Shown here: positions 1 through 41,465 of the stretch, piece after piece
Position numbering within the stretch: position 1 is the first letter of the stretch
Layout: the number at the start of each line of letters is the position of its first letter
Source of the DNA: an uncultured Ruminococcus sp.
GTDB lineage: Bacteria; Bacillota; Clostridia; Monoglobales; Monoglobaceae
Direction: 5' to 3'
Length of the DNA stretch: 41,465 bases
Assembly: GCA_902777435.1 (NCBI GenBank)
Contig: CACYTW010000002.1
Coordinates: 1 to 41,465, forward strand
Program-made: the position numbers and the translations under genes
The notes under the pieces: generated by a model
The model's database searches: none
What the model was told of the DNA's origin: nothing
The model's input: only the letters and a program-made list of their open reading frames with translations

Positions 1-1
1 A

Positions 2-361
2 GATATTGTTGCCGCAACAGCCGCCCGCCGCCACGCAGGTACGAACGTAACAACCGCCACAATAGATACTCTTAACTTTTTGACACCTGCATACTCAAAC
101 GACCTTGTTGTACTTACGGGTAAGCTGACATACGTGGGCAACACCTCTATGGAGGTATGCGTCAAAACATATGTTGAACAATATGACGGCAAACGCAATC
201 TGATTAACGAGGCACACGTTGTCCTTGTGGCTCTGGATGCAGACGATAAGCCGACAGCAGTTCCCCCTCTCGCCCCTCAAACGGACGAAGAAAGAGATGA
301 ATACGAGGCAGGCAGGCGACGCAAGGCTTTACGCAAAAAGAGGTCAATAGAAAAATATTAG
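2..361 (+). CDS. Acyl-CoA thioesterase, hotdog fold (5' truncated)
   Basis: This is the C-terminal part of a hotdog-fold acyl-CoA hydrolase of the YciA/BACH (COG1607) type, which cleaves acyl-CoA to free acid and CoA. The frame is open from base 2 and reads DIVAATAARRHAGTNVTTA, then LNFLTPAYSNDLVVLTGK and YVGNTSMEV, the conserved core of this family. A TTG at base 80 could be taken as a start, but the family motif continues upstream of it, so the gene is cut by the window edge. The C-terminus is basic (RRRKALRKKR). A terminator hairpin follows the stop directly. The family assignment rests on motif recognition; the substrate is unknown. Confidence 0.85.
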   Translation, partial: DIVAATAARRHAGTNVTTATIDTLNFLTPAYSNDLVVLTGKLTYVGNTSMEVCVKTYVEQYDGKRNLINEAHVVLVALDADDKPTAVPPLAPQTDEERDEYEAGRRRKALRKKRSIEKY

Positions 362-363
362 AG

Positions 364-417
364 GCAATCTTGCTCCCCTTATACAGGGGAGCCTGGAATT
401 GCTATTTTTTATTTTTT
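364..417 (+). terminator. Intrinsic terminator after thioesterase gene
   Basis: A 7-bp GC-rich stem (GCTCCCC 372-378 with GGGGAGC 386-392, loop TTATACA) is extended by an outer GCAAT/ATTGC pairing (364-368 with 398-402). A T-rich tract follows. Confidence 0.8.
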
Positions 418-449
418 CGTTTTTTCGATAAAAATTTTTCAAAAAAGCC

Positions 450-478
450 TTGACATATGTAAAAACCTATGATAATAT
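450..478 (+). promoter_or_regulatory. Sigma-A promoter for infC-rpmI-rplT
   Basis: A TTGACA box (450-455) is followed after 17 bp by TAATAT (473-478). This places transcript initiation near 485, giving infC a leader of about 150 nt. Confidence 0.75.
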
Positions 479-484
479 ATTTTG

Positions 485-637
485 GTAAAGCAGAAGTAAA
501 CCGCTTCTCCCCTCAGCTATAAGGCAAAAGGGCTGTCATTTAATTTTTATTTTATATGATTATTGCGGTGTACTTTTGGTGCGGCCGTTTTTTTATTTTA
601 TAAATAATTCGGCAAAGACTTTTTGGAGGTGTTTTCA
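485..637 (+). promoter_or_regulatory. infC operon leader, L20-type attenuator candidate
   Basis: The leader between the promoter and infC folds into several hairpins: AGAAG/CTTCT (492-496 with 504-508), CAGC/GCTG (514-517 with 532-535), and a terminator-like hairpin ending in seven T residues. In Firmicutes the infC-rpmI-rplT leader is known to be controlled by ribosomal protein L20 through transcription attenuation, and gene order and architecture match that model here. I cannot verify the L20-binding fold from sequence alone. Confidence 0.6.
566..594 (+). terminator. Leader attenuator terminator upstream of infC
   Basis: CGGTGTAC (566-573) pairs with GTGCGGCCG (579-587) through 8 bp with one bulged G and two G-U pairs. 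It is followed immediately by seven T residues (588-594). It lies between the promoter and infC, so it should act as a premature terminator. Confidence 0.65.
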
Positions 638-1153
638 ATAGCAAAGCAGGATTTAATGATCAACGACGAAATCAAAGATAAGGAGATACGTCTGATTGGC
701 GCGGAGGGCGAACAGTTAGGTATCGTTTCTGCCGCAGAAGGTCAAAGACTTGCTGACGAAGCCAACCTGGATTTAGTTAAAATTGCACCTCAGGCAAAAC
801 CGCCTGTATGCAAAATTATGGACTACGGTAAGCATAAATTTGAGCTTGCAAAACGCGAAAAGGAAAATCGTAAAAATCAAAAGGTTGTCAACATCAAAGA
901 AGTTAGATTGACTCCTAACATTGACGAACACGATTTTAACACCAAGTTAAACCAAGCTATAAAGTTCCTTAAGTCAGGCGATAAGGTTAAGGTTTCGGTT
1001 CGTTTCCGCGGTCGTGAAATCACGCATAGTGCCATCGGTAAAGAAATCTTGGTACGTTTCCGTGACGGTGTTTCTGAATACGGAGCATCCGACAAAGACA
1101 TCAAAATGGAAGGCAGAAATATGGCTATGCTTCTGTCACCTACAAAAGCGTAA
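638..1153 (+). CDS. infC: Translation initiation factor IF-3, AUA start
   Basis: IF-3 binds the 30S subunit, prevents 50S joining and checks start codon-anticodon fit. The protein shows the family N-terminus (MINDEI, then KEIRLIGAEGEQLGI) and the C-terminal domain (VVNIKEVRLTPNIDEHDF, KVKVSVRFRGREITH). The best ribosome binding site, GGAGGTG (625-631), stands 6-8 bases before ATA at 638, where the family-length protein IAKQDLMINDEI begins (171 aa). The upstream in-frame TTG (623) and GTG (629) overlap that site and cannot use it. A rare start codon is a known device for IF-3 autoregulation, because IF-3 discriminates against non-canonical starts. First gene of the infC-rpmI-rplT operon. Confidence 0.93.
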   Translation: MAKQDLMINDEIKDKEIRLIGAEGEQLGIVSAAEGQRLADEANLDLVKIAPQAKPPVCKIMDYGKHKFELAKREKENRKNQKVVNIKEVRLTPNIDEHDFNTKLNQAIKFLKSGDKVKVSVRFRGREITHSAIGKEILVRFRDGVSEYGASDKDIKMEGRNMAMLLSPTKA

Positions 1154-1209
1154 AGCTTTTTCCAAAAGGTTAAACCAAAACAGTAATAATATGGAAGGAG
1201 AGAAATTTT

Positions 1210-1407
1210 ATGCCTAAAATTAAAACTCACAGAGGAGCTGCAAAGCGTTTCGGTATTACCAAAAACGGTAAGGTTAAGAGAGCTAAGGCTTTCAGAAGTC
1301 ACATTCTTAACAAGAAGACAACAAAGAGAAAAAGACATCTTAGAAAGGGCGGCTATCTTTCAGCTGCAAATGAGGCAACAATCAAGAATATGATGCCTTA
1401 CAAATAA
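1210..1407 (+). CDS. rpmI: 50S ribosomal protein L35
   Basis: This 65-residue basic protein of the large ribosomal subunit begins [20 protein letters not shown] and carries the conserved [13 protein letters not shown] stretch and an MMPYK terminus. Length and sequence are typical for bacterial L35. A strong GGAGAG site sits just upstream. It lies 56 bases after infC and 44 bases before rplT in the standard three-gene operon. Confidence 0.97.
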
Positions 1408-1451
1408 GTTGCAAACAACTTCTAAATTGATTTACAAGGAGGATAACTAAT

Positions 1452-1796
1452 ATGGCAAGAGTAAAAGGTGCGATGAGAACTCGTGCAAGACATAAAAAAA
1501 TATTAAAGCTTGCAAAGGGATACAGAGGTGCTAAGAGCAAGCTCTACAAGACAGCTAATCAGGCAGTTATGAAGTCACTGTCTTATGCTTACAGAGACAG
1601 AAAGGCTAAGAAGAGAGATTTCAGACAGCTTTGGATTGCTCGTATCAACGCTGCTGCACGTATGAATGGTATCAGCTACAGCAAGTTTATGAGCGGCCTT
1701 AAGAACAAGGGTATTGAAATCAACAGAAAGATGCTCGCTGAAATTGCAGTATCCGATCCTGAAGCATTCAAGAGTCTTGTTGACCAAGTAAAATAA
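1452..1796 (+). CDS. rplT: 50S ribosomal protein L20
   Basis: L20 is an early 23S rRNA-binding assembly protein of the large subunit and, in Firmicutes, the repressor of its own operon. The 114-aa product starts [33 protein letters not shown], split here as [10 protein letters not shown] and [16 protein letters not shown]. It continues with [19 protein letters not shown] and [16 protein letters not shown], all diagnostic of L20. AAGGAGG precedes the start. It is the last gene of the operon and a strong hairpin follows. Confidence 0.97.
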
Positions 1797-1804
1797 TTGA
1801 TTTC

Positions 1805-1850
1805 AAAGATTCTTCGATGCTGCCGCAAGGCAATGCGAAGAATCTTTTAT
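1805..1850 (+). terminator. Terminator of infC-rpmI-rplT
   Basis: A 12-bp stem (AAAGATTCTTCG 1805-1816 with CGAAGAATCTTT 1836-1847) is capped by an inner TGCC/GGCA stem with a GCAA tetraloop (1821-1832). A short T run follows. Confidence 0.8.
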
Positions 1851-1870
1851 AATCTCTGAAAAACAAACAT

Positions 1871-1980
1871 ACAGAGTAGGCATCCATGCGTTGACCTTTA
1901 TGGTCTTCAGTGCCGTCTGCACAGGGAGTTGGCAGTCGGACGAAGTGTTTTACCGCGGTGTGGATGCCGCATCCCGCTGT
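1871..1980 (+). promoter_or_regulatory. Tetrahydrofolate (THF) riboswitch
   Basis: The sequence carries the conserved blocks of the folT-associated THF riboswitch: GAGTAG, then CATCCATGCGTT, GGGAGTTGGCAGTCGGACGA (1924-1943), and CCGCGGTG followed by GGATGCCGCATCCCGCT. Helices visible are ACAG 1871-1874 with CTGT 1977-1980, and GCATCCA 1880-1886 with TGGATGC 1961-1967. It lies directly before a folate-transporter gene, which supports the class. The assignment rests on recalled consensus and context. Confidence 0.88.
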
Positions 1981-1991
1981 TATACACATCG

Positions 1992-2042
1992 AAATACCTC
2001 TTTTGCTGTGTAAGGCAGTGTTATTATCAAAAGGAGGTATTT
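1992..2042 (+). promoter_or_regulatory. Shine-Dalgarno-sequestering hairpin, expression platform
   Basis: AAATACCTC (1992-2000) is exactly complementary to GAGGTATTT (2034-2042), and TTTT (2001-2004) pairs with AAAA (2029-2032), leaving one bulged G. The 3' arm is the folT ribosome binding site, AAGGAGG, just before the ATG at 2045. This hairpin would block initiation, so the THF riboswitch probably acts on translation. Confidence 0.75.
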
Positions 2043-2044
2043 TT

Positions 2045-2731
2045 ATGCAAAATCTTGTTTCGGTTTTTGACGGAGCAATGGATAGCATCAAAGGTGTTAT
2101 CCGTATGGGACTTGAAACTGTCAGTTCCTTTTTAAATATATTTTCAAACTTTAATATCGGTGCTGCTGTAATAATATCTGTTTTTATTATTATGCTGGCA
2201 CTCGGCATATTACGTAACGGTGCTGACTTTTCAAAACAAATCAAGCAGACAAAGACGCTGGCAATATGTGCTATGCTTATTGCGGCAAAAGTAATACTCA
2301 ACTATTTTTCGATTGATTTTACATCATATCTGAGGATAGGCTTTAGCTTTATCGTAACCCCTATTGCAGGCTCGCTTTTCGGACCGATTATCGGTGGAAT
2401 CGTTGCGATATTATCAGATATTACCGCGTTTATAATCAAACCCACAGGCGGTTTTTTGTTTACTTATACACTGAGTGTAGGCGTTGGCGGTATTCTCTAT
2501 GGTATGATGCTGTACAAAAAGAAGCCGACTGTTATCAGAATTTTGGTGACAAACACAATTATAATATTGGTTGTAAACATAATTTTAAATTCCATTGCAC
2601 TTGCTCCCACAGCAGGAAGCGGATTGATTGGAATAATGCCTTCACGCATTATAAAGAACCTGTTACAGCTTCCTATACAAACTGTTATTACATACATAGT
2701 TTTGAAAGCGACGGTGCATAGAATAAAATAA
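2045..2731 (+). CDS. folT: Folate ECF transporter S component FolT
   Basis: This is the substrate-binding membrane subunit of an energy-coupling-factor folate importer; it needs EcfA/A'/T, which are not in this window. The FolT signature is visible: KTLAICAMLIAAKVILNYF, YLRIGFSFIVTPIAGSLFGP, and GDITAFIIKPTGG-like ILSDITAFIIKPTGGFLF, with about six membrane segments. The 228-aa protein has an N-terminal extension of about 70 residues with one extra hydrophobic segment (about 40-60) compared with the usual ~170-aa FolT. The ATG at 2045 follows AAGGAGG; an in-frame upstream start would lie inside the riboswitch. Expression should fall when folate is plentiful. Confidence 0.88.
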   Translation: MQNLVSVFDGAMDSIKGVIRMGLETVSSFLNIFSNFNIGAAVIISVFIIMLALGILRNGADFSKQIKQTKTLAICAMLIAAKVILNYFSIDFTSYLRIGFSFIVTPIAGSLFGPIIGGIVAILSDITAFIIKPTGGFLFTYTLSVGVGGILYGMMLYKKKPTVIRILVTNTIIILVVNIILNSIALAPTAGSGLIGIMPSRIIKNLLQLPIQTVITYIVLKATVHRIK

Positions 2732-2744
2732 AAGAGGTACGGTC

Positions 2745-3530
2745 ATGATAAATATAATTCAAAGCCGTGAAAATAAAATTATTAAAACAGTGCGTAGTTT
2801 AAGCCGCAAAAAAGGCCGCGAAAAATGCGGCCTTTATTTTGCTGAGGGCTTGCGTATTGTACGTGACAGCGTAGCTCACATATCTGACGAAGTTGAGTTT
2901 CTTCTGGCATCACAGACTTTCTTCAATAATAACAAAGACTTTATTAAAACTCTTGACAGCACAGGAAAAATCGTTTATATTACAGAAGATAAGGTTTTTA
3001 ATGAGGTATGTGACACCGAAACACCTCAGGGTATTGCCTCTATTATAAAAATTCCCCATAAGAAGATTATCGACTTAAGCTGTGACTATATACTCATCCT
3101 CGACGGAATATCAGAGCCGGGAAATATGGGTACAATTATCCGTACCGCAGAAGCCGCAGGTGTTAAGCAAATATGCCTTATAAATAACTGCACAGATATA
3201 TATAACCCCAAGACAGTACGCTCAAGTATGGGTTCTGTTTTCAGAATGAGCTTTGCAGATATTATCCTTGACGATATAGAAAATCTTAAAAATTCAGGGT
3301 TTACTGTTGCGGCTACCGCTTTGACAAACTCGGTATCAATTGAAGATGCAAATATAAAAGGTAAGCGTGCAATAGTAATCGGCAATGAGGCTCACGGTGT
3401 TTCAGATGCTGTAATTGGTATATCCGATATTTCTGTCAGAATAAATATGTGCGGAGAAATTGAATCTTTAAACGCCGCCGTCGCAGCAGGAATTGCAATG
3501 TATATACTAAAACCGAGTATGGAGATGTAA
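2745..3530 (+). CDS. SpoU/TrmH-family rRNA 2'-O-methyltransferase
   Basis: A SPOUT methyltransferase that transfers methyl from SAM to a ribose 2'-OH, most likely in 23S rRNA (RlmB/TsnR-like). The N-terminal part (about 1-95) resembles the L30e-like RNA-binding domain (SRKKGREKCGLYFAEGLRIV). The catalytic domain has motif 1 LDGISEPGNMGTIIRTAEAA, motif 2 VIGNEAHGVSD, and motif 3 NMCGEIESLNAAVAAGIAMY with the SLNAA knot. Length (261 aa) is normal. It starts 13 bases after folT and ends one base before dprA, so it is probably co-transcribed with both. The exact rRNA target cannot be told from sequence. Confidence 0.88.
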   Translation: MINIIQSRENKIIKTVRSLSRKKGREKCGLYFAEGLRIVRDSVAHISDEVEFLLASQTFFNNNKDFIKTLDSTGKIVYITEDKVFNEVCDTETPQGIASIIKIPHKKIIDLSCDYILILDGISEPGNMGTIIRTAEAAGVKQICLINNCTDIYNPKTVRSSMGSVFRMSFADIILDDIENLKNSGFTVAATALTNSVSIEDANIKGKRAIVIGNEAHGVSDAVIGISDISVRINMCGEIESLNAAVAAGIAMYILKPSMEM

Positions 3531-3531
3531 A

Positions 3532-4716
3532 ATGGAATACACGGAAGATATTTTATATAAACTGTGGCTTAACATACTCTGCGGTCACAATCCAATGTAT
3601 ATTGAAAAATATATCAAAAAATACGGCTCCGCCGAGACGATTTATTCTTCGGATGAATTATACAGTTCATTACTCTCCGACTTACCGCTCTCATTTCGGC
3701 TTAAGGCACGGCGTTCCCTTGAACCTGCAAAAGAACTTATACATTATTGCAACGACAATGGCATATCTGTTATTTCAATCAATGACAAAAGATATCCGTC
3801 AAGGCTTGCTGAGGTCTATGCTCCGCCGCAAATACTGTATGTCAAGGGAGAAATGCCCGACTTTAATAATTTACTCTGCATATCAATTGTAGGCTCGAGA
3901 AAATGCTCCGATTATGGTCGTCAGTTCACCTATGACCTGGCAAATAAACTTGCAAAAGCAGGCGTATTTATCATAAGCGGTATGGCTTTGGGTGCTGACT
4001 CCTCTGCACATAAGGGCGCACTTGATGCAGGCAGTAACACAGCCGCCGTATTGGCAGGCGGTGTGGATATTATATATCCAAATCAGAACAAACATCTTTA
4101 TAATAAAATAATTACAAATGGTGCTGTTATTTCAGAAAGACCGCCCGGTGTGACAGGAAGAGCCTCGTTCTATCGGGAACGTAACAGAATTATCGCAGGC
4201 CTTTCCCATGGTGTTGTTATAATCGAAGGCGAACTTTCAAGCGGCACTAAGCTTACTGCAAATTGGGCAGTTTCTTCAAACAGAGATTTGTTTGCTGTTC
4301 CGGGCAAGCCAACCGATAAAGGCTCGGCACTTCCCAACAGCCTTATTAAGAATAGTGCAAAGCTGATTGTATCAGCCGAAGACATAATCGAGGAATATAT
4401 TTCCGTATATCCGAAGGAGCTTAAATACGGAATTGATCTTATAGATGAAAACAAACAAAAGGAAAATACTTCTGAAACTTCAACAGAAGATATTGCATAC
4501 AATTTTCAGGCTGCACCAAAGCCTGACTTTGACAGCTTTGACGAAAAGCAACAGATAGTACTCAAATATTTATACGAAGCAAATTCTGCCGTACATATCA
4601 ATGACATTTCAAGAAATTGCTCCATTGATATGACAGAACTCAGCTTTACAATCATTCAATTGCTTATGGCAAGGGTAATAAAACAACATCCCGGTGAGTA
4701 TTATTCTATATCTTAA
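3532..4716 (+). CDS. dprA: DNA-processing protein DprA (Smf)
   Basis: DprA binds incoming single-stranded DNA and loads RecA during natural transformation; many Clostridia keep it without known competence. The 394-aa protein has the Rossmann-like DprA core (about 115-300): SIVGSRKCSDYG, IISGMALGADSSAHKGAL, AVLAGGVDIIYPNQN, and FYRERNRIIAGLSHGVVIIE with SGTKLTANWA. A C-terminal winged-helix domain (about 335-394, VLKYLYEANSAVHINDIS) is present. The start follows the previous stop by one base, and topA follows, the same dprA-topA-trmFO order as in Bacillus. Confidence 0.95.
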   Translation: MEYTEDILYKLWLNILCGHNPMYIEKYIKKYGSAETIYSSDELYSSLLSDLPLSFRLKARRSLEPAKELIHYCNDNGISVISINDKRYPSRLAEVYAPPQILYVKGEMPDFNNLLCISIVGSRKCSDYGRQFTYDLANKLAKAGVFIISGMALGADSSAHKGALDAGSNTAAVLAGGVDIIYPNQNKHLYNKIITNGAVISERPPGVTGRASFYRERNRIIAGLSHGVVIIEGELSSGTKLTANWAVSSNRDLFAVPGKPTDKGSALPNSLIKNSAKLIVSAEDIIEEYISVYPKELKYGIDLIDENKQKENTSETSTEDIAYNFQAAPKPDFDSFDEKQQIVLKYLYEANSAVHINDISRNCSIDMTELSFTIIQLLMARVIKQHPGEYYSIS

Positions 4717-4751
4717 TTATTGAAATACAAGGGATTTAGGAGGATAAGTTT

Positions 4752-6851
4752 ATGGCCGAAAAAAAGGCAAGTAAACGCACATCAAAAAATAAATTGGTTA
4801 TTGTAGAGTCACCTACAAAGGTGGACTCTGTTAAAAAATATCTGGGAAGCGGATATGATATAGAAGCGACAATGGGCCACGTTAGAGATTTGCCGAAAAG
4901 CACTCTCGGCATAGATATCGAAAACGACTTTGAACCAAAGTATATTACAATCAGAGGCAAGGGCGACCTTATTTCAAAGCTGAAAAAGAAGGCAGCAACT
5001 GCCTCTAAAGTATATCTCGCAACTGACCCTGACCGCGAAGGAGAGGCAATATCGTGGCATTTGTCAAACGTACTCGGCATTGACCCACAAAGCGATTGCC
5101 GTATTACATTCAACGAAGTCACAAAGGACGCAGTAAAAGAAGCAGTAAAAGAGGCACGCCCCATAGATATGAACTTAGTTGACGCACAGCAGACACGCCG
5201 TGTCCTTGACCGAATAGTAGGTTATCAGATAAGCCCTCTTTTATGGAAAAAGGTTAAAAAGGGATTGAGCGCAGGACGTGTTCAATCTGTTGTTGTACGT
5301 CTGATTGTGGACAGAGAGCGTGAAATAGAAGCATTTAATCCCGAAGAATATTGGACAATAGACTTAAAGCTTACAAATGACAAGGGCAAACTTCCGTTTA
5401 AGGCTAAGTTCCACGGCACATCTCACGGCAAAAAGATGGCTCTTAAAGACGAGGCAACCTCAACAGAAATCGCAAACTTCCTTAAAACAGCAAGCTATAC
5501 TGTAAAAAAGCTGACACGCAAGGAAACAAAACGCAAAAGTGCCCCTCCTTTTACCACAAGCACATTGCAACAGGAGGCGTCACGTAAGCTGAACTTTACC
5601 TCGCGCCGTACAATGATTGCGGCACAGCAGTTGTACGAAATGGGTTATATCACATATATGAGAACCGACTCTTTGAGAATTTCCTCCGTTGCACAGGCAG
5701 AGGCAAGAGAATTTATCGAGGCAACCTACGGAAGTGAGTATGTTCCCAAAACACCTAAGCAATATCGTGCAAAAAAGAGTGCACAGGACGCTCACGAGGC
5801 TATCCGGCCTACCTCTGTCGCTAACACATTTGAGAAATTGAAAACCAAACTAAAACCTGACCTCTTTAAACTGTATCGTCTTATTTGGCTGAGATTTATG
5901 GCAAGCCAGATGTCTGACGCTGTTCTTGATATGGTATCTGCTGACATTTTAGCCGATAAGTATCTCGTTAAGGCATCAGGAACAGAGGTTAAATTCCAAG
6001 GCTTTATGACATTATATGTAGAGGGCAAGGACGAAAGCGAAGAAAAATCTTCTAAGCTTCCTACTCTTACCGAGGGACAAACATTGCTTTTGAAGGAATT
6101 AACACCCCAACAGCACTTTACACAGCCTCCCGCAAGGTACACGGAGGCATCACTTGTAAAAGCTATGGAAGAAGAAGGCATTGGCCGTCCGAGCACATAC
6201 GCTCCCACAATAGCTACTATCTCAGCAAGGGGATATGTTGCACGTGATGGTAAGTCAATATACCCCACCGAGCTGGGCTTTATAGTAACCGATTTGATGA
6301 AAGAAAACTTCAAAGATATAGTTGATGTTGAGTTTACCGCTCGTATGGAGGACGAAATCGAAGATGTGGCTGACGGTAATGTAATGTGGAAAAATATCGT
6401 CAGGGACTTTTATGTCCCCTTTAACGAAACACTGAAAAAGGCTGAAGAAACAATCGGAAACATAGAAATCAAAGACGAGGTCTCGGATGTTGTATGCGAA
6501 AAATGCGGCAGACTTATGGTATATAAGCAGGGCAGATTTGGTAAGTTTCTGGCTTGCCCGGGTTTCCCCGAATGCAGAAACACAAAGGCAATTGTTGAAA
6601 CAATAGATGCCAAATGTCCGAAATGCGGCGGCGAGGTTGCTGTCCGCAAATCAAAAAAAGGCGGTATATTCTACACCTGTCAGAACAGTCCCGAATGTGA
6701 CTTTATCTCTTGGAGCGAGCCAACAGACGAGAAGTGCCCGAAATGCGGAAACACACTTATGAAGTCAAGGGCTTTCAAAGGCAAAGGCCCTGTCACAATG
6801 AAATGCTTTAACGAGGAATGTGACTACGAATATAAGCCTACAAAAAAATAA
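4752..6851 (+). CDS. topA: DNA topoisomerase I (type IA)
   Basis: The enzyme relaxes negative supercoils by transient single-strand cleavage. An N-terminal TOPRIM domain shows VIVESPTK (Glu19) and YLATDPDREGEAISWH (acidic residues 92, 94 and 96-98). The active-site region YITYMRTDSLRIS places the catalytic tyrosine at Tyr302. The C-terminus has three Cys4 zinc ribbons: CEKCGRLMVYKQGRFGKFLAC, written as CEKCGRLMVY...FLACPGFPEC; CPKCGGEVAV...CQNSPEC; and CPKCGNTLMK...CFNEEC. Length (699 aa) is typical. AGGAGG precedes the ATG. Confidence 0.97.
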   Translation: MAEKKASKRTSKNKLVIVESPTKVDSVKKYLGSGYDIEATMGHVRDLPKSTLGIDIENDFEPKYITIRGKGDLISKLKKKAATASKVYLATDPDREGEAISWHLSNVLGIDPQSDCRITFNEVTKDAVKEAVKEARPIDMNLVDAQQTRRVLDRIVGYQISPLLWKKVKKGLSAGRVQSVVVRLIVDREREIEAFNPEEYWTIDLKLTNDKGKLPFKAKFHGTSHGKKMALKDEATSTEIANFLKTASYTVKKLTRKETKRKSAPPFTTSTLQQEASRKLNFTSRRTMIAAQQLYEMGYITYMRTDSLRISSVAQAEAREFIEATYGSEYVPKTPKQYRAKKSAQDAHEAIRPTSVANTFEKLKTKLKPDLFKLYRLIWLRFMASQMSDAVLDMVSADILADKYLVKASGTEVKFQGFMTLYVEGKDESEEKSSKLPTLTEGQTLLLKELTPQQHFTQPPARYTEASLVKAMEEEGIGRPSTYAPTIATISARGYVARDGKSIYPTELGFIVTDLMKENFKDIVDVEFTARMEDEIEDVADGNVMWKNIVRDFYVPFNETLKKAEETIGNIEIKDEVSDVVCEKCGRLMVYKQGRFGKFLACPGFPECRNTKAIVETIDAKCPKCGGEVAVRKSKKGGIFYTCQNSPECDFISWSEPTDEKCPKCGNTLMKSRAFKGKGPVTMKCFNEECDYEYKPTKK

Positions 6852-6856
6852 CGATA

Positions 6857-6883
6857 TGGGCGGGCAATAGTCCGCCCAATTTT
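6857..6883 (+). other. Hairpin between topA and trmFO
   Basis: TGGGCGG (6857-6863) pairs perfectly with CCGCCCA (6872-6878), followed by only ATTTTA. It may be a weak terminator or an mRNA-end stabiliser that partly separates topA from trmFO. Confidence 0.5.
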
Positions 6884-6899
6884 ATGAAAGGAAATAACT

Positions 6900-8192
6900 A
6901 TGGCTATTAAGATTATAGGAGCAGGTCTTGCAGGCTGCGAAGCCGCTTGGCAAGCCGCAAAATATGGAGCAGAGGTAATTCTGTACGAAATGAAACCCGA
7001 AAAGAAGTCACCTGCACACAAATGTGATACCTTTGCCGAGCTTGTATGCAGTAACTCCTTGCGTGCTGATGGTATCCACAATGCGGTAGGCCTATTAAAA
7101 GAAGAAATGCGTAAAATGGGTTCTTTGATAATGGAATGTGCCGACGCGACAAAGGTTCCTGCAGGCGGTGCCCTTGCGGTTGACAGATACAGTTTTTCGC
7201 AGATGGTTACAGACAAAATTCTGTCACACCCAAACATAAGGGTTGAATACGGCGAGGTATGTGATATAGACACAGACGAATATACTATTATCGCGGCAGG
7301 TCCACTTGCATCAGACGGAATTGCCGACAGCATAAGCCGTCTGACAGGCGGTGAGCACCTCCACTTCTTTGATGCCGCCGCACCTATTGTAGCCTATGAC
7401 AGCATAGATATGACAAAGGCATTCCGTGCCGCAAGATATGGCAAGGGCGGTGCCGATTACATCAACTGCCCTATGACCAAAGATGAATATTTATCCTTTT
7501 GGAAGGAGCTTATCGATGCGGATGCCGCCCCTGTTCACGGCGTTGACGACCCTAAGGTTTTTGAGGGTTGTATGCCAATTGAGATTATGGCAGCAAGAGG
7601 TGAGGACACAATGCGTTTTGGTCCTCTTAAGCCTGTCGGTCTTACCGACCCGAGAGATAACTCACGCCCATATGCTGTTGTTCAGCTAAGACAGGACAAC
7701 CAAACAGGCAGTATGTATAATATCGTAGGTTTTCAAACTCACCTGAAATTTGGCGAGCAAAAGCGTGTTTTCTCTATGATACCGGGACTTGAAAATGCGG
7801 AGTTCATCAGATACGGCGTTATGCACAGAAACACATATATAAATTCGCCTAAGCTCCTTGATAACACTTACAGAATGAAAAAGTACCCCAAAATATATTT
7901 CGCAGGTCAGATAACAGGCGTAGAGGGTTATGTAGAGTCTGCCTCATCAGGCTTGCTTGCAGGCCGTTTTTGTGCTATGGCAGAGCAAGACACAGGCACA
8001 ATACCCTTCACAAACGAAACCGCAATCGGCGCTTTATCTGCTTATATTTCAAATCAAAGTATTGTGGACTTTCAGCCTATGAACGTGAATTTCGGAATAA
8101 TGAAGGACTTAGGCGTGAGAATAAAAGACAAGAAGCAAAAGGCTGAGGAATACGCAAAACGCAGTTTGGCTATTATATCGGATATTGACTAA
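6900..8192 (+). CDS. trmFO: Methylenetetrahydrofolate-tRNA-(uracil-5-)-methyltransferase TrmFO
   Basis: TrmFO forms ribothymidine at position 54 of the tRNA T-loop using methylenetetrahydrofolate and FADH2. The FAD-binding motif IIGAGLAGCEAAWQAA opens the protein, and AELVCSNSLRAD, CPMTKDEY, PIEIMAARGEDTMRFGPLKPVG (split PIEIMAARGEDT / MRFGPLKPVG), YFAGQITGVEGYVESA and GLLAGR are family hallmarks. Length 430 aa is normal. GAAAGGAA lies before the ATG. It ends the dprA-topA-trmFO cluster; its folate cofactor gives a loose functional link to folT upstream. Confidence 0.97.
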   Translation: MAIKIIGAGLAGCEAAWQAAKYGAEVILYEMKPEKKSPAHKCDTFAELVCSNSLRADGIHNAVGLLKEEMRKMGSLIMECADATKVPAGGALAVDRYSFSQMVTDKILSHPNIRVEYGEVCDIDTDEYTIIAAGPLASDGIADSISRLTGGEHLHFFDAAAPIVAYDSIDMTKAFRAARYGKGGADYINCPMTKDEYLSFWKELIDADAAPVHGVDDPKVFEGCMPIEIMAARGEDTMRFGPLKPVGLTDPRDNSRPYAVVQLRQDNQTGSMYNIVGFQTHLKFGEQKRVFSMIPGLENAEFIRYGVMHRNTYINSPKLLDNTYRMKKYPKIYFAGQITGVEGYVESASSGLLAGRFCAMAEQDTGTIPFTNETAIGALSAYISNQSIVDFQPMNVNFGIMKDLGVRIKDKKQKAEEYAKRSLAIISDID

Positions 8193-8243
8193 TTTTTCAT
8201 ATTAATATATAATATCCATATCAATAAGGGATTGGAGAAGGTT

Positions 8244-9956
8244 ATGAAGAAAATTATAATTTCTATAATTTCAGCTTTTGTCGCATTAGCCGTTATCGCA
8301 GGTGTAACGGTTATATTGTACCGCCCTGCAAGAGTATGGGTTAAAGACAAGCTCAGCTTTATAGGCTCGGACAAGTGTGACTATAAAATCTATTACCAAA
8401 ACAATGAGTTGGTATATGACTATAAGGACCTTGACTTTGACAACTGTGACGTCAGAGAAATTCAGGTATCAAAAGACAGAAAGTATCTTATCAACCATTC
8501 ACGGGGTTTTGCAATAGGTGCACCGAGAGATACCGAATATGACTTCACCTGTGCACAGGAATTTATAAAGGCGTCATCATCAGAGTTTGATATGGTTATC
8601 TCAAAGGAATATGCACACGAGGATAATGTCAAAGAATATATTGCAAAATATCTTAACAAATACATCTATGACGAAACATACATAGACAAGAACCGCATTA
8701 TCGTTCACAGCGATAACACAACAAAGGTGAACGACTTTTGGATGCAGGTTGTGGCATTTACAAGGACTCCTGCTCCAATGGGTGACTATAAAAAGAACAC
8801 ATATGTATATGCATACATATATACGGGAACGCCCCACTACTATCGTGTAATGTTCAAGACAGAGGAATACTCTCAACATTTGATGGACGAAGTATATAAG
8901 GTTTTATATTCGTTTTCAACTGATGTTCCCATCAGAGGAACTTCTGATGTATACACCGACTTTAAACCTGTAATTCCTGATAATTGGACATCTGAAACAA
9001 AAGAGGTTTACGAAAAAATTGCAAATGCAGAACATCCCTATTGGGGGTGCTTTAATCCTCTTGCTGTCAGATATCTCAAAACAGAACGCACCGAAAAGCT
9101 TGAAAAGGAAGTTGATTTTAAGTTCCCTGTTTTGCTTGAATACATCTATTATTGGGAGGACTTTCCGACAGAGGGTATGCAACAGGCATATGACGCAGGC
9201 AAAATTGTTGAGCTTACTATGCAAACATCAAGTGTTATGAACGAGGACCTTGATAACTACAACCCATTTTATGATGTTTTAGACGGCGTATGTGACGAGA
9301 ATTTGAGAAAGTTCGCGCGTGATGCCGCCGCATTCGGGAAGCCTTTTATATTCAGGCTGAATAACGAAATGAATTCCGATTGGACAAGCTATGGCGGAAA
9401 CGTAATCTTAAACGACCCCGATTTGTATGTTCAGGTCTGGAGAAGAATATATAATATATTTCAGGAGGAAGGCGTAAACAACGCAATATGGGTATTCAAT
9501 CCCAATAATGTTTCCTTCCCCCCTTGCGGTTGGAACTCCGCACTTGCGTACTATCCGGGCAACGAGTATGTGCAAATGTTTGGTATAACAGGATATAATA
9601 CGGGCGACTATTACAACGAATTATACGGAGAGGTATGGCGTGACTTTGAGGATATATATGACCAGATATATGAAACATATGAACCTAACTTCTCTGCCTT
9701 TCCTTGGATGATAACAGAGTTTGCCTCTGCCTCTGCAGGCGGTGACAAGGTAAAATGGATTAACGATATGTTTGCTGTTTTCCCTAAATATCCGGAAATT
9801 AAAATTGCCGTTTGGTTCAACTCACAGGACTATGACCCGAGAGAACCATTTGAGACGGTCGTTTCAAGGCAGTATAGGCTTGACGAAACTCAGGAAACAA
9901 TAGATGCCTTCAAAAAGGGTGTCAAGGCTTACAGTAACCAAAAATTGATTGACTGA
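8244..9956 (+). CDS. Membrane-anchored GH26-like glycoside hydrolase
   Basis: A probable extracellular glycosidase of clan GH-A, closest by motif to family GH26 (beta-mannanase type). An N-terminal hydrophobic helix (about 4-27, IIISIISAFVALAVIAGVTV) with no clear cleavage site suggests a signal anchor. Residues about 30-260 form a region I do not recognise. From about 265 the barrel begins; IFRLNNEMNSDWTSYG carries the presumed acid/base Glu375, and PWMITEFASASAG the presumed nucleophile Glu492, at the spacing expected for GH26. ATG 8244 is chosen over an in-frame TTG at 8232 because GGAGAAGG lies just before it. No other sugar genes adjoin it, so the substrate is open. Confidence 0.72.
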   Translation: MKKIIISIISAFVALAVIAGVTVILYRPARVWVKDKLSFIGSDKCDYKIYYQNNELVYDYKDLDFDNCDVREIQVSKDRKYLINHSRGFAIGAPRDTEYDFTCAQEFIKASSSEFDMVISKEYAHEDNVKEYIAKYLNKYIYDETYIDKNRIIVHSDNTTKVNDFWMQVVAFTRTPAPMGDYKKNTYVYAYIYTGTPHYYRVMFKTEEYSQHLMDEVYKVLYSFSTDVPIRGTSDVYTDFKPVIPDNWTSETKEVYEKIANAEHPYWGCFNPLAVRYLKTERTEKLEKEVDFKFPVLLEYIYYWEDFPTEGMQQAYDAGKIVELTMQTSSVMNEDLDNYNPFYDVLDGVCDENLRKFARDAAAFGKPFIFRLNNEMNSDWTSYGGNVILNDPDLYVQVWRRIYNIFQEEGVNNAIWVFNPNNVSFPPCGWNSALAYYPGNEYVQMFGITGYNTGDYYNELYGEVWRDFEDIYDQIYETYEPNFSAFPWMITEFASASAGGDKVKWINDMFAVFPKYPEIKIAVWFNSQDYDPREPFETVVSRQYRLDETQETIDAFKKGVKAYSNQKLID

Positions 9957-9998
9957 TACAAAATTGATTTAATTTTATTGACTATATTATTATGTGGT

Positions 9999-10057
9999 GC
10001 GGCAAAAACGCCGCAAAAAAATAAGCTGTGCGGACTTTAATTTCTGCACAGCTTATT
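9999..10057 (-). terminator. Terminator of holB-ricT operon
   Basis: A 12-bp inverted repeat (10020-10031 with 10046-10057, core AAGCTGTGC) is followed on the minus strand by seven U residues. A second hairpin, GCGGC/GCCGC (9999-10003 with 10010-10014), lies beyond it. It stands between convergent genes and probably serves mainly the minus strand. Confidence 0.75.
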
Positions 10058-10093
10058 AATTTGCACGCTATCCTGCGGCTGTCTGACCCAATA

Positions 10094-11155
10094 CTACTCA
10101 GCGTCAGGGTCATCACCTGAGGAATTTATTTTATCATTGTTCTTATTTTTATTGTGGTTATGATTGTTGTTGTGATTGTTGTTGTTTTTATTACGCTTTC
10201 TTCTTCTATTGTTCTTTTTGTGCGGTTTTTGTTCCTGAACATTCTCAGCAACAGCATCTTCGGCAATAATATCTTCTTTGATCACTTCATCTAAGCCTTC
10301 TGCCTCAATGCTTATCTCTTCTTCATCTTCAATCTTTTCTTTTCTGCCGCCCTTTACCTTAAAGTCGCCCAGCTTGTATGTTTCCATTTTAAAGCCGTCA
10401 CCGTTTTCAAACTTAACCTTAATCTGACCTTTTAGGGTTTCTACATCGGCAACAACGCCAACGCCATCAGCAGTTTCAACAGTTTCACCTCTGCGAGGCA
10501 GCTTCTTTAACATATCATCATAAGCATTTTGCTCGTATTGAAGACAACACATAAGTCGTCCGCAGGTACCTGAAATCTTTGCAGGATTGAGGGAAAGACC
10601 TTGCTCCTTAGACATTTTGATTGAAACAGGTCTGAAGTCGTCCAAAAAACTTCCGCAACAGAGGTATCTGCCGCATATGCCGTAACTTCCCAGCAGTCTT
10701 GCCTCATCACGAACACCAATCTGCCTAAGTTCAATTCTTGTATGGAATATACCTGCCAAGGCTTTTACAAGTTCACGGAAGTCCACTCTGCCGTCTGCGG
10801 TAAAGTAGAACAAAATCTTGCTTCTGTCAAAGGTGTATTCAACATCAACAAGCTTCATTTCTATTTTAAATTCACGGATTTTCTCAACCGCAATTTTAAA
10901 AGCCTCTTTCTCCATCTGCTTGTTTTCATCAACCTGACGGAAGTCCTCCTCCGTTGCTATTCTGACAATATCACGCAAAGGAGATACGATTTCAGAGTCG
11001 TCAACCTCTTTATTTGCAATAACAACACGTCCCATTTCCATTCCTCTTGCAGTTTCCACAAGGACATTTATTCCTGCGTCAATTTTCTGACCCTTAGGAC
11101 TGAAATAATAAATTTTTCCTGCGTTACTAAAACGCACTCCTATAATTTCTACCAT
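10094..11155 (-). CDS. ricT: PSP1-domain protein RicT (YaaT)
   Basis: RicT belongs to the RicA-RicF-RicT (Y) complex, which in Bacillus carries [4Fe-4S] clusters, acts with RNase Y in mRNA maturation and promotes Spo0A phosphorylation. Residues about 1-265 are the conserved PSP1 protein: VRFSNAGKIYYFSP, LLGSYGICGRYLCC and SGTCGRLMCCLQYE with clustered cysteines. The last ~45 residues are a low-complexity tail rich in Asn, Lys and His (KPHKKNNRRRKRNKNNNN), unusual in sequence but common in position. GGGAGG precedes the ATG. The start overlaps the end of holB by 29 bases, so the two are coupled, as in Bacillus where yaaT follows holB. Confidence 0.93.
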   Translation of the reverse strand: MVEIIGVRFSNAGKIYYFSPKGQKIDAGINVLVETARGMEMGRVVIANKEVDDSEIVSPLRDIVRIATEEDFRQVDENKQMEKEAFKIAVEKIREFKIEMKLVDVEYTFDRSKILFYFTADGRVDFRELVKALAGIFHTRIELRQIGVRDEARLLGSYGICGRYLCCGSFLDDFRPVSIKMSKEQGLSLNPAKISGTCGRLMCCLQYEQNAYDDMLKKLPRRGETVETADGVGVVADVETLKGQIKVKFENGDGFKMETYKLGDFKVKGGRKEKIEDEEEISIEAEGLDEVIKEDIIAEDAVAENVQEQKPHKKNNRRRKRNKNNNNHNNNHNHNKNKNNDKINSSGDDPDAE

Positions 11156-12113
11156 TTATTTCCTCCCAATATTCCGTTGCCATACATTGCACGGCTATCG
11201 GATAATTAGCATTACGTTTAACAGCAAGCGTATACTTGATTATGATTTCTCCGAAGTTAAATGCGGCTTGCTTTGTGACAGCTGATGCAAACTTTTTCAA
11301 GTCATCACGCTTGTCCGCATTTATTATATCACAATTTCCGTCATATTTCAAATGTAATATATCAGATGACCATTCTGCCATAATTTCTGATATCAAGCCA
11401 AATGACGTTTTATTCTGTTTCAAAAACTTAATAAAATCATACAGGGCAATATGTCCGCCCTTACACATATTCATCAAATGCATTATAACATCATTGCGAA
11501 GCTCCGCCGCATCGCCGTCCTCCAACAAAAGCAAGGCGCGGCCTATACTTCCTCCGCTCATAACAGAAATTGTTTTTGCTGTTTCCGCATCTGTATTCTT
11601 TTCTTCAACAAGATACTTTTCAACGTCATTTCTGTCTAAGGGGTGGAACTTCACCAAAACCGCACGTGAGCGGATAGTCTGTAACAGCGAATTTGCATTC
11701 TCGGCGATTAATATGATAGTGCAATATTCAGGTGGCTCCTCGAACACCTTTAACAAACTGTTTTGTGCCGGAGGCTGCATACTGTCGGCATTTGGAATAA
11801 TGTATATCTTTCTTTGGGACAAATACGGCTTGATATATACATCAGATTTCATTGCCCTGATTGTGTCTACCAAAATATTTTTTTGAGTCTTTTGCGAGTC
11901 ATACAACTCATTTGTGACAACAGTTATATCGGGATTATTTTCTGCCGAATACTTTTTATCTGCCCCTGCGATTTCCTCAGCAAAGGCTTTTGCAAGGGAC
12001 AGACGGCCAACACCTGACATACCCTCAAAAATATATGCGTGGCTGATTTTTCCGTAAGTAATAGACTCTTGTAATATTTTTTTGACATCAGTATGTCCGA
12101 TTACACCATTCAT
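11127..12113 (-). CDS. holB: DNA polymerase III delta' subunit
   Basis: Delta' is part of the clamp loader that places the beta clamp on DNA. The protein begins MNGVIGHTDVKKILQES and has the P-loop-region remnant HAYIFEGMSGVGRLSLAKAF. It keeps the DNA-polymerase-III ATPase features QPPAQNSLLKVFEEPPEYC and LIAENANSLLQTIRSRAV, whose SRx arginine acts in trans. Typical zinc-binding cysteines of DnaX/delta' are not evident. I place the start at 12113 by homology; in-frame ATGs at 12158 and 12128 are possible, and GGGAG lies near 12130. It overlaps ricT by 29 bases. Confidence 0.88.
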   Translation of the reverse strand: MNGVIGHTDVKKILQESITYGKISHAYIFEGMSGVGRLSLAKAFAEEIAGADKKYSAENNPDITVVTNELYDSQKTQKNILVDTIRAMKSDVYIKPYLSQRKIYIIPNADSMQPPAQNSLLKVFEEPPEYCTIILIAENANSLLQTIRSRAVLVKFHPLDRNDVEKYLVEEKNTDAETAKTISVMSGGSIGRALLLLEDGDAAELRNDVIMHLMNMCKGGHIALYDFIKFLKQNKTSFGLISEIMAEWSSDILHLKYDGNCDIINADKRDDLKKFASAVTKQAAFNFGEIIIKYTLAVKRNANYPIAVQCMATEYWEEINGRNYRSAF

Positions 12114-12159
12114 ACCCAATGACAACATCTCCCAACTATTCCGCACAATAAGCACCATT

Positions 12160-12184
12160 CCCCGACTGATAAATACAGTCGGGG
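12160..12184 (-). other. Perfect 9-bp hairpin between glyQS and holB
   Basis: CCCCGACTG (12160-12168) and CAGTCGGGG (12176-12184) form a perfect stem with loop ATAAATA. Neither strand has a good T tract after it, so it may slow or partly end glyQS transcription, or be a processing site. Confidence 0.5.
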
Positions 12185-12215
12185 ATATTATTACCTGTTT
12201 ATTTTCTTCACAGAA

Positions 12216-13598
12216 TTAAAACTTTATACCTTTTCTGATATACTCAACAAGGTCATCAATCTTAACTCTTTCCTGTTCCATAGAATCACGATGACGAATT
12301 GTAACACTTCCGTCTTCCTCTGAGTCAAAGTCATATGTTATGCAATAAGGTGTACCGATTTCGTCCTGTCTGCGATAACGCTTACCGATACTGCCTGCCT
12401 CGTCAAACTCACACATAAACTCTGATGCGAGCATTGAATATACCTCGCGTGCCTTATCTGACAACTTCTTAGACAACGGCAACACAGCAGCCTTTATCGG
12501 TGCAAGTGCAGGGTGGAAGTGCATAACTGTACGAACGTCATTCTTCTCTGCGTCTATAACTTCTTCATCATATGCCTCAACCAAAAAGGCAAGGGCTACA
12601 CGATCTGCACCCAAAGATGGCTCAATGCAGTAAGGGATATACTTTTCACCTGTTTCAGGGTCGGTGTATTCAAGCTTTTCACCGCTGAACTCACTGTGCT
12701 GTTTAAGGTCAAAGTCAGTTCTGTCGGCAATTCCCCAAAGCTCTCCCCAACCGAACGGGAACATAAACTCAATATCAGTTGTTGCGTTACTGTAATGAGA
12801 AAGTTCCTCTTGCTCGTGGTCACGCAATGTGATATTTTCTTCTGCTATACCAAGTGACAGCAAGAAGTTCTTGCAGTAATCCTTCCAATACGAGAACCAC
12901 TCAAGGTCGGTACCCGGCTTACAGAAGAACTCAAGCTCCATCTGTTCAAACTCACGGGTTCTGAAGGTGAAGTTACCCGGAGTTATCTCGTTTCTGAATG
13001 ACTTACCCACCTGACCGATACCAAATGGTATCTTCTTTCTTGATGTACGCTGAACATTCTTGAAGTTTACAAATATACCCTGTGCTGTTTCGGGGCGTAA
13101 GTAAATTTCATTTTTACTGTCCTCTGTTACACCCTGGAAAGTTTTAAACATAAGATTAAATTTACGAATATCAGTAAAATTGTGCTTTCCGCATTCAGGA
13201 CACTTGAGGTCGTTATCCTCAATATACTGCATCATTTTCTCATCAGACCAACCATCTGCTGAAACTCCTGCGGCATCTTCGATTAACTTATCCGCTCTGA
13301 AACGAGCTTTACACTCTTTACAATCCATAAGAGGATCAGAAAAACCGCCTACGTGACCTGATGCAACCCAAGTTTTAGGGTTCATCAATATAGCGGCATC
13401 CAAGCCTACGTTATACGGACTTTCTGCTATAAACTTTTTCCACCAAGCACGCTTAACATTGTTCTTAAACTCAACACCTAACGGGCCGTAATCCCACGTA
13501 TTTGCCAATCCGCCGTATATTTCAGAACCCGGATATATAAATCCGCGGCCTTTACACAACGCGACTATTTTATCCATAGTTTTTTCTGTATTCTGCAT
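12216..13598 (-). CDS. glyQS: Glycyl-tRNA synthetase, alpha2 type
   Basis: This class II synthetase charges tRNA-Gly. Motif 1 region [20 protein letters not shown], motif 2 region [19 protein letters not shown] with [14 protein letters not shown], and motif 3 [17 protein letters not shown] are present. A Cys4 insertion (CKEC near residue 98, CPEC near 134) probably binds zinc. The C-terminal anticodon-binding domain starts near [12 protein letters not shown]. Length 460 aa fits the homodimeric enzyme, not the alpha2-beta2 form. Its own promoter lies about 47 bases upstream of the start codon, which leaves no room for a T-box. Confidence 0.96.
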
Positions 13599-13644
13599 AT
13601 ATTTCTCAACCTTTCTGCTCCCGCAGGGCGGGCTTTATTGTTAT

Positions 13645-13673
13645 AGTATAATACATTATTGATATAATTTCAA
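13645..13673 (-). promoter_or_regulatory. Sigma-A promoter for glyQS
   Basis: Read on the minus strand, TTGAAA (13673-13668) is followed after 17 bp by TATACT (13650-13645). The leader is about 40 nt, with a small CCCGC/GCGGG hairpin and the ribosome binding site AAAGG. Confidence 0.7.
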
Positions 13674-13678
13674 GACTA

Positions 13679-15574
13679 TTATTTCATTAACTGCGAAATT
13701 CTGTATATAAACAATGCAACTTCCACACGGCTTGCGTATTCATTGGGTTTTATGGTATTGTCACCATAACCGCTCATCAGCCCCTTGTCAATACAAGCTG
13801 CCATTGCTTCACGTGCGTAAAAATATATTTCGTCTGCGTCAACAAACTTATTTAATACAGTTGTGTTAGGTATCGTTGTCAAAAGTCCCTCTTTCGCTAA
13901 CACTCTGTATGCTAAAGTCGCCATATCCTGACGTTTGATTTTCGCATCAGGGTCAAAACAATTATCGCCTACACCCGACGCAATGCCAAGTTCCTTAGCC
14001 ATTCCTATCTCGTTGTAATAGTATTTGTCGGGATAAACATCTGCAAAATTTTCGGAAAATGTTGCTGTCTTGCCTAAAACTCTTAACAACAGAACTGTAT
14101 TATCTGCCCTTGTTATCTTAGAATCAGGGTCAAACTCTGTTTCACTGCGGCCCTTTATTATTCCCTTTGAGGCAAGGTCATTGACTGCATCCATTGCCCA
14201 CCAATAATTATCCATATCGGTAAACTTATTTTTATAATTTTTATCTGCCGTTACCTGACCGCCTGTGTTTGACATTCCGTCATTTATGGCAGGAACACTG
14301 TCTGCGTCATTGCTGACATCATTATTTACCTGAACAGCTCCGCTCGGTGCCTTTTTATCACTGCTGTTCACTTCCTGCATCAAAGCATATATAGAACCGT
14401 TTTCGATAAAATCATTATATGTAAAGCAACAGTAACCGCTTATGTTTGGATTGTTTCTTCCGTCTGCTATGTGTGTTCTCAGTTCATTTGTTCCCGTTTC
14501 ACCTTTCCACGCAGGAAGTGTGCTTGACGTCGTTCTGTAAGCACCTTCACCGATATAAAGTCTTACATCTGTGTCACTTACAACGTCAGACCACCAATTA
14601 CACAACACTGTATAATCTGCAATCTCGTAGCCTATATTCCAATAAATTTGTGGCATAATATAGTCAACCCAACCATTTTTAACCCACGCTCTTGAGTCCG
14701 CATATATGGTGGAGTATGAACCGCCGCCTCTTGTGTCACTGCCCTCTGCCATCTCGTCTTTATTTGCCCAAATACCTCTCGGACTTATACCGAACTGTAT
14801 TGACGGCTTTACTGAATGTAATCTCTCGTCAAGGGTTTGAACCAGCTTATTAACATTTGCCCTTCTCCAATCGGCTTTGTTGGGATATTCGTCTTTATGG
14901 AATGAATATGTTGTATCATCATTAAATGATGCATCAGGATAGAAATAGTCGTCCATATGTATTCCGTCAACATCATAATTTTCAACGATTTCAACCGCTC
15001 CGTTTACAATTAATTCAATTGACGCACTATCACCTGGATTGTAATACATTTTGCCATTGCTGTCTGTTAAGACAAGTCCCGGATTTAGTACCGCCGGATT
15101 GTTGCTTGCCAACTTGTTATTGTCGGAGGACGAATTTGTTATTCTGTACGGATTAATCCAAGCGTGAAGCTGTATACCCCTATTGTGCGCTTCCTCTACC
15201 GCAAACTGCAACGGGTCAAAGCCGTTATCGGGTGCAACGCCCTGAGTGCCTGTCAAATACTTTGACCAAGGGAATATGGACGAATTATAAAATGCGTCGC
15301 CGCAAGGTCTTACCTGCAAGAACACAGCATTAAAACCCATACTCTTACAGTTATCCAAAATCTCAATCATCTCACTTTTAAGTGTCTCTGAATTTGTTGT
15401 CTGTCTTGACGGATAATCTATGTTTGCAACGGTAGACACCCAAACCCCTCTGAGTTCAGTATCCTCCTCTGCGCGTACATTTACTCCCTCAGGAATATAA
15501 AAGGCTGCCGAAGAGATTACCGCACATAAAACCATAGCTAAAACTCTCAGCATAAATCCTTTACTGTTCTTCAT
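13679..15574 (-). CDS. Secreted GH10-like (DUF187) hydrolase with three SLH domains
   Basis: A cell-surface protein that probably acts on cell-wall or other glycan. A signal peptide (MLRVLAMVLCAVISSAAF, likely cut after NVRA) is followed by a YngK/DUF187-type GHL10 barrel (about 40-410): ELRGVWVSTVANIDYPS, GFNAVFLQVRPCGDAFY, LHAWINPYRI, YDVDGIHMDDYFYP, GISPRGIW and VDYIMPQIYWN. A polar linker leads to three S-layer-homology repeats (about 465-630; each with FTDMDNYWW- or FADVYPDKYY-like starts and ITRADN/IKRQDM/SRVEVA), which attach proteins to pyruvylated wall polymer. Start 15574 gives 631 aa; earlier in-frame ATGs have poorer context. Confidence 0.85.
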   Translation of the reverse strand: MKNSKGFMLRVLAMVLCAVISSAAFYIPEGVNVRAEEDTELRGVWVSTVANIDYPSRQTTNSETLKSEMIEILDNCKSMGFNAVFLQVRPCGDAFYNSSIFPWSKYLTGTQGVAPDNGFDPLQFAVEEAHNRGIQLHAWINPYRITNSSSDNNKLASNNPAVLNPGLVLTDSNGKMYYNPGDSASIELIVNGAVEIVENYDVDGIHMDDYFYPDASFNDDTTYSFHKDEYPNKADWRRANVNKLVQTLDERLHSVKPSIQFGISPRGIWANKDEMAEGSDTRGGGSYSTIYADSRAWVKNGWVDYIMPQIYWNIGYEIADYTVLCNWWSDVVSDTDVRLYIGEGAYRTTSSTLPAWKGETGTNELRTHIADGRNNPNISGYCCFTYNDFIENGSIYALMQEVNSSDKKAPSGAVQVNNDVSNDADSVPAINDGMSNTGGQVTADKNYKNKFTDMDNYWWAMDAVNDLASKGIIKGRSETEFDPDSKITRADNTVLLLRVLGKTATFSENFADVYPDKYYYNEIGMAKELGIASGVGDNCFDPDAKIKRQDMATLAYRVLAKEGLLTTIPNTTVLNKFVDADEIYFYAREAMAACIDKGLMSGYGDNTIKPNEYASRVEVALFIYRISQLMK

Positions 15575-15699
15575 AATTCCATTCATCCTTTCTGTATGTA
15601 GTTTTGGATTGGACAATCCATATTAAATATTTATGAATCTAAATACTTATTATTACATATACAAGTGATTTGTCCTGCATAAAGACATTATTATGATAC

Positions 15700-15728
15700 A
15701 GTATATCACACTTTTTGGTAAAATTCAA
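15700..15728 (-). promoter_or_regulatory. Sigma-A promoter for the SLH hydrolase
   Basis: On the minus strand, TTGAAT (15728-15723) and TATACT (15705-15700) are separated by 17 bp, about 125 bases before the start codon. Confidence 0.6.
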
Positions 15729-15789
15729 ATTAAAATGTTGTTACAATGCAGGCAAAACTGCTTATAACAGCGAAAATCAATATTTTTAT

Positions 15790-15818
15790 TTGACTTTTTT
15801 TTGATTTTATTGTATACT
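15790..15818 (+). promoter_or_regulatory. Sigma-A promoter for the PP2C-FHA pair
   Basis: TTGACT (15790-15795), a 17-bp spacer and TATACT (15813-15818) lie about 45 bases before the phosphatase start. It is arranged back-to-back with the promoter of the SLH hydrolase. Confidence 0.7.
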
Positions 15819-15861
15819 GTTAGGCAGTATTTACTATATTGCAGTGAGGCGGTGAACAATA

Positions 15862-16563
15862 TTGGATTACGCATCAGTTACAAAGCAAGGCGAAAAGGGA
15901 TACAATACTGATTATCTCACGGTTTTCAAGGATGAAAGCAGCTATTGCTTTGCACTTGCAGACGGCCGCGAAACACCGATTGCAGCTGAAATTGCTGTTC
16001 GATCTGTAATTGGCGACTTTAAATCTTCAGGCATAATCACCAAGACCTCTGTTCCCGACTTCTTTAGCAACGCAAGTCAAAAAATAGATAATTACGAACT
16101 GCCCGTGCGTGCGTGTATGTCCTTTATGCTGACAGACGGCTCGGTTGCGGTTTGGGGTAATATAGGCGACTGCCGTATATATCTTTTGCGTGATAAACTT
16201 CTGTACGAAATCACACCTGACCACAGCAGTGCCTATGCATTATACGAGGCAGGCGAAATCAGATATCCCAAAATCAGACGTCAAAACACAAGATACAATC
16301 TTACCCGTATACTGGGAAAGGGACTTAATTCAACACCCGACTACTCTCAGCCCGAGGTGTTGCGTCCTGGCGACAGCTTTCTTATATGCTCTGACGGCTT
16401 TTGGGAAAACATTCACGAGCGGCAGGTCGAAAAAACTTTAAAGCGTTCTTCCTGCGCTCAGGATTGGCTTAACAGAATGGTTACAATAGTTGAAAAAAAT
16501 ATTACTCATAAAAAATACACGAGGTTTCGGGATTCATACTCAGCTATTACAATTAATGTATAG
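15862..16563 (+). CDS. PP2C-family (PPM) serine/threonine phosphatase
   Basis: A metal-dependent protein phosphatase, cytoplasmic, 233 aa. Motifs: SVTKQGEKGYNTDYL (N-terminal metal site), FALADGRE (Asp34-Gly35), WGNIGDCRIYLLRD, ITPDHS, ILGKGL, LICSDGFWE (Asp178) and FRDSYSAITI (Asp224). The metal-binding aspartates are kept, but the usual DGMGG is DGRET and the usual DN after the last motif is DS, so it is a divergent member. The start is TTG, preceded by GAGGCGGTG. It forms a pair with the FHA protein downstream, suggesting Ser/Thr phosphorylation signalling, although no kinase gene lies here. Confidence 0.85.
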   Translation: MDYASVTKQGEKGYNTDYLTVFKDESSYCFALADGRETPIAAEIAVRSVIGDFKSSGIITKTSVPDFFSNASQKIDNYELPVRACMSFMLTDGSVAVWGNIGDCRIYLLRDKLLYEITPDHSSAYALYEAGEIRYPKIRRQNTRYNLTRILGKGLNSTPDYSQPEVLRPGDSFLICSDGFWENIHERQVEKTLKRSSCAQDWLNRMVTIVEKNITHKKYTRFRDSYSAITINV

Positions 16564-16598
16564 TATTAAAATGCAAAGAAAGGCATTGGTAACTTAAT

Positions 16599-17390
16599 AT
16601 GAAAAAAAGATTATGTATCACGCTTACAGCACTTATGGCTGTATTTACAAGCGTAATGTCTGTTTACGGAGTAAATGAGGACTCTTCTTCGGTAACAATC
16701 AGCCAAATCGAAGTTGTTGACTATGTCATATATGCAGGTGCGGCATTGTTTTTGCTTGGAATGATATTTATTCTCCTTGCTCTGTTTTTAAAACAATCAA
16801 ACAAAACGACAATTTCCGAGAATGAACCTGAGTCTTTATATGATGAACACATCTCTGACGTTTCGGAAGCCGATACAGAGGACACCTTAGATGAAGCTGA
16901 TGACACAGAGATGTCCAATGATGACAATAATGATGACAATATAGAAGAAATTGAGGACGAAAATCTCACCGACGAAAACGATATTTCCGAAGAACAAGAA
17001 AATACAAATACAGATGATGTCCCCGAAGATATAGAAGAAATTGCAGAGCCTGAGATTACCGAACCTGAGGTTGTTGAGCCTGAACTTCCGTCTATCAGAA
17101 TTACATTTACGGGAACAAACAATCCCGATTTGAAAATTCTTGAATTTAAAGACTCGGCAACAATCGGAAGAAAGTCAACCAACGATTTGATGATCTCCGA
17201 CAACGCTGTATCAGGTATTCATTGTAAAGTTTATGCTGAAAATGATGAAGTTTATATCGAAGATTTAGGTTCTACAAACGGAACAATCTTAAACGGCTCA
17301 GGCATAACGAAAGAAGTTTTAAAATCTGACGATTTGTTGGTTTTGGGCAAAAAGCAGTACAGAATAAATATCTCGCAGAGCGTTTTATAA
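16599..17390 (+). CDS. Membrane protein with cytoplasmic FHA domain
   Basis: FHA domains bind phosphothreonine peptides. The 263-aa protein has a hydrophobic N-terminus (CITLTALMAVFTSVMSVYG), a second membrane helix (about 43-65) and a long acidic linker (about 70-160, rich in Asp, Glu and Asn). The C-terminal FHA domain (about 166-260) has TIGRKSTNDLMISD, VSGIHCKVYAEND and EDLGSTNGTILNG, which include the conserved GR, SxxH and TNG residues. It starts 36 bases after the PP2C gene and shares its promoter. The pair suggests that a phosphoprotein is recruited to the membrane and dephosphorylated; this is inference. Confidence 0.85.
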   Translation: MKKRLCITLTALMAVFTSVMSVYGVNEDSSSVTISQIEVVDYVIYAGAALFLLGMIFILLALFLKQSNKTTISENEPESLYDEHISDVSEADTEDTLDEADDTEMSNDDNNDDNIEEIEDENLTDENDISEEQENTNTDDVPEDIEEIAEPEITEPEVVEPELPSIRITFTGTNNPDLKILEFKDSATIGRKSTNDLMISDNAVSGIHCKVYAENDEVYIEDLGSTNGTILNGSGITKEVLKSDDLLVLGKKQYRINISQSVL

Positions 17391-17410
17391 AATACGCAAT
17401 TTATGGAAAG

Positions 17411-17437
17411 AGGCCTCATATTTGAGGTCTTTTTTTG
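17411..17437 (+). terminator. Terminator of the PP2C-FHA operon
   Basis: AGGCCTCA (17411-17418) pairs with TGAGGTCT (17423-17430) over an 8-bp stem with one G-U pair. A run of T residues follows. Confidence 0.85.
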
Positions 17438-17577
17438 TGATGTATTTTGCTTCATTGCTATCGGGTATGTAGCAGTGTGGCATTGGACAATTATTCAAAG
17501 TAAAATAATCGCGAGACAAACTCCTTGCAGTATTGTACAAAATTTTTAAATTTTAAAAAATATTATTCAAAAATGTA

Positions 17578-17606
17578 TAGACAATTGACAAAAAATATAT
17601 TATAAT
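17578..17606 (+). promoter_or_regulatory. Candidate promoter for the nucleotidyltransferase gene
   Basis: TAGACA (17578-17583), a 17-bp spacer and a perfect TATAAT (17601-17606). The resulting leader of about 300 nt runs through the palindromic repeat before reaching the gene. Apart from this promoter and repeat I see nothing else in 17438-17918. Confidence 0.5.
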
Positions 17607-17696
17607 TTTATTGTACATATATTATATTTAACAAATAAAATATAAAAATAGGTGATTGTAAAATGAGAAATCGCTAAATTGTGGATAACTTTCACC

Positions 17697-17815
17697 AAAG
17701 CCCTCTATGTAGTAAAGGAGGGTGGCACGCAAAGCGTGACGGGAGGATTGTTGATACCACGGAAAACAATCCCTCAGTCACTTCGTGACAGCTCCCTTTA
17801 CACAAGGGAGCCTCC
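17697..17815. repeat. Palindromic interspersed repeat, MITE-like
   Basis: Two arms of about 50 bases (17700-17752 and 17765-17813) form an imperfect inverted repeat around a 12-base loop. Matching blocks are GGATTGTT with AACAATCC, GTGAC with GTCAC, AAAGGAGGG with CTCCCTTT, and GCCCTCT with AGGGAGCC. It has no coding capacity. Its GC content is clearly higher than the AT-rich sequence around it, which suggests insertion. Similar CCTCAGTCACTTCGTGACAG repeats are familiar from Clostridia genomes, from memory. Confidence 0.7.
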
Positions 17816-17918
17816 AAGTAGAGAAGATATATAAGAGTATATTTCAAAATATCCCTATTCTAAGCGACTTTTGACTTTTACAAACGGCTAAAATATAAAA
17901 AATATAAGGAGACGTACA

Positions 17919-18761
17919 ATGAAAACAGAACTGTTAATTATGGCTGCAGGTATGGGAAGTCGTTTTGGAGGTTTAAAACAGATAGAACCTCTCGGCCCTA
18001 ATGGTGAGATTATTCTTGATTTTTCAGTTTACGACGCTGTTAAAGCAGGCTTTGACAAGGTTGTATTTGTTATTAAGAAGGAAATCGAAAAAGATTTCCG
18101 TGCCGCTTGCGGAAAGCGTATCGAAAAAATGATTGATGTTGACTACGCTTTTCAAGAAAAAGATGACCTTCCTGACGGATTTACTCTGCCTAAGACTCGC
18201 GAAAAACCCTGGGGAACCGGGCAGGCAGTTTTATCCGCCAAGAACATAATAACATCTCCGTTTGCAGTAATCAATGCGGACGACTATTACGGCAGAGAAT
18301 CATTTGAGATTATATATAACCATCTTGTTTCCGACAGCGATATGTGTATGGTTGGCTATAAGCTTGGAAACACAATCACCGACAACGGCACAGTTACACG
18401 CGGAGTGTGTGAAACCGAAAACGGATACTTAACTAAGATAACCGAATGCAGCGGTCTTGACAAAAATTCCGAATATCCTATGGACACTATTGTTTCTATG
18501 AATATGTGGGGATTGGATACAGGAGTATTCAACTTTCTGGAAGAGCAATTTCCATTATTCTTAAAGGATAATATAAACGAACCTAAAAAAGAGTTCTTAC
18601 TACCCACTATATTGAACGACAGAATGAATAAAGAAAACAAAAAAATCAAGGTTTTAAGCACCGACTCACAGTGGTACGGCGTTACATACCGCGAGGATTC
18701 TCCCGGTGTTTCCGCCGCAATGCGGGAATTTATCGGCAAGGGAATGTACGACTTTAAATAA
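17919..18761 (+). CDS. Sugar-phosphate nucleotidyltransferase family protein
   Basis: A 280-aa member of the GT-A-fold nucleotidyltransferases that form NDP-sugars from NTP and sugar-1-phosphate. The N-terminus LLIMAAGMGSRFGGLKQIEP is the nucleotide-binding loop. KPWGTGQAVLSAKN and FAVINADDYYGRESF supply the sugar and metal sites, and DNGTVTRGVCETENGYLTKI completes the core. It has no C-terminal hexapeptide repeat. The family is often annotated UTP-glucose-1-phosphate uridylyltransferase-like, but the substrate is not provable here. AAGGAGA precedes the ATG. It is a single-gene unit with a very strong terminator. Confidence 0.85.
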   Translation: MKTELLIMAAGMGSRFGGLKQIEPLGPNGEIILDFSVYDAVKAGFDKVVFVIKKEIEKDFRAACGKRIEKMIDVDYAFQEKDDLPDGFTLPKTREKPWGTGQAVLSAKNIITSPFAVINADDYYGRESFEIIYNHLVSDSDMCMVGYKLGNTITDNGTVTRGVCETENGYLTKITECSGLDKNSEYPMDTIVSMNMWGLDTGVFNFLEEQFPLFLKDNINEPKKEFLLPTILNDRMNKENKKIKVLSTDSQWYGVTYREDSPGVSAAMREFIGKGMYDFK

Positions 18762-18777
18762 GCCAATATAAAAGACC

Positions 18778-18832
18778 AGACCTGCTAAATAAAGTCAAGA
18801 GAAAAGTTTGACTTTATTTAGCAGGTCTTTTT
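18778..18832 (+). terminator. Strong 21-bp terminator hairpin
   Basis: A perfect 21-bp inverted repeat (18778-18798 with 18808-18828, beginning AGACCTGCTAAATAAAG) is followed by TTTTT. On the minus strand CTTTT follows, so it may also end transcription of the convergent RNase-like gene. Confidence 0.9.
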
Positions 18833-18870
18833 CTTACGATATTACTTCAAAACACATTTGCGGAACCTCC

Positions 18871-19239
18871 TCATAAACATCCGCAAACACAGCAAGCACT
18901 TCTCCCATATAGCTGCGCAAATCTTTCGTAGTGGTCGAATGTTACGAATATCAATCCGTCATTAGAAAACAATAATCTTTGCTTGTTTCGATAACCACCG
19001 GTATAATTTATATCCGCCTCATACCAAATACGCCCGTTCGCTCCGAGCGCTGTTGCCATACCCGCTTGTATGGCTTCTATTCTTTCAAGCCGGCATCCGC
19101 AGTTAGGATGCAATTGCGGCTCACCTATCCTGATTAAGTCATCATAAGAAAATATTCTTCCGTTTCTTGTTTCACATTTGTAACATGTCGTGGGTTTTAC
19201 AAATGTTCGCCACCTTATCCAAGTTTTACTGTATTGCAT
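18871..19239 (-). CDS. Shortened barnase-type ribonuclease with phage-head-like N-terminus
   Basis: This 122-aa protein joins two recognisable pieces. Residues 1-55 resemble the zinc-binding tail of phage minor head (SPP1 gp7-like) proteins: TWIRWRT, C19xxC22, NGRIFSYDDL, and H44PNC47GC49R. Residues 69-110 match the C-terminal half of barnase: GRIWYEADINYTGGYRNKQR and GLIFVTFDHY keep the equivalents of barnase Glu73, Arg83, Arg87 and His102 (here Glu74, Arg84, Arg88, His103). The N-terminal half of barnase, with its catalytic Lys27 and helices, is missing between GMATAL and GANGRIW, so an internal deletion is likely. A Cys-rich end (SACCVCGCL) is odd. TTGGAG precedes the ATG. No barstar-like gene is adjacent. 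It is probably a decaying toxin or prophage relic. Confidence 0.7.
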   Translation of the reverse strand: MQYSKTWIRWRTFVKPTTCYKCETRNGRIFSYDDLIRIGEPQLHPNCGCRLERIEAIQAGMATALGANGRIWYEADINYTGGYRNKQRLLFSNDGLIFVTFDHYERFAQLYGRSACCVCGCL

Positions 19240-19447
19240 TTTATCACTCCAATCAAGTTTATTGTATTTTCAGTATACAATAAATCAGAGTGACATTTTG
19301 TACCATATTCCTATTTTATCACAATTTGCTTTTTTTGCAAATGAAATATTTAATTTTGAGGTTATTACGGATTATTGATAGTCGGAAACCCTTGATTTTA
19401 CTGCGTCTTCGTATAAGTCCTGTAAGAACACGCGCACCAACTTCAAA

Positions 19448-19596
19448 GGGCTGTAGCAAAATGATTTTTAAATATCAATTTGCACAAAACAGTCCTCTAA
19501 AACAAAGAAAATCTCCCGAAACACAGCTTGATTTTGCTGTGTTTTAGGAGATTTTTTGTGCAATATTTTTTCAAAAGGCTATTTTGCTACAGCCCC
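19448..19596. mobile_element. 149-bp MITE-like element with 15-bp terminal inverted repeats
   Basis: Perfect terminal inverted repeats GGGCTGTAGCAAAAT (19448-19462) and ATTTTGCTACAGCCC (19581-19595) bound a non-coding core. The subterminal blocks TTGCACAAAA/TTGTGCAA are also inverted. No transposase is encoded, so it is a non-autonomous element. The TIR looks like those of IS elements, but I do not assign a family. It ends about 8 bases from the stop codon of the CorC-type gene. Confidence 0.7.
19508..19557. terminator. Bidirectional terminator hairpin inside the MITE
   Basis: AAAATCTCC (19508-19516) pairs with GGAGATTTT (19547-19555), and ACACAGC (19521-19527) with GCTGTGT (19536-19542). 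A T tract follows on the plus strand, and an imperfect one on the minus strand. The element appears to supply the terminator for the dnaG-rpoD-CorC transcript. Confidence 0.65.
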
Positions 19597-19603
19597 AATC
19601 TTT

Positions 19604-20956
19604 TTATTCTTCTCCGACTTTATTACTGTCTTCCTCTTCTTCCTCATCGGGAAGTACAGTAACAATTGCCTTTTCTATTCTGTGGTCTATAACAGATGTA
19701 ACCTTTATTATCATTCTGTTTGTTTCAATCTGCAACATCTCACCGTCGGCAGGAATTGTTTGAATTTCGTTTAAAATAAAACCGGCAAAGGTATTATAGT
19801 CACCATCTTCTATTTTAACGCCTAATTCTTCTTCAACACATTCAATATCCGTACCGCCGTATACAAGCCATCTGTCATCACCAATCTTTTTGATGCTCTC
19901 GTCTTCCATTATCTCAGGCTCGTCATATTCGCTGTATAACTCACCTACAATTTCTTCTATCAAGTCCTCCTGAGTGACTATACCCTGAAAACCGCCGTAT
20001 TCGTCCATAACAACGCCCATATGCTCATTCTCGCGTTGCATCTGCGACAACAGCTCATCAGCCTTTACAGTATCAGGTATAAAGTATACATCACGCATAA
20101 TTTTATTAATATCTGTATCGCCGTTTAATATAAGTCTGTAAAAGTCACGGCTTGTCACAACACCTATTACATTATCGACACTTTCATTGCAGACAGGATA
20201 TCTTGTATGATTTGTTTCGTCAATAATTTTACGCCACTCATCAATTCCGTCTTCTAACCACAAGATAACAACTTCTTTTCTGTGTGTCATAATTTCCTCA
20301 ACGGGCTTGTCGTTCATTTCAAAAATATTATGTATCATCTGCTTTTCATCATCATCAATAGCACCGCTTTCGGAACCGATATCAACCATCATTCTTATTT
20401 CTTCCTCGGTAACTTCTTCGCCTATATCCTCATTTTTGACGCCGAACACATAAGAAATCGCTGTTCCGACAGCCACAAATGCAATTAGAAACGGCTTCAT
20501 AATACTCGTTACAAACATAGAATATCCCGAAAAAGCCAACGCTATATTCTCTGCTGATTTTGCCGCAATTCTTTTCGGGACAAATACAGCAAAGACGCTA
20601 TGCACTATCCATATAACAAGAACTATGATAAGCATAGTTAATATATGTATCCACATTGATGAACACGCTCTGCCTATAAAACAGAAAATCGGTCTATACA
20701 ACAGCAAGGCACCAAGAGACGCAAACGCAATATTCAGCAGTATTGCGAATAAGTCCATCCCATCCATAACCGACGCAGAGCTTTTTTCCAAAAGCTTTAA
20801 TAAGCGTTTTGCTTTTTTATTACCATCCTCGGCAGTTTGTTTAAGCCAAGCATCACCTATAACAACATTTGCTGTTTTTGCAATTGTATTTAAAACAATC
20901 AACACAAACAACACAACTGTAACTGTAAACAATAATCGGGGGGGCAATGAATCCAA
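19604..20956 (-). CDS. HlyC/CorC-type membrane protein (DUF21-CBS-CorC_HlyC)
   Basis: A 450-aa integral membrane protein of the hemolysin-C/CorC group, some members of which export Mg2+. An N-terminal DUF21 transmembrane domain (about 1-175, 3-4 helices) includes a basic/PKR motif (AVFVPKRIAAKSAENIAL). A tandem CBS pair (about 200-325) shows EEIMTHRKEVVIL, RYPVCNESVDNVIGVVTSRD and MGVVMDEYGGFQGIVTQEDL. The C-terminal CorC_HlyC domain (about 350-435) has DDRWLVYGGTDIECVEEELG and DYNTFAGFIL. The start is TTG after AAAGGA. It follows rpoD by 43 bases without a terminator and is probably co-transcribed. Confidence 0.88.
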   Translation of the reverse strand: MDSLPPRLLFTVTVVLFVLIVLNTIAKTANVVIGDAWLKQTAEDGNKKAKRLLKLLEKSSASVMDGMDLFAILLNIAFASLGALLLYRPIFCFIGRACSSMWIHILTMLIIVLVIWIVHSVFAVFVPKRIAAKSAENIALAFSGYSMFVTSIMKPFLIAFVAVGTAISYVFGVKNEDIGEEVTEEEIRMMVDIGSESGAIDDDEKQMIHNIFEMNDKPVEEIMTHRKEVVILWLEDGIDEWRKIIDETNHTRYPVCNESVDNVIGVVTSRDFYRLILNGDTDINKIMRDVYFIPDTVKADELLSQMQRENEHMGVVMDEYGGFQGIVTQEDLIEEIVGELYSEYDEPEIMEDESIKKIGDDRWLVYGGTDIECVEEELGVKIEDGDYNTFAGFILNEIQTIPADGEMLQIETNRMIIKVTSVIDHRIEKAIVTVLPDEEEEEDSNKVGEE

Positions 20957-20999
20957 AATTAATCAATTCCTTTCAATATGTTAATTTTTTATTAATATT

Positions 21000-22115
21000 T
21001 TATTCCAAATAATCTTTAAGCTTTCTGCTTCTGCTTGGATGTCTGAGCTTACGAAGTGCCTTAGCCTCAATCTGACGTATACGTTCACGTGTTACATCAA
21101 ATTCTTTGCCTACTTCTTCAAGAGTTCTCGCTCTGCCGTCGTCTAAGCCGAAACGCAATCTAAGCACTTTTTCCTCTCTTGGGGTAAGGGTGCTGAGAAC
21201 GTCAACAAGCTGTTCCTTCAAAAGTGTGGCCGTTGCGGCATCTGATGGTGCAGGCGCATCATCATCCTGAATAAAGTCGCCCAAATGGCTGTCCTCTTCC
21301 TCACCTATGGGTGTTTCAAACGAAACAGGCTCCTGTGCGATTTTCATTATTTCGCCAACCTTGTCCACAGGCATATTAACTTCCTTTGCAATCTCCTCAG
21401 GTAATGGGTCACGTCCCAACTCCTGCACAAGCTGACGTGATGCACGTACAAGCTTGTTTATGGTTTCTACCATATGAACGGGTATGCGTATGGTTCTCGC
21501 CTGGTCAGCAATCGCTCTTGTTATTGCCTGACGTATCCACCAGGTTGCATAGGTACTGAACTTATATCCCTTGGTATAGTCAAACTTGTCAACCGCCTTT
21601 ATAAGTCCTAAGTTACCCTCCTGAATTAAATCAAGAAAGAGCATTCCTCTGCCAACATATCTTTTTGCAATACTTACAACCAATCTGAGATTTGCCTCTG
21701 CAAGCTTTTTCTTAGCCTCTCTGTCACCCTCTGACATTCTGCGTGCAAGTTCTGCCTCTTCCTCACCTGTCAAAAGGTCCACCTTACCTATTTCCTTTAA
21801 ATACATACGGACAGGGTCATCCATACTGACGCTGCTCGGAACCGACATATCATTGAGTTCCTCTTGTGTTATCTCAAGCTCGTCATCATCGGTTAAGTCA
21901 ATATCATCCTCATCCTCTAAACCACCCGAAATCTCTACACCGTGCTTTTCCAGGTATTCAAACATTTTTTCAATCTGGTCGGCATCAAGCTCTAATTCTT
22001 CCAGCTTATCATTTACCTCTTTATAGCTCAATATTCCCTTCTTTTTGCCTTCTTCAAGCAGCATTTGAATAACCTGCTTACGTGTCAATTTCTTTTGAGC
22101 CTTATTTTCTTCCAT
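21000..22115 (-). CDS. rpoD: Primary sigma factor SigA (RpoD)
   Basis: The housekeeping sigma factor that directs RNA polymerase to -35/-10 promoters. Region 1.1-like N-terminus (about 1-60), region 1.2 ([20 protein letters not shown]), region 2 ([57 protein letters not shown]), region 3 ([20 protein letters not shown]) and region 4 ([38 protein letters not shown]) are all intact. The 371 residues match SigA of Bacillus in size. AAAGGATGG lies before the ATG. It follows dnaG, the classic macromolecular-synthesis arrangement. Confidence 0.97.
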
Positions 22116-22155
22116 TCAAACCATCCTTTCAACTCTCACCCTAAATATATATTAT

Positions 22156-23952
22156 CTACTTTTTGTTCGCTTTTTCTTTTAACAGCTTGTCCAACGCTGC
22201 CAAATCACCGTTTTCCATCATCTCTTCCTCCTTGATTTTATCCATTTCTCCCATTATTGTTTTAATGGGCTGAATACAAGCCTTTTTCTTATCTCTTGTA
22301 TTCTTATCATCAAGTAATATTTTTGCTATCCTTCCTCTTTTTTCAGGTTCAAACGTCTCCAATATTTCATTAATATTTACAACATCATTATTTTCATACT
22401 GCTTAAATATAATTTCCGCTAACTCCCTGTGCAGAGGGTCTGAAAAATTTTCTTCAGACATTCCGTTTTCAACAGCTATCTTATATACATCCCTCTCACA
22501 AAGCAGGTTCAGCACAAGCTGTTCAGCATTAAAAATTCTGACATCTATATTGGTTCTGTTCAGCTCATTTTGTTTGCGGCGTTCAAGCTGTTGCAATCGT
22601 CTTTCCTCACTTAAGTCAAGATTTTTCCTGATCGCCTCAACAACGCTATTTAGTGCATTGGCAGATACACCCGACTTTTCCTCAACCCTTTTTAAATATA
22701 TCTCATATTCCACAGGGCTTTTGATATCGGCTAAGACCGCCGCCGCTCTTTCGGTAAACTCAATCCTTTGCTCAGGGCTTGCAAATTCTTCCTTGTTAAG
22801 CAAATCACCTGTATATTCCTTTTGAATTTCGTCAATTCTATACTCAATCAAAGGCTTTGCGTTTTCTATTAAAACCTTAAACAAATCTCCGCCCTTATTC
22901 CTGACAAATTCATCAGGGTCCTTGCCGTCGGTTACGGTTAAAACTTTAGTCTTTATTCCGTTTTTGCTCAGTATCTCTCCTGCACGGAGAGTTGCTTTTT
23001 TGCCTGCCTCGTCTGAGTCATAACACAGAACTGCCTTGCCGCCGTATCTCTTGACAAGCTTTGCCTGCTCGTCCGTAAAGGCGGTACCAAGCGAGGCAAC
23101 CGCATTATTTATCCCTGCCTGATGCAGCGAAATAACGTCCATATACCCCTCCATTAACAAGAGACTGCCCGAATTATCACTTTTTGCAAGGTTTAAGCCA
23201 AATAGGTTTTCTTTCTTTTTAAATACAATTGTTTCAGGGGAGTTAAGATATTTGCCCGTATTGCTGTTCTCTATCATTATTCTTCCGCCAAAGCCTATTA
23301 TATTGCCTTGAACATTTATTATGGGATACATTATTCTTCCGTCATAGAACGAATCATAATACGAGCCGTTATCTCTTATTTTAACAAGTCCTGCCTCGTA
23401 TATGTCGTGTTCCTTATATCCCTTATTCTTTAGGTATAGCAACAAATTATCCCAACCCTCAGGAGCATATCCCAAGCCAAACATCTTTATGGTGGAATTT
23501 TTTATTCCTCTGTTTTTCAAATACTTAAGAGCCTCGGTTCCGTTTTCGCCTGCAAGATTTGAGTAAAAATATCTTGCGGCATCAGCATTAATTTTATAGA
23601 TAAGCTGTTTTTTATCGGCAATATCCTTTGATTTGCCGCTGCTGTTTTTAAACTCAGGGATAGGAACTTTTGCCCTGTCGGCAAGAAGCTTGACAGCATC
23701 CATAAAATCAAGATGCTCCGCCGCCATAATAAAGTGTATAACATTGCCGCCAACCCCACAGCCAAAACAGTGAAAAACCTGTTTTTCAGGTGAGATTGAG
23801 AGCGAGGGCGACTTCTTGTCATTGTGCAATGGGCATAGAGCCGCATATCGGCTTCCCATACGCTTAGGTTTGGTGTATTCTGATATAACGTCTACTATAT
23901 CATTTTTTTCAACTACTTCATCAATAAAGTCCTGAAAGTCAACACTTGCCAC
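22156..23952 (-). CDS. dnaG: DNA primase
   Basis: DnaG makes RNA primers at the replication fork. The N-terminal CHC2 zinc finger (Cys40, His43, Cys62, Cys65: CPLHNDKKSPSLS ... HCFGCG) is followed by the RNA polymerase domain with TOPRIM (LLMEGYMDVISLHQAG, AVLCYDSDEAGKKA, DGKDPDEFVR). The C-terminal region (about 420-598) is divergent, as usual for the DnaB-interacting domain. I choose GTG at 23952, eight bases after AAGGAGGG, rather than an upstream GTG that overlaps it; this gives 598 aa. It is the first gene of dnaG-rpoD-CorC. Confidence 0.95.
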   Translation of the reverse strand: MASVDFQDFIDEVVEKNDIVDVISEYTKPKRMGSRYAALCPLHNDKKSPSLSISPEKQVFHCFGCGVGGNVIHFIMAAEHLDFMDAVKLLADRAKVPIPEFKNSSGKSKDIADKKQLIYKINADAARYFYSNLAGENGTEALKYLKNRGIKNSTIKMFGLGYAPEGWDNLLLYLKNKGYKEHDIYEAGLVKIRDNGSYYDSFYDGRIMYPIINVQGNIIGFGGRIMIENSNTGKYLNSPETIVFKKKENLFGLNLAKSDNSGSLLLMEGYMDVISLHQAGINNAVASLGTAFTDEQAKLVKRYGGKAVLCYDSDEAGKKATLRAGEILSKNGIKTKVLTVTDGKDPDEFVRNKGGDLFKVLIENAKPLIEYRIDEIQKEYTGDLLNKEEFASPEQRIEFTERAAAVLADIKSPVEYEIYLKRVEEKSGVSANALNSVVEAIRKNLDLSEERRLQQLERRKQNELNRTNIDVRIFNAEQLVLNLLCERDVYKIAVENGMSEENFSDPLHRELAEIIFKQYENNDVVNINEILETFEPEKRGRIAKILLDDKNTRDKKKACIQPIKTIMGEMDKIKEEEMMENGDLAALDKLLKEKANKK

Positions 23953-23999
23953 AAAATACACCCTCCTTCAACAATGATTATTTTCTCTTAGATTAAAAT

Positions 24000-24027
24000 A
24001 TTTCGACATAACTTTTAAATTTCCTCT
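24000..24027 (-). promoter_or_regulatory. Possible sigma-H promoter for dnaG-rpoD
   Basis: On the minus strand AGAGGAAAT (24027-24019) is followed after 11 bases by GTCGAAAT (24007-24000), close to the Bacillus sigma-H consensus RnAGGwwww-N11-12-RnnGAAT. Bacillus sigA is known to have a sigma-H promoter. No clear sigma-A promoter is visible for this operon. Confidence 0.3.
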
Positions 24028-24067
24028 TTTTTATCAAAATAACCACACCTATATTATTAAATTTTAT

Positions 24068-24096
24068 TTGACAAATTATTGCTTTTATTATAAAGT
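24068..24096 (+). promoter_or_regulatory. Promoter for trmK-nif3
   Basis: TTGACA (24068-24073) is followed by TATAAA (24089-24094, 15-bp spacer) or TAAAGT (24091-24096, 17-bp spacer). It lies about 25-30 bases before the trmK start and is divergent from dnaG. Confidence 0.5.
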
Positions 24097-24120
24097 ATAA
24101 GTAAATGAGAGGATAAGATT

Positions 24121-24843
24121 ATGATGCAAAATAAAATTCCGCTATCCATACGGCTAAAAAAAATATACGACATAATGCCCGAATGCGATTGCTTTGCAGA
24201 TATAGGAACAGACCACGCATATCTGCCTGTGTATATGTGTGCTACGGGCAAATGCAAGACAGCAATCGCCTCTGATATTGTTCCCGGCCCGCTTAAGCGT
24301 GCAAATGCGACTATATTAAAATTCGGTATGAGCGATAAAATATCGGTAAGGTTAGGTCCCGGAGTTTCAACGCTGTCATCATACGAGGCTGACGTTGTAT
24401 CCATTGCAGGTATGGGAGGACTGATAATAGCGCAGATTTTAGAGCAAGGCAGAGATGTATTAAAAAATACGGCAAAAATTATAGTACAGCCAATGACCGC
24501 AGTTGAAGACCTGCGTGAGTATCTGTATAAAAACAATTGGAACATAGAACAGGAATATCTCGTAAAAGAAAATGATAAGCTGTATAACATTCTTTCAATC
24601 AGCTCGGCAGACAGTAATACTGCTTTTGAGCCTGATGATATTGATATTTTTATAGGCAGACACCTGATTGAAGATAAACCTGATTTATATAATGAATACT
24701 TAGAACGAAAAATATTTAAGCTTGACAAAATGATTGCAGGACTTAAAAAGTCTTCTTCCGAAACTTCTGCGGATAAAATAAAAGAATGTGAAGTTTTGCT
24801 TAATAAAACAAAAAAGCTATTGGAGGACTCAAAGAATGTATAA
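24121..24843 (+). CDS. trmK: tRNA (adenine(22)-N1)-methyltransferase TrmK
   Basis: A SAM-dependent class I methyltransferase that makes m1A22 in tRNA. The SAM-binding motif CFADIGTDHAYLPVYM, then AIASDIVPGPLKRAN, and the family signature VVSIAGMGGLIIAQIL and IVQPMTAVEDLREYL are clear. Length 240 aa is typical (YqfN of Bacillus). Two adjacent ATG codons at 24121 and 24124 are both possible starts, after GAGAGG. Its stop overlaps the nif3 start by 8 bases. Confidence 0.92.
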   Translation: MMQNKIPLSIRLKKIYDIMPECDCFADIGTDHAYLPVYMCATGKCKTAIASDIVPGPLKRANATILKFGMSDKISVRLGPGVSTLSSYEADVVSIAGMGGLIIAQILEQGRDVLKNTAKIIVQPMTAVEDLREYLYKNNWNIEQEYLVKENDKLYNILSISSADSNTAFEPDDIDIFIGRHLIEDKPDLYNEYLERKIFKLDKMIAGLKKSSSETSADKIKECEVLLNKTKKLLEDSKNV

Positions 24844-25630
24844 AGTAAAAACCGTTGCTGATGTAATTGAAGAATTAGCGCCTAAGGACTTAGCCGAAAG
24901 CTGGGATAATGTGGGTTTGATGGTAGGCGATATGGAGCAGAATGTAAATAGGATATTCGTATGCCTTGATATAACATCTGAAAACGTGGCACAGGCAATA
25001 TCAATAGGTGCCGATATGATTGTGTCCCACCACCCTCTTATATTTTCACCTATGAAACGTGTTATCGAAAGTGATGTATCAGGCAGTATTGTTCGTGCCC
25101 TTATCCAGAATAATATTTCAGCTTACTCTGCCCACACAAACCTTGACCACGCAACAGGCGGTACAAATGACGCATTGGCGTACAAATTGGGGCTTGAAAA
25201 CGTAAGACGTTTTACCGACGAAGAATGTTGTGACGAATTCGGCAAACCAATATGCAACATCGGCAGAGTCGGCACTCTTGAATATCCAATGACAATAGAG
25301 GACTTTGTCAGCTTAACCAAAAGTGTTTTGGGTTGCAGTTCGATAAAATATGTGGGCACCCCCGGTGACACAGTAACAACAGTTGCAGTATGTTCAGGCT
25401 CAGGCGGTGACGGCATTTATTCTGCATATCACGCAGGTGCTGATGTGTATGTTACTGCTGATGTCCGTCACCACGAGGCACAGCTCGCCTTTGAATTAGG
25501 CTTAAATCTGATAGATGCCGGGCACTTTGAAACAGAAAATACAGTATGTGAATTTATGAAGGACTACCTTGAAGAAAACCTCCCGGGAATTTCGGTTGTT
25601 TCCTCAACTGCAGAGCCTTATTTAAAATAA
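24836..25630 (+). CDS. Nif3-like dinuclear metal-binding protein (YqfO family)
   Basis: A conserved GTP-cyclohydrolase-I-type-2/Nif3-like protein (Bacillus YqfO relative), function not firmly known. Metal-site motifs include DMIVSHHPLIFSPMKR, AYSAHTNLDHATGGTND, DVYVTADVRHHEAQLA and DAGHFETEN. The 264-aa form lacks the long insert found in some relatives. ATG 24836, nine bases after GGAGG, is preferred to an earlier in-frame start inside trmK. It overlaps trmK by 8 bases, so the two are translationally coupled. A hairpin terminator follows. Confidence 0.9.
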   Translation: MYKVKTVADVIEELAPKDLAESWDNVGLMVGDMEQNVNRIFVCLDITSENVAQAISIGADMIVSHHPLIFSPMKRVIESDVSGSIVRALIQNNISAYSAHTNLDHATGGTNDALAYKLGLENVRRFTDEECCDEFGKPICNIGRVGTLEYPMTIEDFVSLTKSVLGCSSIKYVGTPGDTVTTVAVCSGSGGDGIYSAYHAGADVYVTADVRHHEAQLAFELGLNLIDAGHFETENTVCEFMKDYLEENLPGISVVSSTAEPYLK

Positions 25631-25640
25631 TAATATATAA

Positions 25641-25674
25641 GCGGCAGAGTTTGTTTCTGCCGCTGTTATTTTTT
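25641..25674 (+). terminator. Terminator of trmK-nif3
   Basis: GCGGCAGA (25641-25648) pairs with TCTGCCGC (25656-25663), followed by TGTTATTTTTT. It overlaps the last bases of the convergent phoR gene. Confidence 0.8.
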
Positions 25675-27315
25675 AAATCGCAACGTTATTGTCGTTCCCT
25701 TATCCACTACACTTTCAATGGCAATCTCTGCATCGTGATAGATTGCCCCGTGCTTTACAATGGACAAGCCAAGACCTGTTCCGCCCTCTGCCTTTGACCT
25801 GCTTTTGTCAACACGATAAAATCTTTCAAATACTCTGTTCACAGAGTCTTCAGGTATACCTATTCCCGTATCGCTTATTTCAAAAGTCACACAATCCTTA
25901 AGATTTTCAATATGTATATTAACTCTGCCATTGTCTTTGTTGTATTTTATCGCATTGTCGCATAAATTATATACCATCTCATATATAATTTGTCTTGCCC
26001 CGTTTATTACTGCGTTTTCTCCGTCAATGCTGAATTTTACATTCTTCTTGTCCGCCGCAGGCTTTAACTCATCAACAATTTCACGGGTTAATCCGTCCAA
26101 CTCTATATTCTCAAGCATAAAATAATCGCTCTTTTCATCAAGTGCAGATATTTTGATAATATCATTTACAAGAGAAATCAGCCGTTGTGCCTCCGAATAA
26201 ATTGTATTTGAAAAATCAACGACAGTATCATTGGGAACATTTCCCTCTTTCAACAGTTCCGCAAAACCCGATATTGACGTAAGGGGTGTTTTAAGTTCGT
26301 GGGAAACATTTGCAGTAAATTCACGTCTTATTGACTCTGCCTTTGCAGTTTCCGTAACATCTATAATCACCATAACCGCTCCGACGATTTTATCATTTTC
26401 TTTCACTGGATTGGCAATCAAATTGCACATTTTATCATTACATTCAAGAATTCCCATATGCTTTTTGCCATTTAGTGCAGAAGTTACTGTATCTCTGAAT
26501 TCACGTGTTCTGTTCAAGGACAAAACATTGTTATCCGTAATCTGAGAATTTAACAATTTTAACACCGCAGAATTATATGATAATATCTTCTCATCCTCAT
26601 CAATGACGATAAAGCCCTCACTCATATTCTCGGTTATTAATCTGAATTCCTCTTGATTATGCTTTGCCTCGCTGACTTGTTTGTCAATCATCTTTTTCTG
26701 ATGCAGAATTTTAAGCAATAGCGGAGATAACTCCTCGTATGTTTCAGCCTCTCCCACATTATCCAAATCAATTGAATTTATAGGCTTTATAATACTTTTA
26801 GATACCTTAGACGATAAAACCAACGACAGTATAAAGATTATAATAAATATCACAAGCATTGGCTGAGCCAGACCGAGCATAATAGTAAGCAGCGAATATT
26901 GAGTTGTGGAAATTCTCAAAACCGTTCCGTCTGTCAATCTACGGGCATAATATATGGTTTTTTCCGTAAGTGTTTTGGAATATCTCGTACTTGTGCCTGC
27001 TCCGTTTTCCAATGCGGCTATAAATTCCTCTCTGCCCGAATGATTATCCATTAAAGCAACGTCCGCCTCTGTATCTGCAAGAACGGTTCCGTCTTTGTCT
27101 ATCAGGGTAACCCTTTTGTTATTCTGCTTAAAATCAGCAAAAAACCCATTTTTGTTCTCCTCTATGGCATACTGAATATAATCAGCCTCACTTTTAAGCT
27201 CTGCCTCAAGCTGTTGTTCAAAAAAACCGTACAGCATTCCCATAATCAAAATCATACTTAAAAGCAGAACAATTATCGAAGTATAAAAAACCGAGCGAAA
27301 TATCTTACTCGTCAT
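25666..27315 (-). CDS. phoR: PhoR-type sensor histidine kinase
   Basis: A membrane sensor kinase for phosphate control, partner of the preceding regulator. Two transmembrane helices (about 8-30 and 148-170) flank an extracytoplasmic sensor domain. A PAS domain follows (about 220-325, ITENMSEGFIVIDEDEKILS). The HisKA box REFTANVSHELKTPLTSISG has the phosphorylated His339, and the ATPase domain shows NLCDNAIKYN, DTGIGIPED and GGTGLGLSIVKH. ATG 27315 lies 8 bases after GGAGG and overlaps phoP by 11 bases. It is the last gene of the pst-pho cluster; family and context both indicate PhoR. Confidence 0.88.
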   Translation of the reverse strand: MTSKIFRSVFYTSIIVLLLSMILIMGMLYGFFEQQLEAELKSEADYIQYAIEENKNGFFADFKQNNKRVTLIDKDGTVLADTEADVALMDNHSGREEFIAALENGAGTSTRYSKTLTEKTIYYARRLTDGTVLRISTTQYSLLTIMLGLAQPMLVIFIIIFILSLVLSSKVSKSIIKPINSIDLDNVGEAETYEELSPLLLKILHQKKMIDKQVSEAKHNQEEFRLITENMSEGFIVIDEDEKILSYNSAVLKLLNSQITDNNVLSLNRTREFRDTVTSALNGKKHMGILECNDKMCNLIANPVKENDKIVGAVMVIIDVTETAKAESIRREFTANVSHELKTPLTSISGFAELLKEGNVPNDTVVDFSNTIYSEAQRLISLVNDIIKISALDEKSDYFMLENIELDGLTREIVDELKPAADKKNVKFSIDGENAVINGARQIIYEMVYNLCDNAIKYNKDNGRVNIHIENLKDCVTFEISDTGIGIPEDSVNRVFERFYRVDKSRSKAEGGTGLGLSIVKHGAIYHDAEIAIESVVDKGTTITLRFKK

Positions 27316-27988
27316 ACTCGCTTCCTCCAATTTTATATCCCACGTTTTTTACAGTTTTAATCAAACTGCCTGCACTCTTCAGTTTAACACGCAGTTTTCT
27401 GATATGCACGTCTAAGGTTCTTGACTCCTCATAGTATTCGCCCCACACCTTGCCGAGCAAGGCATCACGGCTCACAACATCTCCGTTGGCCTCCAACAAA
27501 ACATTAAGCAGCATATATTCTTTGTACGAGAGATTTATTTCCTCTCCGCCAACCTTGATTATATGTTTTTTAGGATTGACATAAAGAGAGTCTATAATAT
27601 ATATCTTTTCCTTGTCATCTTTTCTGCCTGCCCGTCTCAGCACTGCCCTGACACGCGAGATTAGTTCTGTCATTCCGAAAGGCTTTGATATATAGTCATC
27701 CGCACCCATATCAAGACCTGTGACCTTATCAAATTCACTGTCTTTAGCAGTAAGCATAATAACAGGTATATTCTCTGTCCTCTTACTTTCTCTTATCTTC
27801 TTTAAAATAGACAAACCATCCTCTTGCGGTAACATTATATCAAGCATAATAAGTAACGGCTCTTCCTTCTCTATTTCTTGCCAGAATTCAAATGGTGCCG
27901 CAAAATCTTTAACTTCATATCCCTCTTTGCAGAGAGCGTAGCTAACCAGCTTTCTTATATTGTCATCATCTTCAACAAGATAAATCAC
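27305..27988 (-). CDS. phoP: PhoP/PhoB-type response regulator
   Basis: An OmpR-family regulator with an N-terminal receiver (phosphorylation site Asp50 in LIMLDIMLPQEDG, Lys in YISKPFG) and a C-terminal winged helix (about 130-225, LSYKEYMLLNVLLEANG, ESRTLDVHIRKLRVKLK, TVKNVGYKI). The start is GTG (27988) after GAGGTGA. It is coupled to phoR by an 11-base overlap and lies downstream of phoU, so it is the likely phosphate regulator that binds the repeat array before pstS. A candidate internal promoter lies just upstream. Confidence 0.88.
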   Translation of the reverse strand: MIYLVEDDDNIRKLVSYALCKEGYEVKDFAAPFEFWQEIEKEEPLLIMLDIMLPQEDGLSILKKIRESKRTENIPVIMLTAKDSEFDKVTGLDMGADDYISKPFGMTELISRVRAVLRRAGRKDDKEKIYIIDSLYVNPKKHIIKVGGEEINLSYKEYMLLNVLLEANGDVVSRDALLGKVWGEYYEESRTLDVHIRKLRVKLKSAGSLIKTVKNVGYKIGGSEYDE

Positions 27989-28021
27989 CGCAACTCACCT
28001 CTCATATTCCTATCTTATAAT

Positions 28022-28049
28022 AATTATATCACTAAATCAAATTTCTTCA
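28022..28049 (-). promoter_or_regulatory. Candidate internal promoter for phoPR
   Basis: On the minus strand TTGAAG (28049-28044), a 16-bp spacer and TATAAT (28027-28022). It would allow phoPR transcription independent of the pst promoter. Confidence 0.4.
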
Positions 28050-28057
28050 ATAGCAAA

Positions 28058-28702
28058 TTATAAAGATTTATGAGAACCTGTTATGGAATATATTACCCAT
28101 TCGGCAATATTTTCTGCGTGGTCGCCTATTCTCTCAAAGTATTTTGCAATCATCAGCAAATCAATTAATGCTTCAGGAGCATCAGAGCTGTTTCTCACAC
28201 CTGAAATCAATTCATTTTTAACCTTTTCAAAAAGGTCATCAACAACATTGTCATATTGTATAACCGAACGTGCAAGCTCCAGGTCTTTTTTCACAAATGA
28301 GTCTACGCTGTCGGTAACCATCTTAATTGTGGCTCTTGCCATATCCGCAATATGAATATTTTTGCTAAGTTCTAAATTATTAACAAAGCAAGCAATCTCA
28401 GAAATATCCGCCGCCTGGTCGCCTATTCTCTCCATATCCGAAATCATTTTAAGCGCCGACGAAATCGTTCTCAAATCGTGTGCCACGGGTTGTTGCTGAA
28501 GTAACAGCTTCATACAAATATTTTCAATATCTCTTTCCTTTTGGTCAATTTCTCTGTCCGCTTGAATAACATCTTCTTTTAAATTCACATCGCCATCAAT
28601 CAGATATTTGGCTGCCTTGGATATAACCTCTTCACACAACGAACCCATAATTATCAGTTCATTATTCAAATCATTCAACTGTCTGTCAAAACGGTTTCTC
28701 AT
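28058..28702 (-). CDS. phoU: Phosphate-signalling protein PhoU
   Basis: PhoU links the Pst transporter to the PhoR kinase, keeping the Pho response off when phosphate is sufficient. The 214-aa all-helical protein has the two PhoU repeats, each with a metal-binding ExxxD pattern: ISDMERIGDQAADISEIA and MIAKYFERIGDHAENIAEW. Length is typical. Its ATG shares one base with the pstB stop codon, so it is tightly coupled. Confidence 0.95.
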   Translation of the reverse strand: MRNRFDRQLNDLNNELIIMGSLCEEVISKAAKYLIDGDVNLKEDVIQADREIDQKERDIENICMKLLLQQQPVAHDLRTISSALKMISDMERIGDQAADISEIACFVNNLELSKNIHIADMARATIKMVTDSVDSFVKKDLELARSVIQYDNVVDDLFEKVKNELISGVRNSSDAPEALIDLLMIAKYFERIGDHAENIAEWVIYSITGSHKSL

Positions 28703-29454
28703 TATCCAAACCTCCCTGTTATATAATCCTCTGTGCGTTTATCAACGGGGTTAGAAAACATTTTTTCGGTATTACCATATTCCACAATTTCTCCCAACAA
28801 AAAGAACGCCGTCATATCCGCAACACGAACAGCCTGCTGCATATTATGTGTTACCATAATTATGGTATACTTCTCTCTCAGTTCTACCGCTAAGTCCTCG
28901 ATTTTTGAAGTGGAAATCGGGTCAAGCGCAGATGTAGGCTCATCCATCAGCAATATCTCAGGCTCAACCGCAAGAGCGCGTGCAATACAAAGTCTTTGCT
29001 GTTGACCGCCGCTCATAGATAGCGCACTCTTTTTCAGTCTGTCCTTGCACTCGTCCCAGATTGCCGCCTGTTTAAGTGACCTTTCCACTATCTCATCAAG
29101 TTTGACCTTTGACTTTATTCCGTGTATTCTCGGACCATATGCAATGTTGTCGTATATGCTCATAGGGAATGGGTTTGGCTTTTGAAATACCATTCCCACA
29201 CGCTTTCTCAAGTCTGTTACGTCTATGTCTTTGTATATATCTGTGCCGTCTAATGTAATCTTGCCCGTAACTCTGCAACCCTCAACCAAGTCATTCATAC
29301 GATTTAAAGTCTTTAAGAATGTAGACTTTCCGCATCCTGACGGACCTATAAGAGCAGTAATTTTATTTGATTGAACAGAAATATTAATGTCCTTAAGTGC
29401 GTGATTTGTGTCATAATATAAATCTAAATGCTCTGTTTTTATGGTTTCCTTCAT
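28702..29454 (-). CDS. pstB: Phosphate ABC transporter ATP-binding protein
   Basis: The ATPase of the high-affinity phosphate importer PstSCAB. Walker [11 protein letters not shown]-loop [22 protein letters not shown] signature [17 protein letters not shown], Walker [14 protein letters not shown] and the H-loop [12 protein letters not shown] are intact. The start is ATG 29454, eight bases after GGAGGAG and sharing one base with the pstA stop. The product is 250 aa, standard for PstB. Confidence 0.97.
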
Positions 29455-30320
29455 CACTTTTGCTCCTCCTTTTTCAAACATTTAGCGGTGATTTTTGCCG
29501 CCATATTTATCACAAAGGTCAATATCAAAAGAATTGCCGCAATGGCAAAGGCTATATCAAATTCACCTCTCTCCTTGGCGTACATATACAAAGCCACAGT
29601 AAGAGTAGAACCCGCCTGATTTGGCATAGGTGCATCAAGTATTCCTATAAGCTCATTTGCCATACCTGCGGTAAATAACAACGCCGCACTCTCGCCGACA
29701 ATTCTGCCGATAGACAGAATACAGCCTGTGACAATTCCGTCTATTGAAGATGGCAGTACGACTGTTCTTATCATTCTCCATTTTCCGCTTCCGAGGGCAA
29801 GAGAGCCTTCTCTGTAACTGTCAGGAACAGTTTTAAGACTCTCCTGAACGGTTCGTATGATAGTCGGCAGTGTCATAATCACAAGTGTCAACGCACCTGC
29901 TACCAGGCTTGTTCCCAATGAAAAGAATTGAACAAAAATCAACATACCCACAAGTCCGTAAATAATCGAAGGTATACCTGCAAGTGTTTCTGTTGCCACC
30001 TCTATTGCCCGAACAAGTTTTTTATTTTTTGCATATTCGTTCAGGTATACAGCCGCTCCCACACCGATTGGCAAAACCACCAACAGTGTCATTATAACTA
30101 TGTATAATGTATTTAATATATTGGGAAGTATACCGATTGTTTCCCTTACAAGGCTGGGTTTGGTGCTGATCAGCTTAAAGCTGATATTGCCTAATCCCCT
30201 GTACAATATATAGCCAATCAAACCTACAAGGAACAGAACAATAATTGCCGCAGAGAAATACATACACAGCTTTAAAATAAAATCCTTGAATTTCCTTTTA
30301 CATTTTACTTTATGTTTCAC
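29454..30320 (-). CDS. pstA: Phosphate ABC transporter permease PstA
   Basis: An inner-membrane permease of the phosphate importer, 288 aa with six predicted helices. The binding-protein-dependent transport signature is present ([76 protein letters not shown]). It lies four bases after pstC and overlaps pstB by one. Confidence 0.95.
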
Positions 30321-30324
30321 ATTT

Positions 30325-31194
30325 CTACCTCTTTTTCTCTTTTATACCAAAATTGAGTATAAGGTTAATAATAAGTATAAAGATAAACAGCACAAGAGCT
30401 ATTGAAAAAAGTGCATCTCTATGAAGCCCCGACGAATACGACATTTCAGATGCCACTGCTGTTGTCAAAAATCTTACACTGCCGAATAATTTAGGCATAT
30501 TTGATGCGTTTCCCGATACCATCATAACCGCCATCGCTTCGCCTATTGCTCTGCCTATACCAAGTACGACAGATGTCATAATTCCGCTTTTGGCGGCAGG
30601 AACAACTATTTTGAAAGTCGTTTCCGTCTTTGTTGCCCCAAGTGCCAGCGAACCTTCCTCATACTCTTTGGGAACGGCTTTTATTGCTGTTTCGGACACA
30701 CTTATTACCGACGGCAAAATCATAATTGACAATACAATTATTGCAGAGAATAGGTTTGCTCCGTCAGGAATATTAAAAATCTCTCTGACAAACGGAACAA
30801 TCACTATCATTCCCACAAGTCCATAAACAACAGATGGTATTCCTGCGAGAAGTTCAACTGCTGATTTCAATGCTGTTCCGCATTTTTTCGGTGCCGCCTT
30901 TGCTATGTATATTGCCGACAGAACTCCAATCGGTACGCCTATTATTATAGCTCCTAATGTTCCGAAAACCGACGTTGATATAAAAGGCAGTATTCCGTAC
31001 ATTGGCTCTGCGGCGGTAGGCTTCCAAACCTCGCCGCAGATAAACTTGACAAAACATATTTCCTTTATGGCAGGTATTCCCGAAACAAGCAAAAAGGCTG
31101 TGATTATAATGACAAAAGCAAGTGCCGCAATACCGCAAACCATAAAAAACGTATTCATCAGCTTTTCTATTACTTTCAGCCTTGATTTCCTCAT
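30325..31194 (-). CDS. pstC: Phosphate ABC transporter permease PstC
   Basis: The second permease of the phosphate importer, 289 aa with six predicted helices. Family segments include KSAVELLAGIPSVVYGLVGM, IMILPSVISVSETAIKAVPK, YEEGSLALGATKTETTFKIV and GIGRAIGEAMAVMMVSGNA. It stands 15 bases after pstS in the pstSCAB order. Confidence 0.95.
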   Translation of the reverse strand: MRKSRLKVIEKLMNTFFMVCGIAALAFVIIITAFLLVSGIPAIKEICFVKFICGEVWKPTAAEPMYGILPFISTSVFGTLGAIIIGVPIGVLSAIYIAKAAPKKCGTALKSAVELLAGIPSVVYGLVGMIVIVPFVREIFNIPDGANLFSAIIVLSIMILPSVISVSETAIKAVPKEYEEGSLALGATKTETTFKIVVPAAKSGIMTSVVLGIGRAIGEAMAVMMVSGNASNMPKLFGSVRFLTTAVASEMSYSSGLHRDALFSIALVLFIFILIINLILNFGIKEKKR

Positions 31195-31209
31195 ATTTCT
31201 TCCCTCAAC

Positions 31210-32046
31210 TTATCTTACAACAGGGATTGCTCCTGCCTTTTCGATTAATTCGTCTGCCGCACTGCTTGTGGCAAATTCAAAAAAGTCTTTTGCCGCACTG
31301 CTCAGCTCACTGCCTGTTTTTGTTACAAGCACAAAGTTTCTCTGAATTTTATAACTTCCGTTTTGGATTGTTTCCTTTGAAGGCGAAACATTATCTACCT
31401 TTATCATCTTAACGCTGTCCTTAACAGATGCCAATGAGGCATAGCCAATGGCATTCGGATTGCTTGATACTGTCTGAATTACATCACCCGTTGAGGTTAG
31501 CTCCTGTGTATACTTGCACTTATCTGTTGTCTTTGTGATAGACTCAAAACCATCTCTTGTGCCTGATGCAGCCTCTCTGCCTATCAATACAATTGCCTGA
31601 TCGTCGCCGCCGACTTCCTTCCAATTACTAATCTCACCTGTGTAAATCTTGGCAATCTGTTCTACACTTAAATTTTCAATTGGGTTTTCGTTGTTCACTA
31701 TAACAGCTATACCATCAATTGCAACAACTGTACCTGTCAGATTAGCCTTTTCCTCGTCCTTTAAATCTCTGCTGGACAGACCTATGTCACATCTGCCCTC
31801 TGATACTGCCTGTATTCCTGCACCTGAACCCGTTGGATTGTATGTAACCTTTGTGTCCTTCTTTTCTTCCATATAGGCTTCGCTTAAATAGCCTATAACT
31901 TTCTCCATTGATGTTGAACCATCAGTTGATACTGTGCTTTGCTGCGGTGTGGTTTCTGTGACTTGCGAACTCTGTTGCTCGGAACAGCCAACCAACACAC
32001 CTAAAATTAAACTTACTGTTAAAATAACTCCTGCGATTTTTTTCAT
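31210..32046 (-). CDS. pstS: Phosphate-binding lipoprotein PstS
   Basis: The extracellular phosphate receptor of PstSCAB. A lipoprotein signal (KKIAGVILTVSLILGVLVGC, lipobox LVGC) is followed by the periplasmic-binding fold. Phosphate-site motifs are STDGSTSMEKVIGYL, NPTGSGAGIQAVSEGRCDIG and IGREAASGTRDGFE. ATG 32046 lies 9 bases after AAGGAGAG. It is the first gene of the operon, directly behind the PhoP-box-like array. Confidence 0.95.
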   Translation of the reverse strand: MKKIAGVILTVSLILGVLVGCSEQQSSQVTETTPQQSTVSTDGSTSMEKVIGYLSEAYMEEKKDTKVTYNPTGSGAGIQAVSEGRCDIGLSSRDLKDEEKANLTGTVVAIDGIAVIVNNENPIENLSVEQIAKIYTGEISNWKEVGGDDQAIVLIGREAASGTRDGFESITKTTDKCKYTQELTSTGDVIQTVSSNPNAIGYASLASVKDSVKMIKVDNVSPSKETIQNGSYKIQRNFVLVTKTGSELSSAAKDFFEFATSSAADELIEKAGAIPVVR

Positions 32047-32084
32047 TAAAATCACTCTCCTTAATAAATATTTTGTTTTTTTAC

Positions 32085-32140
32085 AGTATAATATTTGTTA
32101 TGTTAATTCCAAAAGCAAAGTTATGTAAATTGTATGTAAA
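32085..32140 (-). promoter_or_regulatory. Pho promoter: PhoP-box-like direct repeats and -10 box
   Basis: Read on the minus strand: TTTACA (32140-32135), TTTACA (32129-32124) and TTGCTT (32118-32113) recur every 11 bases, then TTAACA (32106-32101) after 12, then TATACT (32090-32085). This resembles the PhoP boxes of Bacillus (TTAACA-like repeats at 11-bp spacing). No good -35 box stands at 17 bp, as expected for an activator-dependent promoter. Confidence 0.7.
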
Positions 32141-32144
32141 CATA

Positions 32145-32176
32145 CAAAAAAACAGTATGCAAAAACGCATACTGTT
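32145..32176 (-). terminator. Terminator of the PurF-like gene
   Basis: On the minus strand AACAGTATGC (32176-32167) and GCATACTGTT (32160-32151) form a 10-bp stem with a GTTTTT loop, followed by a U7 run. It keeps transcripts from entering the pst promoter. Confidence 0.85.
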
Positions 32177-32197
32177 CTTTGTCGTAATATTCTATTC

Positions 32198-33622
32198 TTA
32201 TTCTTTGCCGTCCCAGCAATATGTGCAAAGCTTGCACTTATCCATACCTATTGCCTCGATTATGCCGTCTAAGGTCTGGAATTCCAATGATGCAAAGTTA
32301 AATCTTTCACAGATTGCTTTTCTCAAAGCTTTTCCTCTCTCAGTATCAGGCTTGCTGTATTCTTCAATATGGTTAAGTCCCTCTTCGCCCTCTAAGTCAA
32401 CGATTACCCTTCTTGTAATCAAGTCCATTTCACTTGTGGAACTTGAAAAGTTCAAGTATTTACAGCTATACATAATAGGCGGACAAGCAGAGCGCATATG
32501 AACCGCCTTGGCTCCGTTTTCATATAAAAACTCTACTGTTTCTTTAAGCTGAGTTCCTCTTACGATAGAGTCGTCAACAAAGAGCAGGTTCTTATCCTTA
32601 ATAAGCTCGTGAACGGGTATCTGCTTCATTTTAGCAATCTGATTACGTTCCTTTTGCTTTGTGGGCATAAAGCTTCTCGCCCAGGTCGGAGTGTATTTTA
32701 TAAACGGTCTTGCAAATGGTACGCCCGACTGATTTGCATATCCTATTGCGTGGGGAGTACCTGAGTCAGGAACACCTCCCACATAGTCCAAGTCTTTGAC
32801 ATTATCCGCCTTTTTATCGTTTTCAGCCATTATCATTCCGTTTCTGTAACGCATAGCCTCAACTGTTACACCCTCATAGGTTGAGGTAGGATATCCGTAA
32901 TAACTCCAAAGAAATGAACATATACGCATTTCTTCGCCTTTGGGCTGTAATTGCTTAGTGCCATCAGCCGTAATTTCAACAATTTCGGCAGGTCCAAGCT
33001 CGTACTCCAAATCATAGCCCAACTTCTGACACGCAAAAGATTCAAAAGATACACAATAGCCGTTTTCGTTTTTACCAATCAAGATAGGCAATCTGCCATA
33101 CTTATCACGTGCCGCAACAATTGCACCATCGTCCTTCAAAATCAAAATAGAGGCTGTGCCGTCTATCTTATCCTGGACAAACTTTATTCCGTCTGCAAAG
33201 TTGTCCTTTTGGCTGAGCAATGCCGACACGAGTTCGGCTGAATTAATATTTCCGCCTGTTCTTGCATCAAAGTGACCGCCTACATCGGTCAAATACTCGT
33301 CAATCAGCTCATCCGCATTATTTATAATGCCGATAATACAAATCGCATAAGAACCCAAGCGTGAACGTATAAGCAACGGCTGTGGGTCGTAGTCGCTTAT
33401 GCAGCCTATTGCAGAGGTGCCTGACATTTCCTCAAATATATTTTCAAACTTTGTTCTGAACGGAGAATTCTCTATTTTATGAATTTTCCTCTGTAAGCCG
33501 ATTTCTTTATTATATGCCGCCATTCCTCCTCGCCTTGTTCCCAGGTGAGAATGATAGTCTGTTCCAAAAAAAGCATCAGATACTGCATCTGTCTTGCTTA
33601 CTACGCCGAAAAATCCTCCCAT
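32198..33622 (-). CDS. PurF-like amidophosphoribosyltransferase paralogue without glutaminase site
   Basis: The fold is that of PurF: an N-terminal Ntn-type domain (about 1-225) and a C-terminal phosphoribosyltransferase domain with the PRPP loop LLFVDDSIVRGTQLKE (about 346-361). Four Fe-S ligand cysteines (Cys235, Cys387, Cys466, Cys469) line up with those of Bacillus PurF. The glutaminase site is gone: the catalytic N-terminal Cys is Gly (MGGFFGVV), HVRYST is CISDYD, and the oxyanion NG of HNG is replaced (IIGIINNADE). It may use ammonia, or PRPP may be a ligand only. Start 33622 gives 474 aa and a 70-nt leader; it stands alone between its own promoter and terminator. Confidence 0.8.
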   Translation of the reverse strand: MGGFFGVVSKTDAVSDAFFGTDYHSHLGTRRGGMAAYNKEIGLQRKIHKIENSPFRTKFENIFEEMSGTSAIGCISDYDPQPLLIRSRLGSYAICIIGIINNADELIDEYLTDVGGHFDARTGGNINSAELVSALLSQKDNFADGIKFVQDKIDGTASILILKDDGAIVAARDKYGRLPILIGKNENGYCVSFESFACQKLGYDLEYELGPAEIVEITADGTKQLQPKGEEMRICSFLWSYYGYPTSTYEGVTVEAMRYRNGMIMAENDKKADNVKDLDYVGGVPDSGTPHAIGYANQSGVPFARPFIKYTPTWARSFMPTKQKERNQIAKMKQIPVHELIKDKNLLFVDDSIVRGTQLKETVEFLYENGAKAVHMRSACPPIMYSCKYLNFSSSTSEMDLITRRVIVDLEGEEGLNHIEEYSKPDTERGKALRKAICERFNFASLEFQTLDGIIEAIGMDKCKLCTYCWDGKE

Positions 33623-33699
33623 TACAATCATACCTTTCTGACTTATTTGAAATAAAACCCGTGCAACAACACAAGCCTGTTTTGTGTCCAACGTGACTA

Positions 33700-33728
33700 A
33701 TTATATCACTGTTTATACCGCTTGTCAA
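33700..33728 (-). promoter_or_regulatory. Consensus sigma-A promoter for the PurF-like gene
   Basis: On the minus strand a perfect TTGACA (33728-33723) and a perfect TATAAT (33705-33700) are separated by 17 bp. This predicts strong, constitutive transcription, starting near 33693. Confidence 0.85.
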
Positions 33729-33777
33729 ATTATATTTCTTTCAAATCAGATATGACAGACTACTATTTTATATTATA

Positions 33778-35562
33778 CTATTTAATTGTATATATCGTTT
33801 CCATTTCAATAGTACCTTTAAATTTTTTATCTTCGTTTTTTAACAGAGAAAAATCATCTATTAATGCCAAATCGACTATCGCCACCGAATAATGAATCGT
33901 AGTTTTCCCCAAATTGTCGTTTTCAATTTCAAACATCAGTATGTAATCCACATCAAGATACGGTATTACTTTAGATGATTTAGCTGCAATCGACGTATAT
34001 ATTGTGGAAAAATTATCGTTATCAATAATTTTATGAAACAATTTTTCAAGACCATTTTGTTTTTCAATATTTAATTTAAATTCTTGTAACTTTATTGCAT
34101 CAGATTTACTTTTACTAAACACATCTTTGCATTCTTCAAGATAAACCCTTATGCCATTTTGGGAACATTTATATGCTATAATATCAATATATGTTCTGTT
34201 AACCGCTCTGCCCTCACCAGTCAAAACACATCTATCCCCTTGTGCACCGGGATAACTTACGGCTAACAACTTACATTTGATTTTTTTATATAACTCCACA
34301 CTTGCAAATGTAATAATATCTTCCTTTACATTTTCCATACTAAGTGGAGAAATATCTGTGATATCAAATTTATCAGCAGAAAATCCATTAATAAAATTCT
34401 TGATGGGTGCCTCATTCCATTTTATACTACATATAACATCTCTTTGTTTGTCCGTAAGTTGTAATTCTGTGGATAGAAAAAATATTGATTTAGTAGCTAC
34501 GCTGTAGTGGGTGTTTAAAAAACGCAGTAAGTCATCATCATTTATAAAATAATTATGTTCAGAAATTTTTTCAAACGGCATTGCATCATCTATGTTTAAT
34601 GCGGTTTTAAAAACATAGATTGCATTTTCATCGGTAAAAACATTGCCCTTTTCAATTATTTCTTTTACATACCTCTCCAACATATTCTCTTTGCTTATAT
34701 TATCAAATAATTTTTTATATCCTCCTCTGCATGTATAATCATCGGGTCTGTTAACTTGTATTTCAGTAATTGTATTTTGAGCTCCAAGCAACATATTAAC
34801 AAAATACAAAACACCTCTATCCGGATCCATAGCATGTCCAAAACGATTAATTTTAACTCTAAGTTTATCACCAAACCAATTAAATCGGGTGGATTCGGAA
34901 ATTATTTCTTTTATTATATCCGTTGTATAATAACTAATTATTTTTTGATTTTGACTGACATAATCTGCTTGAAGAACAGAAAAATATTCATCAAAAGATG
35001 CAACAGATAAAAAACAATGCAACATATATCTTAATTTATCATCAATATCCTTAGAATACGCAATGCAAGACAGAGCATCTTCTTTTACGGCGAGATAATC
35101 CTTACCCTTTTCATTTTCCCAAGGAATAAAATACATAACAGCATTATTCTTGCATGCCATTGCAATTTCCAATTCATCAGTAAACTTTGCACCTCCTCCA
35201 AACTCTTGCTCCATTCCCTTAGAAACAGGTGAAATTTTCATCATTGGCGTTTTAAATTTTGCACTCCAATAACACACATCCGATCTTTGCATTTTATGAT
35301 CATCTGTAGGAACTGCTGTTGAATACTCGATAATTAAAAGAGGATATTCATTATTATTCGATACAGCTGTTATGAGAACATCTATATCTTTTATTTTTCT
35401 GATTTTGTCTACAACAGAATCATCCGTTTGATTTTCTCCGCTAATTTTTTTCGTATAAATATTTTTGATTAATAGTTCGGAATTGTACCTCTTAATATAC
35501 TCTTTAAAATCAAGCCCTTGTTCTAAAACTTCAGCATAAATTCTGATTTCATCAATATTCAT
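33778..35562 (-). CDS. Candidate type II restriction endonuclease, two PD-(D/E)XK-like motifs
   Basis: A 594-aa protein I do not recognise by name. It is the last gene of an operon with two DNA methyltransferases, overlapping the second by 4 bases, the usual place for a restriction enzyme. Near the C-terminus, RTYIDIIAY (Asp460) followed by IRVYLEECKD (Glu477-Cys-Lys479) fits a PD-(D/E)XK nuclease core. Near the N-terminus, IDVLITAV (Asp61) and LLIIEYSTAV (Glu79, with Ser in place of Lys) looks like a second, degenerate core. Between them lie KINRFGHAMDPDRGVLYF and SYPGAQGDR. The operon looks more AT-rich than its neighbours, suggesting transfer. Nuclease function is inferred; the target sequence is unknown. 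Confidence 0.65.
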   Translation of the reverse strand: MNIDEIRIYAEVLEQGLDFKEYIKRYNSELLIKNIYTKKISGENQTDDSVVDKIRKIKDIDVLITAVSNNNEYPLLIIEYSTAVPTDDHKMQRSDVCYWSAKFKTPMMKISPVSKGMEQEFGGGAKFTDELEIAMACKNNAVMYFIPWENEKGKDYLAVKEDALSCIAYSKDIDDKLRYMLHCFLSVASFDEYFSVLQADYVSQNQKIISYYTTDIIKEIISESTRFNWFGDKLRVKINRFGHAMDPDRGVLYFVNMLLGAQNTITEIQVNRPDDYTCRGGYKKLFDNISKENMLERYVKEIIEKGNVFTDENAIYVFKTALNIDDAMPFEKISEHNYFINDDDLLRFLNTHYSVATKSIFFLSTELQLTDKQRDVICSIKWNEAPIKNFINGFSADKFDITDISPLSMENVKEDIITFASVELYKKIKCKLLAVSYPGAQGDRCVLTGEGRAVNRTYIDIIAYKCSQNGIRVYLEECKDVFSKSKSDAIKLQEFKLNIEKQNGLEKLFHKIIDNDNFSTIYTSIAAKSSKVIPYLDVDYILMFEIENDNLGKTTIHYSVAIVDLALIDDFSLLKNEDKKFKGTIEMETIYTIK

Positions 35563-36659
35563 AGTTTCACCATCTTTCTAAAAGTCAAAATATGTTCTTT
35601 TTTTCCTTTGGTCCTGTACGATTGTTGAAATGCACGAGAGGTATCATCAAGACTTGAGAAAGAATAATCTATAAGTTTCCATCCTATTTTTTCTGCAATA
35701 CTTATCATATTTTTTTTCGCGTCATACATTTTTCCCGAAATCTTTCCATCTCCAATAACAATTACAGCTATACCATTTTCTTTCAACACAAGGTTACACT
35801 GTTCAAAAATTTCAATCAAATCTTTATTAAATTTCTCTTCCGTTCTTTTTAAACTTGAATATTCACGTCGTGATCCGATTTCAGTATTCATCGAATATTG
35901 AACGTCATATCCCAACCAATTCATTCTATGTTTATGATACAAGTAATAGTCATATGTATTTACATATGGCGGTGAAGTGAGAATTAAATCTACAGAGTTA
36001 GGTTTAATTAAATTTGTACAAAGCCTGGAATCAAGAAGTACCGCGTCATTATCTTTATTCCTTGGATTTTTGTCAAATTCTTTACAAAGTGCTAAAATGC
36101 TCTTAAACTTTTTAATAAATGTGTTGGCCGCATATTCGACAGAAAGTTGTGGTTTTTCGACAGCTGCATATCTCGTATCACTTTCTTGATTTGATACAAG
36201 ATTAATTATTGTCGACATAACTGTTTTACAAAAAATCTGCTGATTATCAGGAAGATTGAGGATTTTATTTTTAATCAAGCTCAACACCTTTATAGAATCA
36301 TCGCAAAACCAATGTTCTATTGATTTGTAATATACTGTTTCAACCATCGTAATTTCTGATAAGTAATGCGTGGCAAAATCATCTATAAATATCTGTAGAT
36401 CGCAAAAATCCGATTCGGACAATTTTAGAATTTTAAATTTAGATATTAAAACAGCAATATGATTTACATCTGTACCGATACCACACCTGTCTAAAACACT
36501 TGTTGCCAGCAGAGTGGTACCAGATCCTACAAAAGGGTCATATACAACATCCTTAGGTGCTGTATATTTTTGTACATACTTTAATGCCAAATCAATTGGA
36601 TATTTGGCCGGGTATGGATGTACCCTATCAAATTTTTTCAATTGTTCAATATCTATCAT
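35559..36659 (-). CDS. SPPY-type DNA methyltransferase (second of operon)
   Basis: A SAM-dependent amino-methyltransferase (N4-cytosine or N6-adenine type), 366 aa. The N-terminus has HPYPAKYPIDLALKYVQKYT, then the SAM motif VVYDPFVGSGTTLLA (41-49), with the catalytic TSPPYVNTYDYYLYHKHR (228-232) far downstream, and a C-terminal GIAVIVIGDGK strand. The order is motif I before motif IV with a ~180-residue insert between, which may hold target recognition. TSPPY favours N4-cytosine, but this is not certain. It overlaps both neighbours by 4 bases (ATGA), so the three proteins are co-translated. Distinct from the first methyltransferase, so each probably protects one strand of an asymmetric site. 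Confidence 0.82.
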   Translation of the reverse strand: MIDIEQLKKFDRVHPYPAKYPIDLALKYVQKYTAPKDVVYDPFVGSGTTLLATSVLDRCGIGTDVNHIAVLISKFKILKLSESDFCDLQIFIDDFATHYLSEITMVETVYYKSIEHWFCDDSIKVLSLIKNKILNLPDNQQIFCKTVMSTIINLVSNQESDTRYAAVEKPQLSVEYAANTFIKKFKSILALCKEFDKNPRNKDNDAVLLDSRLCTNLIKPNSVDLILTSPPYVNTYDYYLYHKHRMNWLGYDVQYSMNTEIGSRREYSSLKRTEEKFNKDLIEIFEQCNLVLKENGIAVIVIGDGKISGKMYDAKKNMISIAEKIGWKLIDYSFSSLDDTSRAFQQSYRTKGKKEHILTFRKMVKL

Positions 36660-37582
36660 TTGGATTTCCTCATTATAACAATATAAGAATGATTTTGATT
36701 AACATAAAAAACAGATGGATATCCTAAAAGAACCAGCTTTCTATGTTGATTTTGGTCCCATATAATCAAATCGTGATAATAAAATCCTGCATCTTCACCC
36801 GCATTTGCTATTTTGGTGTGCAAATCAACGTATGGAATTTTATTCTTTGTATCTCTATAATCCTTAACTACCCACGCATTATACCCACCCGGTTTTGTAA
36901 TTCTAAATAACTCTCTCATAATTTCCTTGACTTTGTTTAAATATTTATCCATAGACATATTGCCCAAATCTCTTGGATCATCTGAATATAGATTAGTTGT
37001 TGAATTATTTTCTGTTACAAAAGCAGATTTTTTGTGACGCATCGTTCGATCCTCTACTACCTTATGGATTAAATCTGCATAAGGTGGCGAGGTAACTGTA
37101 AGTTGCACTTTATCATCTGAAATTCGTTTCAATATTTCACTGCAGTCACCTTTATAAAGCCTATGCTCCCCATAGATTGACTCTTCAAAAAAGTTAATCT
37201 GATTATTATCAACAATTTCAGAAATAGAAGTGTTTGCAACATCAAAAAAGCGATCTGTTAATTCTATTCCGATAGCATCTCTTTTCGCTTTTATAGCCGC
37301 TATTACAGTTGTTCCCGTCCCGAGAAAAGGATCCAAAACAACGTCTCCTTCTTTACTATACATTCTAATTAGCCTATCACACAGTTTTTCAGGATATGTA
37401 GCACCATGCACCAAATGCTTTTTTTTCCTTGTTGAAGATACATCGTTCCAAACACTTTTACTTAACTCTGTCCATTCACTCGCACATAGACCATTAAATG
37501 TCTTTTTTCGTTGTTCTTCTTTTTTTACAATATCTGCATCTTTCCGCATATCATTATTCTCGCCAAAAAGTTCTATACTCAT
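36656..37582 (-). CDS. SPPY-type DNA methyltransferase (first of operon)
   Basis: A SAM-dependent DNA amino-methyltransferase of 308 aa. After a charged N-terminus, KKKHLVHGATYPEKLCDRLI leads to the SAM motif VVLDPFLGTGTTVIAA (84-90) and IGIELTDRFFD. Motif IV is TVTSPPYADLIHKV (164-168), followed by FRITKPGGYNAWVVKDYRD. SPPY suggests N4-cytosine methylation. AGGAG stands six bases before the ATG. It is the first gene of the operon, behind its own extended -10 promoter with a leader of about 140 nt in which I see no controller (C-protein) gene. It overlaps the next methyltransferase by 4 bases. Confidence 0.85.
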   Translation of the reverse strand: MSIELFGENNDMRKDADIVKKEEQRKKTFNGLCASEWTELSKSVWNDVSSTRKKKHLVHGATYPEKLCDRLIRMYSKEGDVVLDPFLGTGTTVIAAIKAKRDAIGIELTDRFFDVANTSISEIVDNNQINFFEESIYGEHRLYKGDCSEILKRISDDKVQLTVTSPPYADLIHKVVEDRTMRHKKSAFVTENNSTTNLYSDDPRDLGNMSMDKYLNKVKEIMRELFRITKPGGYNAWVVKDYRDTKNKIPYVDLHTKIANAGEDAGFYYHDLIIWDQNQHRKLVLLGYPSVFYVNQNHSYIVIMRKSK

Positions 37583-37730
37583 ATTTAACTCCTGTGTTAA
37601 CTTTCAAATAAATTTAAAATTCAACATCAAACTATATAAATTTAATTTACCGATATTTTTCTATTTTACGTTTAAGTTCACTTATTCTTTTTTCCCGATT
37701 AGTTTTTTACAGAAATAATTTATGTCTAAA

Positions 37731-37759
37731 AGTATAACATAGCCCGAAATAATTGTAAA
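37731..37759 (-). promoter_or_regulatory. Promoter of the restriction-modification operon
   Basis: On the minus strand TTTACA (37759-37754), 17 bp, then TATACT (37736-37731) preceded by TGT (extended -10). The predicted start is near 37724. No operator palindrome for a C protein is evident. Confidence 0.6.
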
Positions 37760-37787
37760 TACTTTTATTTACATTACATTAAAATTA

Positions 37788-37816
37788 TTGACATATTGAA
37801 CAATATGTGATAATAT
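37788..37816 (+). promoter_or_regulatory. Antisense RNA promoter, cassette 1
   Basis: TTGACA (37788-37793), a 17-bp spacer and TAATAT (37811-37816). The expected start is near 37822, at ATAGCAAGAG. Confidence 0.8.
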
Positions 37817-37821
37817 AAATA

Positions 37822-37915
37822 TAGCAAGAGGGAACGACATTAGTTGTTTCCGCAAAACAGTCAAATTAAATTAATCGACCGTCACTTTTGCAGAAGTGGC
37901 GGTTATCTCTTTATG
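37822..37915 (+). ncRNA. Putative antitoxin RNA, cassette 1
   Basis: A predicted small RNA of about 90-100 nt starts at the consensus plus promoter. Its 5' hairpin is GGAACGAC/GTTGTTTCC, and its 3' hairpin is CCGTCACTT (37879-37887) with AAGTGGCGG (37894-37902). It has no plausible ORF. Its 3' end runs antisense into the last codons and 3' end of the minus-strand peptide mRNA, as in known type I systems with convergent transcripts. The 3' T tract is weak, so the end point is uncertain. Confidence 0.6.
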
Positions 37916-37965
37916 TAAAGTATAATAATCATTACCAATAAAGTAAAGGAAATTATTTCTTCCAC
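37903..37965 (-). CDS. 20-aa hydrophobic peptide, putative type I toxin, copy 1
   Basis: A 20-codon ORF starts at GTG, 7 bases after the strong site AAAGGGGG (37980-37973). The product is a single membrane helix: acidic start VEE, core SFTLLVMIIIL, basic end YIKR. Compared with copy 2, codon differences are mostly silent (Ser, Thr, Leu, Val, Ile third positions) or conservative (Leu/Ile, Arg/Lys), so the peptide is under selection. The ribosome site lies in a hairpin (ACACC/GGTGT, 37970-37974 with 37986-37990), typical of translationally masked toxins. The stop abuts the shared hairpin. Toxicity is inferred. Confidence 0.7.
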   Translation of the reverse strand: MEEIISFTLLVMIIILYIKR

Positions 37966-38028
37966 ATTAACACCCCCTTTCGGTAGGTGTCGGAAACAAC
38001 CGCCGCCGTTTCTCTTGCTACGAATAGT

Positions 38029-38057
38029 ATTGTATCAGACTTCGATTATTTTGTCAA
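38029..38057 (-). promoter_or_regulatory. Toxin promoter, cassette 1
   Basis: On the minus strand TTGACA (38057-38052), 17 bp and TACAAT (38034-38029). The leader of about 57 nt starts close to GTAGCAAGAGAAACGG. Confidence 0.8.
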
Positions 38058-38076
38058 TTTTTATGTATTAAAATCA

Positions 38077-38105
38077 TTGACATATTCTAGAATATATGAT
38101 AATAT
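38077..38105 (+). promoter_or_regulatory. Antisense RNA promoter, cassette 2
   Basis: TTGACA (38077-38082), a 17-bp spacer and TAATAT (38100-38105), matching cassette 1. Confidence 0.8.
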
Positions 38106-38110
38106 AAATA

Positions 38111-38205
38111 TAGCAAGGGGAACGACATTAGTTGTTTCCGCAAAAATGTATAACTAAAATTTAGTCGTCTATCTTATGCGGAGATAGGCGGCTATTTCTT
38201 TATGT
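38111..38205 (+). ncRNA. Putative antitoxin RNA, cassette 2
   Basis: The same design as in cassette 1: the 5' hairpin GGAACGAC/GTTGTTTCC is identical. The 3' hairpin keeps its outer pairs CGTC/GGCG but has a different inner stem: TATCT (38170-38174) with AGATA (38182-38186) instead of ACTT/AAGT. Both versions pair fully, which is covariation supporting a real RNA structure. Confidence 0.6.
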
Positions 38206-38254
38206 AAATAATAATTATCATAACTAATAATGTAAATGACAACACATATTCCAT
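38192..38254 (-). CDS. 20-aa hydrophobic peptide, putative type I toxin, copy 2
   Basis: A 20-codon ORF starts at ATG after AAAGGGGGTG. The peptide begins MEYVL, shares the core SFTLLVMIII with copy 1, and ends IYIKK. Identical length and a conserved core despite many third-base changes argue that both are translated. A single-helix peptide with a basic tail is the usual form of membrane-acting type I toxins, but I do not recognise this as a named family. Confidence 0.72.
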   Translation of the reverse strand: MEYVLSFTLLVMIIIIYIKK

Positions 38255-38318
38255 AATCAACACCCCCTTTCGGTAGGTGTCGGAAACAACCGCCACCGTT
38301 TCTCTTGCTATAAGCAGT

Positions 38319-38347
38319 ATCATATCACATATATATAACTTTGTCAA
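38319..38347 (-). promoter_or_regulatory. Toxin promoter, cassette 2
   Basis: On the minus strand TTGACA (38347-38342), 17 bp and TATGAT (38324-38319). Confidence 0.8.
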
Positions 38348-38423
38348 TTTTGTTTTATATAGGCTCCCATATGCCTAAATCTGCTGTTGTCGAACATATC
38401 ATCAAAAAATTTTAAAAGATGTA

Positions 38424-38452
38424 TTGATATAAAATCAGAATAGTGGTATAAT
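38424..38452 (+). promoter_or_regulatory. Promoter of structured RNA
   Basis: TTGATA (38424-38429), a 17-bp spacer and a perfect TATAAT (38447-38452). Transcription should start near 38459. The stretch 38348-38423 before it holds nothing I can identify. Confidence 0.75.
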
Positions 38453-38458
38453 ATAATT

Positions 38459-38684
38459 ACCACATATTTTTGAATACAATAAAATATTTTATAATTTTGA
38501 TATTCCTTTTTGGAGTGTTTTTCTTTTGTTGCCCTTTGAAGTTTTGTGTTTTGTAAAAAACGCAGGCTTTACAATCGAAAACTCTTCATTGGGCAATTTC
38601 GTATTCAAGAATGTGTGGTAACATCTGAAGTGTAAGCCTCGTTTTTGTGCGTGGTGCAGACTTCTGTTACCACGCATTTTTTAT
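38459..38684 (+). ncRNA. Structured RNA, possible riboswitch-like leader with pseudoknot
   Basis: A ~225-nt transcript between a strong promoter and an intrinsic terminator. Pairings visible: ACCACA (38459-38464) with TGTGGT (38614-38619); TTGCCC..TGAAG (38529-38541) with CTTCA..GGGCAA (38584-38596) across a 2x2 internal loop; and TTGTAAA (38551-38557) with TTTACAA (38568-38574). The loop AACGCAGGC (38559-38567) can pair with GCCTCGTT (38636-38643), a pseudoknot. GTGGTAACA (38615-38623) can pair with the terminator 3' arm TGTTACCAC (38665-38673), an antiterminator alternative. It matches no riboswitch class I can recall. It may be a cis leader for the following small gene, or a stand-alone RNA. 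Confidence 0.6.
38648..38682 (+). terminator. Intrinsic terminator of the structured RNA
   Basis: TGCGTGGT (38648-38655) pairs with ACCACGCA (38669-38676). An inner CAGA/TCTG (38657-38660 with 38663-38666) extends the stem, and six T residues follow directly. Confidence 0.85.
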
Positions 38685-38713
38685 TGTGGAATAAATCAAA
38701 GGAGATTGCTGTT

Positions 38714-38845
38714 ATGGAAGATTACAAGAGTATGTATTTCAAATTATTTAATCAAATAACCGATATTATCGAACAGCTCAAAGAAATACAAGCAACGACA
38801 GAAGAAATGTACGTAAATGCAAATTCAGATGATGACGATGAATAG
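38714..38845 (+). CDS. 43-aa acidic hypothetical protein
   Basis: A small protein, MEDYKSMYFKLFNQITDIIE at the start, then QLKEIQATTEEMYVNA and an acidic NSDDDDE tail. It looks like a single amphipathic helix or short coiled coil (about 5-35). AAAGGAG (38698-38704) stands 9 bases before the ATG, so translation is likely. Similar small helical proteins occur in gut Clostridia, from memory, without known function. It lies 30 bases after the terminator of the structured RNA, so its expression may depend on readthrough. A bidirectional terminator follows. Confidence 0.65.
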   Translation: MEDYKSMYFKLFNQITDIIEQLKEIQATTEEMYVNANSDDDDE

Positions 38846-38859
38846 CGTTATATTGACAC

Positions 38860-38891
38860 AAAAAACAGGCTCCTTAGAGAGCCTGTTTTTT
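38860..38891. terminator. Bidirectional terminator between convergent genes
   Basis: A perfect 13-bp inverted repeat (38860-38872 with 38879-38891, core ACAGGCTC) has A6 on one side and T6 on the other, so it works on both strands. It separates the 43-aa gene from the GGGtGRT gene. Confidence 0.9.
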
Positions 38892-38905
38892 ATTGATATT
38901 CTAAT

Positions 38906-39907
38906 TTATTTCTTCATTGCTTGTTCAACAGCAACTGCAACCGCAACTGTTGCACCTACCATTGGGTTATTACCCATACCGATAAGTCCCATCATTTCAA
39001 CGTGAGCAGGAACAGAAGATGAACCTGCGAACTGAGCATCTGAGTGCATTCTACCCATTGTATCTGTCATACCATAAGAAGCAGGACCGGCAGCCATATT
39101 ATCAGGATGGAGAGTTCTTCCCGTACCGCCGCCTGATGCAACTGAGAAGTATTTTTTACCTTGCTCGATACATTCCTTCTTGTATGTACCTGCAACAGGA
39201 TGCTGGAAACGAGTTGGGTTTGTTGAGTTACCTGTGATAGATACGTCAACACCTTCAAGGTGCATTATAGCAACACCCTCACGAACGTCGTCAGCACCAT
39301 AACAGCGAACCTTTGAACGCTCGCCGTCTGAATACTTATATTCCTTAACGACCTTAACTTCACCTGTAAAGTAGTCAAACTGAGTCTGAACATATGTGAA
39401 GCCGTTAATTCTTGAAATAATCTGAGCAGCATCCTTACCAAGACCGTTCAAAATAACTCTGAGGTCTTCTTTTCTTGCCTTGTTTGCACTCTTAGCAAGA
39501 CCGATAGCACCCTCAGCGGCAGCGAAGGATTCGTGACCTGCAAGGAAAGCAAAGCACTTTGTTTCTTCACGCAAGAGTCTTGCGCCGAGATTACCGTGAC
39601 CTAAACCAACCTTTCTGTCGTCTGCAACAGAACCCGGGATACAGAAAGCCTGTAAACCAAGACCGATTTTTTCTGATGCGTCAGCAGCAACTGTGCAACC
39701 CTCTTTGATAGCGATAGCGGCACCTACAGTGTATGCCCAGCAAGCGTTTTCAAAGCAGATAGGCTGAATTTCCTTTACCATATTGTAAACATCTATACCC
39801 TTATCGTCACAGATTTGCTTAGCCTCTTCTATTGAAGAAATGCCGTGCTTTTTAAGTTCTGCGTTGATTTGGTCTATTCTTCTTTCATAGCTTTCAAATA
39901 ATGCCAT
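38906..39907 (-). CDS. GGGtGRT protein
   Basis: A 333-aa member of the GGGtGRT family, named for its invariant glycine-rich motif, here SVASGGGTGRTLHPDNMAAG. Other conserved blocks are CWAYTVGAAIAIKEGC, KCFAFLAGHESFAAAEGAIG and MMGLIGMGNNPMVGATVAVA. The function is not established; the gene is characteristically next to an IscU-like scaffold gene, as here (17 bases downstream of it). This suggests a role connected with Fe-S clusters, which is inference. It is the second gene of a two-gene operon. Confidence 0.92.
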   Translation of the reverse strand: MALFESYERRIDQINAELKKHGISSIEEAKQICDDKGIDVYNMVKEIQPICFENACWAYTVGAAIAIKEGCTVAADASEKIGLGLQAFCIPGSVADDRKVGLGHGNLGARLLREETKCFAFLAGHESFAAAEGAIGLAKSANKARKEDLRVILNGLGKDAAQIISRINGFTYVQTQFDYFTGEVKVVKEYKYSDGERSKVRCYGADDVREGVAIMHLEGVDVSITGNSTNPTRFQHPVAGTYKKECIEQGKKYFSVASGGGTGRTLHPDNMAAGPASYGMTDTMGRMHSDAQFAGSSSVPAHVEMMGLIGMGNNPMVGATVAVAVAVEQAMKK

Positions 39908-39924
39908 AATGATACTAACCTCCC

Positions 39925-40617
39925 TTATTCGTGTCTGGGATCGATAAGCTTATCAGCATCATCAACCCTGCCGTACTGACCGCTTGCCTTGGCAAGAGCC
40001 TCATTTGCATCCATACCGCCTGCAATCATTTCCATCATCTTGCCGAGGTGAACGAACTTATAACCGATTACCTGACCTTCTTTATCAACAGCGAGTTTTG
40101 TGATATATCCCTCTGCCAACTCAAGATATCTCGGGCCCTTTGCCTTTGTAGCATATGTAGTACCAACCTGGCTGCGGAGACCTTTACCGAGGTCCTCAAG
40201 ACCTGCACCGATAGGAAGACCATCTTCAGAGAAAGCTGTCTGAGTACGTCCGTACACAATCTGAAGGAATAACTCTCTCATAGCAGTATTGATAGCATCA
40301 CATACGAGGTCAGTATTTAAAGCCTCTAAAAGTGTTTTGCCAATTAAAATTTCAGATGCCATAGCAGCTGAATGTGTCATACCGCTACAACCTACGGTTT
40401 CAACAAGTGCCTCTTCAATGATACCTTCTTTAACATTGAGAGTCAACTTACAGGTACCCTGCTGAGGTGCACACCAACCGATACCGTGTGTTAAACCTGA
40501 AATGTCTTTAATTTCTTTAGCCTGTGTCCATTTACCCTCCTGAGGGATTGGTGCAGGACCGTGATACGCACCCTTGGCAAGAGGACACATATTTTCAACT
40601 TCGCTCGAGTATTTCAT
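39925..40617 (-). CDS. IscU-like iron-sulfur cluster scaffold protein
   Basis: A 230-aa protein with an IscU/NifU_N-type scaffold fold. Conserved cysteines occur in NMCPLAKGAYHG, GIGWCAPQQGTC and ETVGCSGMTHSAAMASEILI; the last resembles the GCG-containing motif of IscU. It is much longer than IscU (~130 aa), with an extra C-terminal half (about 120-230). No cysteine desulfurase gene is nearby. ATG 40617, eight bases after AAAGGAG, is preferred to upstream in-frame starts at 40719 and later. It is the first gene of the pair with GGGtGRT. Confidence 0.88.
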   Translation of the reverse strand: MKYSSEVENMCPLAKGAYHGPAPIPQEGKWTQAKEIKDISGLTHGIGWCAPQQGTCKLTLNVKEGIIEEALVETVGCSGMTHSAAMASEILIGKTLLEALNTDLVCDAINTAMRELFLQIVYGRTQTAFSEDGLPIGAGLEDLGKGLRSQVGTTYATKAKGPRYLELAEGYITKLAVDKEGQVIGYKFVHLGKMMEMIAGGMDANEALAKASGQYGRVDDADKLIDPRHE

Positions 40618-40724
40618 ACATCTTGCTCCTTTCAAATCTTTTGCGGCATTTTCTGTTTGTACTATCATTCTAACCGCCGTACACAGCCAAATCCGCATAA
40701 AACGGTGACTGAATTTCACATATA

Positions 40725-40752
40725 ATTATAGCATAAAATTTTAAATATGCAA
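40725..40752 (-). promoter_or_regulatory. Extended -10 promoter of the IscU-like/GGGtGRT operon
   Basis: On the minus strand TTGCAT (40752-40747), 16 bp, then TATAAT (40730-40725) directly preceded by TGC. It predicts a leader of about 100 nt. Confidence 0.65.
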
Positions 40753-40855
40753 GCACATTATCAAAAAATTATGCATTTTTTACATATAAAATGTTTTATG
40801 TCGTCATTTGTATGTGTATACTGTGTTTTATCTACGCTACTATTTAATATTTTTC

Positions 40856-40884
40856 TTGTATAACACAGAATTTTATGGTATATT
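40856..40884 (+). promoter_or_regulatory. Promoter of proA
   Basis: TTGTAT (40856-40861), 17 bp, then TATATT (40879-40884) preceded by TGG (extended -10). The leader is short, about 25 nt. Confidence 0.55.
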
Positions 40885-40916
40885 GTATTATATAACTAAA
40901 AAAGGAATTGATATAT

Positions 40917-41465
40917 ATGAAAGAATTAATTGAAAAAGGTAAGCTTGCAAAGGAAGCGTCATATAAATTGGCAAGTCTTTCTTCAGATGATAAGAACAAT
41001 GCTCTGTCATCCATTGCAAAGGCTCTGCGTGAGAATACCGACTACATACTCACTAAAAACAAAACAGATATTGACAACGGCATAGCCGCAGGAATGAGCG
41101 AAGGCTTAATCGACAGATTGAGATTGACAGAGGACAGAATAAACTCTATGGCGGACGGAATTGACCAAATCGTATCTCTGCCCGACCCAATCGGTGAGGT
41201 AATATCTCAAACCAAACGACCTAACGGGCTTAAGATTGGCAAAATACGTGTTCCCTTGGGCGTTATCGGAATAATCTACGAGGCACGGCCAAACGTAACA
41301 GCCGATGCCGCAGGTCTGTGCGTAAAATCAGGTAATGCCGTTATCTTAAGAGGCGGCAAAGAGGCAATCAACTCTAACAAGGCAATCGTAAAGGTGATGC
41401 AGGATACGGCATACGCAAATGGTTTGCCCTACGGCTCAATCAATTTGATTGAAGACACCACCCGT
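40917..41465 (+). CDS. proA: Gamma-glutamyl phosphate reductase (3' truncated)
   Basis: ProA reduces gamma-glutamyl phosphate to glutamate semialdehyde with NADPH, the second step of proline synthesis. The visible 183 residues begin MKELIEKGKLAKEASYKLAS and contain DRLRLTEDRINSMADGI, KIRVPLGVIGIIYEARPNV, AAGLCVKSGNAVILRGGKEA and GSINLIEDT, all characteristic. AAAGGA lies before the ATG. The gene runs off the window before the catalytic cysteine. The usual partner proB is not upstream; it could lie beyond the right edge. Confidence 0.95.
   Translation, partial: MKELIEKGKLAKEASYKLASLSSDDKNNALSSIAKALRENTDYILTKNKTDIDNGIAAGMSEGLIDRLRLTEDRINSMADGIDQIVSLPDPIGEVISQTKRPNGLKIGKIRVPLGVIGIIYEARPNVTADAAGLCVKSGNAVILRGGKEAINSNKAIVKVMQDTAYANGLPYGSINLIEDTTR

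Follow-up and report, generated by a model that had tools for sequence, protein, structure and literature searches.

The stretch from 38459 to 38682 of the window (the whole 41,465-nucleotide DNA analysed here) is predicted from its sequence to encode a structured leader RNA that has its own promoter and comprises a closing stem, a long-range pseudoknot and an intrinsic terminator. With good though not complete confidence, we assign this RNA to an uncatalogued class of cis-acting, riboswitch-like transcription attenuators of Clostridia that serve mainly exported proteins; there are no transcript, termination or binding data, and the evidence comes from sequences alone, mostly of incomplete metagenome-assembled genomes. 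The predicted features of the locus are the following.

38424-38452, plus strand: sigma-A type promoter, TTGATA and TATAAT separated by 17 nt (11 of 12 consensus matches), with an extended -10 TG
38459-38477, plus strand: 5' strand of the closing stem P1 in the fold, starting at the inferred first transcribed base
38479-38492 and 38499-38519, plus strand: two small variable hairpins, seen only in the minimum free energy (MFE) fold and without covariation evidence
38528-38541 with 38584-38597, plus strand: arm P2 of the MFE fold, bearing the apical hairpin P3
about 38556-38573, plus strand: pseudoknot strand 1, AAAAACGCAGGCTTTACA, in P3, with an A-run nearly invariant among copies
38601-38619, plus strand: 3' strand of P1, ending in TGTGTGGT and followed by a conserved AACA
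38617-38671, plus strand: antiterminator of the window, GGTAACA (38617-38623) with TGTTACC (38665-38671) and GAAGT (38627-38631) with ACTTC (38660-38664)
38630-38646, plus strand: pseudoknot strand 2, GTGTAAGCCTCGTTTTT, which family-wide also pairs with the 5' arm and loop of the terminator (antiterminator)
38648-38682, plus strand: intrinsic terminator, TGCGTGGT and ACCACGCA followed by six T, with arms that covary across copies
38700-38704, plus strand: ribosome-binding site AGGAG, from the sequence
38714-38845, plus strand: open reading frame for a 43-aa acidic helical protein of a small family
38860-38891, plus strand: intrinsic terminator after the 43-aa gene, from the sequence

The segment 38457-38690 has an MFE of -78.6 kcal/mol, compared to -43.6 +/- 3.9 kcal/mol for shuffled sequences (z -9.0; 0 of 200 shuffles). 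P1 is a 19-bp closing stem, at the end of which ACCACA (38459-38464) is paired with TGTGGT (38614-38619). Strand 1 of the pseudoknot is made up of P3's 3' half and the nucleotides beyond it, and its partner is located outside P1; the predicted energy of this pairing in the window, -16.7 kcal/mol, was equalled by 2 of 2000 shuffled partners. With the pseudoknot left out of the computation, the window's two complete folds are predicted at -75.0 kcal/mol (terminated) and -72.8 kcal/mol (antiterminated), a gap of 2.2 kcal/mol. An earlier note on this DNA, made without database searches, had described a strong promoter, an RNA of about 225 nt with several helices and a pseudoknot between a loop and a downstream segment. 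The promoter bears out that description, the fold contains the helices (P1, the small hairpins, P2/P3 and the terminator), and the pseudoknot is supported both in the window and by compensatory changes in homologues.

An initial DNA comparison revealed diverged copies of the RNA in related genomes, in front of differing genes. A covariance model (R1) covering the 3'-most 71 positions of the RNA matched 35 of the 38 genomes of the family, with up to 34 copies per genome, often in tandem, and 61 of the 292 genomes that were sampled from the class. In a sample of 299 genomes from the phylum, which was searched with stricter filters and included some members of the class, the window's own genome was the only one matched. 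A second covariance model, from which the genus of the window was excluded, recovered the window at 38611-38685 (65.1 bits, E 7e-13); the E-values of these models are rough. Named carriers detected by an exact pattern are mostly uncultured Clostridia, including several named Monoglobus and many from samples labelled Lapin; Lachnospiraceae bacterium MD329 is among the named carriers. There are six copies in the window's own genome, two of the others preceding similar small proteins and two preceding SLOG proteins. Thus, the RNA does precede the 43-aa gene in the window, as the earlier note had it, but it is not specific to this gene, being one of a large paralogous class found before many genes.

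Conservation of the closing stem was assessed in 109 non-redundant copies in which the -10 box was located without regard to pairing. When the 5' strand of P1 was taken exactly 6 nt past the -10 box, all six positions examined were paired in 88 of these copies, whereas any other offset gave full pairing in at most 6, implying that P1 begins at the inferred first transcribed base. Among the distinct P1 variants, two-sided changes are observed at five of the six pairs, and position 3 occurs as CG, GC, UA and AU; this variant set includes only copies with at least five of six pairs, so that the percentage paired is biased upwards. The other pairings were assessed by comparing the pairing energy of strands from one and the same copy with that of strands exchanged between copies (5000 permutations). 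Both the pseudoknot strands (-12.9 kcal/mol with their own partners, -8.9 when swapped) and strand 2 with the terminator 5' arm and loop (-15.9 and -10.7 kcal/mol) gave means that no permutation reached, with ancestry incompletely corrected for. The same signal for the pseudoknot and antiterminator is detectable among paralogues within each of three genomes (G029, G016 and G036), while the 5 copies of G006 gave no clear signal either way. Homologous loci, which the earlier note had proposed to test for compensatory changes, thus display them in the closing stem, the pseudoknot and the antiterminator.

The switch as originally drawn fared less well. The earlier note had TGTGGT pairing either with ACCACA or with the 3' arm of the terminator, and both pairings are possible in the window; family-wide, however, the P1 3' strand pairs with the terminator 3' arm only weakly above chance (-8.9 kcal/mol with own partners, -7.7 when swapped), and by eye this pairing fails in loci L110 and L111, so we rejected it as the general switch. 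Mutually exclusive pairings at the terminator do exist, but the conserved competition is that of the pseudoknot strand with the terminator 5' arm and loop.

The near-invariant core of the RNA comprises the A-run of P3 (four positions, 95-100%), a T-run after strand 2, and TGTGTNG closing P1, followed by ARC. Strand 2 repeats GCGTTTTT, which is typical of the 5' side of P3, so that strand exchange or a U.A-U triplex is conceivable, although this is speculation. Two riboswitch criteria are fulfilled, namely a conserved, structured, aptamer-like domain with covariation and an expression platform in which a terminator and a competing antiterminator precede a gene. The transcriptional riboswitch logic inferred previously is accordingly supported with respect to this platform; in the strict sense of direct ligand binding, it has not been shown.

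The genes that follow the copies have ribosome-binding sites, with start codons usually 15-100 nt past the terminator. A crude signal-peptide rule, applied to downstream proteins with a length of 130 aa or more, marks 57 of 69 as exported, compared to 28 of 159 in a background set drawn from different but in part overlapping genomes (Fisher p 8e-21). The 103 distinct downstream proteins include 19 with BspA-type leucine-rich repeats (LRR), 8 with the Cu-amine-oxidase N-domain, 7 with SLH domains, 6 of the AbrB/MazE type and 5 YpsA-like SLOG proteins; no common metabolic theme that would hint at a ligand was found among these genes. SLOG/YpsA-like proteins with an initial CCxFGHRK motif recur after the RNA in different families (loci L076, L077, L142, L154, L180, L271 and L272).

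The 43-aa family was found in 14 of 38 genomes by a profile search blind to the RNA, and the attenuator RNA lies upstream of 29 of the 30 loci examined (the weakest RNA matches are near E 0.003). Given this recurrent position, we regard the 43-aa gene as real on sequence grounds, in line with the translated helical protein that had been proposed. All its Pfam matches were below the cut-off and were treated as chance, which leaves the family without a Pfam name.

Several other features of the window were observed. Upstream of the leader, at 37788-38347, two modules lie in tandem at a spacing of about 289 bp. In each of them, a promoter on the minus strand accompanies a 20-aa hydrophobic peptide (MEYVLSFTLLVMIIIIYIKK at 38254 and VEEIISFTLLVMIIILYIKR at 37965) and a convergent promoter lies on the plus strand; judging from their sequences, the modules would be type I toxin-antitoxin-like pairs. 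Two adjoining minus-strand frames at 35559-37582 each match a part of the DNA methylase PF01555, and the 594-aa protein beside them (33778-35562) has no Pfam match; this is possibly a restriction-modification or defence locus. On the other side, a convergent gene at 38906-39907 encodes a member of the GGGtGRT family (PF14057, E 1e-196), for which we know of no function. A THF riboswitch aptamer (RF01831, 65.5 bits) is present at 1870-1981. Elsewhere, an OLE RNA (RF01071, 443 bits) is located near one copy of the attenuator (locus L067, 537-1182).

The proposed mechanism builds on the observed conservation of the architecture, the covariation, the positions of the RNA relative to promoter and gene, and the near-equal fold energies in the window. 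Transcription would begin at the first base of P1. Formation of P1 and of the pseudoknot between strands 1 and 2 would occupy strand 2 together with the 3' strand of P1, so that the terminator hairpin could form and the gene would be off. If the pseudoknot or P1 fails, the freed strands would pair with the 5' arm and loop of the terminator (in the window, also with its 3' arm), and capture of these elements would break the terminator and allow the gene to be transcribed. That the switch works in the cell, its direction and its response to a signal are all inferred, and some copies may be one-way folders.

The regulon consists mainly of exported proteins and also includes regulators of the AbrB type, SLOG/YpsA-like proteins and the 43-aa family; this composition suggests an envelope, surface or growth-state signal. 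Our leading guess is that a small molecule or ion binds the RNA directly, with about an even chance of being correct in the absence of binding data. The full reading is tentative, with a somewhat lower chance. In it, the RNAs would form a new class of riboswitch that is confined to Clostridia and has one of the highest copy numbers per genome; an unknown, directly bound ligand would act through the pseudoknot-governed terminator to set how far exported proteins, adhesin-like LRR and S-layer proteins among them, are expressed. Three candidates for the signal or factor are disfavoured. For c-di-GMP, genome G029 has 26 copies of the RNA and no GGDEF proteins, genome G022 has no copies and 12 GGDEF domains, and models of the GEMM-I and GEMM-II riboswitches matched neither the window nor 20 homologous loci. 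RNA-binding domains of SacT/LicT-type antiterminators were found in none of the 12 genomes tested. For LoaP, there were only sub-cutoff matches, one per genome and likewise in most control genomes, consistent with NusG.

The binding partner of the leader might instead be a protein or an RNA acting in trans, in which case such a factor, perhaps one made according to growth state, would stabilise or melt the pseudoknot and thereby set read-through. This is a genuine possibility, if a doubtful one: diverged copies with a conserved core suit a shared factor as well as they suit an aptamer, and a protein with an ANTAR domain is present in 11 of the 12 genomes tested, but such proteins also occur in G022 and G011, which lack the RNA, and none was found in G007 (18 copies; genome 82% complete); the results for SacT/LicT-type domains and LoaP weigh against this explanation as well.

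It is unlikely that the product is a stable sRNA that is freed at the terminator and acts in trans on mRNAs of envelope proteins, with the downstream genes being incidental. A separate promoter and terminator, a compact fold and, as with sibling sRNAs, many copies per genome would all be expected of such an RNA; however, the copies lie closely 5' of same-strand genes with ribosome-binding sites, the functions of these genes are non-random, with one small protein family recurring after the RNA, and the antiterminator, conserved by covariation, would be superfluous.

We considered it very unlikely that the attenuator is a divergent relative of a known RNA, in spite of a closing stem reminiscent of 6S RNA and of tens of copies before surface genes, which are reminiscent of c-di-GMP riboswitches. 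In a cmscan search, the leader RNA of the window had no match to any Rfam 15 family at the gathering score and nothing plausible at E up to 10, and 20 homologous loci had no Rfam match at the RNA, which agrees with the failure of the earlier note to match a known class. The two outcomes that this note had named as refuting its proposal, a significant Rfam hit and a lack of compensatory changes in homologues, were both absent. Specifically, 6S RNA (RF00013) is not matched at the locus, the genome's own 6S RNA being on contig C115; the T-box (RF00230) is matched neither in the window nor in the 20 loci; type III antitoxin and abiF RNAs have no Rfam match here, and the downstream families include no cognate toxin. 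Nor do the copies track GGDEF proteins, as the genomes compared above indicate. No published description of the RNA was found in the open-access literature, supplements not being covered; an entry under an anonymous identifier, for example among the human-microbiome candidates of PMC8040213, is not excluded.

Finally, a MITE-like inverted-repeat mobile DNA that spreads a promoter and terminator without any RNA function is hardly credible, even with many copies per genome, some in tandem, and inverted-repeat ends, given the high divergence with compensatory changes among copies, the fixed spacing between promoter and stem, the consistent position before exported-protein genes and the absence of matches to two exact patterns (which miss diverged copies) in viral contigs. 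Within the same limit, this pattern search also gave no sign of a phage origin.

We know of few RNA devices that act on a whole secretome, and the attenuator class may represent a new mode of controlling displayed and secreted proteins in gut Clostridia. If so, it would offer a direct handle on surface change in commensal Clostridia, through genes for adhesin-like, S-layer, lipoprotein and cell-wall proteins, and its absence from Rfam in spite of its presence in about one fifth of the sampled genomes of the class would indicate how much regulatory RNA of uncultured lineages remains uncatalogued.

Among known systems, c-di-GMP (GEMM) riboswitches, for example those of Clostridioides difficile, occur in several copies per genome and control many surface and secreted proteins; the attenuator is similar in both respects, but has no match to them in sequence or structure and does not follow GGDEF proteins in its occurrence. 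T-box leaders number in the tens per genome in Firmicutes and choose between terminator and antiterminator, as the attenuator is proposed to do at comparable copy numbers; in contrast, the genes downstream of the attenuator are not related to amino acids and its P1 sequence varies freely. With 6S RNA it shares the long closing stem, whereas the pseudoknot, the terminator switch and the downstream gene set it apart. The abiF RNA (RF03085) consists of two short hairpin motifs before the AbiF toxin (PMC12373285); like this and type III antitoxin RNAs, the attenuator is a structured RNA with a terminator located 5' of a gene in Clostridia, but it lacks the two-hairpin motif and its downstream genes are diverse. 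Compared to transcription-attenuating riboswitches, it has no known ligand, precedes mainly exported proteins rather than the genes of a pathway and is missing from Rfam, and yet it is a 5' leader with a conserved core, a pseudoknot and mutually exclusive terminator and antiterminator structures in front of genes, as they are.
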